In this document: in pieces, positions 1 through 64,000 of the stretch
Position numbering within the stretch: the first letter of the stretch is position 1
Layout: the number at the start of each line of letters is the position of its first letter
Assembly (NCBI RefSeq): GCF_003337555.1
Contig: NZ_QPJK01000001.1
Span: forward strand, 496,001-560,000
Origin: Pseudorhodoferax soli
GTDB taxonomy: Bacteria; Pseudomonadota; Gammaproteobacteria; Burkholderiales; Burkholderiaceae_C
Direction: 5' to 3'
DNA: 64,000 bases
The notes under the pieces: generated by a model
Told to the model about the DNA's origin: nothing
What the model saw: the letters and a program-made list of their open reading frames with translations, nothing else
Databases searched by the model: none
Program-made: the position numbers and the translations under genes

Positions 1-194
1 GGTGACGGGGCGGTTTCACATCCGCCCGACTCTCCGCCAACGGTGGCGGAACCTCTGCCTGCTGGTGGTCCGTTTGGACCGCGCGCAGGCGGTGTTCCAA
101 CCCAACCGGCGGAGCGCGCAAGCGCCACCCGCCAGGGTCGGCCAAGGCGCCCGATGCGCCGCGGCCTGCCCGCAGCCAGCAGGAGCGCAAGCGC
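1..194 (+). promoter_or_regulatory. Hairpin-rich leader upstream of nirB
   Basis: No convincing gene is visible here. Three inverted repeats are present. Positions 8-27 pair GGGCGG with CCGCCC around an 8-nt loop. Positions 33-50 pair TCCGCC with GGCGGA around the hexaloop AACGGT. Positions 57-90 form a longer imperfect hairpin with outer arms GCCTGC/GCAGGC and inner arms GGTCC/GGACC. A ribosome binding site AGGAG lies just before the nirB start. Hexaloops with A at position 1 and G at position 4 are typical of ANTAR-protein targets in nitrate-assimilation leaders, but only one hairpin fits. A reading frame open from the window edge to 198 also overlaps the nirB start as ATGA, so the end of an upstream gene cannot be excluded. 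Confidence 0.4.
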
Positions 195-2714
195 ATGAAG
201 ATCGTCGTCGTCGGCCACGGAATGGTGGGCCATAAATTCCTCGAGAGCCTGGCCGAAAGCGGTCTGCCGGACCTGGATGTCACCGTGCTCTGCGAGGAGC
301 CGCGCGCCGCCTACGACCGGGTACACCTTTCCGAGTTCTTCAGCGGCAAGACCGCCGACGACCTCTCGCTGGTGGAGCCTGGCTTCTTCGAGAAGAGCGG
401 CTTCAAGCTGCGCCTGGCCGCCCGCGCCGCCGCCGTGGAGCGCCGCGCCAAGACCGTGACCACCGCCGATGGCGAAGTCATCCCCTACGACAAGCTGGTG
501 CTGGCCACCGGCTCCAACCCCTTCGTGCCCGGCGTGCCCGGCCGCGAGCGCGCGCACTGCCACGTCTACCGCACCATCGAGGACCTGGAGGCCATGCAGG
601 CATCCGGCGCCAAGAGCAAAAGCGGCGTCGTGATCGGCGGCGGCCTGCTCGGCCTGGAATGCGCCAAGGCCCTGCGCGACATGGGCCTGCAGACCCACGT
701 GGTCGAGTTCGCCCCGCGGCTCATGACCGTGCAGGTGGACGAAGGCGGCGGCCGCACCTTGCGCACCAAGATCGAGGCGCTGGGCGTGCAGGTGCACACG
801 GGCCGCAACACGACCGAGATCACCGACGGCGCCACCGCGCGCCACCGCATGGTCTTCGCCGACGGCACGCACCTGGAGACCGACATGATCGTGTTCTCCG
901 CCGGCATCCGCCCGCGCGACGACCTCGCGCGCCAGTGCGTGCTGGCCATCGGCCCGCGCGGCGGTGTGGTCATCGACAACCACTGCCGCACCAGCGACCA
1001 CGATGTCTACGCCATCGGCGAATGCGCGGCCTGGAACGAGCAGGTGTTCGGTCTCGTGGCGCCGGGCTACGACATGGCGCGCACGGCCGCGCGCCACATC
1101 GCCGGCGATGCGGACGCCGCCTTCACCGGCGCCGACATGAGCACCAAGCTCAAGCTGATGGGCGTGGACGTGGCCAGCATCGGCGACGCGCAGGGCAAGA
1201 CGCCGGGCTGCCGCAACTACCAGTTCGTCGACGAGCGCAAGCAGATCTACAAGAAGATCGTGGTCAGCGAAGACGGCAAGAAGCTGCTGGGCGCCGTGCT
1301 GGTCGGCAATGCTGACGAGTACGGCACGCTGCTGCAGACCGCCCTCAACGGCCTGGCGCTGCCGGACGATCCCGAGTTCATGATCCTGCCCTCCAGCGAC
1401 GGCAAGGCCAAGCCCGGCCTGGGCGTCGACGCCCTGCCCGACAGCGCGCAGATCTGCTCGTGCAACAGCGTCAGCAAGGGCCAGATTTGCGCGGCCGTGG
1501 GCGAAGGCGCCTGCACCATCGGCGACCTCAAAGCCTGCACCAAGGCCGGAGCCACCTGCGGCGGCTGCGTGCCGCTGGTCACGCAGGTCATGAAGTTCGA
1601 GATGGCGCGGCGCGGCATGGCCGTCAACAACCATGTCTGCGAGCACTTCGCCTATTCGCGCCAGGAGATCTACCACCTGGTGCGCGTCGGCGAGATCAAG
1701 ACCTTCGACGAGCTGCTGGCCAAGCACGGCAAGGGCCTGGGCTGCGACGTCTGCAAGCCCGTGGCCGCCAGCGTGCTGGCCTCGATCTGGAACGAGTTCG
1801 TGCTCAAGCCGCAGCTGGCCAAGCTGCAGGACAGCAACGACTACTTCCTGGGCAACATCCAGAAGGACGGCACCTACTCCGTCGTGCCGCGCATGCCGGG
1901 CGGAGAGGTCACGCCAGATGGCCTGATCGCCGTCGGCCAGGTGGCCAAGAAATACGGTCTCTACACCAAGGTGACGGGCGGCGCGCGCGTCGACATGTTC
2001 GGCGCGCGGCTCGAGCAGTTGCCGCTGATCTGGGAAGAACTCATCGCCGCCGGCTTCGAGAGCGGCCATGCGTATGGCAAGTCGCTGCGCACCGTGAAGA
2101 GCTGCGTGGGCAGCACCTGGTGCCGCTACGGCGTGGACGATTCCGTGGGCCTGGCGGTGCTGCTGGAGAACCGCTACAAGGGCCTGCGCGCGCCGCACAA
2201 GATCAAGTTCGGCGTGTCGGGATGCACGCGCGAATGCGCCGAGGCGCAGGGCAAGGACGTGGGCATCATCGCCACCGAGAAGGGCTGGAACCTCTACGTC
2301 TGCGGCAACGGCGGCATGAAACCGCGCCATGCCGAGCTGATCGCCAGCGACCTGAGCAAGGAAGCCCTGCTCGCCATGATCGACCGCTTCCTGATGTTCT
2401 ATGTGCGCACGGCCGACCGGCTGCAGCGCACCAGCACCTGGCGCGAGAGCCTGGAGGGCGGGCTGGATTACCTCAAGCAGGTGCTGATCGAGGATTCGCT
2501 CGGCATCGGTGCCGAGCTCGAGGCGCAGATGCAGCACGTGGTCGACACCTACCAGTGCGAGTGGAAGACCGCCGTGACCGACCCTGCCGTGCGCCAGCGC
2601 TTCAAGAGCTTCGTGAACAGCGAGCAGCCCGACCAGCGCATCGTGTTCGTGAAGGAACGCGGCCAGATCCGCCCCGCCCGCGCGGAAGAGCGCGAAGCCC
2701 CCGCCACTGTTTGA
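195..2714 (+). CDS. nirB: Nitrite reductase [NAD(P)H] large subunit
   Basis: This is the cytoplasmic assimilatory enzyme that reduces nitrite to ammonium with NAD(P)H. The 839 residues match the family length. An FAD-binding glycine motif (VVVGHGMVG) opens the protein and a second dinucleotide motif (VVIGGGLLGLE) follows near residue 146. A BFD-type [2Fe-2S] region near residues 420-460 carries CSC and CGGC cysteine pairs. The sirohaem/[4Fe-4S] site is intact, with CX5C near residue 637 (CVGSTWC) and CX3C near 677 (CTREC). The conserved block ATEKGWNLYVCGNGG is present. The start is supported by AGGAG about 9 nt upstream. It leads an apparent operon with nirD, a nitrite channel and a kinase/phosphatase. 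Confidence 0.97.
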   Translation: MKIVVVGHGMVGHKFLESLAESGLPDLDVTVLCEEPRAAYDRVHLSEFFSGKTADDLSLVEPGFFEKSGFKLRLAARAAAVERRAKTVTTADGEVIPYDKLVLATGSNPFVPGVPGRERAHCHVYRTIEDLEAMQASGAKSKSGVVIGGGLLGLECAKALRDMGLQTHVVEFAPRLMTVQVDEGGGRTLRTKIEALGVQVHTGRNTTEITDGATARHRMVFADGTHLETDMIVFSAGIRPRDDLARQCVLAIGPRGGVVIDNHCRTSDHDVYAIGECAAWNEQVFGLVAPGYDMARTAARHIAGDADAAFTGADMSTKLKLMGVDVASIGDAQGKTPGCRNYQFVDERKQIYKKIVVSEDGKKLLGAVLVGNADEYGTLLQTALNGLALPDDPEFMILPSSDGKAKPGLGVDALPDSAQICSCNSVSKGQICAAVGEGACTIGDLKACTKAGATCGGCVPLVTQVMKFEMARRGMAVNNHVCEHFAYSRQEIYHLVRVGEIKTFDELLAKHGKGLGCDVCKPVAASVLASIWNEFVLKPQLAKLQDSNDYFLGNIQKDGTYSVVPRMPGGEVTPDGLIAVGQVAKKYGLYTKVTGGARVDMFGARLEQLPLIWEELIAAGFESGHAYGKSLRTVKSCVGSTWCRYGVDDSVGLAVLLENRYKGLRAPHKIKFGVSGCTRECAEAQGKDVGIIATEKGWNLYVCGNGGMKPRHAELIASDLSKEALLAMIDRFLMFYVRTADRLQRTSTWRESLEGGLDYLKQVLIEDSLGIGAELEAQMQHVVDTYQCEWKTAVTDPAVRQRFKSFVNSEQPDQRIVFVKERGQIRPARAEEREAPATV

Positions 2715-2726
2715 AGGAACCGCACC

Positions 2727-3065
2727 ATGCTGGCCAAGACCCACACCTGGACCTCCGTCTGCACCGCAGACGCCATCGTGCCCCACACCGGCGTCTGCGC
2801 GCTCGTCCAGGGCCACCACGTGGCGGTGTTCCGCCTCGGCGACGACCGCTTCCATGCCATCGACAACATCGACCCGAAGTCCGGCGCCAGCGTGCTGTCG
2901 CGCGGCCTGATCGGCAGCCTGGGCGAGCGCGTCGTCGTCGCCTCGCCGCTCTACAAGAACCACTTCGACCTGGCCACGGGCGAATGCCTGGAAGCGCCGG
3001 AGCACTCCGTCTCCGTGCATGCCGTGCGCATCGAAGACGGCAACGTGCTCGTCGCCCTGAACTGA
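2727..3065 (+). CDS. nirD: Nitrite reductase small subunit NirD
   Basis: A 112-residue Rieske-fold subunit that partners NirB. It begins 12 bp after the nirB stop, preceded by an AAGGAAC ribosome binding site. The segment around VAVFRLGDDRFHAIDNIDP and the later SPLYKNHFDLATGECLE align with the Rieske-like NirD fold. The two Cys-His pairs of true Rieske proteins are absent, which is normal for NirD because it carries no iron-sulfur cluster. Its position directly after nirB and before a nitrite channel supports assimilatory use of nitrite. Confidence 0.95.
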   Translation: MLAKTHTWTSVCTADAIVPHTGVCALVQGHHVAVFRLGDDRFHAIDNIDPKSGASVLSRGLIGSLGERVVVASPLYKNHFDLATGECLEAPEHSVSVHAVRIEDGNVLVALN

Positions 3066-3092
3066 CTTTCCATCCCTCCACAGAGACACGCC

Positions 3093-3905
3093 ATGGCCTA
3101 CCTCGCCCCGACCGAATTCGTGACCAAGATGGTCGACTCCGGTGAATCCAAGCTGCTGATGTCCACCCGCGACACGCTGATCCGCTCCTACATGGCCGGC
3201 GCCATCCTCGCGCTGGCCGCCGCCTTCGCCGTCACGGTCACGGTCAACACCGGCAACCCGCTGGTCGGCGCCATGCTCTTCCCGGTCGGCTTCATCCTGC
3301 TGTACCTGATGGGCTTCGACCTGCTGACGGGTGTGTTCACGCTGGCCCCGCTGGCGGTGCTGGACAAGCGCCCCGGTGCCACCTGGAAGGGCGTGCTGCG
3401 CAACTGGGGCCTGGTGTTCTGCGGCAACTTCGCCGGCGCCTTCACGGTGGCCGTGTTCATGGCCATCATCTTCACCTTCGGTTTCTCCGAAGCGCCCAAT
3501 GCCGTCGGCGAGAAGATCGGCCACATCGGCGAAGGCCGCACGGTGGGGTATGCGGCCCACGGCGCCGCCGGCATGCTGACACTCTTCATCCGCGGCGTGT
3601 TGTGCAACTGGATGGTGTCCACGGGCGTGGTGGCGGCCTTCATGTCGACCTCCGTGTCGGGCAAGGCCATCGGCATGTGGATGCCCGTGATGGTGTTCTT
3701 CTACATGGGTTTCGAGCACAGCATCGTCAACATGTTCCTGTTTCCCATCGGCCTGATGCTGGGCGGCAAGTTCACGTTCATGGACTACCTGATCTGGAAC
3801 GAGATCCCCACCGTGCTGGGCAACCTGGTCGGCGGCCTGACCTTCGTCGGCCTCACGCTGTACTCCACGCACTACAAGACCGGTGCCAAGCGCCGCCCCG
3901 CTTGA
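3093..3905 (+). CDS. Formate/nitrite transporter family channel
   Basis: A 270-residue inner-membrane channel of the FNT (FocA/NirC) family with about six hydrophobic segments. The family block GFEHSIVNMF, which holds the central pore histidine, is present near residue 208, and the upstream LCNWMVSTGV segment is also typical. It lies 27 bp after nirD, so nitrite import or export is the likely role (NirC-like). Family membership is clear, but the exact substrate is inferred from neighbours. The following kinase/phosphatase gene starts inside its last codons. Confidence 0.9.
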   Translation: MAYLAPTEFVTKMVDSGESKLLMSTRDTLIRSYMAGAILALAAAFAVTVTVNTGNPLVGAMLFPVGFILLYLMGFDLLTGVFTLAPLAVLDKRPGATWKGVLRNWGLVFCGNFAGAFTVAVFMAIIFTFGFSEAPNAVGEKIGHIGEGRTVGYAAHGAAGMLTLFIRGVLCNWMVSTGVVAAFMSTSVSGKAIGMWMPVMVFFYMGFEHSIVNMFLFPIGLMLGGKFTFMDYLIWNEIPTVLGNLVGGLTFVGLTLYSTHYKTGAKRRPA

Positions 3906-5625
3906 GGTCACGCTCGGCCAGCACTCGCTGGCCGGCGACAAGGGACTGAACCAGGACTTCCACGGCGCCGTCGTCCCGACGGGCTCGGCGCTGTACTTCA
4001 AGGGCATCGCCGTCGCGCTGGCCGACGGCATCGGCTCCAGCCCCGTGAGCCAGGTCGCCAGCGCGGCGGCCGTGCGCGGTTTCCTCGACGACTACTACGC
4101 CACATCGGAGGCCTGGTCCGTGCGCCGCGCCGCGCAGCGCGTGCTGGGCGCCACGAATGCCTGGCTGCATGCGCAGAACCAGCGTGGCGATGCGCGCTTC
4201 GACAAGGACCGCGGCTACTGCTGCACCTTCAGCGCGCTGGTGCTCAAGGGCCGCGAACTGCATGTGCTGCACGTGGGCGACACGCGCATCTACCGCGTGC
4301 ACGCGCAGGCGCTGGAGCAACTGACCGAGGACCACCGCGTGCACCTGGGTGCGGACCGTTCCTACCTGGGCCGCGCGCTGGGTGCCACGGCGCATGTGGA
4401 GATCGACCACCACTGCCTGGAGGCCGAAGCCGGCGCGCTCTACCTGCTGGCCAGCGATGGCGCCTACGAACGCCTGGACGCAGCCGCCGTGCATGCCGCG
4501 CTGGCCCGCTGGCCCGATGACTTCGACGCGGCCGCGCGGTCCTTGGCCGAGACAGCACGCGCACGCGGCAGCACCGATGACGCCACCGTGCAGCTTCTGC
4601 GCATCGACACGCTGCCGCCGCACGAGGCCCAGCCCTGGCAGGCGCAGCGCGCGCAGTTGCGGCTGCCGCCGCCGCTGGCACCGCGCATGGCCTTCGAGGG
4701 CTGCACGCTGGTGCGTGAACTCCATGCGAGCGCGCGCAGCCAGGTCTTCCTGGCGCTGGACCACCAGACCGGGCAGCACCTCGTGCTCAAGGTGCCGTCC
4801 GTGGAACTGCGCGAGGACCCCGATGCGCTGGACCGCTTCCTGCTCGAGGAATGGGTGGCGCGGCGCGTGCGCAGCCCGCATGTGCTGCAGGCCTGGGCCA
4901 GCGAGCGTGCGCGCGAACACCTGTTCGTGGCCATGGCCTACGTCGAGGGCCAGACGCTTGCGCAGTGGATGACAGACCACCCCCGCCCGGACCTGGACAG
5001 CGTGCGCGGCCTGGTGGCGCAACTGGCCAAGGGCTTGCAGGCCCTGCATGGCAAGGAGATGCTGCACCAGGACCTGCGGCCCGAGAACGTGATGGTCGAC
5101 CGCAGCGGCACCGTGAAGATCATCGACCTGGGCTCGGCCCACGTGGCCGGGCTGGCCGAGGCCGCACCCGCGCACCAGGCCACGCGCATCGTGGGCTCCC
5201 TGCAGTACACCGCGCCCGAGTACTTCGTCGGCGGCCAGCCCACGGCCGCGGCCGACCTGTTCGCGCTGGCGGTGCTGACGTACCAGATGCTGAGCGGCCA
5301 GCTGCCGTACGGACTGCAGGTGACGCAGCTGCGCCAGCCCGCCGACCTCAAGCGTCTGCGCTACGTGCCGCTGCGCCACCACCGGCCGGAACTGCCGGCC
5401 TGGCTGGATGCGGTGCTGCTGAAGGCGCTGCAGCCCGAGCCCGCGCGGCGGCAGGAGGCGGTGTCGGAGTTCGTGCACGACCTGCACCGGCCGGGCGGCG
5501 CGCTGCTGCAGGCACGCGCGCTGCCACTCGTGGAGCGCGACCCCGTGCTGTTCTGGAAGGTTTGCACGGTGCTGCTGGGGCTGGGGACGGTGGTGTTGGC
5601 GGCCCTGCGGGTGCTGGGGCGCTGA
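3883..5625 (+). CDS. PP2C phosphatase-Ser/Thr kinase fusion, membrane-anchored
   Basis: A 580-residue bifunctional regulator. Residues about 10-245 are a PP2C-type phosphatase with NQD, ADGIGSS, HVGDTRIYR and a final TDDATV metal-binding motif. Residues about 265-540 are a protein kinase with the VLK lysine, HQDLRPEN catalytic loop and a DLG in place of DFG. The glycine-rich loop is poor (ELHASARSQVF), so kinase activity may be altered. A hydrophobic C-terminal helix (about 555-577) would tether it to the inner membrane. The GTG start lies 23 bp inside the FNT gene, implying translational coupling. Similar fusions accompany nitrite/nitrate assimilation genes in other proteobacteria. Its target is unknown, and control of the channel or reductase is inference. 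Confidence 0.88.
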   Translation: MPSAAPLEVTLGQHSLAGDKGLNQDFHGAVVPTGSALYFKGIAVALADGIGSSPVSQVASAAAVRGFLDDYYATSEAWSVRRAAQRVLGATNAWLHAQNQRGDARFDKDRGYCCTFSALVLKGRELHVLHVGDTRIYRVHAQALEQLTEDHRVHLGADRSYLGRALGATAHVEIDHHCLEAEAGALYLLASDGAYERLDAAAVHAALARWPDDFDAAARSLAETARARGSTDDATVQLLRIDTLPPHEAQPWQAQRAQLRLPPPLAPRMAFEGCTLVRELHASARSQVFLALDHQTGQHLVLKVPSVELREDPDALDRFLLEEWVARRVRSPHVLQAWASERAREHLFVAMAYVEGQTLAQWMTDHPRPDLDSVRGLVAQLAKGLQALHGKEMLHQDLRPENVMVDRSGTVKIIDLGSAHVAGLAEAAPAHQATRIVGSLQYTAPEYFVGGQPTAAADLFALAVLTYQMLSGQLPYGLQVTQLRQPADLKRLRYVPLRHHRPELPAWLDAVLLKALQPEPARRQEAVSEFVHDLHRPGGALLQARALPLVERDPVLFWKVCTVLLGLGTVVLAALRVLGR

Positions 5626-5646
5626 ACCGTCCGGCCCACACGCGAC

Positions 5647-5676
5647 AAGGCCCGCGCGAAACAACGCGCGGGCCTT
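5647..5676. terminator. Bidirectional terminator between kinase and tctA
   Basis: A perfect 12-bp stem, AAGGCCCGCGCG paired with CGCGCGGGCCTT, surrounds the 6-nt loop AAACAA. It sits between the stop codons of two convergent genes, with short A or T edges at the two ends. This is consistent with termination in both directions. Confidence 0.85.
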
Positions 5677-5691
5677 GCGGTCAGCGCAGGC

Positions 5692-7209
5692 TCAGTGCTG
5701 CGCCACGGCCACCGCCGCCGGCTGCCCTCCCCCCTTGCGCAGCTTCCACACCGCCAGCCCCATCTGCCACACGATGAACGACCCTACCAGCGCGAACAGC
5801 GTGCCGGCGATCGGCCGGTGCGCCATCTCCACGAAGCTGCCTCGCGTCAGCAGCATGGCGCGGCGGAAGTTCTCCTCCAGCATCGGGCCGAGGATGAAGC
5901 CCAGCATCAGCGGCGCGGCGTCCAGCCCCAGCCGCATGAACATGTAGCCCATGGCACCGAAGGCGGCGGTGACGAAGATGTCGTCGACGTTGTTGTTCAC
6001 GCTGAACGAGCCGATGCAGCAAAAGAACAGGATGGCCGGGAACAGCACGCTGTACGGGATCTTGAACAGCGTGAGCCACCAGCGCACCAGCGGGACGTTC
6101 AGGATCAGCAGGAAGCAGTTGCCCACCCACATGCTGGCCACCAGGCCCCAGAACAGGTCCGGGTGCTCGGGGATCAGGTTCGGGCCGGGCGTGACGCCCT
6201 TGATCATGAAGGCGCCCATCATCAGCGCCATGACGGCGTTCTCGGGGATGCCGATGCTCATCAGCGGGATGAAGCTGGTGCGCGCGGCCGATTCGTCGGC
6301 AGCGGCCTGGCCGGCCACGCCTTCGATGGCGCCGTCACCGATCTCGTGCTTGTACTTGCTGACCTTCTTGTCCACCGCATAGGCCGCGAACTGCGCGATC
6401 ACCGGGCCGCCGCCGGGCAGGATGCCCAGGAACGAGCCGATCACGCTGCCGCGCAGCGCGCTCGGGATGATGCGTTTGAACTCCGGCCAGGTCGGGATCA
6501 GCTTGATGGCGCCATTGAAGGGCGTGCGCTCTTCCTTGGCGTCCAGGTTCTTGGTGATCTCGGCGATGCCGAAGCAGCCCAGCGCGATGCTGACCAGGCC
6601 GATGCCGTCGGCCAAAAATGGCATGTCCATCGTGAAGCGGGCCACGCCGCTGTTCACGTCGGTGCCGATCTGGCCCAGCAGCACACCCACCATGCACATG
6701 GCCAGGCCATTGAGCAGGCTGCCGGTGGTGACGAAGCTCACGCAGACGAAGCCCACCAGCATCAGCGCGCAGTAGTCCGACGGGCCGAACAGGAAGGCCA
6801 CCTGGCTCAGCGTGGGCGCCAGGAACGCCAGCACCACGATCGACACGGTGCCACCGATGAAGCTGGAGAAGCCCGCCGTGAACAGCGCCAGCCCGGTCTT
6901 GCCCTTGAGCGTCATCGCGTAGCCGTCGATGCAGGCCACGATGGAACTGGCGTGCGGGATCTTCATCGTGATCGCACTCACGCTGTCGCCGTATTGCGCA
7001 CCGTAGTAGATGCCGGCCAGCATGATGAGCGAGCCGTCCAGCGGCATCGAATAGGTGAGCGGCAGCAACAGGCTGATGGTGGCCAGCGGCCCCAGGCCCG
7101 GCAGCAGGCCGACCATGGTGCCCACGGTGCAGCCGAGGGCGCAGTACATGAGGTTGCTCAGCGTCAGCGCGTGGCCGAAGCCGAACATGAGGTTGTGGAT
7201 GACTTCCAT
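5692..7209 (-). CDS. tctA: Tripartite tricarboxylate transporter permease TctA
   Basis: The 505-residue large membrane subunit of a TTT-family carrier for citrate-like carboxylates. It shows the N-terminal family signature GLLPGLGPLATISLLLPLTY and a second conserved loop, LPGGGPVIAQF, near residue 265, within about a dozen hydrophobic segments. It starts 10 bp after the tctB stop, so the two are co-transcribed. No TctC periplasmic receptor is encoded in the window. In Burkholderiales such permeases are often served by receptors encoded elsewhere. Confidence 0.93.
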   Translation of the reverse strand: MEVIHNLMFGFGHALTLSNLMYCALGCTVGTMVGLLPGLGPLATISLLLPLTYSMPLDGSLIMLAGIYYGAQYGDSVSAITMKIPHASSIVACIDGYAMTLKGKTGLALFTAGFSSFIGGTVSIVVLAFLAPTLSQVAFLFGPSDYCALMLVGFVCVSFVTTGSLLNGLAMCMVGVLLGQIGTDVNSGVARFTMDMPFLADGIGLVSIALGCFGIAEITKNLDAKEERTPFNGAIKLIPTWPEFKRIIPSALRGSVIGSFLGILPGGGPVIAQFAAYAVDKKVSKYKHEIGDGAIEGVAGQAAADESAARTSFIPLMSIGIPENAVMALMMGAFMIKGVTPGPNLIPEHPDLFWGLVASMWVGNCFLLILNVPLVRWWLTLFKIPYSVLFPAILFFCCIGSFSVNNNVDDIFVTAAFGAMGYMFMRLGLDAAPLMLGFILGPMLEENFRRAMLLTRGSFVEMAHRPIAGTLFALVGSFIVWQMGLAVWKLRKGGGQPAAVAVAQH

Positions 7210-7219
7210 GGCAGTTCCC

Positions 7220-7645
7220 TCAGATCAGCGGCAGGGACAGGCCGAGCAGCTTCTGGAACGCGAAGGCCACGAGGATCAGGCCGATGCTGATCTTGATGTT
7301 GCGTGGCACCGAGTAGGTGGTGGCAGCCTTGCCCGAGATGAACACCATGGCCACGATGGCGACCAGCATGTTCACGTACAGCGAGAGGAACGCGAACACG
7401 CACAGCGAGAACAGCAGCAGGCCGATGTTCATGAGGTTCAGGTTCAGCGGCTCGCGGGCCACGAAGCGCGAGCGCACGACGATCATCAGCGCGATCGCCA
7501 ACAGGATGCCGCTGACGATCAGCGGAAACAGGCCGGGCCCGGCGTGGCTCAGGGAGCCGGTCTGGTATTGCAGCGAGAAGCCGCCGAATACCAGGGCGAT
7601 GAGGGCCAGGAACAGGCCCCTCGCGAGATTGCGGTCGATCATCAT
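7220..7645 (-). CDS. tctB: Tripartite tricarboxylate transporter TctB subunit
   Basis: A small membrane subunit of about 141 residues with four hydrophobic helices and the usual DRNLARGLF-type N-terminus. The reading frame is open further upstream, but that part is arginine-rich non-coding-like sequence. Two adjacent ATG codons (7645 and 7642) follow a GGAAG motif, and the second has the better spacing. The gene sits directly upstream of tctA. An 11-bp-period direct repeat lies about 145 bp upstream of the start, between this gene and the sensor kinase. Confidence 0.85.
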   Translation of the reverse strand: MMIDRNLARGLFLALIALVFGGFSLQYQTGSLSHAGPGLFPLIVSGILLAIALMIVVRSRFVAREPLNLNLMNIGLLLFSLCVFAFLSLYVNMLVAIVAMVFISGKAATTYSVPRNIKISIGLILVAFAFQKLLGLSLPLI

Positions 7646-7787
7646 GAACTTCCGATGGGTTTGTCTCCACGCCCGTGCGGCCGCAGAACGGCTGCGCTGG
7701 CGCCTGTGGGCCGCGCAGGCAGGAACCCGCTGGCCGTGGCGGAATTCTTGGCGGCACACCGGTGCGGCGCACCATCGGGTACCACGT

Positions 7788-7805
7788 ACGACAGCTTTGT
7801 GACAG
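7788..7805 (-). promoter_or_regulatory. Pho-box-like direct repeat upstream of tctBA
   Basis: Read on the minus strand the site is CTGTCACAAAGCTGTCGT: two 7-bp half-sites, CTGTCAC and CTGTCGT, in direct orientation with 11-bp spacing. It closely resembles the enterobacterial Pho box, and 11-bp periodicity is typical of OmpR-family response regulators. It lies in the 177-bp gap between the sensor kinase and tctB, where the tctBA promoter should be. Either PhoB or the neighbouring regulator could bind it. Confidence 0.5.
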
Positions 7806-7822
7806 CTTCGCGCGCGGGCCTG

Positions 7823-9202
7823 TCAGCGCACCGCGCGCGGCAGGCGCACCCGCACGCACAGGCCGCGTGCGGACGGCCCGGCGAGCAGTTCAGCGTGGCC
7901 TTCGTGCAGCTGCGCGATGTGCTGCACGATGGGCAGGCCCAGCCCGGTGCCGGGGCCGCTGGCCATGCTGCCGCGGTGGAAGCGGTCCCAGGCGCGGGCA
8001 CGGTCGGCCGGGTCGATGCCGGGGCCGTCGTCCTCCACTTCCAGCACGGCCTGGCCGCCCTCGGTGCGGGTGCGCACCGTGACCTGCGCGCCGCGGCCGG
8101 CATGTTGCTGGGCGTTGTGCAGCAGGTTGGACAAGAGCTCGCGCAGCAGCCAGGCCTCGCCCTGGGTCGCGGCCGGCTGCAGGTCGAAGCCGAGATCCTG
8201 CCCCGCGGCCAGGGCCGGCCGCACCCAGTCGGCGGCGGCCTCGGTGACGAGCTGGACGAGGTCGATGCACGCGCTGCCGCGCCGCTCCAGCGCCGCGCCC
8301 TCTGCGCGCGCCAGCGTCAGCAATTGGTGCGACAGGTGGGCGCTGCGTTCGGCCGCGGCGTGCAGGCGCTGCAGCCGCGCATGCAGCTCGGGCGGGTGCG
8401 GCTGTTCCAGCGCCTGCGCCGATTCGGACAGCAGCACGGCCAGCGGCGTGCGCAGCTGGTGCGAGGCATCGTCCAGGAAGCTGCGCTGCGCGCCAACCGC
8501 CTGGCGCAGCCGGCCGAACAGTTCGTTGAGCGCGGCACCGAAGAAGGCCACCTCGCGCGGCAGCTGCTGCAGCGGCAGCGGCTCCAGCTGCTGCAGCGAG
8601 CGCCGCTCCAGTTCCTGCGATGCCTGCTGCAGCGGCCGCAGGCCACGCCCCACCGCGACACGGGCCAGCAGCGCGAGGCACAGCGCCAGCAGCAGGCTGA
8701 CGCCGGCCGCGGCCAGCACCACGGCGCGCGCCGCGGCATCGCGCTTGCCCAGCGACTCGGCCACGAGGATGGGGCAGGTCTGCGCACCGCAGGACGCGCC
8801 ATGGGCGACCATGCGCATCGCCCGGCCGCGCAGCTGGCCGTCGAAGAAGCGCCAGTCGCCGCGTGCCAGGCGCGGATCCTGCGCCAGCAGCGCGCGCTCG
8901 CCGCCCAGCAGGCGCCCCTGCGCATCGCCGACCGCGAACACCACCTCGTCCACGAGGTCGGCGCGCAGTGCGTGGGCGGTCTGGGCGCTGAGGGGCAGCA
9001 CGGCCTGGCCTGCGCGCTCGTCCAGGATCTGCGCCAGCGCCACCGCGGTGTCGGTCAGCGCGCGGTCCAGGCTGTCCATGGCCGGCTGCACGGCCAGCAG
9101 GTACAGCAAGGCCGTGGCCAGCGGCACGAGGACGATGAGCGGCAGCACCAGCCAGGCCAGCAGCGCCCGGCGCAGGCTGGGCGCCGGGCGTTCAGACGCC
9201 AT
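7823..9202 (-). CDS. Sensor histidine kinase, TctE-like
   Basis: A membrane sensor of about 459 residues. TM1 is near residues 12-36, followed by a periplasmic sensor of about 120 residues of the 2CSK_N type, then TM2 and a HAMP-like linker. The dimerisation/phosphoacceptor box reads SFLDDASHQLRTPLAVL. The ATPase domain has an N box (ELLSNLLHNAQQHA), G1 (EDDGPGIDP) and G2 (GTGLGLPIV). The ATG at 9202 is preferred over an upstream in-frame start, and it overlaps the response regulator stop by 11 bp. Placement next to tctBA suggests it senses a carboxylate and controls that transporter, as TctE does. Confidence 0.9.
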   Translation of the reverse strand: MASERPAPSLRRALLAWLVLPLIVLVPLATALLYLLAVQPAMDSLDRALTDTAVALAQILDERAGQAVLPLSAQTAHALRADLVDEVVFAVGDAQGRLLGGERALLAQDPRLARGDWRFFDGQLRGRAMRMVAHGASCGAQTCPILVAESLGKRDAAARAVVLAAAGVSLLLALCLALLARVAVGRGLRPLQQASQELERRSLQQLEPLPLQQLPREVAFFGAALNELFGRLRQAVGAQRSFLDDASHQLRTPLAVLLSESAQALEQPHPPELHARLQRLHAAAERSAHLSHQLLTLARAEGAALERRGSACIDLVQLVTEAAADWVRPALAAGQDLGFDLQPAATQGEAWLLRELLSNLLHNAQQHAGRGAQVTVRTRTEGGQAVLEVEDDGPGIDPADRARAWDRFHRGSMASGPGTGLGLPIVQHIAQLHEGHAELLAGPSARGLCVRVRLPRAVR

Positions 9203-9872
9203 CGGCGTCCGCGGCTTCGAGCAGGTAGCCCAGGCCGCGCACGGTGCGCAGGCGCACGCCACCCGGCTCGATCTTGGCGCGCAGGCGCGAGACCTGCAGT
9301 TCCAGCGCGTTGTCGGAGGTGGCCGCGGCCCAGCCCGGCACCAGGGCCATGAGCTGCTCGCGCGCGACGATCTGGCCAGCGCGCGTCATCAGGTACTGCA
9401 GCAGCGTGGACTCGCGCGCACTCAGCGGCAAGGCCTGCTCGCCGATGGTGGCACGCATGCCCTGCAGGTCGAAGCGCAGCGCTGCCAGCGCCAGCCGGCC
9501 TTCACGCCGGTTCTCGTGCCGGCGCACCAGCGCGCGCAGCCGGGCCACCAGTTCGGCGGGCGCGAAGGGCTTGCACATGTAGTCGTCGGCACCGGATTCC
9601 AGGCCGGCGACGCGGTCCTCCACGCTGTCGCGCGCGGTCAGCACCAGCACCGGCTGCAGCCAGCCGCTCTCGCGCACGCGGCGCAGCGTCTCCAGGCCGT
9701 CGATGCCGGGCAGGCCCAGGTCCAGCACCAGCAGGTCGTAGGCGTCCTGCGCCAGCGAGCGGGGCACGGGCTCGCCGCGCGCGCTCACGTCCACGCGCCA
9801 GCCCTGTGCCTGCAGCGCGCCGGCGACCGAGACGGCCAGGGCTTCGTCGTCTTCAACGAGCAGGATGTGCAT
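9192..9872 (-). CDS. OmpR-family response regulator, TctD-like
   Basis: A 226-residue regulator with an N-terminal receiver domain (acidic pocket VEDDEA, phospho-Asp in LLVLDLGLPG, conserved Lys in MCKPF) and a C-terminal winged-helix DNA-binding domain (ALPLSARESTLLQYL ... RTVRGLGYLLE). It is the first gene of a regulator-kinase pair that overlaps by 11 bp. The gene order regulator, kinase, operator-like repeat, tctB, tctA on one strand makes tctBA the obvious target. That link is inferred. Confidence 0.92.
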   Translation of the reverse strand: MHILLVEDDEALAVSVAGALQAQGWRVDVSARGEPVPRSLAQDAYDLLVLDLGLPGIDGLETLRRVRESGWLQPVLVLTARDSVEDRVAGLESGADDYMCKPFAPAELVARLRALVRRHENRREGRLALAALRFDLQGMRATIGEQALPLSARESTLLQYLMTRAGQIVAREQLMALVPGWAAATSDNALELQVSRLRAKIEPGGVRLRTVRGLGYLLEAADADGV

Positions 9873-9937
9873 GGTGGTCGGGGTACGGAGGCGCCGCATT
9901 GTGCCCGCGGTCATGCAGCCATTGCAGAATCCCGGCC

Positions 9938-11506
9938 ATGACGCTTCTCCACGCGCCGGACGCTTGCCCCTCCCGCTTGCGCCACCTGGTCGTGGTGCTG
10001 GGCGACCAGCTCGACCGGCAGTCCGCCGCCTTCGACGGCTTCGATCCCGCGCAGGACCGGGTGTGGATGGCCGAAGCGATCGAAGAGTCCACCCAGGTCT
10101 GGAGCACACAGCCGCGCATCGCCATCTTCCTGGCGGCCATGCGCCACTTCGCCGAGGCGCTGCGCGGTGAGGGCCTGCAGGTGGACTACCGGCTGCTGGA
10201 CGACGCGGACAACCGGGGCACGCTGGCCGCCGAACTGGCCGCGGCGCTGGCCCGGATGCGACCGGCCGCCCTGGTGCTGGTGCAGCCCGGCGAGTGGCGC
10301 GTGCAAGAGGCCTTGCGCGCCGTCGCCGCACATGCGGGCGTGGCGCTGGACGAGCGCGAAGACCGGCATTTCCTGTGCACGCCTGCCGCCTTCGCCCGGT
10401 ACGCCGAAAGCCGGCCCCAACTGGTCATGGAGCACTTCTACCGCGCCATGCGCAAGCGCCACCGCGTGCTCATGGACGGCGACGCCCCGGCCGGCGGCGC
10501 GTGGAACTTCGACACCGACAACCGCGGCGCATTCGGCCGCGATGGCCCGGGCTTCCTGCCGCAGCCCGCAGCCTTCCCGCCCGATGCCACCACGCAGCAG
10601 GTGATCGCGCTCGTGCGCAAGCACTTCGCCGAGCGCCCGGGCCGGCTCGACGCCTTCGCCTGGCCGGTCACACGCAGCGAGGCCCTGCAGGCGCTCGACA
10701 CCTTCGTCGCCGAACGGCTCCCGCTCTTCGGCCACTGGCAGGACGCCATGTGGGGCGGCGAGCCCTGGCTCTACCACGCGCAGCTCAGCGCGGCACTGAA
10801 CCTCAAGCTGCTGGACCCACGCGAGGTGATCGCGCGGGCCGAAGCGGCGTACCGGGCAGGCCAGGTGCCGATCGCCTGCGCGGAGGGCTTCATCCGCCAG
10901 ATCCTGGGGTGGCGCGAGTACGTGCGCGGCATCTACTGGCGCGAGATGCCCGGCTACCTGGCGCGCAATGCGCTGGACGCGCACGCCGACCTGCCGCCCT
11001 GGTACTGGACCGGCCAGACCGACCGCGAATGCCTGCGCGACACCATCGCCCAGACGCTGGACCTGGGCTACGCCCACCACATCCAGCGGCTGATGGTCAC
11101 CGGCCTGTACGCGTTGCTGCTGGGGGTGGAACCGGTGCAGGTCCATGCCTGGTACCTGGCGGTCTACGTGGACGCCGTCGAATGGGTGGAACTGCCCAAC
11201 ACGCTGGGCATGAGCCAGTTCGCGGACGGCGGCCTGCTGGGCAGCAAGCCCTACGTGGCCAGCGGGCAGTACATCGCACGCATGAGCGACCACTGCCGGC
11301 ACTGCCGCTTCCGGCCCGCCGAGCGAACGGGCGAGAACGCCTGCCCGTTCACCACGCTGTACTGGGACTTCCTGGCGCGCCACGCGCAGCGCTTCGCGGA
11401 GCACCCGCGCCTGCGCGCGCAGGTGCAGAACCTGGCGCGGCTGTCCGATGCGGAGCGCGGTGCGATCGCGCTGCGCGCCGACGCCATCCGGCGCGGCGAG
11501 GCCTGA
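9938..11506 (+). CDS. Fe-S cluster photolyase/cryptochrome (PhrB-like)
   Basis: A 522-residue flavoprotein of the prokaryotic (6-4) photolyase/FeS-BCP family, which repairs UV lesions or acts as a light receptor. The N-terminal domain begins RHLVVVLGDQLD, as in this family. The four cluster cysteines are visible: one in IACAEGF, two in DHCRHCRF and one in ENACPF. The last two are 13 residues apart, the spacing seen in Agrobacterium PhrB. The FAD-domain blocks WREYVRGIYW and LPNTLGMSQFADGG are intact. The start at 9938 sits in a 65-bp gap from the divergent response regulator. A cyclase gene follows 130 bp downstream on the same strand. Confidence 0.92.
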   Translation: MTLLHAPDACPSRLRHLVVVLGDQLDRQSAAFDGFDPAQDRVWMAEAIEESTQVWSTQPRIAIFLAAMRHFAEALRGEGLQVDYRLLDDADNRGTLAAELAAALARMRPAALVLVQPGEWRVQEALRAVAAHAGVALDEREDRHFLCTPAAFARYAESRPQLVMEHFYRAMRKRHRVLMDGDAPAGGAWNFDTDNRGAFGRDGPGFLPQPAAFPPDATTQQVIALVRKHFAERPGRLDAFAWPVTRSEALQALDTFVAERLPLFGHWQDAMWGGEPWLYHAQLSAALNLKLLDPREVIARAEAAYRAGQVPIACAEGFIRQILGWREYVRGIYWREMPGYLARNALDAHADLPPWYWTGQTDRECLRDTIAQTLDLGYAHHIQRLMVTGLYALLLGVEPVQVHAWYLAVYVDAVEWVELPNTLGMSQFADGGLLGSKPYVASGQYIARMSDHCRHCRFRPAERTGENACPFTTLYWDFLARHAQRFAEHPRLRAQVQNLARLSDAERGAIALRADAIRRGEA

Positions 11507-11636
11507 ACGTGTTGCAGATGCGCGACCGCGCGCAGCGGGACAGCACGCGACCACGCTGCCCTGTACCATTCTGTGTGGTTCAACGACAACACTACGCCGA
11601 CATGCCTGATGCGCTGCAACGCCGCAGCGCCGCCCC

Positions 11637-14567
11637 ATGATCGAAACGCTGCCGCCCGCCCCTGCCCTCCCCACGGATCTGGCCGTGGTGCAGCGGCGCC
11701 ACTACGTCACGCTGCTGTTCTCCGATCTGTCGCGCTCGACGGAACTGGCCGGCGCCATGGAGGCCGAGCAGTACGCCACGCTGCTGTCCATGCTGCGCAT
11801 CGCCTACCAGGAAACCGTGCCGCGCTGGGGCGGCACCATCGTGCGCGTGCAGGGCGACGGCCTGCTGGCCATGTTCGGCCACCCGGTGCCGCACGAGGAA
11901 GCCGGGCGCCGCGCGGTCGAGGCCGCCCTGGCGCTGCACCGGGCCGTCGGCAGGCTGGCGCCACAGCTGCCAGCGGGATTCATGCTGCAGCTGCACACCG
12001 GCATCCACGCCGGCCTGGTGCTGATCGGCGATGGCGACATCGAGCGGGGCCGCTTCGAGCTCATGGGCACGGTGCCCAACATCGCTGCCCGGCTGTCCGA
12101 CGCCGCCGGCCCGCACGAGATCGTGGTCAGCGACGAGACGCTGGGGCCAGCGCGCCGCTTCTTCGGGGCCGGCGCGCCCAGCATGCTCATGGTCAAGGGG
12201 CGCGACGCGCCGATCCTGGTCTACCGCATCGGCAGCCAGGCCGAGACCCTGGCCGGCGTGCAGGCACGCAGCCGCAAGCAGGCGCCGCTGGTGGGCCGGC
12301 AGGCCGAGTTCGAGCGGCTGGCGCACGCGCTCGACGCGGCCTTCGCCGGCGCGCCGGCCGGCGTCGAGGTGGCCGGGCCGCCCGGCATCGGCAAGACGCG
12401 GCTGGTCGAGGAATTCCTGCACCATGCCCACCAACGCGACTGCCGTGTGCTGCGCGGCAGCTGTGACAGCGGCCTGGGCGCGGCGCCGCTGCAGCCGTTC
12501 CGCCAGATGATGCAATCGCTCGGCACGGCCGAGCTGCCGGCGCGCCCGCACGCCTTCGCGGCCGCCTTCCAGCGGCTGGCGGCCGAGCAGCCGCTGGTGC
12601 TGTTCATCGACGACTGGCAGTGGGCCGACGATGCCTCGCACCAGGTGCTGGCCGGCATCCAGCGCGAGGCCGGATTGCGCCTGCTGGTGGTGCTGACCCG
12701 GCGCGTGGTCGGCAGCGCCGCCGCGCCGGCCGCCCCCGGCTTCGACACCGTCACGCTGGCGCCGCTGGTGCAGGCCACGGCCGCCGAAGCCGTGGCCGCC
12801 TACCTGCCCGGCGCCGACCCCTTCGTGGTGGCGCAGATCTGCGCCCGCGCCGGTGGCAACCCGTTGTTCATCGAGGAGCTGTGCCATTCCGCCGCGCATG
12901 GCGACAGCGGCCGGCTGGCGCCCCCGCCCAGCCCGGCCGGCTGGATCAACCAGCTCATCGAGTCGCGCGTGCAAGGCCTGGCCGCGCCGCTGGTGGACAT
13001 GCTGCGCACCGCGGCCGTGATCGGCAACACCGTGCCGGCCTGGCTGCTGGCACGCATCACCGGCCATGGACCGGACGGCCCGCTGCTGCGCGAATTGGCC
13101 GAGCAGGACTTCCTGTTCCCGGGCGAGCATGCCGGCACGCTGCGCTTCAAGCACGGTGTCACGCGCGACGTCGTGTACGCCTCGGTCGGCCTGCTGCAGC
13201 GCCAGTGGCTGCACCTGCGCATCGCCGTGGCGCTCATGCAGCAGGCCCAGGCCGGCGCCCAGGAGGATGCCGAGGCCCTGGCCCTGCACTTCGGTGCAGG
13301 TGGCGACCCGGCCCTGGAGGCGCACTACGCCGAGCTGGCCGGCGACCGCGCGCTGGCCGTCTCGGCGCTGGACCGCGCCCGCGCACACTTCCACGCTGCG
13401 CTGTCGGCCTTGGAACGGGGCGAGCTGACAGGCGAACGCGCGCTGCGCTGGGTCGACATCGTCGAGAGGCTGGCCATGGTTTGCATGTTCGAGCCCGAGC
13501 GCGGCCAGATCGCGCTGGCCGAGCGGGCCGTGGAGCTGGCCCAGCGCCATGGCGACCTCGGGCGCGTGGCGCGCGCACGCCACTGGCTGGGCTGTGTGCA
13601 CTATGCGCTGGGCGATCCGCGCCAGGCCATCCGCCACGGCGAGCAGGCTTTGCGCGAAGCCGAGGCCGCCTCCGACGCGCCGCTCGCCACGCAGGTCGTG
13701 GCCTCGCTCGGCGAGGCCCATACCGCGGCCGGGCGCTACGAGCGGGCCGCCCAGCTGCTGGACCGCGCCATCGAGGTCAAGCGCAGCCACCGCAGCGGCC
13801 GGCGGACCAATGTGGGCCTGGCCTACTCGCTGGTCTGCCGCGGCGTGGTGCTGGGTGACCAGGGGCGCTTCGGCGCCGCAGCCGCATGCTTCGACCAGGC
13901 GCAGGAATGCATCGTCGGGATCACCCACCAGATCGGCACCAGCATCGAAGGCTGGCGCGCGGCCGTGCTGCTGTGGCAGGGCCGCTGGGAGGCCGCGCAC
14001 CAGGCCGCCGCCACATCCGCCCGCATCGCCGAGGCGACGCGCTCGCTGTGGCAGCTGTCGGTGGCACGTGCCATCGGCGGCTATGCCGACTGGATGCTGC
14101 GGCGCGACCCTGCGGCCATCGAAGGCCTGGTGGCCGTCACCGACTGGGTGCTGCCGCGCGACAGCGGCCTGTTCCGCTCGCTCAACCACGGCTGGCTGGC
14201 AGAAAGCCTGCTGGCCCTGGGGCGGCCTGACGAGGCGCGCCGGCACGCCTTCCTGGCCCTGCAGCGCGGCCGCCGCGAAGACCGCATCGGACTGGCCATG
14301 GCGGCGCGCGCGATGGCGCGCGCAGCCCATGCGAGCGGCCAGCACGCCGCCGCACAGCGCCAGCTGGCCTTCGCCCACCGCGTGGCACAGGCGCGCGGCG
14401 CGGCGCACGAGCGGGCGGTGACGCAGCTGGCCGAGGCCGAACTGGCGGCCGCCAGCGGCGACGGCACCCGCGCAGGCGCGCTGCTGGCCGAGGCCGAGGC
14501 GGCGTTCGACACCATGGACATGGCCTGGCACCTGGAACAGGCGCAGCGGCTGCGCGCGCAGCTCTGA
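11637..14567 (+). CDS. Class III nucleotide cyclase with AAA and TPR domains
   Basis: A 976-residue soluble signalling protein. Residues about 22-200 are a class III adenylate/guanylate cyclase domain with metal aspartates D30 (LFSDLSRST) and D74 (VQGDGLLAMF) and the transition-state NxxAR motif (PNIAARL). Residues about 220-560 are an AAA-type ATPase with Walker A GPPGIGKT near residue 250 and Walker B LVLFIDDWQWAD. The remaining ~400 residues are helical TPR-like repeats. This architecture is common in proteobacteria, usually without a known ligand. The key catalytic residues look intact. Adjacency to a photolyase-like gene is noted, but a light link is speculation. Confidence 0.9.
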   Translation: MIETLPPAPALPTDLAVVQRRHYVTLLFSDLSRSTELAGAMEAEQYATLLSMLRIAYQETVPRWGGTIVRVQGDGLLAMFGHPVPHEEAGRRAVEAALALHRAVGRLAPQLPAGFMLQLHTGIHAGLVLIGDGDIERGRFELMGTVPNIAARLSDAAGPHEIVVSDETLGPARRFFGAGAPSMLMVKGRDAPILVYRIGSQAETLAGVQARSRKQAPLVGRQAEFERLAHALDAAFAGAPAGVEVAGPPGIGKTRLVEEFLHHAHQRDCRVLRGSCDSGLGAAPLQPFRQMMQSLGTAELPARPHAFAAAFQRLAAEQPLVLFIDDWQWADDASHQVLAGIQREAGLRLLVVLTRRVVGSAAAPAAPGFDTVTLAPLVQATAAEAVAAYLPGADPFVVAQICARAGGNPLFIEELCHSAAHGDSGRLAPPPSPAGWINQLIESRVQGLAAPLVDMLRTAAVIGNTVPAWLLARITGHGPDGPLLRELAEQDFLFPGEHAGTLRFKHGVTRDVVYASVGLLQRQWLHLRIAVALMQQAQAGAQEDAEALALHFGAGGDPALEAHYAELAGDRALAVSALDRARAHFHAALSALERGELTGERALRWVDIVERLAMVCMFEPERGQIALAERAVELAQRHGDLGRVARARHWLGCVHYALGDPRQAIRHGEQALREAEAASDAPLATQVVASLGEAHTAAGRYERAAQLLDRAIEVKRSHRSGRRTNVGLAYSLVCRGVVLGDQGRFGAAAACFDQAQECIVGITHQIGTSIEGWRAAVLLWQGRWEAAHQAAATSARIAEATRSLWQLSVARAIGGYADWMLRRDPAAIEGLVAVTDWVLPRDSGLFRSLNHGWLAESLLALGRPDEARRHAFLALQRGRREDRIGLAMAARAMARAAHASGQHAAAQRQLAFAHRVAQARGAAHERAVTQLAEAELAAASGDGTRAGALLAEAEAAFDTMDMAWHLEQAQRLRAQL

Positions 14568-14651
14568 ATCGCGCCGCTGGCGGCGCCAGCCGGAGCCCAT
14601 GCGGGCGCGGGCGCAGGGTGGGCGTGCGCCAGGCCGTGTTCGCGCTGCACC

Positions 14652-14671
14652 GGCCCGCGCCTGAGCGGGCC
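14652..14671. terminator. Stem-loop between convergent genes
   Basis: A perfect 7-bp stem, GGCCCGC with GCGGGCC, surrounds the loop GCCTGA in the 118-bp gap between the cyclase stop and the stop of the DyP-P450 gene. There is no T tract, so it is a weak or factor-dependent terminator candidate. The rest of the gap is GC-rich and shows nothing else. Confidence 0.4.
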
Positions 14672-14685
14672 CGGCGCCTGCCCGG

Positions 14686-17600
14686 TCAGGCGGTCGCGGG
14701 CACCGCCACCTTGGGCGTCAGGATCAGCAGCACTGGCGAACCCGTCGGCCGCAAGGTGCCCGCTTGCAGCAGCGCAGCAGCCATGGCCAGCATCACACCC
14801 ACGCCCATGCGCGAGCCCGGGCAGGCGTGCAGGCCCCAGCGGTCGGTGCCAGGCGCAAAGTAGTCGCCGCCGAACAGCAGTGCGTCGCGGCGGGCCTGCT
14901 CTCCAGGTGGCAGGCTTTCGATGGCCGAGGCCAGGCCCAGCACCACGGTGGCGTCGGGGTCGGGTTGGCCGTCCACCACGGGGCGGCGCCAGACCATGGG
15001 CGGCACCGGCTCGGCCTGCATGGTGTCCAGCATGGGCCGCCACAGTGCGGCACGCGCCGTGGCCAGCGGCCCCTCCTCGGCCAGCGTGCGCTCGGCCAGG
15101 TCCTGCTGCAGCGACCACAGCCGGCCATCCTCGATCCAGTTCTTCATGACCGTCAGGAAATTGCCGTGGACCGTGGGTGCGAAGCCCAGCAGCAGCCCGG
15201 TGATCTCGCGCTCCAGCAGGTCCGGGCCATGCGCCTGGCCGAGCGCGGCCAGCCCGGGACGCAAGGCCGCCACCAGCCCGGGCGAGGCGCCGCCGGCCAG
15301 TTGGTCCTTGACCGCCTGCAGCACCATGGGCCCGTGCAGTTCGCCCTCGGCAGTGACATGCACCTGCGGATGGGCGCCGAAGACCATGCGCGAGGGGCCG
15401 ATGATGTGCCCGGGGCAACGCGGCTTGCCCTGCGGGTCGGGCGTGGGACTGCGCCCGCCGACGACCATGTTCTGGCCATCGGGCAACCCGAACCAGAGCT
15501 TGGACAAGGCGCCGACCACCTGCTCGGAGAAGCCCATGAGGTCGATCGCCACGCGCACGCGGCCGTCGGGGTGGCGCAGCGCGAAGGCCCCGCTGGAGGC
15601 ACGCACGGTCTCGGCCAGCACGGCCTGCGCCACAGCGCTGGCGGCGGCGAAGGCCTGGGCTTCGCCGATGCTGGCGACCGCCGCGTTCACCACGGGGCCG
15701 ACCTCCTTGTGGCCGTCTGCCGGGTCCATGCCCAGGTGGTTCACGCCGAGCGAGGCCTCCATGCGTTCGCCGAAGCCCTGCACCGAGAAGTGCTTGCACG
15801 GCGCATCGGCCAGCGCCGGGAAGACCTTGCCGGCCGTGCCGAGCAGGCGCCCATAGGGCTCGGCGTGCTGCTCGCCGCCATGCTGCTCGCGCACGGCGCG
15901 CCAGGTGGCGCGGCCGTTGTCGCGGTCCTCGAGCCGGTTGCGCCACGCGTCGAGCGCGCTGGACGGCACGGGCGCCGGCGCCAGCACGGGCTCGGGTGCG
16001 CTGCGGAAGTCGGACAGCCGCTCCAGTGCCGCCAGCGCGGGCACGAACAGGTACAGGCCCCACTGCAGTTCGACTAAGGCCTTGTCGCCCAGGTCGGCGC
16101 GCTGCGGTGCGCCGCAGTCATCCACCCAGCGGAACACGCGCGGCTGGCCCGCGCGCGGCACGCCCAGCAAAGGGTCGGACTGGGTCGAGCCCACGCCGGA
16201 GCTGTTGCCGCCGGCCAGCCAGCGCTGCACGGTCTCGTACTGCTCGGCGATGCTGGCGCAGTAGGCCATGAAGAGGATGCCGCGGTCGGCCTCGGGCGGT
16301 GCCTCCAGCGAGGCCGGCCCGTAGCCCATGCCACGGCGCAGGATGCGCGGCAGGCCGGGCTGGCCGTCGCGCGGGTTGGCACGCCGCACGTGCGAGGAGA
16401 ACGGGCATTGCGCCTGGTCGGCGCCGCGGTAGCGGAAGTCGTTGTCGCCGCCCGGGCCGCTCGCCACCAGCGGCTTGCCGTCCTGGCGGCGGCCCATCAT
16501 GCGCTCGAGCAGCTCGGTGCGGCGCTGCGCATCGCCCTCGGCGTAGTCTTCCAGCGCGGCGTGGAGGTGGTCCAGCCGCTGGCGCAGCTTGCGCACGACG
16601 AGGAAGCTGCCGCGGTCGAGCAGGCCGTCGGCCTCGGCCGGGTACGGGCCGTCGCCGCGGTCGTTGGCGAAACCGAGCACCAGTTCGCCGGGGCGCACCT
16701 GGTGCTGGCGCGGATAAGGCGACGTGTCGGGTGCCGGATCGGGCGTGAGTTCGGGCGCGACCATGGGCTGGCTGATGCCGTCGACGAAGCCGAAATGCTC
16801 GCGGCCGTCGGGGGCGGTGGTCCGGCTGCGCGTGGGTTCCACGGCCAGCACCGCCAGGCCCGTGCCCTGCCCCAGCACCCGCACCGCACCCTGGATCAGG
16901 GGGTGCAGGCCGTGGCCTTCGTCCGCGGTGTCGATGGTGCGCATCATGATTGCCACGTGCACCACGCCGAGTTCGATGCGGTCCTCGCGCGCCGGGTCCA
17001 CGCCATGGCGCAGCGGGCGGTGCCAGTGGTCGGGGTGGTTGCCACGCAGGTCGCCCAGCAGGCCGGCGCGCGGCTCCATGCCTTCGGCGAATTCGGCCGG
17101 CAGGCGGTCCAGCCGCTCGGGGTCGATGTGCAGCGCGCGCAGGCCGGCCATCGTGAAGCCGATGTGCAGGCGCACCTCGCCCTCGGCCGCCGCCGGCGCG
17201 GCGCAGCGCGGCGCCAGCGTGGCCAGGTGCTCGGCGGCACGCTGCGGATCGGTCACGCGCAGCAGCACCAGCGCGCCATGCGTGGCGCGCAGGCCCTGGC
17301 CCAGCACGGCGGCCTGCAGCGCGTCCGGGTTCCAGGCCAGCCGGTCGGCCGGCACCGGCTCGGGCAGCGGGCGGGCCAGCCAGGCCAGTTCGTCGGCGAA
17401 CAGCTTCTTGATGAGCGGCACCTGGGGGTGCTGGTTGAAGGCCTCTGTCGCCAGCGTGGATTGCAGCCCCTTGAGCGCGAGGTGGGCAAAGCGCAGCAGG
17501 ATGTCGCCATCGGCGCCGGCCCACCAGCCGGTCAGGCGGTACAGGCCCTTGAGCGTGCGCAGGTGCAGCGGCAGAAACCCTTCCAGGTCGCCGAGCATGC

Positions 17601-18213
17601 GCTCCAGGCCCTGGCGCGTGGCGCTCAGTGCGTCGGGTTCGGCATGGGCGGCGATGGCCCGGTCGGCCTGCGCCGGGTCTCCGCTTTCGCGCTGCAGGCG
17701 CTCCACGCTGGCCAGGTAGCGCTGGTCGGACAGGGTGGCCGGGCCGTCGGTGTAGAAGATGCCGGCATCCTGCTCGGCGCTGCGCACCCAGCGGCAGTAG
17801 GTGTCGAAATCGCTGGTGCGCGAACCGGGGTAGCCCTCGCAGTGGCACAGCAGCGCGTCCAGCAGGGGGCCGATGTCGCGGTAGATGACCCGCATGTAGG
17901 GCTCCCAGCCGCCGTCGAAGCTCACGTTCAACGACAGATGCCAGGACTTGGAGCCGACCAGCGCAGGCGGCACCAGCGCATAGCGAAAGCCGCTGATCAT
18001 GTTGAAGCGGCCGACCGGGTCGGGGAAGGCCGAGTCGCGCAGCTCGGATTCGCGCGCGTTGCGGCGCGAGGAGTGCATCGCATCCAGCAGGCGGCGCAGC
18101 CGCTCCAGGTAGCTGATGGGTTCGAAGCCAGGGGCCAGGCCCTCGCGGACGCGCGCCTGCAAGGCAAGGTTGGTGATGCCAGCAAGGCCGCTGCCGCGCA
18201 CGTGGTTGCGCAT
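14686..18213 (-). CDS. DyP-type peroxidase fused to P450-like haem domain
   Basis: A 1175-residue protein with three parts. Residues about 1-290 match no family I recognise. Residues about 310-720 are a dye-decolourising peroxidase with GFVDGISQP (catalytic Asp about 478), the proximal haem ligand in SSHVRRANPR (His about 608) and the distal Arg in RILRRGMGYG (about 626). Residues about 760-1175 resemble cytochrome P450: an I-helix-like LLLGFAPTVHGNF and a haem-thiolate loop, DRWGLHACPGSR (Cys about 1131). A canonical ExxR motif is not evident. There is no signal peptide, so it is probably cytoplasmic. The ATG at 18213 has CAGGGA upstream, and in-frame sequence further upstream belongs to the gap. 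A sigma-54 activator lies just upstream. Likely substrates are hydroperoxides or lipids, by analogy only. Confidence 0.82.
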   Translation of the reverse strand: MRNHVRGSGLAGITNLALQARVREGLAPGFEPISYLERLRRLLDAMHSSRRNARESELRDSAFPDPVGRFNMISGFRYALVPPALVGSKSWHLSLNVSFDGGWEPYMRVIYRDIGPLLDALLCHCEGYPGSRTSDFDTYCRWVRSAEQDAGIFYTDGPATLSDQRYLASVERLQRESGDPAQADRAIAAHAEPDALSATRQGLERMLGDLEGFLPLHLRTLKGLYRLTGWWAGADGDILLRFAHLALKGLQSTLATEAFNQHPQVPLIKKLFADELAWLARPLPEPVPADRLAWNPDALQAAVLGQGLRATHGALVLLRVTDPQRAAEHLATLAPRCAAPAAAEGEVRLHIGFTMAGLRALHIDPERLDRLPAEFAEGMEPRAGLLGDLRGNHPDHWHRPLRHGVDPAREDRIELGVVHVAIMMRTIDTADEGHGLHPLIQGAVRVLGQGTGLAVLAVEPTRSRTTAPDGREHFGFVDGISQPMVAPELTPDPAPDTSPYPRQHQVRPGELVLGFANDRGDGPYPAEADGLLDRGSFLVVRKLRQRLDHLHAALEDYAEGDAQRRTELLERMMGRRQDGKPLVASGPGGDNDFRYRGADQAQCPFSSHVRRANPRDGQPGLPRILRRGMGYGPASLEAPPEADRGILFMAYCASIAEQYETVQRWLAGGNSSGVGSTQSDPLLGVPRAGQPRVFRWVDDCGAPQRADLGDKALVELQWGLYLFVPALAALERLSDFRSAPEPVLAPAPVPSSALDAWRNRLEDRDNGRATWRAVREQHGGEQHAEPYGRLLGTAGKVFPALADAPCKHFSVQGFGERMEASLGVNHLGMDPADGHKEVGPVVNAAVASIGEAQAFAAASAVAQAVLAETVRASSGAFALRHPDGRVRVAIDLMGFSEQVVGALSKLWFGLPDGQNMVVGGRSPTPDPQGKPRCPGHIIGPSRMVFGAHPQVHVTAEGELHGPMVLQAVKDQLAGGASPGLVAALRPGLAALGQAHGPDLLEREITGLLLGFAPTVHGNFLTVMKNWIEDGRLWSLQQDLAERTLAEEGPLATARAALWRPMLDTMQAEPVPPMVWRRPVVDGQPDPDATVVLGLASAIESLPPGEQARRDALLFGGDYFAPGTDRWGLHACPGSRMGVGVMLAMAAALLQAGTLRPTGSPVLLILTPKVAVPATA

Positions 18214-18264
18214 AAGTTCTATCCCTGAAATACGGGGCCTGTCAGGCCGGAGCGCAGAACTTAT
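18212..18264. promoter_or_regulatory. Inverted repeats at the start of the DyP-P450 gene
   Basis: A perfect 9-bp inverted repeat, ATAAGTTCT (18212-18220) and AGAACTTAT (18256-18264), flanks a smaller palindrome, GGCCTG-T-CAGGCC (18236-18248). The first arm touches the start codon of the DyP-P450 gene. The 106-bp gap to the sigma-54 regulator must hold the promoter. I found no canonical GG-N10-GC sigma-54 promoter in it. The repeats could be operator sites or an RNA structure that covers the ribosome binding site. Confidence 0.4.
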
Positions 18265-18319
18265 CAGGGCCTGGGCACAGCAACCGATCGACGGTCCGCA
18301 GATGTGATGAAAGCGGGCT

Positions 18320-19819
18320 TTACGTGGCGCCCTGCAGCCGGCCATACAGGGTAGCGCGCGAGATGCCGAGCAGCCGCGCGGCCGCCAGCTTGTTGCCACC
18401 GGTTTCGGCCATGGCCGCGGCGATGGCGAGCCCCTCCAGTTCGGCCACCTGCGTGGCCAAGGGCCGCAGCAGCGCGGCGTGGCCCTGGCCCTCGGGCGCA
18501 GGCGGCAGCGCGGCGGCGGCGATGGCCTCCACACCGGTCTCGGCCAGCACGCGGCGCACCTCGGCCGCGTCCACGCGCTGGCTGTCGCTGCGCATGGCCA
18601 GTTGCTCGAGCACATTGCGCAGCTCGCGGATGTTGCCGCGCCAGTGCTGGCCGGCCAGCAACGCCAGCGCATCGGGCATCAGCTCCGGCGGGACTTCGCC
18701 GCTGCGCTGGGCCAGGTCTTCGCTGAGCGCCTCCACCAGGGCCGGAATGTCGCCGCGGCGTTCGCGCAGCGGCGGCAGCTTGAGCGGCAGCACGTTGAGC
18801 CGGTAGTACAGGTCTTCACGGAAGCGCCCCTGGCGCACCAGCGCTGGCAGGTCGCGCGAGGTGGCGGCGATCACGCGCGCATCGAACGGCACCAGCCGGT
18901 TCGAGCCCAGCGGCTCGATCTCGCCCTCCTGCAGCGCGCGCAGCAGTTTGGCCTGCAACGCGGCCGGCATGTCGCCGATCTCGTCCAGGAACAAGGTGCC
19001 GCCGTCGGCCAGCTTGAACTTGCCCTCGCGCCCGCGCCGGTCGGCGCCGGTGTAGGCACCGGGCGCCACGCCGAAGAACTCGGCCTCCAGCAAGGTGTCG
19101 GGCACGGCCGCGATGTTCAGGCTCACGAACGGGCCGCGCGCGCGCGCCGACGCCAGGTGGATGGCGTGGGCCAGCAGTTCCTTGCCGGTGCCGGTCTCGC
19201 CGAGCAGCAGCACCGGGCTGGACGACTGGGCCGCGCGGCGCGCGTGGCGCTTGACCTCCAACGCCGCCGCGCTCGTGCCGATGAAGCTGGCAAAGGTGTA
19301 CTTGGCACGGCGCTGCCCGGAGCCGCCATCGCCATGCAGCAGGGCCCGGCTGCGCTGGCTGGCCAGCTCGCGGCGGGCGTCGTCCAGGTCGCGCTGCAGC
19401 AGCGCGAACTTCTCGATCAACGGCTTGAGCGTGGTCTCGGGCTGGTCGAACAACACGATGCCGATGGCGCCGATGGTCTGGCCGTCTTCCTCGCGCAGCG
19501 GAATGCGGCTGACCACGAACGTGCCGGCCTTGTTGGTCAGGAGGTCCACCAGGATGGGCTCACCGGTCTCCAGCACACGGCGCATCTGGGTGTTGGGGAT
19601 GACCTCCTCGACCGGATGGCCCTGGAATTCGTCGATGCTGGAAAAGCCCAGCGCCGGCAGGAAGCGCCGGTAGCCCTCGTTGACCCAGACGATGGTGCCG
19701 GCCTTGTCGACCAGGAACATGCCCTGGCTCATGCTGGAGAACAGGTGGAACATGGAGCGCGCGGCCAGCGCCAGCATGCTGCTGGCGTCGGGCGGCAACG
19801 CGGATTCGGTGGCGGGCAT
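18320..19819 (-). CDS. Sigma-54-dependent transcriptional activator with PAS domain
   Basis: An activator of about 499 residues. A PAS-type sensor domain (about 15-130) is followed by a coiled linker and an AAA+ domain with Walker A GETGTGKE, Walker [12 protein letters not shown] and the sigma-54 contact loop, which reads GAYTGA rather than GAFTGA. A Fis-type helix-turn-helix ([22 protein letters not shown]) closes the protein. There is no receiver domain, so the signal probably enters through PAS. The start is uncertain: ATG at 19819 or an in-frame GTG at 19840, neither with a strong ribosome binding site. It lies immediately upstream of the DyP-P450 gene on the same strand and is its likely regulator. 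Confidence 0.88.
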
Positions 19820-19919
19820 CGGGGCATGGTAACGGTGCACCGACGACGGCCCGGCGCGCCGCGACGGTGCGCCGTTGGCCTACAAAACCGGTCATCCAGC
19901 AGGCGCACAATGGGCCGCG

Positions 19920-20333
19920 ATGGACAGAATTCGCATCGACAAGTGGCTGTGGGCAGCGCGCTTCTACAAGACGCGCACGCTCTCGGCGGACGAGGTGGAG
20001 CGCGGCCGCGTGCAGGTCAACGGCCACGACGTGAAGCCGGCGCGCGAGGTCAAGGCGGGCGACACCGTGTCCTTGCGCCAGGGTCCGGTGCTGCGCACGG
20101 TGCTCGTGCGCGGCGTCAGCGGCCAGCGCGGCCCTGCGCCAGTGGCACAGGCGCTCTACGAAGAAACGCCCGAGAGCCTGCAGGCGCGCGCGCAGCAGGC
20201 CGAACAGCGCAGGCTGGCCCCCGAGCCGGCGCTGGCCCAGGAACACGGCCGGCCCACCAAGCGGGAACGCCGCGAGCTCGATGCCGCCACGGGTGGCTGG
20301 GGCGAGCGCTGGAGCGCCTCGGTCGATGGCTGA
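19920..20333 (+). CDS. hslR: S4-domain RNA-binding protein, Hsp15-like
   Basis: A 137-residue protein with an N-terminal S4 RNA-binding fold: RIDKWLWAARFYKTRTLSADEVERG, then VQVNGHDVKPAREVKAGD. The C-terminal tail is basic and rich in Arg and Gln. This matches Hsp15, which rescues stalled 50S subunits carrying a nascent chain. The ATG at 19920 is chosen because the homologous region starts there. It is divergent from the sigma-54 activator, with 100 bp between them. Confidence 0.88.
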   Translation: MDRIRIDKWLWAARFYKTRTLSADEVERGRVQVNGHDVKPAREVKAGDTVSLRQGPVLRTVLVRGVSGQRGPAPVAQALYEETPESLQARAQQAEQRRLAPEPALAQEHGRPTKRERRELDAATGGWGERWSASVDG

Positions 20334-20347
20334 CCCAAGGAGACACC

Positions 20348-20470
20348 ATGTGCCGCGTTCTGATCACAGCCTGTGCTGCCCTGGCACTGTTGACGGCCTG
20401 CCCCGACACCAAGGTGCCACAGGATCCGACCAAGCTGCCCACGCCCAAGGCGCTGGGCGGTGCCCGCTGA
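20348..20470 (+). CDS. Small lipoprotein, 40 residues
   Basis: A 40-residue reading frame with a strong AAGGAGA ribosome binding site 6-7 nt before the ATG. It starts 14 bp after the Hsp15-like gene. The N-terminus is a lipoprotein signal, with LLTAC giving a lipobox cysteine at residue 18, and the mature part is a short Pro/Lys-rich stretch ending KALGGAR. The function is unknown. The good ribosome binding site and lipobox make it a real gene despite its size. Confidence 0.65.
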   Translation: MCRVLITACAALALLTACPDTKVPQDPTKLPTPKALGGAR

Positions 20471-20472
20471 GT

Positions 20473-20784
20473 TCAGCCGCAGGCGACCTTGGTGATGCGG
20501 CTGCGGCCGTCCAGCGTCAGGTTGAGGCGCGCCGGGTTGAACTCCATGGTCACGGCCTGGCCAGGGCTGAGCCAGCGCACGATGCTGGCGCCCGAGCGGG
20601 CCCGCACGTCGCGCTCCAGCGTCGGGCCGAACGACTGGCCGACGGCGAACTGCGCGGCAGCGGCATCGCAGGTCGCAGGCAGGGCCGATGCCCCAGGCGC
20701 GCCGGGCCGTTCGCCCAGGCCCGCACACCCTGCCAATGCCAGCACGGCCGCGGCGGCCCCCCATTGCTTCATGCCTGTTTTCAT
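20473..20784 (-). CDS. I78-family peptidase inhibitor lipoprotein
   Basis: About 103 residues. A lipoprotein signal peptide (VLALAGC) is followed by a domain of about 70 residues with the I78 pattern: CDAAAAQFAVGQ near its start, VRWLSPGQAVTMEFNPARLNL, and the end SRITKVACG. Proteins of this family resemble small serine-protease inhibitors. It converges on the small lipoprotein gene with only 2 bp between stop codons. The start could also be the ATG at 20772. Confidence 0.75.
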   Translation of the reverse strand: MKTGMKQWGAAAAVLALAGCAGLGERPGAPGASALPATCDAAAAQFAVGQSFGPTLERDVRARSGASIVRWLSPGQAVTMEFNPARLNLTLDGRSRITKVACG

Positions 20785-20925
20785 GCGCCGCATGCTATGC
20801 CACGATCGAGCGACGCCGGAAACCCCCTTACCACGGCCAGGTACACTCTTGCCCGCTGTTACGTCCTCCGTTCGGTGGATGACAAGCGGTTCTGGCATCC
20901 TTGATGCTTGCCCGCTCCCCCAAGA

Positions 20926-21117
20926 ATGCGAGCCATGCGCAGCGCCCCCGAGTTCCTCCACGACAAGCCGTTGGTGAAAGCCACCGCCTTTCCACCGCCT
21001 CCGCCGCGCGTGCCTTCGCTGTGGCGGCACGTCCGCGTGACATTCGTGCTGCACGCGCTGGCGATGGTCACTGTGCTCACCGCCATCACGGCGCTGATCG
21101 AGCGCGCTGCGCCCTGA
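20926..21117 (+). CDS. Hypothetical small membrane protein
   Basis: About 63 residues with no family I recognise. A short basic and proline-rich N-terminus (FPPPPPR) is followed by one hydrophobic segment, FVLHALAMVTVLTAITALI, suggesting a single-pass inner-membrane protein. The start is uncertain (TTG 20908, ATG 20926 or ATG 20935), and no strong ribosome binding site is visible. It is followed after 12 bp by another small unknown gene on the same strand. Confidence 0.5.
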   Translation: MRAMRSAPEFLHDKPLVKATAFPPPPPRVPSLWRHVRVTFVLHALAMVTVLTAITALIERAAP

Positions 21118-21129
21118 ATTCCACACTGC

Positions 21130-21498
21130 ATGTCTGACACCGGCCGAACTGGGCCCCGCTACATCGAAGAACGGCTGGAACAGCTCGAACGCAGCAACGA
21201 GGAGTTGCTGGGCCTGGTCACGGCACTGACGGCGGTGACCACCGCGCTGGCCGCGACCCATCCGCAACGCGCCGTGCTGCACGAGGCCCTGGCACGTGCC
21301 GCGCCCGGCGTGCGCCAGGCCACGCAGCAGCACGGCATGAGCGAGCGCACACAGATGGTGCTGGAGGCATTCACCAATCTGCTGCACCAGACGCTGACCG
21401 AACCGCAACCGGCCAGGCTGGACGAGGCCAAGCAGGTCATCCAGGCCTTCTTGCAGCATCCACCCGAGAGCGACCCCCGGGATCATCCGGAGTCCTGA
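21130..21498 (+). CDS. Hypothetical helical protein
   Basis: A 122-residue, mostly helical soluble protein of unknown function. The segment near residues 10-30 (RYIEERLEQLERSNEELLGLV) looks like a short coiled coil, so it may oligomerise. It has no signal peptide and no cysteines. It lies in a run of three small unknown genes on the plus strand that ends at a terminator. Confidence 0.6.
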   Translation: MSDTGRTGPRYIEERLEQLERSNEELLGLVTALTAVTTALAATHPQRAVLHEALARAAPGVRQATQQHGMSERTQMVLEAFTNLLHQTLTEPQPARLDEAKQVIQAFLQHPPESDPRDHPES

Positions 21499-21536
21499 GA
21501 CAGCCGGCGCGGCCCGGGACTTGCTATTGCAACTGC

Positions 21537-21779
21537 ATGCGCGCCGAGCCCACCGTCATCCTCGAAGTCGATCGTCGCCTGGCCCTGTTCATCCTGGCCA
21601 GCCGCCCCGTCGGCACCGATGCAGCCAACGCGCAAGCATTGGCGCGATGGCGTGCCGCGCAAGAGGTGCGCAAGATCCTGCGCGATGCCTGCCCCTACAA
21701 GCCCGGCACGCAAGCCAGCAACGCATGGTTCGTCGAGAAGTATGGCGATGCCGCAGGCGCCGTGCTCGACCCCGACTGA
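21537..21779 (+). CDS. Hypothetical protein, 80 residues
   Basis: An 80-residue soluble protein of unknown function, acidic at its N-terminus (MRAEPTVILEVDRRLALF) and ending GAVLDPD. It lies last in a run of three small plus-strand genes, 20 bp before a strong terminator. Reading-frame length and placement support it. No domain is recognised. Confidence 0.55.
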   Translation: MRAEPTVILEVDRRLALFILASRPVGTDAANAQALARWRAAQEVRKILRDACPYKPGTQASNAWFVEKYGDAAGAVLDPD

Positions 21780-21799
21780 GCCTCGCCCCCCAGAAGACA

Positions 21800-21836
21800 C
21801 AAGGCCCCGCCCCGGCTGACCGGGTGCGGGGCCTTG
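21800..21836. terminator. Bidirectional terminator
   Basis: The outer stem CAAGGCCCCGC pairs with GCGGGGCCTTG, and the inner stem CCCGG pairs with CCGGG around CTGA, with one bulged base. It separates the convergent small plus-strand genes from the alpha-E gene. Confidence 0.8.
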
Positions 21837-21853
21837 TCGCTCCAGCGGGGCGC

Positions 21854-22813
21854 TCAGTTCTGCACGGGTACCAGGAACTCGCGGCTGACGTGGCTGCCCA
21901 GCTCGTTCACGCGGTCCAGGAACTGCGTAAGGAAGGCATGCAGGCCAGTCGCCAGGATCTCGTCGATGCGGCCGAACTTGAGGTCGGCGCGCAACTTGCC
22001 GGCGCGGCGCAGCGTCTCGCTGGCCGGGTCGCTGGCCACCATCTCCAGGTTGGCCAGCACCTCGTTGAGGCTGGCATGCAGCGAGCGCGGCATGTCGGCA
22101 CGCAGGATCAGCAGCTCGGCCACGCGCTCGGGCTTGATCACGTCGCGGTAGACCTTGCGGTAGACCTCGAAGGCCGAGACCGAACGCAGGATCGCGCTCC
22201 AGTGGTAGAAGTCGTACTCCTGGTCCTTTTCGCTGGCGGCGCCGTAGAAGTCACTCTCGACCGCGTGGAACTTCACGTCGACCAGGCGGGCCGTATTGTC
22301 GGCGCGCTCCAGGAACGTGCCCAGGCGCAGGAAGTAGAAGGCCTCGTCCTGCAGCATGGTGCCCAGCGTGACGCCGCGCGACAGGTGCGAGCGGAACTTG
22401 ACCCACTCGAAGAACTGCGCCGGATCGTCCTTGAACTCGCCCGACTTGAGCATGCGGTTCAGGTCCAGCCAGGTGCTGTTCGCAGTTTCCCAGACCTCGG
22501 TGGTCAGGCTGCCGCGCACGGCGCGCGCGTTCTCGCGTGCGGCCCGCAAGCAGGAGACGATGGAGGAGGGGTTGCTCTCGTCGTTGACCATGAACTCCAT
22601 GACATCGCGCGAGCTGATCTTCTCGTGCTTGGCGCTGTACAGCCCTCCGAGTTCGCTGATCGACAGCAGGCCCTGCCAGCCCAGCTGGGCCACGGCGGCG
22701 GACTGCGGCAACAGCGAGGACTGGTAGTTCACATCCAGCATGCGGGCCGTGTTTTCAGCGCGCTCGGTGTACCGGGACATCCAGAAGAGGTGATCGGCGG
22801 TGCGGCTCAGCAT
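21854..22813 (-). CDS. Alpha-E domain protein (COG2307/DUF403)
   Basis: A 319-residue all-helical protein starting MLSRTADHLFWMSRYTERAENTAR, the hallmark of alpha-E proteins. Its biochemical role has not been established. It starts 3 bp after the stop of a circularly permuted ATP-grasp gene, its constant partner. Comparative genomics has proposed that such pairs, together with transglutaminase-like proteins, make or modify amide-linked peptides. A fused version of the same two domains is encoded at 30524-33145. Confidence 0.92.
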   Translation of the reverse strand: MLSRTADHLFWMSRYTERAENTARMLDVNYQSSLLPQSAAVAQLGWQGLLSISELGGLYSAKHEKISSRDVMEFMVNDESNPSSIVSCLRAARENARAVRGSLTTEVWETANSTWLDLNRMLKSGEFKDDPAQFFEWVKFRSHLSRGVTLGTMLQDEAFYFLRLGTFLERADNTARLVDVKFHAVESDFYGAASEKDQEYDFYHWSAILRSVSAFEVYRKVYRDVIKPERVAELLILRADMPRSLHASLNEVLANLEMVASDPASETLRRAGKLRADLKFGRIDEILATGLHAFLTQFLDRVNELGSHVSREFLVPVQN

Positions 22814-22816
22814 GGA

Positions 22817-24334
22817 TTACTCCCCCTGGGTTTGTGATTGTTGTTGGCCGGGCGCAGAGGTGGCGAATGGAATGTCCGGGTCTTCCAGGATCCAGGTGTC
22901 CTTGGTGCCGCCGCCCTGCGAGGAGTTGACGACCAGCGAGCCGTCCTTGAGTGCCACGCGGGTCAGGCCGCCCGGCACCATCTGCACTTCCTTGCCCGAC
23001 AGCACGAAGGGCCGCAGGTCGATGTGGCGCGGCGCGATGCCGCTCTCCACGAAGGTCGGGCAGCTCGACAGCGACAGCGTGGGCTGGGCGATGTAGCCGC
23101 TGGGGTTGGCGATCACGGCCTTGCGGAAGTCCTCGATCTCGGCCTTGGTGGCAGCCGGGCCAACCAGCATGCCGTAGCCACCGGCGCCGTGCACCTCCTT
23201 GACGACCAGATCCTTGAGATTGGCCAGCACGTACTTGAGGTCGTCGGCCTGCCGGCACATGTAGGTCGGCACGTTGTTCAAGATGGGTTTTTCGCCCAGG
23301 TAGAACTCGATCATTTTGGGCACGTAGGGGTAGATCGACTTGTCGTCGGCCACGCCCGTGCCCACGGCATTGCAGATCACCACGTTGCCAGCCTTGTAGG
23401 CCTCCATCAGGCCCGCGCAGCCCAGCGTCGAGGTCGGGCGGAACACATCGGGATCGAGGAAGTCGTCGTCCACGCGGCGGTAGATCACGTCGACCCGCTT
23501 GGGGCCGCGCGTGGTGCGCATGTAGACGAAGTTGTCCTTGACCACGAGGTCCTGGCCCTCGACCAACTCGATGCCCATCTGCTGCGCCAGGAAGGCGTGC
23601 TCGAAGTAGGCACTGTTGTACATGCCGGGGGTCAGCACGATGACGGTCGGATCGGGCGTGGCTGGCGGCGCGGAGGCGCGCAGCGTCTCGAGCAGCAGGT
23701 CGGGGTAGTGCGCGACCGGCGCCACGTGGTGATGGCTGAACAGGTCGGGGAACAGCCGCATCATCATCTTGCGGTTTTCCAGCATGTAGCTGACCCCGCT
23801 GGGCACGCGCAGGTTGTCTTCGAGCACGTAGTACTCGCCCTTGCCCTGGGCATCGGGGGCCCGCACGATGTCCACGCCAGCAATGTGCGAGTACACGTTG
23901 TTGGGCACGTCCACACCCACCATCTCGGGGCGGAACTGCGCGTTGTTGACGATCTGTTCCTTGGGGATCAGGCCGGCCTTGATGATCTCCTGGTCGTGGT
24001 AGACGTCGTGGATGAAGCGGTTCAGCGCCGTCACGCGCTGCACCAGGCCTTTCTCCATCGACGCCCATTCGGCCGCCGGGATGATGCGCGGGATCAGATC
24101 GAAGGGAATCAGGCGTTCGGTGCCCGAACCGTCCTCGTCCTTCGCGCCGTACACCGCGAAGGTGATGCCGACACGACGAAAGATCATCTCGGCCTCGGCC
24201 CGGCGCTTGGCCATCATGTCGCCAGGTTGGCGCGCCAGCCAGGCGTCGTAGATCTTGTAGTGATCCCGGATCTGCTCACCCTTCGAGAAGAACTCGTAGG
24301 GGAGCTTGGTATACATCTCGTCAAATTTCTGCAT
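22817..24334 (-). CDS. Circularly permuted type 2 ATP-grasp protein (COG2308)
   Basis: A 505-residue predicted amide ligase. The family blocks YYVLEDNLRVPSGVSYMLENR, IDLRPFVLSG and VPGGLTRVAL are present, along with the KEVHGAGGYGM nucleotide-binding segment. The ATG at 24334 has a good AGGAG site and removes a short non-homologous extension. The protein is cytoplasmic, and its substrate is unknown. It forms a two-gene unit with the alpha-E gene. It lies upstream of, and opposite to, a second set of the same domains beyond comEC. Confidence 0.92.
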   Translation of the reverse strand: MQKFDEMYTKLPYEFFSKGEQIRDHYKIYDAWLARQPGDMMAKRRAEAEMIFRRVGITFAVYGAKDEDGSGTERLIPFDLIPRIIPAAEWASMEKGLVQRVTALNRFIHDVYHDQEIIKAGLIPKEQIVNNAQFRPEMVGVDVPNNVYSHIAGVDIVRAPDAQGKGEYYVLEDNLRVPSGVSYMLENRKMMMRLFPDLFSHHHVAPVAHYPDLLLETLRASAPPATPDPTVIVLTPGMYNSAYFEHAFLAQQMGIELVEGQDLVVKDNFVYMRTTRGPKRVDVIYRRVDDDFLDPDVFRPTSTLGCAGLMEAYKAGNVVICNAVGTGVADDKSIYPYVPKMIEFYLGEKPILNNVPTYMCRQADDLKYVLANLKDLVVKEVHGAGGYGMLVGPAATKAEIEDFRKAVIANPSGYIAQPTLSLSSCPTFVESGIAPRHIDLRPFVLSGKEVQMVPGGLTRVALKDGSLVVNSSQGGGTKDTWILEDPDIPFATSAPGQQQSQTQGE

Positions 24335-24402
24335 GGGACCAATCTCCTGTACGGAGAATAGCAAGTTGCAAGCCAGAGACGGGCGGCGCCGGACGCGGCT
24401 TT

Positions 24403-24433
24403 AAAAAAAAACCTTCACGGCTGGTGGTACCAG
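24403..24433 (-). terminator. Weak terminator at the end of comEC
   Basis: On the minus strand nine consecutive T residues (24403-24411) follow the comEC stop, preceded by a short CTGGT/ACCAG stem (24421-24433) inside the last codons. The stem is short and sits 9 nt from the T tract, so termination is only possible. The remaining gap to the ATP-grasp start shows nothing else. Confidence 0.3.
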
Positions 24434-26802
24434 TAGCGCGGCTGCTGGGCCCGCGCGCAGTCCACATGCCCGGGGTCGTCGCTGCGCCACTGCGCCGCAC
24501 CGCAGGCAGGCGAGCCCACCACGTTGGCGCCATGCGCCTGCAGGCGCTGGACGACCTCGGGCGCGGGATGGCCGAAACGGTTGCGGTAGCCCGCCTGCAC
24601 CAAAGCGAGGCGCGGCGCCACCGCACGCAGCAGCGCTGTGCTGGACGAGGTTTTGCTGCCGTGGTGGGGCACCAGCAGCAGGTCGGCCTGCAACACAGCG
24701 CCGCTGGCCACCAGCTGCTGCTCCTGCGCGTGCTCGATGTCACCGGCCAGCAACACGGCGCGCCCCTGCGCTGCCACACGCAGCACGCAGCTGACGGTGT
24801 TTGGCTTGGCATCGCGGGCGGCGCCCGCGGGTGGATGCAGCACCTCGAAGCGCACGCCATCCCACTCCCACTGCTGCCCGGCCACGCAAGGCGTCACGGG
24901 ATGGCGGGCCGCGAGGGCATGGCCTTCGGGCAAGGAGGCCAGCAGCACAGCCTGCGGCTGGGCTGCCAGCACGGTCGCGGCACCGCCGCTGTGGTCGCTG
25001 TCGGCATGGCTCACGACCACGGTGTCGAGCCGCTCGCCCAGCGCCCGCAGCAGCGGCACCAGCACGCGGTGGCCGACATCGCTGTCCTGCCCATGGCGCG
25101 GGCCGGTGTCGAACAGCAGGCTGTGGCGGGCCGTGCGCACCAGCACGGCATTGCCTTGCCCGATGTCGGCGGCCAGCAGGTCGAACGCACCCGGCACTGG
25201 CCGCGCCGGCTGCCAGAACAAAGCCGGCAGCAGCAGCGGCAGGCCCAGCAGCCGAACACCCAGCGGCAGCCGCAGGACCAGCAGCACCGCGCCCAGCAAG
25301 GCCGCGGCGCCGAGCGGCAAGGGCACGGCCGCGTGCGAGAGGCTGGCCAGCGGCCATTGCGCGAGCCAGCCGAGCACGGTCAGCATCGCGCTGGTGGCCA
25401 TGGCTGCCAGGTCCCACAGCGGCGCGAAGGCAACGCCCAACAGCGCGAGCGGCGTCAGCACCAGGGTGACCCATGGAATGGCCAGCAGGTTGGCCACCAG
25501 CCCCACGAGCGAGATCTGCTGGAACAGCATCAGCGACAGCGGCGCCAGCGCCACCGTCACGATGGCCTGCTCGCGGAGCAGGCGCTGCACGCGCGCCCAT
25601 GCGCCCTGCGCCATTGGCCCCGCATCGCTGGCGAACAGCACGCCGACCGCGACGAAGCTGAGCCAGAACCCGGCCTGCAGCAGCGCCCACGGATCGAGCA
25701 CCAGCACCGCGAGCCCGGCCAGGGCCCAGACCAGCGACCAGGGCCACTGCCGGCCCGCCAGGCGCAGCAGCGCAACCGCCGCAAGCATCACGAGCGTGCG
25801 CTGCGCCGGCACGCCCCAGCCGCTGAACAAGGCGTAGGCCGCGGCCAGCGCCACGCCGCCCACCAGGCCCGCATGCGGGGCCGGGCACCACAGGCTCGCG
25901 GCCCAACCCAGCCGGTCCAGCCGCCGCCAGCCCCAGCCGACCAGCGCCGTGGCGAGCCAGGCGAACATCGTCACGTGCAGGCCCGACACGCTGAGCAGAT
26001 GGCTGACGCCCGTGGCGCGAAACAGATCCCAGTCGGCCCGTTCCACCGCGCCCTGGTCGCCCATGGCCAGCGCGGCGACCACGCCGGCCCGTGCCGGCTC
26101 GGCGATGCGCGCGAAGATGGCGCTGCGCATGGCCTGGCGTGCACGTTCGACGGGATGCCGCCAGCCGCGCTCCAGCAGCTGCGGCGCCGCGTCCTTCGGC
26201 CCTGCTCTGACGTAGCCTGTGGCCTGCACGCCACGCTCCCACTGCCAGAGTTCGTAGTCGAAGCCATGGGGATTGCGCTGGCCGTGCGGTGCACGCAGCC
26301 GCGCCTGCAGCGACCAGCGGTCGCCGGCCAGCAGATCCACAGCACGCTGCGGCACACCGTCCAGGCTGCCGCGGTACCAGGAGAGCTCCACGCGCGGCGG
26401 CACGCGCACGGCCGCGCCGTCCAGCTCTGCCGCCTCCACGTCCAGCAGCAGGCGCAGGACCAGGTCGCCGGGCTGCGGCATGGCGGCCACGCGGCCCGTG
26501 AGCAGCAGGTCGCGCCCTTCCAGTGCAGGCGGCAATGCCTGCGCTTCGAATGCCAGCGCACGCAGGCCCACCGAGCCGAAGCCCAGTGCCGCCGCGCCCA
26601 GCACAGCCAGCAGCGGCGCGGTCCACCGCCGAAAGCGCCAACCGAACCAGCCCAGCATGCACCCGAGCAGGCACAGCCCGGCGTAGGGCCAGGCCACCCA
26701 CAGCCCGGGCTGCTGCAGCTGTGCGGCGGTGCCGAGCACGCAACCGATGCAGCTGGCCAGCCAGGGGCCGGTCCGTGACGCCTCCACCGCCTCTTCGGTC
26801 AT
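24415..26802 (-). CDS. comEC: ComEC/Rec2 DNA uptake channel
   Basis: A 795-residue inner-membrane protein for transport of single-stranded DNA in natural transformation. Two N-terminal hydrophobic segments are followed by an OB-like region, the Competence domain (about 225-510, including ATGVSHLLSVSGLHVTMFAW) and a C-terminal metallo-beta-lactamase domain with HADSDHSGG and LLVPHHGSKTSS. Length and domain order are complete. The gene lies alone on the minus strand, divergent from the transglutaminase gene, between the two halves of the ATP-grasp/alpha-E system. Confidence 0.95.
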   Translation of the reverse strand: MTEEAVEASRTGPWLASCIGCVLGTAAQLQQPGLWVAWPYAGLCLLGCMLGWFGWRFRRWTAPLLAVLGAAALGFGSVGLRALAFEAQALPPALEGRDLLLTGRVAAMPQPGDLVLRLLLDVEAAELDGAAVRVPPRVELSWYRGSLDGVPQRAVDLLAGDRWSLQARLRAPHGQRNPHGFDYELWQWERGVQATGYVRAGPKDAAPQLLERGWRHPVERARQAMRSAIFARIAEPARAGVVAALAMGDQGAVERADWDLFRATGVSHLLSVSGLHVTMFAWLATALVGWGWRRLDRLGWAASLWCPAPHAGLVGGVALAAAYALFSGWGVPAQRTLVMLAAVALLRLAGRQWPWSLVWALAGLAVLVLDPWALLQAGFWLSFVAVGVLFASDAGPMAQGAWARVQRLLREQAIVTVALAPLSLMLFQQISLVGLVANLLAIPWVTLVLTPLALLGVAFAPLWDLAAMATSAMLTVLGWLAQWPLASLSHAAVPLPLGAAALLGAVLLVLRLPLGVRLLGLPLLLPALFWQPARPVPGAFDLLAADIGQGNAVLVRTARHSLLFDTGPRHGQDSDVGHRVLVPLLRALGERLDTVVVSHADSDHSGGAATVLAAQPQAVLLASLPEGHALAARHPVTPCVAGQQWEWDGVRFEVLHPPAGAARDAKPNTVSCVLRVAAQGRAVLLAGDIEHAQEQQLVASGAVLQADLLLVPHHGSKTSSSTALLRAVAPRLALVQAGYRNRFGHPAPEVVQRLQAHGANVVGSPACGAAQWRSDDPGHVDCARAQQPRYWYHQP

Positions 26803-26907
26803 ATGCCCTCACTCGACTGCCAAGTGCTGGCCACTGGCTCGTCTCTTGCTAGTATCCGGCACCGGTCGCGAGGGCCATGGTCGTTACATCCAGAGCAAGA
26901 GACACAG

Positions 26908-29900
26908 ATGTCCACACACGCAGCGCTGAACCACATCTCCCACTACCGCTATGACCGCCCCGTGCAGTTGGGGCCGCAAGTGATCCGTCTGCGGCCAGCA
27001 CCGCATTGCCGCAGCAACATCATTGCGTATTCGCTGAAGGTCGAGCCCGCCAACCATTTCGTCAATTGGCAGCAGGATCCGTTCGCGAACTACCAGGCGC
27101 GCCTGGTGTTCCCGGAAAAAACGACCGAGTTCAAGGTCACGGTCGACCTCGTCGTGGAGATGGCCGTCTACAACCCGTTCGACTTCTTCCTGGAGCCGGC
27201 GGCCGAGAATTTCCCGTTCGCCTACAGCGAAGAGGTCAAGGAAGAGCTGGCGCCCTATCTCGCGCTCGACCCGGTCACGCCGCTCGTCGCCGAGTACCTG
27301 ACCAAGATCGACCGCAGCGAGCAGCGCACCATCGATTTCCTGGTCAAGATCAACCAGCAGGTGGCCAGCGACATCCGCTATCTGATCCGCATGGAGCCCG
27401 GCGTGCAGACGCCCGAGGAGACGCTGACGGCGGCCAGCGGCTCGTGCCGCGACTCGGGCTGGCTGCTGGTGCAGCTGCTGCGCCGCTGCGGCCTGGCGGC
27501 GCGCTTCGTCTCGGGCTACCTGATCCAGCTCACGCCCGACGTGAAGGCCCTCGACGGCCCGAGCGGCACCGACCACGACTTCACCGACCTGCACGCCTGG
27601 TGCGAGGTCTACCTGCCCGGTGCGGGCTGGATCGGCCTGGACGCCACCTCTGGCCTGTTGGCCGGCGAGGGCCACATCCCGCTGGCCTGCACGCCGCAGC
27701 CCTCGGGCGCCGCGCCCATCGAAGGCCTGGTGGACGACGCCGAGGTGACGTTCGAGCACCACATGGGCATCTCGCGCATCTACGAATCGCCGCGCGTGAC
27801 CAAGCCCTACACCGAGGAGCAATGGGCGCAGGTGCTGGCCCTGGGCCAGCAGGTCGATGCCGAACTGGTGGCCGGCGACGTGCGCCTGACCATGGGCGGA
27901 GAACCCACCTTCGTGGCCACCAGCGACCGCGACGCAGCCGAGTGGAACACCGACGCGCTGGGCCCGACCAAGCGTGGCTACGCCACCGAGCTCGTGCACA
28001 AGCTGCGCGACGAGTACGGCCGTGGCGGCTTCCTGCACTTCGGCCAGGGCAAGTGGTATCCGGGCGAGCAACTGCCGCGCTGGGCGCTGTCGATCTTCTG
28101 GCGTGCCGATGGCCAGCCGAGCTGGCGCAACCCGGCGCTGTTCGCCGACGAGCGCGACGCCGCTGACTACAGCAGCGAGGACGCGCGCCGTTTCACGTCG
28201 CTGCTGGCCTCCAAGCTGAACCTGGCCGACAGCTTCATCGAGCCCGGCTACGAGGATGTTTTCTACTACCTGTGGCGCGAGCGCCGGCTGCCTGTCAACG
28301 TCGATCCGTTCGACACGCGGCTGGACGACGAGCTCGAACGCGCCCGGCTGCGCCGCGTGTTCGAGCAGAAGCTCGATGCCGTGATCGGTTACGTGCTGCC
28401 GCTGCAGGTGGGTGAAGGCCCCAGCGTGGCAGGCAACCGCTGGACCACTGGCCCCTGGTTCTTCCGCGACGAGCGCATGTACCTGATGCCGGGCGACTCG
28501 CCGATGGGCTACCGCCTGCCGCTCGATTCGCTGCCCTGGGTCAGCAAGGGCGAGTACCCCTACTTCCACGAGCGCGACCCGATGGACCCGCGCGGCCCGC
28601 TGCCGGCCGGTGAAGCCCTGCGCGCCAGCTATGCGGCAGCCCTGGGAGCGCAGGGCCACGGCAGCGCCGGCGCGGCCCATGCCGCATCCGCCGCTGCAGC
28701 TGCAGCCCCTGCCAGCGCCGACCCGGCCCGCTTCGTCAGCACGGCCGACCGCCCCGCCGAAGCCGCCCGCAAGCTGCAGGACCGCCGCCTGGGCGAGGCC
28801 GCCGCCGCGGACACCCTGCAGACCGAGCCGGCCAGCTTCCTGCGCAGCCCGGACCGCTTCGAGTCGGCGCACTGGATCACCCGCACCGCGCTGTGCGTGG
28901 AGGCGCGCGACCCGCGCCGTGCCAGCGGCCCCAAGGCCGAGCGCGTCGGCACCAAGTCCGGCCACCTCTACGTGTTCATGCCGCCACTGGCGCGGCTGGA
29001 AGACTACCTGGACCTGCTGGCCGCCGTCGAGGCCACGGCCGAGGAGCTCGGCGTGAAGATCGTGCTGGAAGGCTATCCGCCGCCGCGCGACGCACGCCTG
29101 AAGATGCTGCAGGTCACGCCCGATCCCGGCGTGATCGAGGTCAACATCCACCCGGCGCACAACTGGGGCGACCTGGTCCAGCACACCGAGTTCCTGTACC
29201 AGGCCGCGTTCGAGACGCGCCTGTCGGCCGAAAAGTTCATGACCGACGGCCGCCACACCGGCACCGGCGGCGGCAACCACTTCGTGCTGGGCGGCGCCAC
29301 ACCGGCAGACAGCCCCTTCCTGCGCCGGCCCGAGCTGCTGGCCAGCCTGCTGCTGTACTGGCACAACCACCCCTCGCTGTCCTACCTGTTCTCGGGCATG
29401 TTCATCGGCCCGACCAGCCAGGCACCGCGCGTGGACGAAGCCCGCAACGACCAGCTCTACGAGCTGGAGATCGCGCTGCGCGAGATCACGCGCAACCGCG
29501 AGGTCTACGGGCAGGACATGCCGCCCTGGCTGGTGGACCGCACGCTGCGCAACGTGCTGATCGACGTGACGGGCAACACCCACCGCAGCGAGTTCTGCAT
29601 CGACAAGATGTACTCGCCCGACACCAGCACCGGCCGCCTGGGCCTGCTGGAACTGCGCGCATTCGAGATGCCGCCCCACGCCCGCATGAGCATCGCCCAG
29701 CAGCTGCTGCTGCGCGCGTTGATCGCCCGCTTCTGGAACGCGCCCTACCAGGCGCCCGCCACGCGCTGGGGCACCGAACTGCACGACCGCTTCCTGCTGC
29801 CGACCTTCGTCAAGATGGACTTCGACGATGTGATTCGCGAGATGCGCGAAGCCGGCTACGCGTTCGACAGTTCCTGGTTCGCGCCGCACCTGGAATTCCG

Positions 29901-30450
29901 CTTCCCCATCGTCGGCCAGGTGCAGACCCACAGCATCGAACTCACGCTGCGCAATGCGCTGGAGCCCTGGCACGTGATGGGCGAGGAAGGTGCGCCCGGC
30001 GGCACCGCGCGCTATGTCGATTCCTCCCTGGAACGCATCGAGGTGCGCGTGACCGGCCTCAACGAGAGCCGCTACGTCGTCACCTGCAACGGCCGCGCGC
30101 TGGCCATGCAGCCCACCGGCGTGAAAGGCGAGTACGTCTCCGGCGTGCGCTACCGCGCCTGGAACCCACCGTCGGCGCTGCACCCTACCATCGGCGTGCA
30201 CACGCCGTTGGTGTTCGACATCGTCGACACCTGGATGAAGCGCTCGCTGGGCGGCTGCCAGTACCACGTGGCGCACCCGGGTGGCCGCAACTACGACACC
30301 TTCCCGGTCAACTCGTACGAGGCCGAAAGCCGGCGCCTGTCGCGCTTCTTCCCCCTCGGCCATACGCCGGGCACGATGGTGGTGCCCCCCGCCACCATCA
30401 ACGTTCCCGGCAGCCGCGAGTTCCCGTTCACGCTGGACCTGCGCCGCTGA
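26908..30450 (+). CDS. Transglutaminase-like protein with DUF2126 domain
   Basis: A 1180-residue cytoplasmic protein. Residues about 1-90 are the bacterial transglutaminase N-terminal domain. The papain-like core follows with Cys about 179 (SGSCRDSGW), His about 228 (DLHAWCEVYL) and Asp about 244 (GLDATSG). From about residue 320 to the end is DUF2126 (COG4196), with GEPTFVATSDRD, FGQGKWYPGEQLPRWAL and a long conserved C-terminal half. An Ala-rich linker sits near residues 570-610. The ATG at 26908 follows an AAGAGA motif. It is the first gene of a three-gene plus-strand unit with a fused ATP-grasp/alpha-E protein and a second transglutaminase. The predicted role is peptide or amide hydrolysis or transfer. 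Confidence 0.92.
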   Translation: MSTHAALNHISHYRYDRPVQLGPQVIRLRPAPHCRSNIIAYSLKVEPANHFVNWQQDPFANYQARLVFPEKTTEFKVTVDLVVEMAVYNPFDFFLEPAAENFPFAYSEEVKEELAPYLALDPVTPLVAEYLTKIDRSEQRTIDFLVKINQQVASDIRYLIRMEPGVQTPEETLTAASGSCRDSGWLLVQLLRRCGLAARFVSGYLIQLTPDVKALDGPSGTDHDFTDLHAWCEVYLPGAGWIGLDATSGLLAGEGHIPLACTPQPSGAAPIEGLVDDAEVTFEHHMGISRIYESPRVTKPYTEEQWAQVLALGQQVDAELVAGDVRLTMGGEPTFVATSDRDAAEWNTDALGPTKRGYATELVHKLRDEYGRGGFLHFGQGKWYPGEQLPRWALSIFWRADGQPSWRNPALFADERDAADYSSEDARRFTSLLASKLNLADSFIEPGYEDVFYYLWRERRLPVNVDPFDTRLDDELERARLRRVFEQKLDAVIGYVLPLQVGEGPSVAGNRWTTGPWFFRDERMYLMPGDSPMGYRLPLDSLPWVSKGEYPYFHERDPMDPRGPLPAGEALRASYAAALGAQGHGSAGAAHAASAAAAAAPASADPARFVSTADRPAEAARKLQDRRLGEAAAADTLQTEPASFLRSPDRFESAHWITRTALCVEARDPRRASGPKAERVGTKSGHLYVFMPPLARLEDYLDLLAAVEATAEELGVKIVLEGYPPPRDARLKMLQVTPDPGVIEVNIHPAHNWGDLVQHTEFLYQAAFETRLSAEKFMTDGRHTGTGGGNHFVLGGATPADSPFLRRPELLASLLLYWHNHPSLSYLFSGMFIGPTSQAPRVDEARNDQLYELEIALREITRNREVYGQDMPPWLVDRTLRNVLIDVTGNTHRSEFCIDKMYSPDTSTGRLGLLELRAFEMPPHARMSIAQQLLLRALIARFWNAPYQAPATRWGTELHDRFLLPTFVKMDFDDVIREMREAGYAFDSSWFAPHLEFRFPIVGQVQTHSIELTLRNALEPWHVMGEEGAPGGTARYVDSSLERIEVRVTGLNESRYVVTCNGRALAMQPTGVKGEYVSGVRYRAWNPPSALHPTIGVHTPLVFDIVDTWMKRSLGGCQYHVAHPGGRNYDTFPVNSYEAESRRLSRFFPLGHTPGTMVVPPATINVPGSREFPFTLDLRR

Positions 30451-30485
30451 ACGCGGGGCCACCGGCGACTGTGGCGTGTATGCAG

Positions 30486-30507
30486 CATCCCGGCGGTGAC
30501 CGGGATG
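30486..30507 (+). promoter_or_regulatory. Intergenic stem-loop inside the transglutaminase/ATP-grasp unit
   Basis: A perfect 8-bp stem, CATCCCGG with CCGGGATG, closes a CGGTGA loop in the 73-bp gap between the DUF2126 gene and the GTG start of the ATP-grasp/alpha-E fusion. With no T tract it is unlikely to stop transcription. It may adjust relative expression or mRNA stability. Confidence 0.4.
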
Positions 30508-30523
30508 TGACAATGCCGCTGAC

Positions 30524-33145
30524 GTGGACCAAGCAAGCAACAACCTTTTCGACGGGCAGGGACAGGAAAGCCCAGCCGGGCTCGCGTCTTCGCTGGCCCG
30601 GCCGGCCATGCCCGGCCACTACGACGAGCTGCGCGGCCGGGTGCGCCCGGCCGGGGACAGCGCCGGGCGCGACAACGCGGCCCGGCCGCCGCTGACGGCC
30701 GACTGGACCGCCTTCTTCGAGCTGCTGGGGCGCGACGGCTTCGCCGACCTGGAGCGCCGCACCGCGCTGATGCGCCGCCAACTGCGCGACAACGGCGTCA
30801 CCTACAACGTCTACGCCGACGCCGCCAACCCGCAGCGGCCCTGGTCGCTGGACCTGTTCCCCATGCTGGTCAGCCCAGACAGCTGGCGCCAGATCGAGGC
30901 CGGCGTGCTGCAGCGCGTGCGCGTGCTCGACAGCGTCATGGCCGATGTGTACGGCCCGCAGCGCCTCTTGGCCAAGGGCCTGCTGCCGCCTGCCCTGGTG
31001 CAGGGCCACCCGGGCTACCTGCGCGCCATGCACGGCTGCGAGCCGCTGGCCGGCACGCACCTGCACATCACGGCCTACGACCTCGCCCATGGCGCAGACG
31101 GCAACTGGTGGGTGGTCTCGCAGCGCACCCAGGCACCCTCGGGCCTGGGCTACCTGCTGGAAAACCGGCTGGCGATCTCGCGGCTGTTTCCAGAGGCCTT
31201 CGAGTCGCTGCACGTGCAACGCCTGGCCGCCACCTACAGCGCCATGGTGGAGGGCATCAAGCGCATGAGCCCGGCCGGGGCCGATGCCCACATCGCGCTG
31301 CTGACGCCCGGCCCCTACAACGAGACCTACTTCGAGCAGGCCTACCTGGCACGCTACCTGGGCATCACGCTGGTCGAGGGCAGCGATCTCACGGTGCGCG
31401 ACCAGCACCTGTACCTGCGCACGCTCAAGGGCCTGGAGCCCGTGCACGGCCTCATCAAACGGCTGGACGACCAGTACCTCGACCCGCTGGAGCTGCGGCC
31501 CGATTCGCGCCTGGGCGTACCCGGCTTGCTGCAGGCCATCCGCGCCGGCAACGTGCTGGTGGCCAATGCACCGGGCTCGGCCTTCCTGGAATCGCCCGCG
31601 CTGCTGGGCTTTTTGCCGGCGCTGGCGCGGCACCTGCTGGGCGAGGAGTTGCAACTGCCGGCCGTTCCGACCTGGTGGTGCGGCGAGCGTGCCGCCATGG
31701 AAGCCGCCCTGCCCGACCTGGCCCGCTGCGTGATCAAGCCCACCTATGGCGACAGCGGTGGGTCGGTGCCGTTCGATGCCGTGCTGGGCAACGCGCTGTC
31801 GCGCCGCCAGCTCGACGAATGGGCGGGCCGCATCGTGCGCCAGGGCGACGAGCACACCGTGCAGACCTACATGCCGCTGTCGCAGATGCCGACCTGGAGC
31901 AGTGGCGCGGGCTACCCGCCGCGCATCGCACCGCGCTCGGTCATGTTGCGCGTGTTCGCGGTGTCCGACGGCCCACGTTCCTGGCGTGTGCTGCCCGGTG
32001 GCCTGGCACGGATGGTCAGCGCGCACCACAGCATCGCCTCCATGCAGCGCGGCGGCAGCAGCGCCGATGTCTGGGTGCGCACCGAGGGCGAGGTCGACCG
32101 CACCACGCTGCTGCACCAGCAGCAGTCGCCCGCGGCCGTGGTGCGCCGCCGGCGCCTGGTCACCAGCCGCGCTGCGGAAAACCTGTTCTGGCTCGGCCGC
32201 TACGCCGAGCGCTCGGAGAACACGCTGCGGCTGGCGCGCGTGACGCTGTCTGCACTGAACGGCGAGGACCAATCGCTGGCGCCGCTGTTGGCCTGGCTGT
32301 ACGACATGTGCAAGAGCTTCGCGCTGGTGCTGCCGGCCGTGCCCTCGCCCATTCAGGCGCGCCGGGTGTTCGAGCGCTCGCTGATCGCCGGCCTGGGCGA
32401 CACCGAGAAGGTGCAGAGCGTGGGCTACAACCTGCGGTCCACGCGCTTTGCCGCCTCGGCCGTGCGCGAGCGGCTCTCGCAGGAGCACTGGAACGTCATC
32501 GTGCAGGCCGAGGAAGACCTGCTGGCGCGCTGCACCGAAGCCACGCGCAGCGGCGACTTCTCCGCGCTGGAGGCGATGCGCCTGCTGGAAACCACCAGCA
32601 CCGCCACCGCCGCCATGACCGGCGCGCAGACCGACCGCATGACGCGCGACGACGGCTGGCGGCTGCTGTCCATCGGCCGGCATGTGGAGCGGCTGGGCTT
32701 CCTGTCCTCCGCCCTGGCGCGTGCGCTGTCCAGCGGCGCCACCGCAACCACCGGCGGCTTCGAGTCCGTGCTCTCGCTCTTCGACAGCAGCATCACCTTC
32801 CACTCCCAATACCAGCAGGGCCGTGAACTGCCGGCCTTGCTCGACCTGCTGGTGCTGGACCGCGACAACCCGCGTTCGCTCGGCTGGGTCGCCCACACGC
32901 TGGCCGGCCGCCTGGCCAAGCTGGCGGGCGAGGCCAAGGTGCAGGACACACCGCTGGCGCGCGAGGTGCTGCAGCCTGCCCGCTGGTCGCTCGAGGAGAT
33001 CTGCGCCGTCGATGGGGAAGGCAAGCACGCCGACCTGCTCAAGCGGCTGGAAGGCTGCGTGCAGTCGGCCTACGACATCTCCGACGCCGTCGGCGCCATC
33101 TACTTCACGCACTCGCGCGACGCCAAGACCAGTGTGGGTGCCTAA
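30524..33145 (+). CDS. ATP-grasp/alpha-E fusion protein
   Basis: An 873-residue fusion. Residues about 1-520 are a circularly permuted ATP-grasp domain (GLGYLLENRLAISRLFPE, LLTPGPYNETYFEQAYLARYLG, CVIKPTYGDSGGSVPF). From residue about 544 an alpha-E domain begins (SRAAENLFWLGRYAERSENT). The same two domains are encoded as separate genes at 21854-24334, so the window holds both arrangements. A GTG start at 30524 is used here, and the in-frame ATG at 30608 is an alternative. It is flanked by two transglutaminase-like genes on the same strand. Biochemical activity is unproven. Confidence 0.9.
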   Translation: MDQASNNLFDGQGQESPAGLASSLARPAMPGHYDELRGRVRPAGDSAGRDNAARPPLTADWTAFFELLGRDGFADLERRTALMRRQLRDNGVTYNVYADAANPQRPWSLDLFPMLVSPDSWRQIEAGVLQRVRVLDSVMADVYGPQRLLAKGLLPPALVQGHPGYLRAMHGCEPLAGTHLHITAYDLAHGADGNWWVVSQRTQAPSGLGYLLENRLAISRLFPEAFESLHVQRLAATYSAMVEGIKRMSPAGADAHIALLTPGPYNETYFEQAYLARYLGITLVEGSDLTVRDQHLYLRTLKGLEPVHGLIKRLDDQYLDPLELRPDSRLGVPGLLQAIRAGNVLVANAPGSAFLESPALLGFLPALARHLLGEELQLPAVPTWWCGERAAMEAALPDLARCVIKPTYGDSGGSVPFDAVLGNALSRRQLDEWAGRIVRQGDEHTVQTYMPLSQMPTWSSGAGYPPRIAPRSVMLRVFAVSDGPRSWRVLPGGLARMVSAHHSIASMQRGGSSADVWVRTEGEVDRTTLLHQQQSPAAVVRRRRLVTSRAAENLFWLGRYAERSENTLRLARVTLSALNGEDQSLAPLLAWLYDMCKSFALVLPAVPSPIQARRVFERSLIAGLGDTEKVQSVGYNLRSTRFAASAVRERLSQEHWNVIVQAEEDLLARCTEATRSGDFSALEAMRLLETTSTATAAMTGAQTDRMTRDDGWRLLSIGRHVERLGFLSSALARALSSGATATTGGFESVLSLFDSSITFHSQYQQGRELPALLDLLVLDRDNPRSLGWVAHTLAGRLAKLAGEAKVQDTPLAREVLQPARWSLEEICAVDGEGKHADLLKRLEGCVQSAYDISDAVGAIYFTHSRDAKTSVGA

Positions 33146-33155
33146 GGGCAGACGC

Positions 33156-34172
<1,017 letters not shown>

Positions 34173-34176
34173 ACCC

Positions 34177-34632
34177 ATGAGCATCCACGACAAACTGAAA
34201 CAACTGGGCATCGAACTGCCTCCCGTGTCCACCCCGGCCGCAGCCTACGTGCCCTTCGTGCAGACCGGCAAGCTGGTGTTCCTGTCGGGCCACCTGGCCA
34301 AGAAGGATGGCAAGGTCTGGGTCGGCCAACTCGGCAAGAACGTGACGACCGAGGAAGGCAAGGCCGCCGCGCGCGCCGTCGCCATCGATCTGCTGGGCAC
34401 ATTGCAGGCGGCCACGGGCGACCTGTCCAAGGTCAAGCGCATCGTCAAGCTCATGAGCCTGGTGAACTCCACCCCCGATTTCACCGAGCAGCATCTGGTC
34501 ACCAACGGCTGCAGCGAACTGCTGGGCGAACTGTTCGGCCCGGCCGGCGCGCATGCGCGCAGCGCCTTCGGCGTGGCGCAGATCCCGATGGGCTCCTGCG
34601 TCGAGATCGAGCTGATCGCGGAGGTGGAATGA
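34177..34632 (+). CDS. RidA family protein
   Basis: A 151-residue member of the RidA/YER057c/UK114 family, whose best-known members hydrolyse reactive enamine/imine intermediates. The family arginine is present in AHARSAFGVAQIPMG, followed by CVEIELIAEVE. Length and the N-terminal LKQLGIELPP place it in the longer RidA subgroup. It starts 4 bp after the transglutaminase stop with AGGAG upstream, and its stop overlaps the next gene as ATGA. The substrate is unknown. Confidence 0.9.
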   Translation: MSIHDKLKQLGIELPPVSTPAAAYVPFVQTGKLVFLSGHLAKKDGKVWVGQLGKNVTTEEGKAAARAVAIDLLGTLQAATGDLSKVKRIVKLMSLVNSTPDFTEQHLVTNGCSELLGELFGPAGAHARSAFGVAQIPMGSCVEIELIAEVE

Positions 34633-35330
34633 CCCAGCGCACAGCCATCGTGACTGCTGGCGGCAGCGGCATGGGCGCAGCCGCGGCGCGTGCGCTGGCA
34701 GCGGCGGGCTATGGCGTCGCCATCCTGTCCTCGTCCGGCAAGGGCGAGGCACTGGCGGCCGAACTCGGCGGTATCGGCGTGACGGGCTCCAACCAGTCCG
34801 ACGCCGACCTCGGCCGCCTCGTCGATGCCACGCTGGCGCGCTGGGGCCGCATCGACGCCGTGGTCAACAGCGCCGGCCACGGCCCCAAGGGCGATCTGCT
34901 GGCCATCACGGACGCCGACTGGCACCTGGGCATGGAGTTCTACCTGCTCAACGTGGTGCGCATCGCGCGGCTGGTGACGCCGCAGATGCAGCAGCAACAA
35001 GGCGGCTCCATCGTCAACATCTCGACCTACGCCACCTTCGAGCCCGAGGCCGCGTTCCCGACGTCCGGCGTGTTCCGCGCCGGCCTGGCCAGTTTCGCCA
35101 AGCTCTATGCCGACCGCTATGCGGCCGACGGCATCCGCATGAACAACGTGCTGCCGGGCTACATCGACAGCCTGCCCGAGAAAGAGGAGCGGCGCGCGCG
35201 CATCCCCATGGGCCGCTATGGCACGTCGGAAGAAGTGGGCGAGCTGATCGCCTTCCTGGCGGGAGACAAATCCGGCTACATCACGGGCCAGAACATCCGC
35301 ATCGACGGCGGCATCACGCGCGCCGTGTGA
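34629..35330 (+). CDS. SDR-family protein lacking the YxxxK catalytic pair
   Basis: A 233-residue Rossmann-fold protein with the cofactor motif TAGGSGMGAA and the NSAG block. The catalytic Ser is kept (VNISTY), but where YxxxK is expected the sequence reads SGVFRAGL, with neither Tyr nor Lys. The C-terminal DGGITRAV is typical of SDRs. It may be a non-classical or inactive dehydrogenase fold. It is translationally coupled to RidA by ATGA, so the two probably act on one metabolite. Its stop abuts a Pho-box-like repeat. Confidence 0.88.
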   Translation: MTQRTAIVTAGGSGMGAAAARALAAAGYGVAILSSSGKGEALAAELGGIGVTGSNQSDADLGRLVDATLARWGRIDAVVNSAGHGPKGDLLAITDADWHLGMEFYLLNVVRIARLVTPQMQQQQGGSIVNISTYATFEPEAAFPTSGVFRAGLASFAKLYADRYAADGIRMNNVLPGYIDSLPEKEERRARIPMGRYGTSEEVGELIAFLAGDKSGYITGQNIRIDGGITRAV

Positions 35331-35348
35331 CTGTCACCAGAGCGTCAC
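35331..35348 (+). promoter_or_regulatory. Pho-box-like direct repeat upstream of phoX
   Basis: The site reads CTGTCACCAGAGCGTCAC: half-sites CTGTCAC and GCGTCAC in direct orientation with 11-bp spacing. It lies directly after the SDR stop codon and 48 bp before the phoX start, where a PhoB activator site would be expected. It matches the repeat upstream of tctB at 7788-7805 in its first half-site and spacing. Confidence 0.6.
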
Positions 35349-35395
35349 CGTGACCGGGCAGTGTTCCGGGGTTTCCCACCACACCCCAGAACACC

Positions 35396-37303
35396 ATGCC
35401 GAAGGACTTCTCCACGATGGAGGACAGCAACCGCTGTCCCAACCCCAGCATCCACGACGTCAGCCAGCCCTCGCGCCGCACGCTGCTGCGCGGCGCGGCG
35501 GCCTCGGCCTTTCTCGCCCCCCTGGCCGGCCTGGGCCTTGCGGGCTGCGCCACCACCGGCGGCGGTGCCACGGGCACGGCGCTCGGGTTCAAGGGCCTGC
35601 CGATCTCCAACGCCGACACCATCACCGTGCCCGAGGGCTACACCGCCCAGGTGATCGCGCCCTGGGGCGACCCAGTCGGTCTGTCGGGTGAGATGCCTGC
35701 CTACAAGGCCGACGCCACCAACAGCGCGGCCGAGCAGGAGGCGCAGTTCGGCATGCACCACGACGGCATCCACTTCTACGCGCAGAGCGCGACCTCGGGC
35801 CTCCTGGTCATGAACCACGAGTACACCGACGACGGCCTGCTGCACGCGGGCGGCATGGCCAGCTGGACGGCCGAGAAGGTGCGCAAGGCCCAGGCCGCCC
35901 ATGGCGTCAGCGTCTGCGAGGTCGCTCTCGCGGACGGCCTTTGGCGTGTGGTGCAGCCATCGCCCTGGGCCCGCCGCATCACGGCGCGCACGCCCATGGC
36001 AGTGACTGGGCCGGCCGCCGGCCACGCCATGCTCAAGACGGCTGCCGACCCCAGCGGCCGGCGCGTGCTGGGCACCTTCAACAACTGCGGCAGCGGCATC
36101 ACGCCCTGGGGCACCTACCTGACCTGCGAAGAGAACTTCATCAACTACTTCAAGGGCCCGGACCAGCCCGACGCCCACCAGGCACGCTGGGGCCTGCGCA
36201 AGGGCGACCCGGCCGGCTACCGCTGGCACGAGCACGACGAGCGCTTCGACGCCGGCAAGCACCCGAACGAGCCCAACCGCCACGGCTGGGTGGTCGAGAT
36301 CGACCCGTCCAACCCGAGCAGCACGCCCGTCAAGCGCACGGCCCTGGGCCGCGCAGCGCACGAGGGCGCCACCGTGGCCGTCACGCGCGACGGCCGTGCC
36401 GTGGTCTACATGGGCGAGGACTCGCGCTTCGAGTACATCTACAAGTTCGTGAGCGCCGGCCGCATCCAGAGCGGCGGCGCCGCTGCCAACGCCACGCTGC
36501 TCGACACCGGCACGCTGTACGTGGCGCGCTTCGACGCCGACGGCCGCGGCCGCTGGATCGCGCTGACCCATGGCGAAGGCGCATTGACCGCCGCCAACGG
36601 CTTCGCCGACCAGGGCGAGGTGCTCATCAAGAGCCGCCAGGCCAGCGACCGCCTGGGCGCGACGAAGATGGACCGGCCCGAATGGATCGCAGTGGACAGG
36701 CAAGGCTGGGTCTACTGCACGCTGACCAACAACAGCAACCGCGCCGGCAAGGACCAGCCGGGCGTGGATGCGGCCAACCCGCGGGCCAACAACGGCATGG
36801 GGCACATCATCCGCTGGAAGGAAGACGGCGACCACGACGGCCTGGCGTTCCAGTGGAACCACTTCGTGCTGGCCGGCGACCCGCTCAACGAGCGCGCCGA
36901 GGCCAAGGGCAATGTGCAGGGCGATGCCTTCGCCTGCCCCGACGGGCTGTGGGTCGATGCGCGCGGCGTGCTGTGGATCCAGACCGACATGTCGACCTCG
37001 GCCATGGGCAAGGGCGAACTGGCCGGCCTGGCGCACAACATGATGCTGGCGGCCGACCCGGCCACGGGCCAGATCCGGCGCTTCCTGACGGGCCCGGCCG
37101 GCTGCGAGATCACGGGCGCCACCGGCACCCCGGACGGCCGCACCATGTTCATCAACATCCAGCACCCGGGCGAGAGCCCGAGCGAGCGCAGCGACCCGCA
37201 AGCGCCCACGCGCTTTTCGAACTGGCCGGACAAGGGCGCCAACCGGCCGCGCTCGGCCACCGTGGTGATCCGCCGCGTGGACGGTGGCGTGATCGGGGCC
37301 TGA
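35396..37303 (+). CDS. phoX: PhoX-family alkaline phosphatase, Tat-exported
   Basis: A 635-residue phosphatase of the PhoX/DUF839 family, which releases phosphate from phosphomonoesters in the periplasm with Ca/Fe cofactors. A twin-arginine signal (SRRTLLRG) is followed by a hydrophobic stretch ending LAGC, so it may also be lipidated. Family blocks include LVMNHEYTDDG, TPWGTYLTCEENF, YMGEDSRFEYIYKF and ATGTPDGRTMFINIQHPGE. A Pho-box-like site precedes the gene. The first ATG may be followed by a better internal start at MEDSNR, which leaves the signal intact. Confidence 0.93.
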   Translation: MPKDFSTMEDSNRCPNPSIHDVSQPSRRTLLRGAAASAFLAPLAGLGLAGCATTGGGATGTALGFKGLPISNADTITVPEGYTAQVIAPWGDPVGLSGEMPAYKADATNSAAEQEAQFGMHHDGIHFYAQSATSGLLVMNHEYTDDGLLHAGGMASWTAEKVRKAQAAHGVSVCEVALADGLWRVVQPSPWARRITARTPMAVTGPAAGHAMLKTAADPSGRRVLGTFNNCGSGITPWGTYLTCEENFINYFKGPDQPDAHQARWGLRKGDPAGYRWHEHDERFDAGKHPNEPNRHGWVVEIDPSNPSSTPVKRTALGRAAHEGATVAVTRDGRAVVYMGEDSRFEYIYKFVSAGRIQSGGAAANATLLDTGTLYVARFDADGRGRWIALTHGEGALTAANGFADQGEVLIKSRQASDRLGATKMDRPEWIAVDRQGWVYCTLTNNSNRAGKDQPGVDAANPRANNGMGHIIRWKEDGDHDGLAFQWNHFVLAGDPLNERAEAKGNVQGDAFACPDGLWVDARGVLWIQTDMSTSAMGKGELAGLAHNMMLAADPATGQIRRFLTGPAGCEITGATGTPDGRTMFINIQHPGESPSERSDPQAPTRFSNWPDKGANRPRSATVVIRRVDGGVIGA

Positions 37304-37318
37304 GTCCCTGCTGGACGG

Positions 37319-37342
37319 GCCGCGGCCTGCACCGGCCGCGGC
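37319..37342. terminator. Stem-loop between phoX and parC
   Basis: A perfect 9-bp stem, GCCGCGGCC with GGCCGCGGC, closes a 6-nt loop in the 42-bp gap between convergent stop codons. There is no clear T tract. Its position supports a bidirectional terminator. Confidence 0.5.
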
Positions 37343-37345
37343 TGC

Positions 37346-39745
<2,400 letters not shown>

Positions 39746-39814
39746 GTTGCAAGAAGAAAGGCGTGCGGCAGACCGACTGCCGCCGAAGTCGCCGGCGCGG
39801 GCCGGCTCAGGACA

Positions 39815-40615
39815 TCAGGGCTGTTGCGCGAGCTGCGTGGTGGCGTCGCCCACGGGGGCGCGGCCGCGCAGTTCCACGCGCACGCGGTGCTGCGGCACCT
39901 GCAGCCGACGGCTTTCCGCAGGCGGCTTGAGCCCCTGGTAGAGCCGGGTGACGGTGCGCACGTAGTCCTGCGTTTCCTTGTAGTTCGGGATCCGGTTGCC
40001 GGCCTTCTGCACGGCGCCTTCGCCGGCGTTGTAGGAGGCCAGCGCCAGGTCGAGCTGGCCCGGGAACAGGTCGAGCAGGAAGCGCAGGTAGCGCGTGCCG
40101 ATGCCGATGTTGGTCTTGGGGTCGGTGAGCTTGGTCTCGATCGGCGCTTTCGCGTCGCCCACCACGCCGTAGCGCTCGGCGGTGGCCGGCATGATCTGCA
40201 TGAGGCCGACGGCGCCCTTGGGCGAGACGGCCGTCCGGTCGAAACCCGACTCGGCCACGATCAGCGCCTGCAGCAGCTCGATCTCGATGCCGTGCCGGGC
40301 CGCGGCCGCGCGCAGATGCGGCAAGACCTGTTTGTAGGTCGGCGAGACTTCGAAGAAGTTCTGCAGCTTGAGCGGCAGCGCGGGCCGTTCCTCGGCCGGC
40401 GGGTTGAAGGCGCCGATGCCGCTTCGGGTGTCGAAGCTGTCGTCACCCTTGTAGAACAGTGCGTAGCGCTCGTCGACCTGGGTGCTTGCGAAATGGGCCA
40501 CGCCACGCGCATCGATGAAACCCCAGACATCCGCGTGCGACAGTGCCGGCCACAGCGTGGTCGCCAGGGCCAGGGTCGCCAGCAGTGCCTTCCAGTTCCG
40601 TCGTGCGCGTGTCAT
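39815..40615 (-). CDS. Lytic transglycosylase (SLT domain)
   Basis: A 266-residue exported murein hydrolase. A signal peptide (about 1-28, ending ALSHA) precedes a DUF4124-like segment with DVWGFIDARGVAHF. The SLT domain (about 110-235) has the catalytic Glu in VAESGFD, then GAVGLMQIMPATAERYG and LASYNAGEGAV. Its ATG overlaps the parE stop (TGATG), so it is translationally coupled to topoisomerase IV and sits between the two subunit genes. Linkage of cell-wall cleavage to chromosome separation is an attractive but unproven idea. Confidence 0.93.
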   Translation of the reverse strand: MTRARRNWKALLATLALATTLWPALSHADVWGFIDARGVAHFASTQVDERYALFYKGDDSFDTRSGIGAFNPPAEERPALPLKLQNFFEVSPTYKQVLPHLRAAAARHGIEIELLQALIVAESGFDRTAVSPKGAVGLMQIMPATAERYGVVGDAKAPIETKLTDPKTNIGIGTRYLRFLLDLFPGQLDLALASYNAGEGAVQKAGNRIPNYKETQDYVRTVTRLYQGLKPPAESRRLQVPQHRVRVELRGRAPVGDATTQLAQQP

Positions 40616-42594
40616 CAGATGTCCACCTCGACTGCGTCGCCATGCAATTCCATCAACTCGCGACGGGATGCGGCTTCGCCCTTGCCCATGAGCTTGGTGA
40701 TCAGCTGCTCGGTGCCCGTGAAGTCCACGGCCCCGAGCTGCACCGGCAGCAGGCGCCGCGTGTCGGGGTTGAGCGTGGTGTCCCACAGCTGCTCCGCACT
40801 CATCTCGCCCAGGCCCTTGAACCGGCTGATGGTCCAGCTGCCCTCGCGTACGCCTTCCTTGCGCAGTTTATCGAGGATGGCGGTCAATTCGCCAGCGTCC
40901 AACGCGTAGGTCTTGGACGCCGGCTTCTTGCCGCGGGCCGGTGCATCGACGCGGAACAGCGGCGGGCGCGCCACGAACACGTGGCCGGCCTCGATCAGCT
41001 TGGGGAAGTGGCGAAAGAACAGCGTGAGCAGCAACACCTGGATGTGCGAGCCGTCCACGTCGGCGTCGGCCAGGATGCAGATCTTGCCGTAGCGCAGGCC
41101 CGACATGTCCGGGCTGTCGTTGGGGCCGTGCGGGTCCACGCCGACGGCGACCGAGATATCGTGGATCTCGGTGTTGGCGAACAGCCGGTCGCGCTCGACC
41201 TCCCAGGTGTTCAGCACCTTGCCGCGCAGCGGCAGCACCGCCTGGCATTCCTTGTCGCGGCCCATCTTGGCGCTGCCGCCGGCCGAATCGCCCTCGACCA
41301 GGAACACCTCGTTGTGCGAGATGTCGCGGCTCTCGCAGTCGGTCAGCTTGCCGGGCAGCACGGCCACGCCCGAGCCCTTGCGCTTCTCGACCTTCTGGCC
41401 GGCGCGCTGGCGCGTCTGTGCGGCGCGGATGGCCAGTTCGGCCAGCTTCTTGCCGTAGTCCACATGCTGGTTCAGCCACAGCTCGAGCGCCGGGCGCACG
41501 AAGCTGGCCACCAGGCGCACGGCGTCGCGCGAGTTCAGCCGCTCCTTGATCTGGCCCTGGAACTGCGGGTCCAGCACCTTGGCCGACAGCACATAGCTGG
41601 CGCGCGCGAACACGTCCTCGGGCAGCAGCTTGACGCCCTTGGGCAGCAGCGAGTGCAGTTCGATGAAGCTCTTGACGGCCGTGAACAGGCCCTCGCGCAG
41701 GCCGGCCTCGTGCGTGCCACCGGCACTGGTCGGGATGAGGTTGACATAGCTCTCGCGCACCACATGGCCGTCCTCGGTGAAGGCCACCGACCACTGCGCG
41801 CCCTCGCCCTCGGCGAAGGTCTCGTTGCTGTCGGCATAGCCCTCGCCCTCGAACAGCGGGATCACGGGGTCGGCGTTGAGCGTCTGCGAGAGGTAGTCGG
41901 TGAGGCCGCCCTTGTACTGCCAGGTCTGGCTGTCCCGGGTCTTCTCGACCGTCAGCGAGACGGTGACGCCGGGCATCAGCACGGCCTTGCTGCGCAGCAG
42001 GTGGGCCAGCTCCTGCATGGGCAGGGCGTCGCTGTCGAAGTACTTGGCGTCGGGCCACACGCGCACCGAGGTGCCGGTGCGCCGGTCGCCCTCGCCGGCC
42101 TTGCGCAGCACCAGCGGCTCGGCCACGTCGCCATCGGCGAACACCAGGCGGGCCACCTGGCCTTCGCGGTGGCTCGTCACCTCCAGCCGCTTGGCCAGTG
42201 CGTTGGTGACGGACACGCCGACACCGTGCAGGCCGCCCGAGAAGCTGTAGGCGCCGCCCTTGCCCTTGTCGAACTTGCCGCCCGCGTGCAGGCGTGTGAA
42301 GACCAGTTCGATGACGGGCGCCTTCTCTTCGGGGTGCATGCCGAAGGGGATGCCGCGGCCGTCATCGTCGATGCCGACGGAGCCATCGGCGAACAGCGTG
42401 ACGCGGATGCGCTTGCCATGGCCGGCGAGCGCCTCGTCGGCCGCGTTGTCCAGCACTTCCTGGACCACGTGCAGCGGGTTGTCGGTGCGCGTGTACATGC
42501 CGGGCCGCTGCTTGACGGGCTCCAGGCCTTTCAGAACTCGGATGGAGGCTTCGCCGTACTGTGGCTGTGCCTTAGCGGAGGGTTGGGTTGCCAT
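40615..42594 (-). CDS. parE: DNA topoisomerase IV subunit B
   Basis: A 659-residue ATPase subunit. The GHKL domain shows EVLDNAADEALAG, DDDGRGIPFGMHPEE and the ATP-lid GGLHGVGVSVTNAL. The TOPRIM region has LVEGDSAGGSAKMGRDKECQ and ILADADVDGSHI. The length and the absence of a GyrB-type insertion fit ParE. It is first in the parE-transglycosylase-parC unit and divergent from the MFS transporter, with 103 bp between the starts. Confidence 0.97.
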   Translation of the reverse strand: MATQPSAKAQPQYGEASIRVLKGLEPVKQRPGMYTRTDNPLHVVQEVLDNAADEALAGHGKRIRVTLFADGSVGIDDDGRGIPFGMHPEEKAPVIELVFTRLHAGGKFDKGKGGAYSFSGGLHGVGVSVTNALAKRLEVTSHREGQVARLVFADGDVAEPLVLRKAGEGDRRTGTSVRVWPDAKYFDSDALPMQELAHLLRSKAVLMPGVTVSLTVEKTRDSQTWQYKGGLTDYLSQTLNADPVIPLFEGEGYADSNETFAEGEGAQWSVAFTEDGHVVRESYVNLIPTSAGGTHEAGLREGLFTAVKSFIELHSLLPKGVKLLPEDVFARASYVLSAKVLDPQFQGQIKERLNSRDAVRLVASFVRPALELWLNQHVDYGKKLAELAIRAAQTRQRAGQKVEKRKGSGVAVLPGKLTDCESRDISHNEVFLVEGDSAGGSAKMGRDKECQAVLPLRGKVLNTWEVERDRLFANTEIHDISVAVGVDPHGPNDSPDMSGLRYGKICILADADVDGSHIQVLLLTLFFRHFPKLIEAGHVFVARPPLFRVDAPARGKKPASKTYALDAGELTAILDKLRKEGVREGSWTISRFKGLGEMSAEQLWDTTLNPDTRRLLPVQLGAVDFTGTEQLITKLMGKGEAASRRELMELHGDAVEVDI

Positions 42595-42697
42595 GGCGCG
42601 GGATTGTAGGGTCGTCCATTGGCATCACTGGATGCAATTACAGACGGAGCGCCTGGGCGACGGCAAGGGTCAAGCAAATTCACTACAGTGCGCGCCC

Positions 42698-43921
42698 ATG
42701 ACAAGTACAACGAAGACAACCCTTCCGCTCGCCCGCATCCTGATCTGCGGCGGCCTGATCGTGACGCTGTCCATGGGTATTCGCCACGGCTTCGGCCTGT
42801 GGCTGCAGCCCATCACGCAGGCCAACGACTGGACGCGCGAGGCCTTCGCGCTGGCCATCGCGGTGCAGAACATCTCGTGGGGCATCGCCGGCATCTTCGC
42901 GGGCATGGCGGCCGACCGCTTCGGCGCCTTCCGTGTGCTGCTGGTCTGCGCGGCGCTCTATGCGGCGGGCCTGGTCGGCATGGCGCACGCCACCACGCCG
43001 CTGATGTTCTCGCTGACCACCGGCGTGCTGCTCGGCATGGCCCAGGCCGGCACCACGTACGCGGTGATCTTCGGCGTGATCGGGCGCAACGTGTCGGCCG
43101 AACGGCGCTCCTGGGCGATGGGCATCGCGGCCGCCGCGGGCTCGTTCGGCCAGTTCCTGATGGTGCCGGTGGAGGGCTTCCTGATCGCGCGCTTCGGCTG
43201 GCAGGAGGCGCTGGTGATCCTGGGCGCCGCCGCGCTGCTGATCGTGCCGCTGGCGTTCGCGTTGCGCGAACCCGGTTTCTCCGGCAGCACGCCCGCCAAG
43301 CGCGACCAGAGCATCGGCCAGGCGCTGACGGAAGCCTTCAAGTACCCCAGCTTCCAGTTGCTCATGGCGGGCTACTTCGTCTGCGGCTTCCAGGTCGTCT
43401 TCATCGGCGTGCACCTGCCCAGCTACCTCAAGGACCACGGGCTGTCGCCCCAGGTGGCCAGCTATGCGCTGGCATTGGTCGGCCTGTTCAACGTGTTCGG
43501 CACCTACATCGCGGGCACGCTGGGCCAGCGCATGCCGAAGAAGAACATCCTGTCCTTCATCTACTTCGCACGCGCCGTGGTCATCACCGTGTTCGTGATG
43601 GCGCCGCTCACACCCACGAGCGTGTACCTGTTCGCCGCCACCATGGGCCTGCTGTGGCTGTCCACCGTGCCGCCGACCACGGCCGCCGTGGCCTCGATCT
43701 TCGGCATCCAGCATCTGTCGATGCTGGGCGGCTTCGTGTTCTTCTCGCACCAGATCGGCTCCTTCCTGGGCGTGTGGCTGGGCGGCTACCTCTACGACCG
43801 CACCGGCAGCTACGACGTGGTCTGGATGATCACGATCGCGCTCGGCGTGTTCGCCGGCCTCGTGAACCTGCCGGTCAAGGAAGCTGCAATCCAGCGCGGC
43901 GCGGCGCTGAAGGCCACATGA
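42698..43921 (+). CDS. MFS transporter
   Basis: A 407-residue major facilitator with about 12 hydrophobic segments. It begins with a short polar tail and SMGIRHGFGLWLQPI, typical of the monocarboxylate/OFA-like branch, and has the loop 2-3 motif GMAADRFGAFR. The substrate cannot be read from sequence, but an organic anion is likely. Its stop overlaps the start of a 40-residue membrane protein as ATGA, and a methyltransferase follows with another overlap, so the three are translated as a unit. Confidence 0.88.
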   Translation: MTSTTKTTLPLARILICGGLIVTLSMGIRHGFGLWLQPITQANDWTREAFALAIAVQNISWGIAGIFAGMAADRFGAFRVLLVCAALYAAGLVGMAHATTPLMFSLTTGVLLGMAQAGTTYAVIFGVIGRNVSAERRSWAMGIAAAAGSFGQFLMVPVEGFLIARFGWQEALVILGAAALLIVPLAFALREPGFSGSTPAKRDQSIGQALTEAFKYPSFQLLMAGYFVCGFQVVFIGVHLPSYLKDHGLSPQVASYALALVGLFNVFGTYIAGTLGQRMPKKNILSFIYFARAVVITVFVMAPLTPTSVYLFAATMGLLWLSTVPPTTAAVASIFGIQHLSMLGGFVFFSHQIGSFLGVWLGGYLYDRTGSYDVVWMITIALGVFAGLVNLPVKEAAIQRGAALKAT

Positions 43922-44040
43922 ACACGCTCCGGCTCCTGGGCTGGGCCGCCGCGCTGGCGGCCTTGGGCGGCGTGTTCATGCTGTACCTGCAGCCCGAGTT
44001 CATGGTCGGGCTGGCCAACCAGGTCTGGGCCTGCTTTTGA
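43918..44040 (+). CDS. Small membrane protein, 40 residues
   Basis: A 40-residue reading frame wedged between the MFS transporter (ATGA overlap) and the methyltransferase (TTGA overlap). It is almost entirely one hydrophobic helix (LLGWAAALAALGGVFMLYL) followed by a short tail, [16 protein letters not shown]. The tight overlaps at both ends argue that it is translated. The function is unknown, and an accessory to the transporter is possible. Confidence 0.65.
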   Translation: MNTLRLLGWAAALAALGGVFMLYLQPEFMVGLANQVWACF

Positions 44041-44603
44041 GCACCGTCGGCCCCCCCGCGCCGCTCCACCCGCCATCCGCCTGGGTGCAGCGCTGGGCGC
44101 AGCTGGTGCGCCCCGGTGGCCGGGTGCTGGACCTGGCCTGCGGCCCGGGCCGCCATGCCTACTGGCTGCACGCGCAAGGCTTCAGCGTGACGGCGGTCGA
44201 CCGCTCGCCCGAGGCGCTGGCCAGCCTGGCGCCGCTGGCCGCAGCGGGCGCCGAGGTGCTGCGGGCCGAGCTGGAGGACGGCCCCTGGCCGCTGGCGGGC
44301 CGCCAGTTCGACGCCGTGGTCGTCACCAACTACCTGTGGCGCCCGCGCCTGGCCGATGCCGTGGCTGCCGTCGGCCCGGGCGGCGTGCTGGTCTACGAGA
44401 CCTTCGCGCTGGGCAACGAGAGCGTCGGCCGGCCGGCGCGGCCCGAGTTCCTGCTGCGACCGGGTGAGCTGCTGCAGGCGGCCGCCGGACTGCGGGTCGT
44501 GGCCTATGAAGACGGCTTCCTGGAAGAGCATCCGCGCTTCGTCCAGCGCATCGCGGCGGTGCGTGAACAGCCTGCGGAACTCCCGGTGCGGCACCGGCTC
44601 TGA
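44037..44603 (+). CDS. Class I SAM-dependent methyltransferase
   Basis: A 188-residue methyltransferase with the SAM-binding motif [15 protein letters not shown] near residue 30, the acidic end of strand 2 (TAVDRS), and [10 protein letters not shown] and [10 protein letters not shown] in the places of motifs 2-3. The TTG start overlaps the preceding stop (TTGA), giving coupled translation. It is similar to TehB/UbiE-like small-molecule methyltransferases. The substrate is unknown. Confidence 0.85.
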
Positions 44604-44609
44604 CCCCTT

Positions 44610-44634
44610 CCCAGCCAGACCGGCTGGGTAGAAT
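44610..44634 (+). promoter_or_regulatory. Stem-loop and possible -10 element before dapA
   Basis: CCCAGCC pairs with GGCTGGG around AGACC (44610-44628), just after the methyltransferase stop, and TAGAAT (44629-44634) follows directly. The stem may end the upstream transcript, with the hexamer serving as -10 for dapA. No good -35 is visible. Confidence 0.3.
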
Positions 44635-44662
44635 GCGCGTTTTTCCGATTCAGACTGCGGAC

Positions 44663-45547
44663 ATGACCCCCATTACCGGCAGCATCGTCGCCCTCGTCAC
44701 TCCCATGCTGGAAGACGGCAGTGTGGACTACCCGACGCTGCGCAAGCTGATCGACTGGCACATCGCCGAAGGCACGGACTGCATCGGCGTTGTGGGTACG
44801 ACCGGCGAGTCGCCGACGGTCAACGTCGAAGAGCACTGCGAGATCATCCGCGTCTCGGTCGAGCAGGCCAAGGGCCGTGTGCCCATCATGGCCGGCTGCG
44901 GTGCCAACTCCACGTCGGAAGCCATCGAGCTGGCGCGCTTCGCCAAGAAGGTCGGCGCCGACTGCCAGCTGCAGGTCGTGCCCTACTACAACAAGCCGAC
45001 GCAGGAAGGCCAGTACCAGCACTTCAAGGCCATTGCCGAAGCCGTCGGCGACCTGCCCACCGTGCTGTACAACGTGCCCGGCCGCACCGTGGCCGATATG
45101 GCGCACGACACCGTGCTGCGCCTGGCCCAGGTGCCCGGCATCGTCGGCATCAAGGAAGCCACGGGCAACATCGAGCGCGCACAGTGGCTCATCCGCGACG
45201 TGCCCAAGGGCTTTGCCATCTACTCGGGCGACGACCCGACCGCCGTGGCGCTGATGCTGTGCGGCGGCCAGGGCAACGTGAGCGTGACGGCCAACATCGC
45301 GCCGCGGCTCATGCATGAACTTTGCGTGGCAGCCATCGCCGGCAACGCCCGTGGCGCCATGGAGATCCAGCGCAAGCTGCTGCCCGTGCACAAGCACCTC
45401 TTCGTCGAAGCCAACCCCATCCCACTGAAGTGGGCCATGGCCCGCATGGGTCTGTGTGGCGGCACCATGCGGCTGCCGATGACCCCACTGGCCCAGAACA
45501 ACGAAGCCGTCGTCGAAGCGGCATTGCGCGCCAGCGGCCTTCTTTGA
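44663..45547 (+). CDS. dapA: 4-hydroxy-tetrahydrodipicolinate synthase
   Basis: A 294-residue TIM-barrel enzyme that condenses pyruvate and aspartate semialdehyde in lysine/diaminopimelate synthesis. Visible features are GTTGESPT, the [10 protein letters not shown] segment with its conserved Tyr, and the Schiff-base Lys in GIKEATGN. The ATG at 44663 gives the usual family length. An in-frame ATG at 44633 would add ten residues and overlaps the promoter-like element. The gene leads the dapA-bamC-hydrolase set. Confidence 0.96.
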
Positions 45548-45585
45548 GCCGCCGGCGCCCCGGTCTTTCTACAGGAATCCCGTCC

Positions 45586-46677
45586 GTGAAATTTCCCGCT
45601 CGATTGGCGCTGCTCGCGCTGTCCCTGGCGCTTGGCGCCTGCTCGGTGCTCGAAGGCAGCAAGATCGATTACAAAAGCGCCGGCAAGGCGCCCACGCTGG
45701 AGGTGCCACCGGATCTCACGCAGCTCAGCCGCGACAGCCGCTATGTCGTGCCCGGCAGCACCGTGTCGGCCAATGCCTACCAGACCACCCAGCCGCAACA
45801 GCAGGCTGGCGTGCCGATCGCGGCCAGCCAGATCGGCGACGTGCGCATCGAACGCGACGGCAACACGCGCTGGCTGGTGTTGAGCCGCGCGCCGGACGAA
45901 AAGCTCTGGGAACAGGTGCGCGACTTCTGGCAGGAGAACGGCTTCCTGCTCACGATCGACCAGCGCAACCTGGGCATCATGGAAACCGACTGGGCCGAGA
46001 ACCGCGCCAAGCTGCCGCAGGACTTCATCCGCAGCACGCTGGGCAAGGTGCTGGACTCGGTCTACTCGACCGGTGAGCGCGACCGCTTCCGCACGCGCAT
46101 CGAGCGCACGGCCACGGGCGCTGAAGTCTTCATCAGCCACCGCGGCATGATCGAGGTCTACCCCGACACCAACGCGCGCGACCGCACCGTCTGGCAGCCG
46201 CGCGCCGTCGACCCGGAGCTCGAGGCCGAGTTCCTGCGCCGCCTGCTGGTCAAGCTCGGTAGCCGCGACGAGCAGGTCAAGGCTGCCGCCGTGTCCGAAA
46301 CCACCGTGCGCTCGACCACCCGCGTGGCCAGCGTCAACAACCAGCCCGTGGTGCAGATGGACGACGGCTTCGACCGCGCCTGGCGCCGTGTCGGCCTGGC
46401 GCTGGACCGCACCGGCTTCACCGTGGAAGACCGCGACCGCAGCCAGGGCACCTACTTCGTGCGTTATGTGGCGCCGGACCCGAACAAGGCCGAGCCCGGC
46501 TTCTTCGGCAAGCTGTTCGGTGGTGGCTCCAAGACCGAGGCACCGCTCAAGTACCGCATCACCGTGCGCAGCCAGGGCGAGACGAGCACGGTGGCCGTGC
46601 TGGGTGCCGACGGCGGCCCGGCCAAGCAGGCCGATGCCCAGAACATCGTCAAGGTCATCGCCGACGACCTGCGCTGA
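45586..46677 (+). CDS. bamC: Outer membrane assembly lipoprotein BamC
   Basis: A 363-residue lipoprotein subunit of the BAM complex. A signal peptide ends in a lipobox (LALGACS, Cys about 19). The conserved N-terminal region (DYKSAGKAPTLEVPPDLTQL) that contacts BamD follows, and then two helix-grip domains. The GTG start at 45586 is supported by AGGAA 9 nt upstream. Position directly after dapA matches the dapA-nlpB order of many proteobacteria. Confidence 0.92.
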   Translation: MKFPARLALLALSLALGACSVLEGSKIDYKSAGKAPTLEVPPDLTQLSRDSRYVVPGSTVSANAYQTTQPQQQAGVPIAASQIGDVRIERDGNTRWLVLSRAPDEKLWEQVRDFWQENGFLLTIDQRNLGIMETDWAENRAKLPQDFIRSTLGKVLDSVYSTGERDRFRTRIERTATGAEVFISHRGMIEVYPDTNARDRTVWQPRAVDPELEAEFLRRLLVKLGSRDEQVKAAAVSETTVRSTTRVASVNNQPVVQMDDGFDRAWRRVGLALDRTGFTVEDRDRSQGTYFVRYVAPDPNKAEPGFFGKLFGGGSKTEAPLKYRITVRSQGETSTVAVLGADGGPAKQADAQNIVKVIADDLR

Positions 46678-46692
46678 GGGGCCCGCGCACAG

Positions 46693-47469
46693 ATGCTGCG
46701 CTTCAAGAACCTGGGCAGCGGCAGCACGGGCAACGCCACCGTGGTGGAAGCCCGTGACGGCGGCCGGCCCAACCGCCTGTTGATCGACTGTGGCCTGGGC
46801 CCGCGGACGCTGGCCACGCGCCTCGGCCTCGCTGGCCTGGACATGGCCGACATCGACGCGATCTTCGTCACGCACGAGCACAGCGACCACATCGGCAGCG
46901 CGTGCAAGATCGCGCTGCGCCACCGCATCCCGCTGTGGATGAGCCACGGCACGCACCAGGCCATCGGCGCGCCCGACCTGGGCGACCTGCTGCACATCGC
47001 ACGCGATGGCGACGCGGTCGACCTGGGGGCGCTGCAGTTTCGCCCCTTCACCGTGCCGCACGACGCACGCGAGCCGCTGCAGCTGCGCCTGTCCGACGGC
47101 GCCGCCTGCCTGGGCGTGCTGACCGACCTGGGCCATGCCACGCCGCACGTGCTGGCGCAGCTGGCCGGCTGCCGCGCCATGCTGCTGGAATGCAACCATG
47201 ACCCGGAACTGCTGGCAGCCTCGGCCTACCCGTACTTCCTCAAGCGGCGCGTGGGCGGCACGCACGGCCATCTGGCCAACCCGCTGGCTGCGGGCATCGC
47301 CACGGCGCTGGCGGCGCAAGGGCTGCAGCAGATCGTCGCCGCCCACCTGAGCCGGCAGAACAACCGGCCCGACCTGGCGTTGGCCGCGCTGGCTGGCGCC
47401 GCAGGCTGCGGCGGCCTGGCGCTGGGCGTGGCCGATCCGGTCACGGGCACGGACTGGATCCAGGTCTAG
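46693..47469 (+). CDS. MBL-fold metallohydrolase
   Basis: A 258-residue metallo-beta-lactamase-fold hydrolase related to the WalJ/YycJ group. The metal-binding motif THEHSDHIG is near residue 60. Later histidines occur in TVPHDA, LECNHDPE and VAAHLSRQNN. It starts 15 bp after bamC and ends at a strong terminator, so it closes the dapA-bamC unit. In related proteins a nuclease or DNA-repair role is suspected. The function here is unassigned. Confidence 0.88.
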   Translation: MLRFKNLGSGSTGNATVVEARDGGRPNRLLIDCGLGPRTLATRLGLAGLDMADIDAIFVTHEHSDHIGSACKIALRHRIPLWMSHGTHQAIGAPDLGDLLHIARDGDAVDLGALQFRPFTVPHDAREPLQLRLSDGAACLGVLTDLGHATPHVLAQLAGCRAMLLECNHDPELLAASAYPYFLKRRVGGTHGHLANPLAAGIATALAAQGLQQIVAAHLSRQNNRPDLALAALAGAAGCGGLALGVADPVTGTDWIQV

Positions 47470-47485
47470 GCACCACCCACCAACG

Positions 47486-47512
47486 AAAAAGCCACCTTGC
47501 GGTGGCTTTTTT
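47486..47512. terminator. Bidirectional intrinsic terminator
   Basis: AAAAAGCCACC-TTGC-GGTGGC-TTTTTT: a 6-bp GC stem with A and T tracts on its two sides. It serves both the MBL hydrolase (plus) and the Ala-rich lipoprotein (minus). Confidence 0.92.
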
Positions 47513-47529
47513 GCAGGCTGCGAGGCAGC

Positions 47530-47886
47530 TTATTGCTTGGCAGCGCCCTTGGCTGCTTCGGCAGCGGCCTTGGCGGCATCGGAAGCAGCAGCGGCGGCGT
47601 CCTTGGCAGCTTCGGTGGCGTTGCCAACGGCAGCAGCGGCAGCGTCCTTGGCAGCTTCCGTGGCAGAGCCCACGGCCGAAGCGGCCGAGTTGGCAGCTGC
47701 AGAGGCGGCGCTGGCGGCGTCGGCAGCGGCGGAAGCAGCAGCTTCGGCCGGAGCGGCGGCGGGTGCAGGTGCGGGAGCCGGTGCTTCGACGGCCGGAGCG
47801 GGCGCGGGCGCCGGCTCTTCCCTCTTGCCGCATGCGGCCAGGGCAGCAGCGGCCATCAGAGCGGCCAGAACGAGTTTCTTGTTCAT
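47530..47886 (-). CDS. Alanine-rich repetitive lipoprotein
   Basis: A 118-residue protein. A lipoprotein signal with ALAACG (Cys about 17) is followed by a Pro/Ala linker (APAPAPAVEAPAPAPAP) and then about 65 residues that are mostly Ala with Lys, Asp, Glu and Ser. That part contains a tandem repeat of the form VG(S/N)ATEAAKDAAAAA. The pattern resembles LEA-like or Lpp-like amphipathic helices. The linker suggests it reaches from the membrane into the periplasm. The start at 47886 begins the signal peptide, and the longer upstream frame is not needed. Confidence 0.8.
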   Translation of the reverse strand: MNKKLVLAALMAAAALAACGKREEPAPAPAPAVEAPAPAPAPAAAPAEAAASAAADAASAASAAANSAASAVGSATEAAKDAAAAAVGNATEAAKDAAAAASDAAKAAAEAAKGAAKQ

Positions 47887-48004
47887 TGCATGAATCCTTT
47901 GTGTTCTCTGGAAAACAATCCTGAAGAGATGCAGTCCCGCCAGAAGAACAAGGGCCTGCAGCAACCGAGATGAAAGCACAAGGTCGCCTTCAGCTCAGCC
48001 TCCG

Positions 48005-48010
48005 ATTATA
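48005..48010 (-). promoter_or_regulatory. -10 element upstream of the Ala-rich lipoprotein
   Basis: A perfect TATAAT on the minus strand lies 119 bp upstream of the lipoprotein start, in an unusually AT-rich patch of this GC-rich DNA. The -35 region is poor at 17-bp spacing. The resulting 5' leader of about 110 nt shows no clear structure. Confidence 0.4.
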
Positions 48011-48049
48011 GGCAGGGGGCTTTGTAAATAAGGTGTAAACCCTAGACCC

Positions 48050-48550
48050 TCACAAGCCCAGCACGGAGGCCGCCCATGCGGGCGTGCTGCGCCGCAGCGA
48101 TTCGGCCAGCAGTTCCTGCGTCTGCACGCGCCGTGCGGCTTCCGGGCCGGCCCAGCCGGTGCAATGCACGGCGTCGAGCCGGCGCAGGCTCCAGTGCGAG
48201 CTCCACAGCGCGCTCGGGAAGTCCTGCCGGTCCGCGCTCTTGCAGGCGCGGCAGCTGACCAGGTGGTCCCATTGCGTGCGCCATTGCACGAAGCGGGCAT
48301 GGCGCCGCTGCACTTCCTCGTAATCGGCTGCCAACATCACGAAGCGGCGGCCGGGCCGTGCCCAGGCCTGCAGCTCGGCGATCACGGCGCGCTCGCCGAG
48401 CGGCCAGTCGGCAAAGTCGGCATCGGCCAGGATCAACTCGGCCCAGCCGGCGCGCGCCGCCGCCTGCAGGCCTGCGCACAGCCACTCACGGAATTGCGCG
48501 CGGCCCTCGAAGCGGCCTTGCGGCAGTGCCGGCGTGGCGTCGTCAGCCAT
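48050..48550 (-). CDS. Hypothetical protein with CxxC motif
   Basis: A 166-residue soluble protein of unknown function. It starts inside the end of roxA (8-bp overlap), so the two are coupled. A CRAC cysteine pair lies near residue 100, followed by a Trp-rich stretch (SALWSSHWSLRRLD). The central part (ELILADADFADWPLGERAVIAEL) is a mixed alpha/beta segment. A role with the ribosomal oxygenase is suggested only by linkage. Confidence 0.7.
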   Translation of the reverse strand: MADDATPALPQGRFEGRAQFREWLCAGLQAAARAGWAELILADADFADWPLGERAVIAELQAWARPGRRFVMLAADYEEVQRRHARFVQWRTQWDHLVSCRACKSADRQDFPSALWSSHWSLRRLDAVHCTGWAGPEAARRVQTQELLAESLRRSTPAWAASVLGL

Positions 48551-49670
48551 GCGGCTGCGGCTGCAGCCAGCCGTCCTCACACCACTGCGCCAACAGTGCG
48601 CGCGCGCCGTCGCTGGCGCTGGCCACCTCGCGCGCAGACAGGCCGCGCAGGTCCGCCAGGCGCTGCATGAGGCGCGCATCGCGGCCACCAGCGCGCCAGC
48701 TCTCGCCGTTGAGGTAGACATGTCCGGCGTCGTAGAGCATGCGGCTGCGCCGGTCCAGTGCAACGCCGCAGCCATCGGGCAGATCCGCCCCGTCGCCGAA
48801 CCACACTTGGGCCTTGGGCTCGCTGAGTATCTCGCCCAGCGCGCAGTCCAGTGCGGCCGGATCGTCGAGCAGCGCACGCAAGGCATCGGCCGCGAAGGCG
48901 CGCACATCGGCTGGCACGGCAGCCGGCTGCGCCGTGGCCGGCTGCTTGGGGTCGCGGTACAGCGTGGCACCCAAGCCCTCCTCGGCCGTGTCGGCCAGGC
49001 GTTGCAGCAGTTCGCGTGCGATGCCGCCGCGGCTCGGCGCGCGAAAACCGATGGAATAGGTCATGCACTCACCGATGGCCACGCCGTCGTGCGCGTAGCG
49101 CGGCGGCAGGTAGAGCATGTCGCCCGGTTCCAGCACGTACTCCTCCTCGGGCTCGAACGCGGCCAGGATCTTGAGCGGCACGCCCTGCTGCAACTGGAAG
49201 TCGCGCTGGCGGCCGATGCGCCAACGGCGCTGGCCATGGGCCTGCAGCAGGAACACGTCGTAGCTGTCGAAGTGCGGGCCAACGCCGCCACCGTCCGTGG
49301 CGTAGCTGACCATGAGGTCGTCCAGCCGCGCATCGGGGACGAAGCGGAAGGCCTGCAGCAGCGCGTGAGCGGCGTCGCTGTGCAGATCCACGCCCTGCAC
49401 CAGCAGCGACCACGCGCGCCGGCTCAGCGGCGGCAATGCGCGCCGCGCGAACGGGCCTTGCCGGAGCGTCCAGCCCTTGGGGCCTTGCTGCACCAGGCGC
49501 GACTCCACGCCCTCCTGCCCGGCCAGCGCAAACAGCGCGTTGCGTTCGAGCACAGCCTTGAAGCCGGGAATGGCGCCACGCACCAGCAGGGGCTTTTTCT
49601 GCCAGTGCTTGTGCATGAAGCGCTCGGGCGTGAGGCCGCCCAGCAGCGGCAGAGGTTGGGTGGTGTCCAT
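48543..49670 (-). CDS. roxA: Ribosomal oxygenase, RoxA/YcfD-like cupin
   Basis: A 375-residue JmjC/cupin 2-oxoglutarate oxygenase. The iron triad reads H133-x-D135 (GPHFDSYDVF) and H194 (RYAHDGVA), near the positions in E. coli YcfD, which hydroxylates an arginine of ribosomal protein L16. The N-terminal FMHKHWQKKPLLVRGAIPGF and the C-terminal winged-helix part fit the family. AGGA precedes the ATG by 5 nt. It is divergent from the SlyD-like gene across a 68-bp gap. Confidence 0.9.
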   Translation of the reverse strand: MDTTQPLPLLGGLTPERFMHKHWQKKPLLVRGAIPGFKAVLERNALFALAGQEGVESRLVQQGPKGWTLRQGPFARRALPPLSRRAWSLLVQGVDLHSDAAHALLQAFRFVPDARLDDLMVSYATDGGGVGPHFDSYDVFLLQAHGQRRWRIGRQRDFQLQQGVPLKILAAFEPEEEYVLEPGDMLYLPPRYAHDGVAIGECMTYSIGFRAPSRGGIARELLQRLADTAEEGLGATLYRDPKQPATAQPAAVPADVRAFAADALRALLDDPAALDCALGEILSEPKAQVWFGDGADLPDGCGVALDRRSRMLYDAGHVYLNGESWRAGGRDARLMQRLADLRGLSAREVASASDGARALLAQWCEDGWLQPQPHG

Positions 49671-49692
49671 CGGGTCCTGTGCAAAAACGCCA

Positions 49693-49720
49693 TCGCCCCG
49701 CCGGCAAGTCGACGGGGCGA
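49693..49720. promoter_or_regulatory. Inverted repeat between roxA and the PPIase gene
   Basis: TCGCCCCG and CGGGGCGA form a perfect 8-bp inverted repeat with a 12-nt spacer. It is centred in the 68-bp gap between two divergent start codons. It could be an operator acting on both promoters, or a stem in one leader. Confidence 0.3.
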
Positions 49721-49738
49721 AGCTGCGACAATTCTTCC

Positions 49739-50263
49739 ATGGAAATCATCCCCCAATGCGTCGTGGCGCTGACCTGGACCCTCAAGGACACGCTGGGCGA
49801 AGACCTGGACGTGCTGAGCGACCCCGTGGAATTCCTGGTCGGTGGCGACGATCTGCTGGCCAAGGTCGAAGAGGCCTTGCAAGGCCATGCGGCCGGCGAC
49901 ACGCTGCACCTGCACCTGGAGCCCGAGGAGGCCTTCGGCGACTTCAACGAGGAGTTGATCTTCCTGGAGCCGCGCGCGCTCTTCCCCGATGCGCTCGAGG
50001 AAGGCATGAGCTTCGAAGGCACGGCCCTGCCCGAGGGCCTGTCGGCCGCCATCCCGCGCAACCGCATGTACACCGTGACCGAGATCTACCCCGAGCACGT
50101 GGTGCTGGACGGCAACCACCCGTTGGCCGGCATCGCGCTGCGCCTGTCACTGACGGTCAACGCCGTGCGCGAGGCGACCGAGGACGAGATCGGCCGCGGC
50201 ACCGCCGGCACGGGCTTCTTCAAGGTGCAGGTGCCGGTGGCCGGCAACGACACCCTGCACTGA
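49739..50263 (+). CDS. FKBP-type peptidyl-prolyl isomerase, SlyD-like
   Basis: A 174-residue cytoplasmic prolyl isomerase/chaperone. The FKBP core includes FLVGGDDLLAKVEEALQGHAAGDTL followed by the EPEEAFGDFNEELI flap insert typical of SlyD. The metal-binding His/Cys-rich tail of E. coli SlyD is missing, so it resembles the tailless SlpA/SlyD forms. The ATG at 49739 removes a short upstream extension with no homology. The ribosome binding site is weak. Confidence 0.88.
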   Translation: MEIIPQCVVALTWTLKDTLGEDLDVLSDPVEFLVGGDDLLAKVEEALQGHAAGDTLHLHLEPEEAFGDFNEELIFLEPRALFPDALEEGMSFEGTALPEGLSAAIPRNRMYTVTEIYPEHVVLDGNHPLAGIALRLSLTVNAVREATEDEIGRGTAGTGFFKVQVPVAGNDTLH

Positions 50264-50279
50264 GCGGCTGCAACGCGGC

Positions 50280-50726
50280 TCAGGCGGTGCCGGTCGAGCC
50301 GTAGCCGCCCGCGCCGCGGGCGGAGGCTTCGAAGTCCTGCACGATGTTGAACGTCGCCTGCACCACGGGCACCACCACGAGTTGCGCAATGCGCTCCATG
50401 GGCTGCACGGTGTAGGCCGTGCTGCTGCGGTTCCAGGCGCTCACCATCAGCTGCCCCTGGTAATCGCTGTCGATCAGACCCACCAGGTTGCCCAGCACGA
50501 TGCCGTGCTTGTGGCCCAGGCCCGAGCGCGGCAGGATCATGGCGGCGTAGCCCGGGTCGGCCAGGTGGATGGCGATGCCGGTGGGCACCAGTTGCCAGGC
50601 GCCGGGCGCCAGCAGCAGCGGCGCCTCCAGGCAGGCCCGCAGGTCCAGGCCGGCACTGCCCGGAGTGGCATAGGCCGGCAGCTGTTCGGCCATGCGGGGA
50701 TCGAGGATCTTGACGTCGATGTTCAT
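50280..50726 (-). CDS. dut: dUTP diphosphatase
   Basis: A 148-residue trimeric dUTPase that hydrolyses dUTP to dUMP. All five motifs are visible: [40 protein letters not shown] and the C-terminal [10 protein letters not shown]. Its start overlaps the stop of the preceding membrane protein gene (ATGA). It is the last gene of the coaBC-membrane protein-dut unit, matching the common coaBC-dut pairing. Confidence 0.96.
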
Positions 50727-51054
50727 CGTTTTTGCGGGAGCAGGTTGCGCCATGGCAGATGGCGCAGGCGCAGGAAGGCGAAGACGAGGTAGGCCAGCGC
50801 GACCAGAGCGCCCCAGGGGGCGAGCAGCGGCACGGCCGCGGACAGCATCAACCAAACCACATACAGGAACAGCGCGCCCTGCACCAGCTGGCGCAGCGGC
50901 GCGAAGGCCTTGGCGGCTGCGGGGATGGCCTTGGCCACGGGCATGCGCGGCGGGCGCTTCGGCGCAGGCGCGCCGGCCGGCGGCTGCGGCCGGGTCAGTT
51001 GCTCGATGTAGCGCGCGAAGTCGCCATCGGGCGGCGTGTCGTAGGGCGAGTGCA

Positions 51055-51055
<1 letters not shown>
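50723..51055 (-). CDS. Hypothetical membrane protein between coaBC and dut
   Basis: A 110-residue protein of unknown function. A polar, proline-rich N-terminal half (about 1-55) is followed by two hydrophobic helices (about 60-80 and 83-98) and a basic end. It overlaps coaBC upstream (TGATG) and dut downstream (ATGA), so translation is coupled on both sides. The tight packing supports a real gene. Confidence 0.75.
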
Positions 51056-54115
<3,060 letters not shown>

Positions 54116-54144
54116 GCCACGCCGCACCAGGAGACCACGACACC

Positions 54145-54435
54145 ATGCCCAGCGCCTTCATCATTGCCGATGTGACCGTCACCAACCCCGCGCAGTACGA
54201 GGACTACAAGAAGTGGTCGTCCGCGGCGATGCAGGCCCATGGCGCCGAAGTCTGCGTGCGCGGCGGCAAGGTCGAAGTGCTGGAAGGCGACTGGAGCCCG
54301 ACGCGCATGGTGATGCTCAAGTTCCCCACCGTCGAGGCGGCCAAGGCCTTCAACGATTCGCCCGAGTACGGCAAGGCGCGCGCCGCGCGCCAGGGCGCGG
54401 CCATCATGCGCATGGTCGTGGTCGAAGGCGTCTGA
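54145..54435 (+). CDS. DUF1330 family protein
   Basis: A 96-residue ferredoxin-like alpha+beta-barrel protein of the DUF1330 family, with AFIIADVTVTNPAQYEDYKK at the start and FNDSPEYGKARAARQGAAIMRMVVVEGV at the end. Such small proteins are thought to form dimers, but the function is unknown. An AGGAG lies about 9 nt before the ATG. It sits between pyrG and eno on the same strand. Confidence 0.88.
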   Translation: MPSAFIIADVTVTNPAQYEDYKKWSSAAMQAHGAEVCVRGGKVEVLEGDWSPTRMVMLKFPTVEAAKAFNDSPEYGKARAARQGAAIMRMVVVEGV

Positions 54436-54468
54436 ACGCCGCCGCCCCAAGGATTCCCTAGCTCTTAG

Positions 54469-55764
<1,296 letters not shown>

Positions 55765-55798
55765 GCGTTTCGCTCCCACCTGCTCCGTCGCCGTTCCC

Positions 55799-56074
55799 AT
55801 GGGCTCGCGCTTCGTTCCGGCCGTGCTGCTGGTGCTGCTGGCCGTCGTGCACGCCCAGCTGTGGTTTGGCCGCGGCAGCATCTCCAACGTGGCCGAGCTG
55901 CAGGAGCGGCTGATCGACCAGCAGGCCGCCAATGCCAAGGCCCAGGCCGTCAACGACCGCCTCGCGGCCGAGGTCGCCGACCTCAAGGACGGCCTGGAGA
56001 TGGTGGAAGAAAAGGCCCGCGGCGAACTGGGCATGGTCAAGCCCAACGAACTGTTCGTCCAGCTGACGCGCTGA
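55799..56074 (+). CDS. ftsB: Cell division protein FtsB
   Basis: A 91-residue divisome protein. A single N-terminal membrane helix (about 4-22, FVPAVLLVLLAVVHAQLWF) is followed by a periplasmic coiled coil (about 28-75) and the conserved ending ARGELGMVKPNELFVQL. It would join FtsL and FtsQ at the septum. It lies 34 bp after eno, and its stop touches the pnuC start. Confidence 0.92.
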   Translation: MGSRFVPAVLLVLLAVVHAQLWFGRGSISNVAELQERLIDQQAANAKAQAVNDRLAAEVADLKDGLEMVEEKARGELGMVKPNELFVQLTR

Positions 56075-56722
56075 ATGCCCGAGCCGCTGATCGCCCTGTG
56101 GCTGTGGCTGCTGGAGCCGGCCTTCACGCTGTGGGGCGTGGCCAGCAGCTGGCTCGAGCTCCTGGCCGTGCTGCTGGCGCTGGCCATGGTGGGCTTCAAC
56201 ATCCGCGAGCGGCACTGGGGCTGGCCATTGGCCATCGTGAGTTCGCTGCTGTATTTCGGCCTCTTCTCGCGCAGCAAGCTCTATGGCGATGCCGCGCTGC
56301 AGATCTTCTTCGCCAGCGTGGCGCTGTGGGGCTGGTTCAACTGGCTGCGCGGCCACCGGCCGGACGGCTCGGCGCTGCGCGTGGCGCGCCTGTCCGCCCG
56401 GGGCTGCTGGGCCGTGGTGGCCGCATGCGCCGTGCTGTGGCCCCTGGTGGCGCTGTTCCTCATGCGCTTCACCGACACCGACGTGCCCTGGTGGGACGCC
56501 TTCCCCACGGCCGTGAGCCTGGTCGGCCAGTACTTGCTGGGGCGCAAGTACATCGAGAACTGGCTGGTCTGGCTGGTCGTCAACACCGTCAGCGTGGGCC
56601 TGTTCGCCTACAAGGGCCTGTGGCTCACCACGCTGCTCTACACCGCATTCATCGGCTTGAGCTGGCTGGGCTGGCAGGCCTGGAAGCGTCGGCTCGCCAC
56701 GGCCGTTCCGGGCACCCTGTGA
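56075..56722 (+). CDS. pnuC: Nicotinamide riboside transporter PnuC
   Basis: A 215-residue inner-membrane facilitator with about seven hydrophobic segments. Family blocks include NIRERHWGWPLAIVSSLLY, a WGWFNWLRG loop and VGQYLLGRKYIENWLVWLVVN. It starts immediately after the ftsB stop with no gap and overlaps the downstream kinase-like gene as GTGA. Pairing with an NadR-like ATPase points to NAD salvage from nicotinamide riboside. Confidence 0.93.
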   Translation: MPEPLIALWLWLLEPAFTLWGVASSWLELLAVLLALAMVGFNIRERHWGWPLAIVSSLLYFGLFSRSKLYGDAALQIFFASVALWGWFNWLRGHRPDGSALRVARLSARGCWAVVAACAVLWPLVALFLMRFTDTDVPWWDAFPTAVSLVGQYLLGRKYIENWLVWLVVNTVSVGLFAYKGLWLTTLLYTAFIGLSWLGWQAWKRRLATAVPGTL

Positions 56723-57366
56723 GCATCCGGATCGCGCTGCTCGGTGCCGAGAGCAGCGGCAAGACCGCACTGTCCCAGGCGCTGGCGCAATCGCTCGCCG
56801 CGCGCGGCCTCGGGGTGGCACTGGTGCCCGAGCTGCTGCGCCAGTGGTGCCTGGACGCCGGCCGCACGCCGCGCCCGGAGGAGCAGGATGGCATTGCGCG
56901 GGCGCACGCCGGCGCCATCGATGCCGCCGCCGCCAAGGCGCCCGAGCTGCTCATCGCAGACACCACGCCGCTGATGGTCGCCGTCTACAGCGATCTGCTG
57001 TTCAAAGACCGTTCCCTCTACCCCTTCGCGCTGGAACACCAGCGCGGCTACGCACTGACCCTGCTGATGGGCCTGGATCTGCCCTGGGTGGCCGATGGCC
57101 TGCAACGCGACGGCCCGCATGTGCAGGCGCCCGTGGATGCGCTGGTGCGCGCCGCGCTGGAGGGTGCCGGCCTGCCCTACCAGGTGGTCTACGGCAGCGG
57201 CGCGGCGCGCCTGGCCCGCGCCGAACGCGCGCTGCACCATCTGCCAGCGCTCGCCGGCCGGCTCGAACCGCTGCCGGAGCCGCCGCCACGGGCACGCTGG
57301 CGCTGTGGCTGCGATGGCGACGCGAGCTGCGAGCACCGGCTGTTCCAGCGCCTGACGGCGCGCTGA
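56719..57366 (+). CDS. NadR-like ATPase, probable ribosylnicotinamide kinase
   Basis: A 215-residue P-loop protein with Walker A LLGAESSGKTAL near residue 6 and an acidic segment LLIADTTPLM near residue 76, as in the kinase domain of NadR. The nucleotidylyltransferase and DNA-binding domains of full NadR are absent. The GTG start overlaps the pnuC stop (GTGA), so phosphorylation of imported nicotinamide riboside is the likely job. An unusual C-terminal CGC-x5-C cysteine cluster near residues 194-202 may bind a metal. Confidence 0.85.
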   Translation: MSIRIALLGAESSGKTALSQALAQSLAARGLGVALVPELLRQWCLDAGRTPRPEEQDGIARAHAGAIDAAAAKAPELLIADTTPLMVAVYSDLLFKDRSLYPFALEHQRGYALTLLMGLDLPWVADGLQRDGPHVQAPVDALVRAALEGAGLPYQVVYGSGAARLARAERALHHLPALAGRLEPLPEPPPRARWRCGCDGDASCEHRLFQRLTAR

Positions 57367-57387
57367 GCCGGCGCCGGCCGCGCCGGC
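57367..57387. terminator. Stem-loop between convergent genes
   Basis: A perfect 8-bp stem, GCCGGCGC with GCGCCGGC, encloses CGGCC and begins right after the NadR-like stop codon. It fills most of the 29-bp gap to the hslO stop. There is no T tract. Confidence 0.5.
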
Positions 57388-57395
57388 AGCAGCCC

Positions 57396-58403
57396 TTACT
57401 GCACGGCCTGGCTGCCCGGCGGCAGCGAACCCGGCGGCGCGAAGATTTGCGCAGCGTCCACCGCGTCGAAGCGGTATTGCTGGCCGCAGAACTCGCAGCC
57501 GACCTCGATGTTCTCGCGCTCGGACAGGATGGACTCGGCCTCGGCCACGCCCAGGCCGCGGATCATCTGCGCCACCCGCTCGCGGCTGCAGGTGCAGGCG
57601 AAGCGCGGGCCGCTGTCGCCGGTGAGCGGCGCGAAGGTCAGCACGCCCTCTTCCCAGAACAGGCGGCGCAGCACGGTGTCGATGTCCAGGCTCAGCAGCT
57701 CTTCGCGCTTGAGCGTGCTGGCGAGGTGAGCAATGCGGTTGAAGTCCTCGTTCTGGCCTTGGGTGTCGGCCTGATCGGTTTCCTCGCCCTCATTGGCCTG
57801 CCCGGCCTGGCCGGCCAGGTTGGCCTCGCCCTTGACGGGCAGCCGCTGGATCAGCAGCCCGGCGGCCACCTGCGCATCGGCCGCCAGCACCAGCACGGTG
57901 TCCAGCTGCTCGCTGTGCCGCATGTAGTGCTGCAGCACCTGCGCCATGCGGCCGAAGCTCTGCCCCTCGCCATCGCTGAGGGCCACCACGCCCTGGTAGG
58001 GCTGCTGGCCCGGCTGCTTGCGCGCCGGGTCGAGCGTGATCGCGCAGCGGCCCTGGCCGGTCTGGTCGATCAGCTCGGCCAGCGTGGCACCGCTCTCGAC
58101 AGGGCCCGTCAGCGAAGCGGTGGCCCGCACGCGCAGGTCGGATTGCACCTCGACCACGGCCAGCTTGAGCGGGCCGTCGCCGAAGACCTGCAGCACCAGC
58201 GCGCCGTCGAACTGGATGCCGGCCTGCATCAGCACGGCCGCGGCCGTCATCTCGCCCAGCAGCGACTGCACCGGCACGGGGTAGGCCCCGGCCGTGGTGT
58301 TGGAGGCACGCCGGCGCAGCACTTCTTGCCAGGCGTCGGTCAGGCGCACGATGGCGCCCCGTACGGGCAGGCCGTCGAACAGGAATTTGCGCAATTCCGA
58401 CAT
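57396..58403 (-). CDS. hslO: Redox-regulated chaperone Hsp33
   Basis: A 335-residue cytoplasmic holdase activated by oxidation. The four zinc cysteines are present as CTC (FACTCSRERV) and CEFC (EVGCEFCGQQY). A Gly/Gln/Glu-rich insertion of about 29 residues (about 192-220) interrupts the core domain. The ATG overlaps the gamma-carbonic anhydrase stop as TGATG, so they are co-translated. The C-terminus has a short extra tail after the zinc domain. Confidence 0.94.
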   Translation of the reverse strand: MSELRKFLFDGLPVRGAIVRLTDAWQEVLRRRASNTTAGAYPVPVQSLLGEMTAAAVLMQAGIQFDGALVLQVFGDGPLKLAVVEVQSDLRVRATASLTGPVESGATLAELIDQTGQGRCAITLDPARKQPGQQPYQGVVALSDGEGQSFGRMAQVLQHYMRHSEQLDTVLVLAADAQVAAGLLIQRLPVKGEANLAGQAGQANEGEETDQADTQGQNEDFNRIAHLASTLKREELLSLDIDTVLRRLFWEEGVLTFAPLTGDSGPRFACTCSRERVAQMIRGLGVAEAESILSERENIEVGCEFCGQQYRFDAVDAAQIFAPPGSLPPGSQAVQ

Positions 58404-58927
58404 CAGCCGATCTTCCGCAGGCCGGCACGGTAACGCCGGGCATTGGCCATGTAGTGCTGGGCACTGCGGCGCAGGCCCTCGACCTGCTCGGGCGTCAGTT
58501 GGCGCACCACCTTGGCAGGGCTGCCGACGATCATCGAGCCGTCCGGGAATTCCTTGCCTTCGGTCACGAGCGCACCCGCGCCGACCAGGCAGTTGCGGCC
58601 GATCTTCGCGTTGTTGAGCACGATGGCGCCGATGCCGATCAGCGACTCGTCGCCCACGGTGCAGCCGTGCAGCATGACCTGGTGGCCCACGGTGACGTGC
58701 TTGCCGATGGTGAGCGGCACACCTTCGTCGGCGTGCAGCACGCTGTTGTCCTGGATGTTGCTGCCCTCGCCCACGGAAATCGGCCCGCTGTCGCCGCGGA
58801 TCACCACGCCCGGCCAGACGCTGGCGTCCGGCCCCAGCGCCACGCCACCGATCACCTGGGCGCTCTCGGCCACCCAGGCTGTCTCTGCCACCTGGGGCGT
58901 GCGTTCATCCAATGCGTACAAAGCCAT
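58403..58927 (-). CDS. Gamma-carbonic anhydrase family protein
   Basis: A 174-residue left-handed beta-helix protein of the YrdA/PaaY type. The hexapeptide repeats run from about residue 20 to 130. The three metal histidines are in LHADEG, TVGHQVM and LHGCTVG. It may act as a carbonic anhydrase or a metal-dependent hydrolase. It is coupled to hslO downstream and follows the DUF455 gene by 27 bp. Confidence 0.92.
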   Translation of the reverse strand: MALYALDERTPQVAETAWVAESAQVIGGVALGPDASVWPGVVIRGDSGPISVGEGSNIQDNSVLHADEGVPLTIGKHVTVGHQVMLHGCTVGDESLIGIGAIVLNNAKIGRNCLVGAGALVTEGKEFPDGSMIVGSPAKVVRQLTPEQVEGLRRSAQHYMANARRYRAGLRKIG

Positions 58928-58954
58928 GTTGCGTCCTCGTGGTGGTGTCTCAGG

Positions 58955-59773
58955 TCATTGTAGGGAGGCGTCCGGCTGCTGCAGGGCCGCGAGCTCGGCC
59001 TCGCTGAAGCCGGCAGCGCGCCGCGCGTCCAGGTTGAATGGGCCGCGCAGGCGCGGTGCGCCGTAGCGGCGGGCCAACTCGGCGTAGGTGGCCACCGGCT
59101 CCAGCCCGCGCGCTCCGCAGAGCCAACCGTACCAGTGGTTGCCGATGGCCACATGGCCGACCTCGTCGGCCAGGATCACGTCCAGGATCTCGCCGGCGCG
59201 CAGGTCGCCCGCGGCCACCAGCTTGGCACGGATCGGGGGTGCGGCGTCCAGGCCACGCGCCTCCAGCGTGCGCGGCACCAGCGCCAGGCGGGCGAGCAGG
59301 TCGTCCTGGGTCTTCTCGGCCATGTCCCACAGGCCGTTGTGGGCCGGGAAGTCGCCATAGGCATGGCCGAGTTCCGCCAGGTGCGCTGCCAGCAGTTGGA
59401 AGTGCAGCGCTTCTTCGCGCGCGACGCGGGCCCAGTCGCGGTAGAAGGCCTCGGGCAGGCCGGGGAAGCGCCACAGGATGTCGCAGGCCAGGTTGATGGC
59501 GTTGAACTCGATGTGCGCCAGCGCGTGGAGCAGCACCGCGCGGCCCGCCGGCGTGTGCACCGGCCGCGGCTTGAGCTGCTGGTGGGGCACCAGCACGGGC
59601 TGGGCCGGGCGGCCCGGCACCGGTGCCGGTCGCTGCAGCGGCTGCCGCACGTCCAGCGCCAGGCCATCGTCCAGCGCACGGGCCAGCGCGGCCTTGCGCG
59701 CAGGCGCGCTTTCGCACAACGCACACAGCGCGGCCGGGCGCAGGCCGGCTTCGATGTTCGAAGATTGGGTCAA
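58955..59773 (-). CDS. DUF455 ferritin-like diiron protein
   Basis: A helical protein of about 272 residues with a ferritin-like four-helix core. Likely diiron ligands are the Glu in LAHIEFNAI, the EExxH in REEALHFQLL and the Glu/His in ADEVGHVAIG. Family members occur near tRNA- or metabolite-modifying genes, but the role is unproven. The frame stays open upstream into the divergent gene. A TTG at 59773 is taken as start because the conserved region begins soon after, and this start is uncertain. Confidence 0.85.
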   Translation of the reverse strand: MTQSSNIEAGLRPAALCALCESAPARKAALARALDDGLALDVRQPLQRPAPVPGRPAQPVLVPHQQLKPRPVHTPAGRAVLLHALAHIEFNAINLACDILWRFPGLPEAFYRDWARVAREEALHFQLLAAHLAELGHAYGDFPAHNGLWDMAEKTQDDLLARLALVPRTLEARGLDAAPPIRAKLVAAGDLRAGEILDVILADEVGHVAIGNHWYGWLCGARGLEPVATYAELARRYGAPRLRGPFNLDARRAAGFSEAELAALQQPDASLQ

Positions 59774-59867
59774 GTGTGGGAGCCCATTGGAATGAGATGG
59801 CGTGCGAATGAAACGTAGCGCCCTAGAATTCGCCAAGACTCCATTCTGGTTGAACTGCCACCCCCCC

Positions 59868-61094
59868 ATGACCGTTGCCGATACCGCGTCCATGCTGATC
59901 GCCCGCCAGCCCATCGTGGACAAACGCCGGGCGGTGTTCGGCTATGAGCTGTTCGACCGCTCGCACCCGGGCCAGGCGCATACGCCGGCGCACGATGTGG
60001 CATTGGTGTTCAGCGCGCTGGCCCACACCGGCAGCGAGGCCCTGGTCGGCCAGTTCGCGATCTTCGTGAAGAGCACGCACAACAGCCTGGCCGGCGGCCA
60101 CCTGGACCTGGTCCAGCCCGAACGGCTGGTGCTGGAGATCGAAGGCATCGCGGGCGACGCACCCGCCGAGATCGACGCGCACTCGCATGCCCTGCTGGGG
60201 CTGCGCAAGCGCGGCTTCCGCCTGGCCTTCAGCCAGCAGGTGCTCGATCCGGCCTATGCCAGCTGGCAGCCGCTGGCCGACTTCATCAAGATGGATCTCG
60301 CGGCCATCGACCCGATGCAGTTGCCCAAGCTGATCCAGGCCGCGCAGACCCGTACCGGCGCCCGGCTGATCGCCGAGAAGACCGAGACCGCCGCCCAGTA
60401 CGAGCAGCTGGCCGGCTATGGCGTGGAGCTGTTCCAGGGCTACTGGTTCGCCAAGCCCGACCTGATCAAGACGCGCCTGCTGCCCCCCTCCCAGGCCAAC
60501 GTGATCCAGCTCATCAACCTGGTGCGCAACCAGGCCAGCACCGATGAGATCGAGCAGGTCCTCAAGAAGGACGCGATGCTGGGCTTCAACCTGATGCGCC
60601 TGATCAATTCCTCAGGCTTCGGGCTCACGCGCGAGATCACCTCGTTCCGTCAGGCCGTCATGCTGCTGGGCCTGAAGAAGCTGTTCCGCTGGGCCGCACT
60701 GTTGCTGACGACGGCAGCCGGCGGCGCAGCGTCGCCGGTGGTGGGCAGCACGGCGGTGGTCCGCGGCCGGCTCATGGAACTGCTGGCGGCCGAGTCGATG
60801 TCGCCCGAAGAGTGCGATGCCGCCTTCGTGGTGGGCGTGTTCTCGCTGCTGGACACCATGCTGGGCATGCCCATGGAGCAGGCCGTGGGCCTGCTGACGC
60901 TGCAGCCACCGATCGTCGACGCGCTGCTGCACGGCAATGGCCCGTATGCCGACCTGCTGGCCCTGGCGCAGGCCTGCGAAACCGGCGATGCCGAGTCATT
61001 CCGCCGTGCCACGGCGGCCCTGCACCTCACCGAGCGCCAGGTCAGCCTGGCGCACCTCGATGCGCTGGCCTGGGCCGACGCCCTGGTCGAGTGA
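59868..61094 (+). CDS. EAL-HDOD domain signalling protein, copy 1
   Basis: A 408-residue cytoplasmic protein. The EAL domain (about 1-195) is degenerate: YELFDRS replaces the EAL motif region, and the DDFG metal loop is missing, although FIKMDLA, AEKTET and LFQGYWFAKP remain. The HDOD domain (about 200-390) lacks catalytic His-Asp. It is therefore probably a c-di-GMP-related sensor or scaffold rather than a phosphodiesterase. The ATG at 59868 is chosen at the start of similarity to copy 2. It is followed 70 bp later by a close paralogue. Confidence 0.88.
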   Translation: MTVADTASMLIARQPIVDKRRAVFGYELFDRSHPGQAHTPAHDVALVFSALAHTGSEALVGQFAIFVKSTHNSLAGGHLDLVQPERLVLEIEGIAGDAPAEIDAHSHALLGLRKRGFRLAFSQQVLDPAYASWQPLADFIKMDLAAIDPMQLPKLIQAAQTRTGARLIAEKTETAAQYEQLAGYGVELFQGYWFAKPDLIKTRLLPPSQANVIQLINLVRNQASTDEIEQVLKKDAMLGFNLMRLINSSGFGLTREITSFRQAVMLLGLKKLFRWAALLLTTAAGGAASPVVGSTAVVRGRLMELLAAESMSPEECDAAFVVGVFSLLDTMLGMPMEQAVGLLTLQPPIVDALLHGNGPYADLLALAQACETGDAESFRRATAALHLTERQVSLAHLDALAWADALVE

Positions 61095-61164
61095 GCCACG
61101 CCCACCCGCACCAGCCAACGCCTGCCCGCTGTCCAGAACCGCTTGCCCGCACGGAGCCTGCACC

Positions 61165-62424
61165 ATGTCCATCATCTCCGACGCGCTGACACCCATGAAG
61201 CCGCCTCCCGGCGATGCCGACAACCAGGTCGTGATCGCGCGGCAGGCCATCGTGGACGACACCCGGACGGTGCTCGGTTACGAGCTCTTCGACCGATCGA
61301 CCTCGCCCAGCCAGCACACGGCCGACAGCGACGCCGCCCTGCTGTTCAACGCGCTGTCGTTCGCCGACACCGAGACCCTGGTCGGCAACAAGCTCGTGTT
61401 CATCAACTGCACGCACGAGAGCCTGGCCGGTGGCCACCTGGAGCTGATCCACCCGGACAAGGTGGTGCTGGAGGTGCCGCCGATCGCCGGGCACGACCCC
61501 GCCCTCATCGCCAAGATGGCCGAGGTCATGCAGAAGCTGCACAAGGAAGGCTTTCGCTTCGCCTTCAACCACACCGTGTTGACGCGCGGCTACGCACCCT
61601 GGCGCCCGCTGGCGGCCTACGTCAAGCTGGACCTGATGGTGCTGTCCAGCGACAAGGTGGAAGCCTTCGTGCAGTTCGCGCGGAGCAACACCAACGCCCA
61701 GCTGGTGGCCGAAAAGGTGGAAACGGGCGAGCAGCACAAGCTGCTGGCCAGCTACGGTGTCAAGCTGTTCCAGGGCTACTGGTTCGCCAAGCCGACGATG
61801 GTCAAGGCCCTGACGATCCGGCCATCGCAGGCGACGATCATCCGGCTCATCAACCTCGTGCGGAACCAGGCCGACGCCACCGAACTGGAAGATCTGCTCA
61901 AGCGCGACCCCACGCTGTCGTTCAATCTGCTGCGCTTCATCAATGCCTCGGGCTTCGGGCTGAACTGCGAGATCACCTCATTCCGCCACGCGGTCATGAT
62001 CCTCGGCATGCACAAGCTGTTCCGCTGGGCCGCGCTGCTGATGAGCACCTCGCACAGCGGTGGGCCGCCACCGGCCATCGGCCACACCGCGGTGGTCCGC
62101 GGCCGTCTCATGGAGCTGCTGACGGCCGAACTGCTGTCACCGGAGGAATGCGACAACGCCTTCACCGTCGGCGTGTTCTCGCTGCTGGACAGCATGCTGG
62201 GTGTGCCCATGGCCAAGGCGCTGGAGTCGGTCGAACTGCCCGAGCCGGTGGTCGATGCGCTGCAGCACCGCCGTGGCCTGTATGCGCCCTTCCTCGAATT
62301 GACGGAGGCCTGCGAGCGCGGCGACGACGCGGTCTTCGCGCGTGTGGCCAATGCGCTGGCCCTGTCGAGCCGGCAGGTCAACATGGCGCACCTGCAGGCG
62401 CTGGCCTGGGCGGAATCCGCCTGA
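61165..62424 (+). CDS. EAL-HDOD domain signalling protein, copy 2
   Basis: A 419-residue paralogue of the preceding gene. Shared blocks are GYELFDRS, SLAGGHL, LFQGYWFAKP, LINLVRNQA and KLFRWAALL, and both have GRLMELL followed by SPEECD. The EAL domain again lacks the DDFG loop but keeps VKLDLM and AEKVET. The N-terminus is longer by about 12 residues. Head-to-tail placement shows a tandem duplication. Different residues in the EAL pocket (FVKST versus FINCT) suggest divergent binding. Confidence 0.88.
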   Translation: MSIISDALTPMKPPPGDADNQVVIARQAIVDDTRTVLGYELFDRSTSPSQHTADSDAALLFNALSFADTETLVGNKLVFINCTHESLAGGHLELIHPDKVVLEVPPIAGHDPALIAKMAEVMQKLHKEGFRFAFNHTVLTRGYAPWRPLAAYVKLDLMVLSSDKVEAFVQFARSNTNAQLVAEKVETGEQHKLLASYGVKLFQGYWFAKPTMVKALTIRPSQATIIRLINLVRNQADATELEDLLKRDPTLSFNLLRFINASGFGLNCEITSFRHAVMILGMHKLFRWAALLMSTSHSGGPPPAIGHTAVVRGRLMELLTAELLSPEECDNAFTVGVFSLLDSMLGVPMAKALESVELPEPVVDALQHRRGLYAPFLELTEACERGDDAVFARVANALALSSRQVNMAHLQALAWAESA

Positions 62425-62449
62425 GGGCCCGCCTTCCTGCAGCGCCAGC

Positions 62450-62698
62450 TCAGCCGGCGTCCTTGAGCGCCTTCTTGGCCTTGCCGGCGGAGCGCTGGGA
62501 TTGCTTCTTGTGGTAATCCGATTTCACGTTGTTGACCACCTTGCCCACAGGGCCGCTCTTCTCGGCTTCGTTCTCGGCGCGTTTCTGGTCGATCTTGTGC
62601 TTGGTGGCATCGGTCGCCTCCGAGGCGGCCTTGCCGATCTGGGCGGAAGCGGTGGCCATGCTCAGTGCCGCAACGGTTGCCAACAGGAACGTCTTCAT
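62450..62698 (-). CDS. Small exported lysine-rich protein
   Basis: An 82-residue protein with a clear signal peptide (MKTFLLATVAALSMATASAQ) and a basic mature part rich in Lys, Gln and Ala (KIDQKRAENEAEKSG, KKQSQRSAGKAKKALKDAG). No domain is recognised. It lies convergent to the second EAL-HDOD gene and divergent from a small unknown, with 264 bp of otherwise empty DNA upstream. Confidence 0.7.
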   Translation of the reverse strand: MKTFLLATVAALSMATASAQIGKAASEATDATKHKIDQKRAENEAEKSGPVGKVVNNVKSDYHKKQSQRSAGKAKKALKDAG

Positions 62699-62962
62699 CG
62701 GATCCTCCATCCGTAACGCACGCAAACACGTGCCTAGTGATCCTCGAGCAACGGCGTGCCACGGCCTGTAGGCTGGTGCCGTCCAAGTGTGTGGGCCGCT
62801 CCCGTCGCGCGCCATCGCGCCCGCGCTTGTCAGCCGACCACGGACAAGCCGCACGTGTGCATGCGCCAACGGCCTACAAGCAGCCCGCTTGCGGACACGC
62901 AATATCCCCACCGAAACCAGATGCAACAGCGGCGTCTGGGCGCAGAAAGAGGGGAAAGCGAC

Positions 62963-63253
62963 ATGGATTTGCACCAGGCACAGGCCTTGGCTCTGATCGA
63001 GGAGCACCGGCGGGACGACACGTGCATGGCATTGCACGACTCCGGTTATGGCGACCTGGCCGACCAATGGCTGCAAGCGAGCAGCGAATTCGAGACGGTG
63101 GCGCGCGACCGACTGGAACCCGCCGCCATGGACGGCATGGAGGCCCCGGTCAGCACCGACGTGCTGCGCGCCTACGCCCGCATGTGCGTGAGTTGGTCGC
63201 GCATCGTGCAGCTGCGCGACCAGGCGGTCGGCTGGATGGAACGGCGCTACTGA
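62963..63253 (+). CDS. Hypothetical protein, 96 residues
   Basis: A 96-residue helical soluble protein of unknown function, beginning MDLHQAQALALIEEH and ending VQLRDQAVGWMERRY. A purine-rich GAGGGGAAAG precedes the ATG at 62963. Upstream in-frame codons give Arg/Pro-rich, non-coding-like sequence, so the later start is preferred. It converges on a response regulator gene. Confidence 0.65.
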   Translation: MDLHQAQALALIEEHRRDDTCMALHDSGYGDLADQWLQASSEFETVARDRLEPAAMDGMEAPVSTDVLRAYARMCVSWSRIVQLRDQAVGWMERRY

Positions 63254-63281
63254 AGCGTCCGCACAAGCGCCCGCGCCGGCC

Positions 63282-63656
63282 TCACGCCTTGCCTAGCGAG
63301 GCCACCATCTTATGCAGCAGTTGCTCCAGCGCGTCGACTTCAAAAGGCTTGGTCAGGGCATGCACGTGCGGCCCTAGCGCCGCCAGCTCGCCCCCCATGT
63401 CGTAGCCCGAGCACAGCAGCACGTGCTGTGCCGGCTTGCGCGCCAGCACCTGCTGTGCCAGTTCCACGCCCGACAGCCCGGGCAAGCCCACGTCGGTGAT
63501 CAGGATGTCGCAATCGTCCTGCGCCAGCAGGGCCAGGCCTTCCTCGCCGCTGGCGCAGACCCTCACGGCGTAGCCGGGCTCCTCCTCCAGCAGCATGGCG
63601 ATGGAATCGCGCAGGTCTTCGTTGTCTTCGACGTACAGGATACGGGTCTGGGGCAT
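63282..63656 (-). CDS. Single-domain response regulator
   Basis: A 124-residue stand-alone receiver domain. It has the acidic pair in YVEDNEDLRD, the phospho-Asp in ILITDVGLPG, the Thr/Ser position in HVLLCSGYD and the conserved Lys in LTKPFEV. No output domain or partner kinase lies in the window, so it probably acts by protein contact. It starts 11 bp after the stop of the outer-membrane protein gene. Confidence 0.9.
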   Translation of the reverse strand: MPQTRILYVEDNEDLRDSIAMLLEEEPGYAVRVCASGEEGLALLAQDDCDILITDVGLPGLSGVELAQQVLARKPAQHVLLCSGYDMGGELAALGPHVHALTKPFEVDALEQLLHKMVASLGKA

Positions 63657-63667
63657 GGAGGCAGTGT

Positions 63668-64000
63668 CTAGAAGCGGTACTTGAGCCCGATGCTGGTGGA
63701 ACGGACCCAGCCATTGTCGTCGCCAGCGAAATCGAAACGGTGGCGCTGCCAATCCAGCACCGCCGACCAGTTGCTGCTGAAGGCCCAGTCCACACCGAGG
63801 CCGTAGGCCGGCCCCCAGCCGCTCGCGCGGCCGGTGGCAATGCCGGCGCCGGGCGCGGCGTCGATGCGTGTGCGCCCCCAGGTGGTGCCGACGCGGCCGA
63901 ACACCCCGACACCGGCAGCCACCTGCGCACGGCCGACCAGGCTGAAATTGACGCCCTCGGCCCGGGTGTCGCCGCCGCCGCGCTCGAGATCACCCATGCT
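63668..64000 (-). CDS. Outer-membrane beta-barrel protein, C-terminal part
   Basis: The last 111 codons of a gene that runs off the window edge. Alternating hydrophobic residues form several beta strands (AAGVGVFGRVGTTWG, YGLGVDWAFSSNWSAVLDWQ). The protein ends in STSIGLKYRF, with the terminal Phe recognised by the BAM machinery. It resembles OmpA-like or porin-family eight-strand barrels. The N-terminus and signal peptide are outside the window. Confidence 0.8.
   Translation of the reverse strand, partial: SMGDLERGGGDTRAEGVNFSLVGRAQVAAGVGVFGRVGTTWGRTRIDAAPGAGIATGRASGWGPAYGLGVDWAFSSNWSAVLDWQRHRFDFAGDDNGWVRSTSIGLKYRF

Follow-up and report, generated by a model that had tools for sequence, protein, structure and literature searches.

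Does one bacterial polypeptide join a DyP-type peroxidase to a cytochrome P450, and could such a protein be a counterpart of the fungal peroxidase–P450 fusions that make oxylipins? The question is raised by a gene of Pseudorhodoferax soli at positions 14686..18213, minus strand, of the window, the 64,000-nucleotide stretch of DNA that was analysed. The open reading frame begins with an ATG at 18213, ends with a stop codon at 14686-14688 and encodes 1175 residues. The original prediction for this frame was a DyP peroxidase joined to a P450-like domain, a description that held in profile searches, structure modelling and conservation.

A conserved three-domain frame

The same fused frame was found in 26 of the 299 genomes of the family, the window's own counted in. 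A scan of genome contigs, whose loci overlap with the 299 family genomes, returned 78 loci; 10 are truncated by the end of a contig, and the remaining 68 complete loci all contain the three domains. Because every uncut locus shares this frame, and with the 26 family genomes in agreement, we could rule out a sequencing or assembly error joining two genes, one of the outcomes that would have refuted the original prediction. A model of the whole fusion was predicted with a pLDDT of 85.7 and a pTM of 0.84. Separately, an origin on a plasmid was rejected (74 plasmid records match, none of which aligns to 80% of the query at a single site), as was a phage origin, with no relative of the N-domain in a scan of viral contigs.

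Sequence and model show that one chain combines an N-terminal domain of a new type, a DyP domain whose site is intact and a P450 of divergent haem-thiolate type. That the protein stands for a novel bacterial enzyme family with two haems is, in our judgement, as likely as not, with haem binding and chemistry inferred in the absence of biochemistry. No description of a DyP–P450 fusion was found among the titles and beginnings of abstracts searched, which cover neither preprints nor most subscription papers. Residue counts below refer to an alignment of 68 sequences, from 67 of the 68 uncut loci plus that of the window.

The DyP domain has an intact catalytic site

The DyP-type domain spans residues 290-740 (15994..17346, minus strand) and is supported by profile, PDB sequence and fold matches. 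TIGR01413 matches residues 468-684 with an E-value of 5.9e-27 and 94.8 bits, below its cut-off of 100.5, and PF20628 matches above its cut-off with an E-value of 8.4e-9. DyPs of the PDB align over residues 290-736, the best being 8re3 (E 1.5e-29). When the whole model was compared with the PDB by Foldseek, the 50 rows shown of 721 were all DyP-type, with a TMt of 0.78 to 8re3; since they are DyP-type alone, this list is neutral on the P450 domain.

The catalytic residues D478, H608 and R626 had been named correctly in the original prediction, and each occurs in 68/68 aligned sequences. D478 (16780..16782, minus strand) is the distal aspartate of the GXXDG motif, here GFVDG; H608 (16390..16392, minus strand), within CPFSSH, is the proximal haem ligand and R626 (16336..16338, minus strand) the distal arginine, roles assigned to the latter two from family knowledge. 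The protein thereby meets the profile, fold and residue tests of a DyP-type peroxidase, while its peroxidase activity and bound haem are inferred. It shares fold, sequence, GXXDG motif, proximal histidine and distal arginine with its closest solved relative, the D. radiodurans DyP (8re3); however, the solved DyPs that we found are 296-493 residues long, whereas here the DyP is the middle one of three domains. The natural roles of DyPs are largely open. They use aromatic substrates, and to our knowledge none acts as a fatty-acid dioxygenase.

A divergent P450 domain lacking ExxR and the I-helix acid

The C-terminal domain, residues 741-1170 (14704..15993, minus strand), is invisible to Pfam: none of the 24 C-terminal domains searched, out of 26, matched PF00067 at E<=1. 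Profile comparison, the check named beforehand, nevertheless shows that it is homologous to cytochrome P450. A profile of the C-terminal domains returned 59 rows from the PDB, all P450s and six of them at E<=0.001, the best being the P450-like protein of 4tpn, which we take to be TxtE, a tryptophan-nitrating P450. By hhalign, the P450 part matched six P450-like proteins at 98.2% (E 2.7e-14, 340 columns) with the cysteine aligned, against 2.8% for a DyP used as negative control. Matches of the structure model in a viral-model library include proteins named P450 and one named DyP, in rows without an aligned range.

The haem-thiolate loop, FGG...HACPG, occupies residues 1114-1133 (14815..14874, minus strand), with the codon of C1131 at 14821-14823. 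As predicted, the sequence of this loop supports a haem-thiolate ligand; the position of C1131 in a haem pocket is inferred. C1131, H1129, F1114, G1115 and R1076 are each present in 68/68 sequences and G1133 in 65/68, and the pattern F-G-x...H-x-C-x-G is longer than the canonical P450 loop.

The lack of a clear ExxR, also predicted, was confirmed by alignment with unfused relatives. The K-helix motif is degenerate (DTMQ, residues 1063-1066; 15016..15027, minus strand), with D and Q in its two key columns. Across the fused family, glutamate is found there in 1/68 sequences, arginine in 19/68 and both in 1/68. ExxR is present in 32/32 control P450s and in 13/13 unfused or permuted DyP-linked P450s. 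The fused family fails this test of P450 membership, which is not a strict requirement because CYP157 proteins also lack the full motif (PMC3599690). Both groups retain the cysteine loop; however, the quoted CYP157 motifs keep the glutamate and lose the arginine (PMC3599690), and only here did we note fusion of the domain and loss of the I-helix acid to proline.

That proline, P1013 (GFAPT; 15175..15177, minus strand), replaces the acid in 66/68 fused sequences, and the adjoining threonine is kept in 58/68, so that the acid–alcohol pair usual in monooxygenases is not met. The substitution was found in 20/21 DyP-linked P450s and in 0/32 controls. In the P450 tree, the DyP-linked P450s split from the 32 controls at 97/94; one member, L030, whose P450–N frame adjoins that of a DyP, is labelled 'operon', a questionable label. 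A change of this kind is also seen in hydroperoxide-isomerising P450s.

The N-terminal domain and other arrangements of the modules

The original prediction found no recognisable family in the first 290 or so residues, and this held. Residues 1-286 (17356..18213, minus strand) form a conserved domain without a Pfam or PDB sequence match, and its model gave no fold match in the PDB at E<=0.001 by Foldseek. A weak match to the hydroxynitrile lyase 5xzq (probability 0.66, E 0.87), whose fold we take to be a dimeric alpha+beta barrel, is suggestive at most. Derivation from a duplicated DyP half or from a piece of P450 is unsupported (hhalign probabilities of 0.04% and 0.16%, respectively). A core at about residues 60-182 (17668..18036, minus strand), with the motif FDGGWEPYMR, is the portion common to unfused modules, and it adjoins or is fused to a DyP in 20/20 unfused or other-module regions.

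In other Pseudomonadota, the same modules occur as adjoining genes or fused as P450–N–DyP. Among the 20 regions, six have separate N-(N)-DyP-P450 genes, five the P450-N-DyP fusion and one an N-DyP-P450 fusion; in the 14-18 kb fetched per region, eight N-DyP regions had no P450. The two fusion types form separate clades in the DyP tree (supports 100/100 and 98/94), in which L031 is labelled 'other' despite a nearby N-like frame, again a questionable label. Since the modules elsewhere adjoin one another or are fused in another order, fusion arose at least twice, and it is very probable that the N-domain, DyP and P450 work together.

Gene neighbours and possible links to lipids

Convergent with the fusion gene lies a 976-residue class III nucleotidyl cyclase–AAA_16–TPR protein (11637..14567, plus strand), the sole full-length copy in its genome. 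A homologue lies downstream of the fusion at 61 of the 78 loci, within 500 bp at 51 of these 61; orientation is convergent at 59 and same-strand at two, both in Bradyrhizobium. It is the widely recurring neighbour identified in the fused lineage, others that recur being without identification, and among the 20 other-module regions only L166 has a homologue. PycC models of Pycsar hit the cyclase domain of this cyclase–AAA–TPR protein (best E 3.5e-13); neither the fusion protein nor the cyclase neighbour, the two proteins scanned, matched a Pycsar effector model. We read the PycC match as general class III cyclase similarity rather than Pycsar membership. A defence system was also considered and rejected, the fusion protein having no PADLOC match at E<=0.01.

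Four homologues carry a GDSL-type lipase domain with a GDSW motif fused behind the P450. These tails are rare, occurring in three of the 26 family genomes (L022, L023, L025) and in L161, and one of the four passes the Pfam cut-off. Neither the window's protein nor any of the 68 complete scan loci has a tail longer than 48 residues. Patatin and FadL genes were found in one unfused cluster (L155) out of 15 regions in which part of the neighbouring genes was scanned; the other neighbours are mostly unrelated or unidentified. GMC oxidoreductases, possible makers of H2O2, are encoded in the vicinity of two unfused modules (L154 and L162), and no ferredoxin or P450-reductase family was found in the selected neighbouring frames scanned. 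Crp/Fnr genes occur close by in L032 and L033.

Comparison with known oxylipin systems

The fungal dioxygenase–P450 fusions (linoleate diol, epoxy alcohol and allene oxide synthases of the PpoA type) likewise place a haem peroxidase-type domain before a C-terminal P450 in a single chain. Both kinds have an HxC loop of the bacterial type and an altered I-helix in the P450 (PMC13049297), and on the bacterial side the link to lipids is the GDSL-type tail of four members. The acid–alcohol pair is altered in the fused P450s of fungi as well, with PTxxG...NQxQ at SRS4 in 5,8-LDS and (V/A)PxT or TPxG in 9-DOX-fused AOS, and a fungal 10R-DOX is fused to a partner without a haem-thiolate ligand (PMC13049297). 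This comparison rests on motifs quoted in that paper, not on fungal sequences. In contrast, the fungal peroxidase belongs to the peroxidase-cyclooxygenase superfamily (PMC4420034), a criterion for LDS/EAS/AOS fusions that the bacterial DyP does not meet; DyPs form another, independently evolved superfamily. The bacterial protein further differs in its extra N-domain, its host and its loss of ExxR. The 10S-DOX and 7,10-diol synthase of P. aeruginosa are also a bacterial, two-step route to oxylipins by haem proteins (PMC4496055, PMC5155153), but there the two proteins are related to di-haem cytochrome c peroxidases, with neither DyP nor P450.

Proposed function and rival explanations

We propose that the fusion is a self-sufficient enzyme for two-step, oxylipin-like lipid oxidation, convergent with the fungal fusions, a reading for which the evidence stands near balance and whose chemistry, substrate and product are inferred. 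The DyP domain would oxidise a lipid or other hydrophobic substrate using H2O2, or its radical chemistry may let O2 add to the substrate. The P450, without the acid of normal O2 activation, would then rearrange the resulting (hydro)peroxide or be driven by it with no need of a reductase, yielding an oxylipin-like compound, and the cyclase–AAA–TPR neighbour may couple the pathway to nucleotide signalling. The convergence anticipated in the original prediction is supported, though not proven, because of the lipase-type tails in four homologues, the patatin and FadL genes of the unfused L155 cluster, the second fusion in another order and the loss of the I-helix acid; transfer between the haems, too, remains inferred. 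Against the lipid reading, there is no biochemistry, the lipase links are indirect and rare, no DyP is known to act as a fatty-acid dioxygenase, eight of the 20 regions lacked a P450 in the stretch fetched, and haem might bind weakly in a P450 without ExxR. A bolder version, which we hold to be less likely than not, is that bacteria evolved a single-chain oxylipin synthase independently of fungi at least twice. The DyP would form a lipid hydroperoxide, chemistry that would be new to DyPs, and the P450 lacking both acid and ExxR would rearrange it; the lipase domain of some members would supply the fatty acid, the new N-domain would bind or channel lipid, and the dedicated cyclase would read or control the product.

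Peroxide-driven tailoring of natural products or aromatics is a possible alternative to lipid oxidation. With the P450 as a peroxygenase, both haem domains would use H2O2 to oxidise, in two consecutive steps, a substrate other than a lipid (phenol, indole or lignin-like). The aromatic substrates of DyPs, the absence of a reductase from the selected neighbours scanned, the GMC oxidoreductases near two unfused modules and the 4tpn match favour it. However, lipids are indicated by the GDSL-type fusions and by patatin/FadL, and the widely recurring neighbour identified in the fused lineage is a cyclase. That same neighbour, close by and nearly always convergent where present and without a second full-length copy in the window's genome, favours a sensory unit in which peroxides or gases are sensed by the haem domains, the cyclase–AAA–TPR partner receives the signal and catalysis is secondary; the Crp/Fnr genes near two loci fit as well. 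We consider this unlikely, given that the DyP catalytic residues are invariant, that a single other-module region has a cyclase homologue and that lipase tails fit an enzyme.

It is more doubtful still that the P450 domain is a degenerate, haem-free scaffold with the DyP alone active. ExxR is gone across the fused family, and a fungal 10R-DOX has a fused partner lacking the haem-thiolate ligand (PMC13049297), but the complete conservation of C1131, H1129, F1114, G1115 and R1076 is unlike a decaying site, and CYP157 proteins also manage without the full motif (PMC3599690).

Were the lipid oxidation reading true, the peroxidase–P450 fusion would have arisen convergently from a different peroxidase superfamily, making the pairing of the two haem chemistries a repeatable solution, and DyPs would gain a specific partner and a probable class of substrates. 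The fused family exposes P450s unseen by Pfam together with a conserved domain of a new kind. The possible independence of the enzyme from a reductase, which we infer, would be attractive for biocatalysis. Many relatives of this soil-type bacterium also carry the fusion.

Domain architecture of the fusion protein

The fusion gene (window 14686-18213, minus strand) lies in a genome of 8.16 Mb and encodes a single 1175-residue protein from an ATG at 18213. The protein comprises an N-terminal domain (N-domain, residues 1-286), a DyP-type peroxidase domain (residues 290-740) and a P450-like domain (residues 741-1170). Conservation was assessed in an alignment of 68 sequences, the window protein and 67 of the 68 complete homologous loci (L113, a near-copy of L112, was omitted); the nearest fused relatives in it share 92-96% identity and belong to one strain labelled Variovorax boronicumulans and three of Pseudorhodoferax. 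A PAS–sigma-54 activator–Fis regulator is encoded immediately upstream in the same orientation (18320-19840, minus), and the C-terminal end of a further frame (20473-21486, minus) matches peptidase inhibitor I78.

The N-domain contains a conserved FDGGWEPYMR motif, with residues R38, E55, Y106, R108, D119 and W142 invariant in 55 sequences. It has no sequence match in Pfam or the PDB, and its stand-alone model (pLDDT 87.7) retrieved no PDB fold at E≤0.001. The DyP domain is matched by TIGR01413 (E 5.9e-27; 94.8 bits, slightly below the curated 100.5), by PF20628 above its cut-off, and by the D. radiodurans DyP 8re3, which aligns to residues 290-736 (E 1.5e-29); another DyP model, PF04261, had no match anywhere in the window's genome at E≤0.001. 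Residues D478, H608 and R626 are invariant in 68/68 sequences. The original prediction had named these three as the DyP site and had recognised no family in the N-terminal region; both readings held, the latter under separate profile and fold searches.

The P450 domain and its unusual motifs

None of 24 single C-terminal sequences matched PF00067 at E≤1, and the P450 domain is therefore invisible to Pfam. A profile of the 24, searched against 177,635 PDB sequences, returned 59 rows, six of them at E≤0.001, all P450s, named as such except for NzeB, NascB, AspB, TamI and the sterol demethylases, which are P450 enzymes. By hhalign, the domain profile scored 98.2% over 340 columns against six P450-like proteins, with the Cys loops aligned, versus 2.8% against a DyP control. 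These six partners came from a separate profile search; PF00067 was confirmed in the four that were checked, a check that did not include L039 and L042. In an AlphaFold model of the fusion protein (pLDDT 85.7, pTM 0.84), helices 999-1028, 1049-1067 and 1134-1150 are predicted at the positions of P450 helices I, K and L. Foldseek against viral models listed five P450-named proteins (ranks 3, 4, 5, 9 and 11; probability 0.96-1.00), a "Cytochrome 450-like" protein at rank 6 and a DyP at rank 7, ranks 1 and 2 being nameless.

The K-helix ExxR motif falls at columns 1063/1066, where E and R occur together in 1/68 sequences (E in 1/68, R in 19/68). The full motif is present in 32/32 control P450s, in 7/7 unfused DyP-linked P450s (L030, discussed below, included) and in 6/6 permuted fusions. 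Residues C1131, H1129, F1114, G1115 and R1076 are each conserved in 68/68. The I-helix acid, used in normal P450 oxygen activation, is replaced by Pro in 66/68 fused-family sequences; in the tree set, Pro occupies this position in 20/21 DyP-linked P450s versus 0/32 controls, 30 of which have Asp or Glu. The controls were 29 of 30 high-scoring PF00067 loci plus three from the profile search that supplied the hhalign partners; L196 was removed, being the P450 of L148. The 21 DyP-linked P450s separate from the 32 controls with support of 97/94, the placement of five long-branch rows, L030 among them, being unsure.

The C-terminal part had been read from sequence alone as P450-type, with a haem-thiolate Cys 1131 and no clear ExxR. 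The P450 similarity held in profile comparison and structure prediction, without a single-sequence Pfam match; Cys 1131 held as a conserved residue, and the ExxR reading also stood.

Distribution and genomic context

The fusion protein has a match in 50 of 299 family genomes. The three-domain frame is present in 26 of these, its own included; in 23 of the other 24 the similarity lies in the DyP part, and in one it spans just 54 residues of the P450 part. A pattern scan across 84,980 species, each represented by one genome, found 78 loci, all Pseudomonadota by title, in Variovorax, Ramlibacter, Roseateles, Pelomonas, Paucibacter, Rubrivivax, Bradyrhizobium, sphingomonads and others; the scan detects close N-domain relatives only and partly overlaps the family set. 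All 68 complete loci have the order N-DyP-P450; the remaining 10 reach a contig end.

Downstream of the fusion gene lies a cyclase–AAA_16–TPR gene (11637-14567, plus strand), the sole full-length copy in its genome. A cyclase homologue is found downstream at 61/78 scan loci, or 61/67 once 11 loci with ≤1,163 bp of remaining DNA are set aside; it is missing despite >6 kb of remaining DNA at L066, L072, L075, L078, L080 and L091. The two open frames are separated by a median of 22 bp (51/61 within 500 bp), 59 pairs being convergent and 2 same-strand.

Unfused and permuted relatives

The N-core, residues 60-182 or so of the N-domain, occurs in 23/349 genomes of the phylum, own included, and we examined 20 regions from 20 of the 22 others. 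All 20 have it either in one chain with DyP or encoded no more than about 1.1 kb ahead of a DyP gene of the same orientation. A same-strand P450 gene follows in six (L148, L155, L156, L158, L159 and L163; L155 and L156 are close kin), five encode a P450–N–DyP protein (L149, L150, L151, L152 and L157), one has the order N–DyP–P450 (L161), and eight lack a P450 in the region examined. A further P450–N–DyP protein, of 1423 residues, is encoded on Pararhizobium qamdonense plasmid p2 (L032:3244-7515); two hydrophobic stretches separate P450 from N in it and in the three tested of the five. L030 has a P450–N frame with a DyP frame immediately behind it. The two fusion orders form separate clades (100/100 and 98/94) in a 54-row DyP tree, in which 31 rows are N-DyP-P450 fusions. 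By inference from association, these unfused and permuted arrangements provide Rosetta-stone evidence that the modules act jointly. A cyclase homologue occurs in 1/20 N-core regions (L166), with none in the remaining 1.4 kb of the fused L161; being common at fused loci, the cyclase partnership is therefore mainly one of the fused lineage.

Several loci showed further variation. The L032 protein is publicly annotated only as cytochrome P450, which hides its peroxidase half, and its gene lies between an upstream cyclase–TPR gene and a downstream Crp/Fnr gene. On Sphingopyxis sp. DBS4 plasmid pDB-1 (L033:2941-8391), a Tn3 family transposase gene is immediately followed by a DyP–P450 frame that is missing its N-domain and the start of DyP and is apparently a truncated copy. 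A second, weaker N-core copy forms a separate gene between the first copy and DyP in L148:9004-9726 and L155:4718-5341, and stands in tandem within one frame in L154:7514-8818 and L162:8127-9632.

Lipid links and proposed mechanism

A GDSL-type hydrolase domain forms the C-terminus of four fused homologues: L161 and three of the 26 family members (L022, L023 and L025). The Pfam cut-off is passed by L025 alone; GDSW is present in all four and a late DxxH in three. Among the 68 complete scan loci, no C-terminal tail exceeds 48 residues. In L155:4075-10390, genes packed closely on one strand run in the order N, N, DyP, patatin phospholipase, P450, FadL, which places the patatin gene between those for DyP and P450; L156 repeats the order N, N, DyP, P450. 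The L155 cluster is the best unfused lead to a lipid substrate, the substrate being inferred from gene neighbours. Weaker hints are one GMC oxidoreductase each near L154 and L162, with an esterase-like DUF676 also close to L162. This neighbour scan was partial (15/20 regions, L156 excluded), with nothing relevant in most.

The composition of the fusion protein, its conservation and the association of its modules are shown; its chemistry remains a proposal, with no shown activity. We propose that the DyP domain would act on a lipid through H2O2 or radical chemistry, and that the P450 domain may use or rearrange the resulting (hydro)peroxide, by analogy with fungal fused P450s. Use of a (hydro)peroxide is inferred because the I-helix acid is missing and no ferredoxin or reductase was found among the selected neighbours scanned. 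The fungal I-helix motifs, PTxxG...NQxQ in 5,8-LDS and (V/A)PxT in 9S-AOS (PMC13049297, 2026), resemble the GFxPTVHGN seen here, a likeness of motif only. No description of a DyP–P450 fusion was found in the literature searched. The parts of this protein are ordinary and the whole is new: it belongs to the peroxidase–P450 fusion kind, with a chemistry that is so far inferred.
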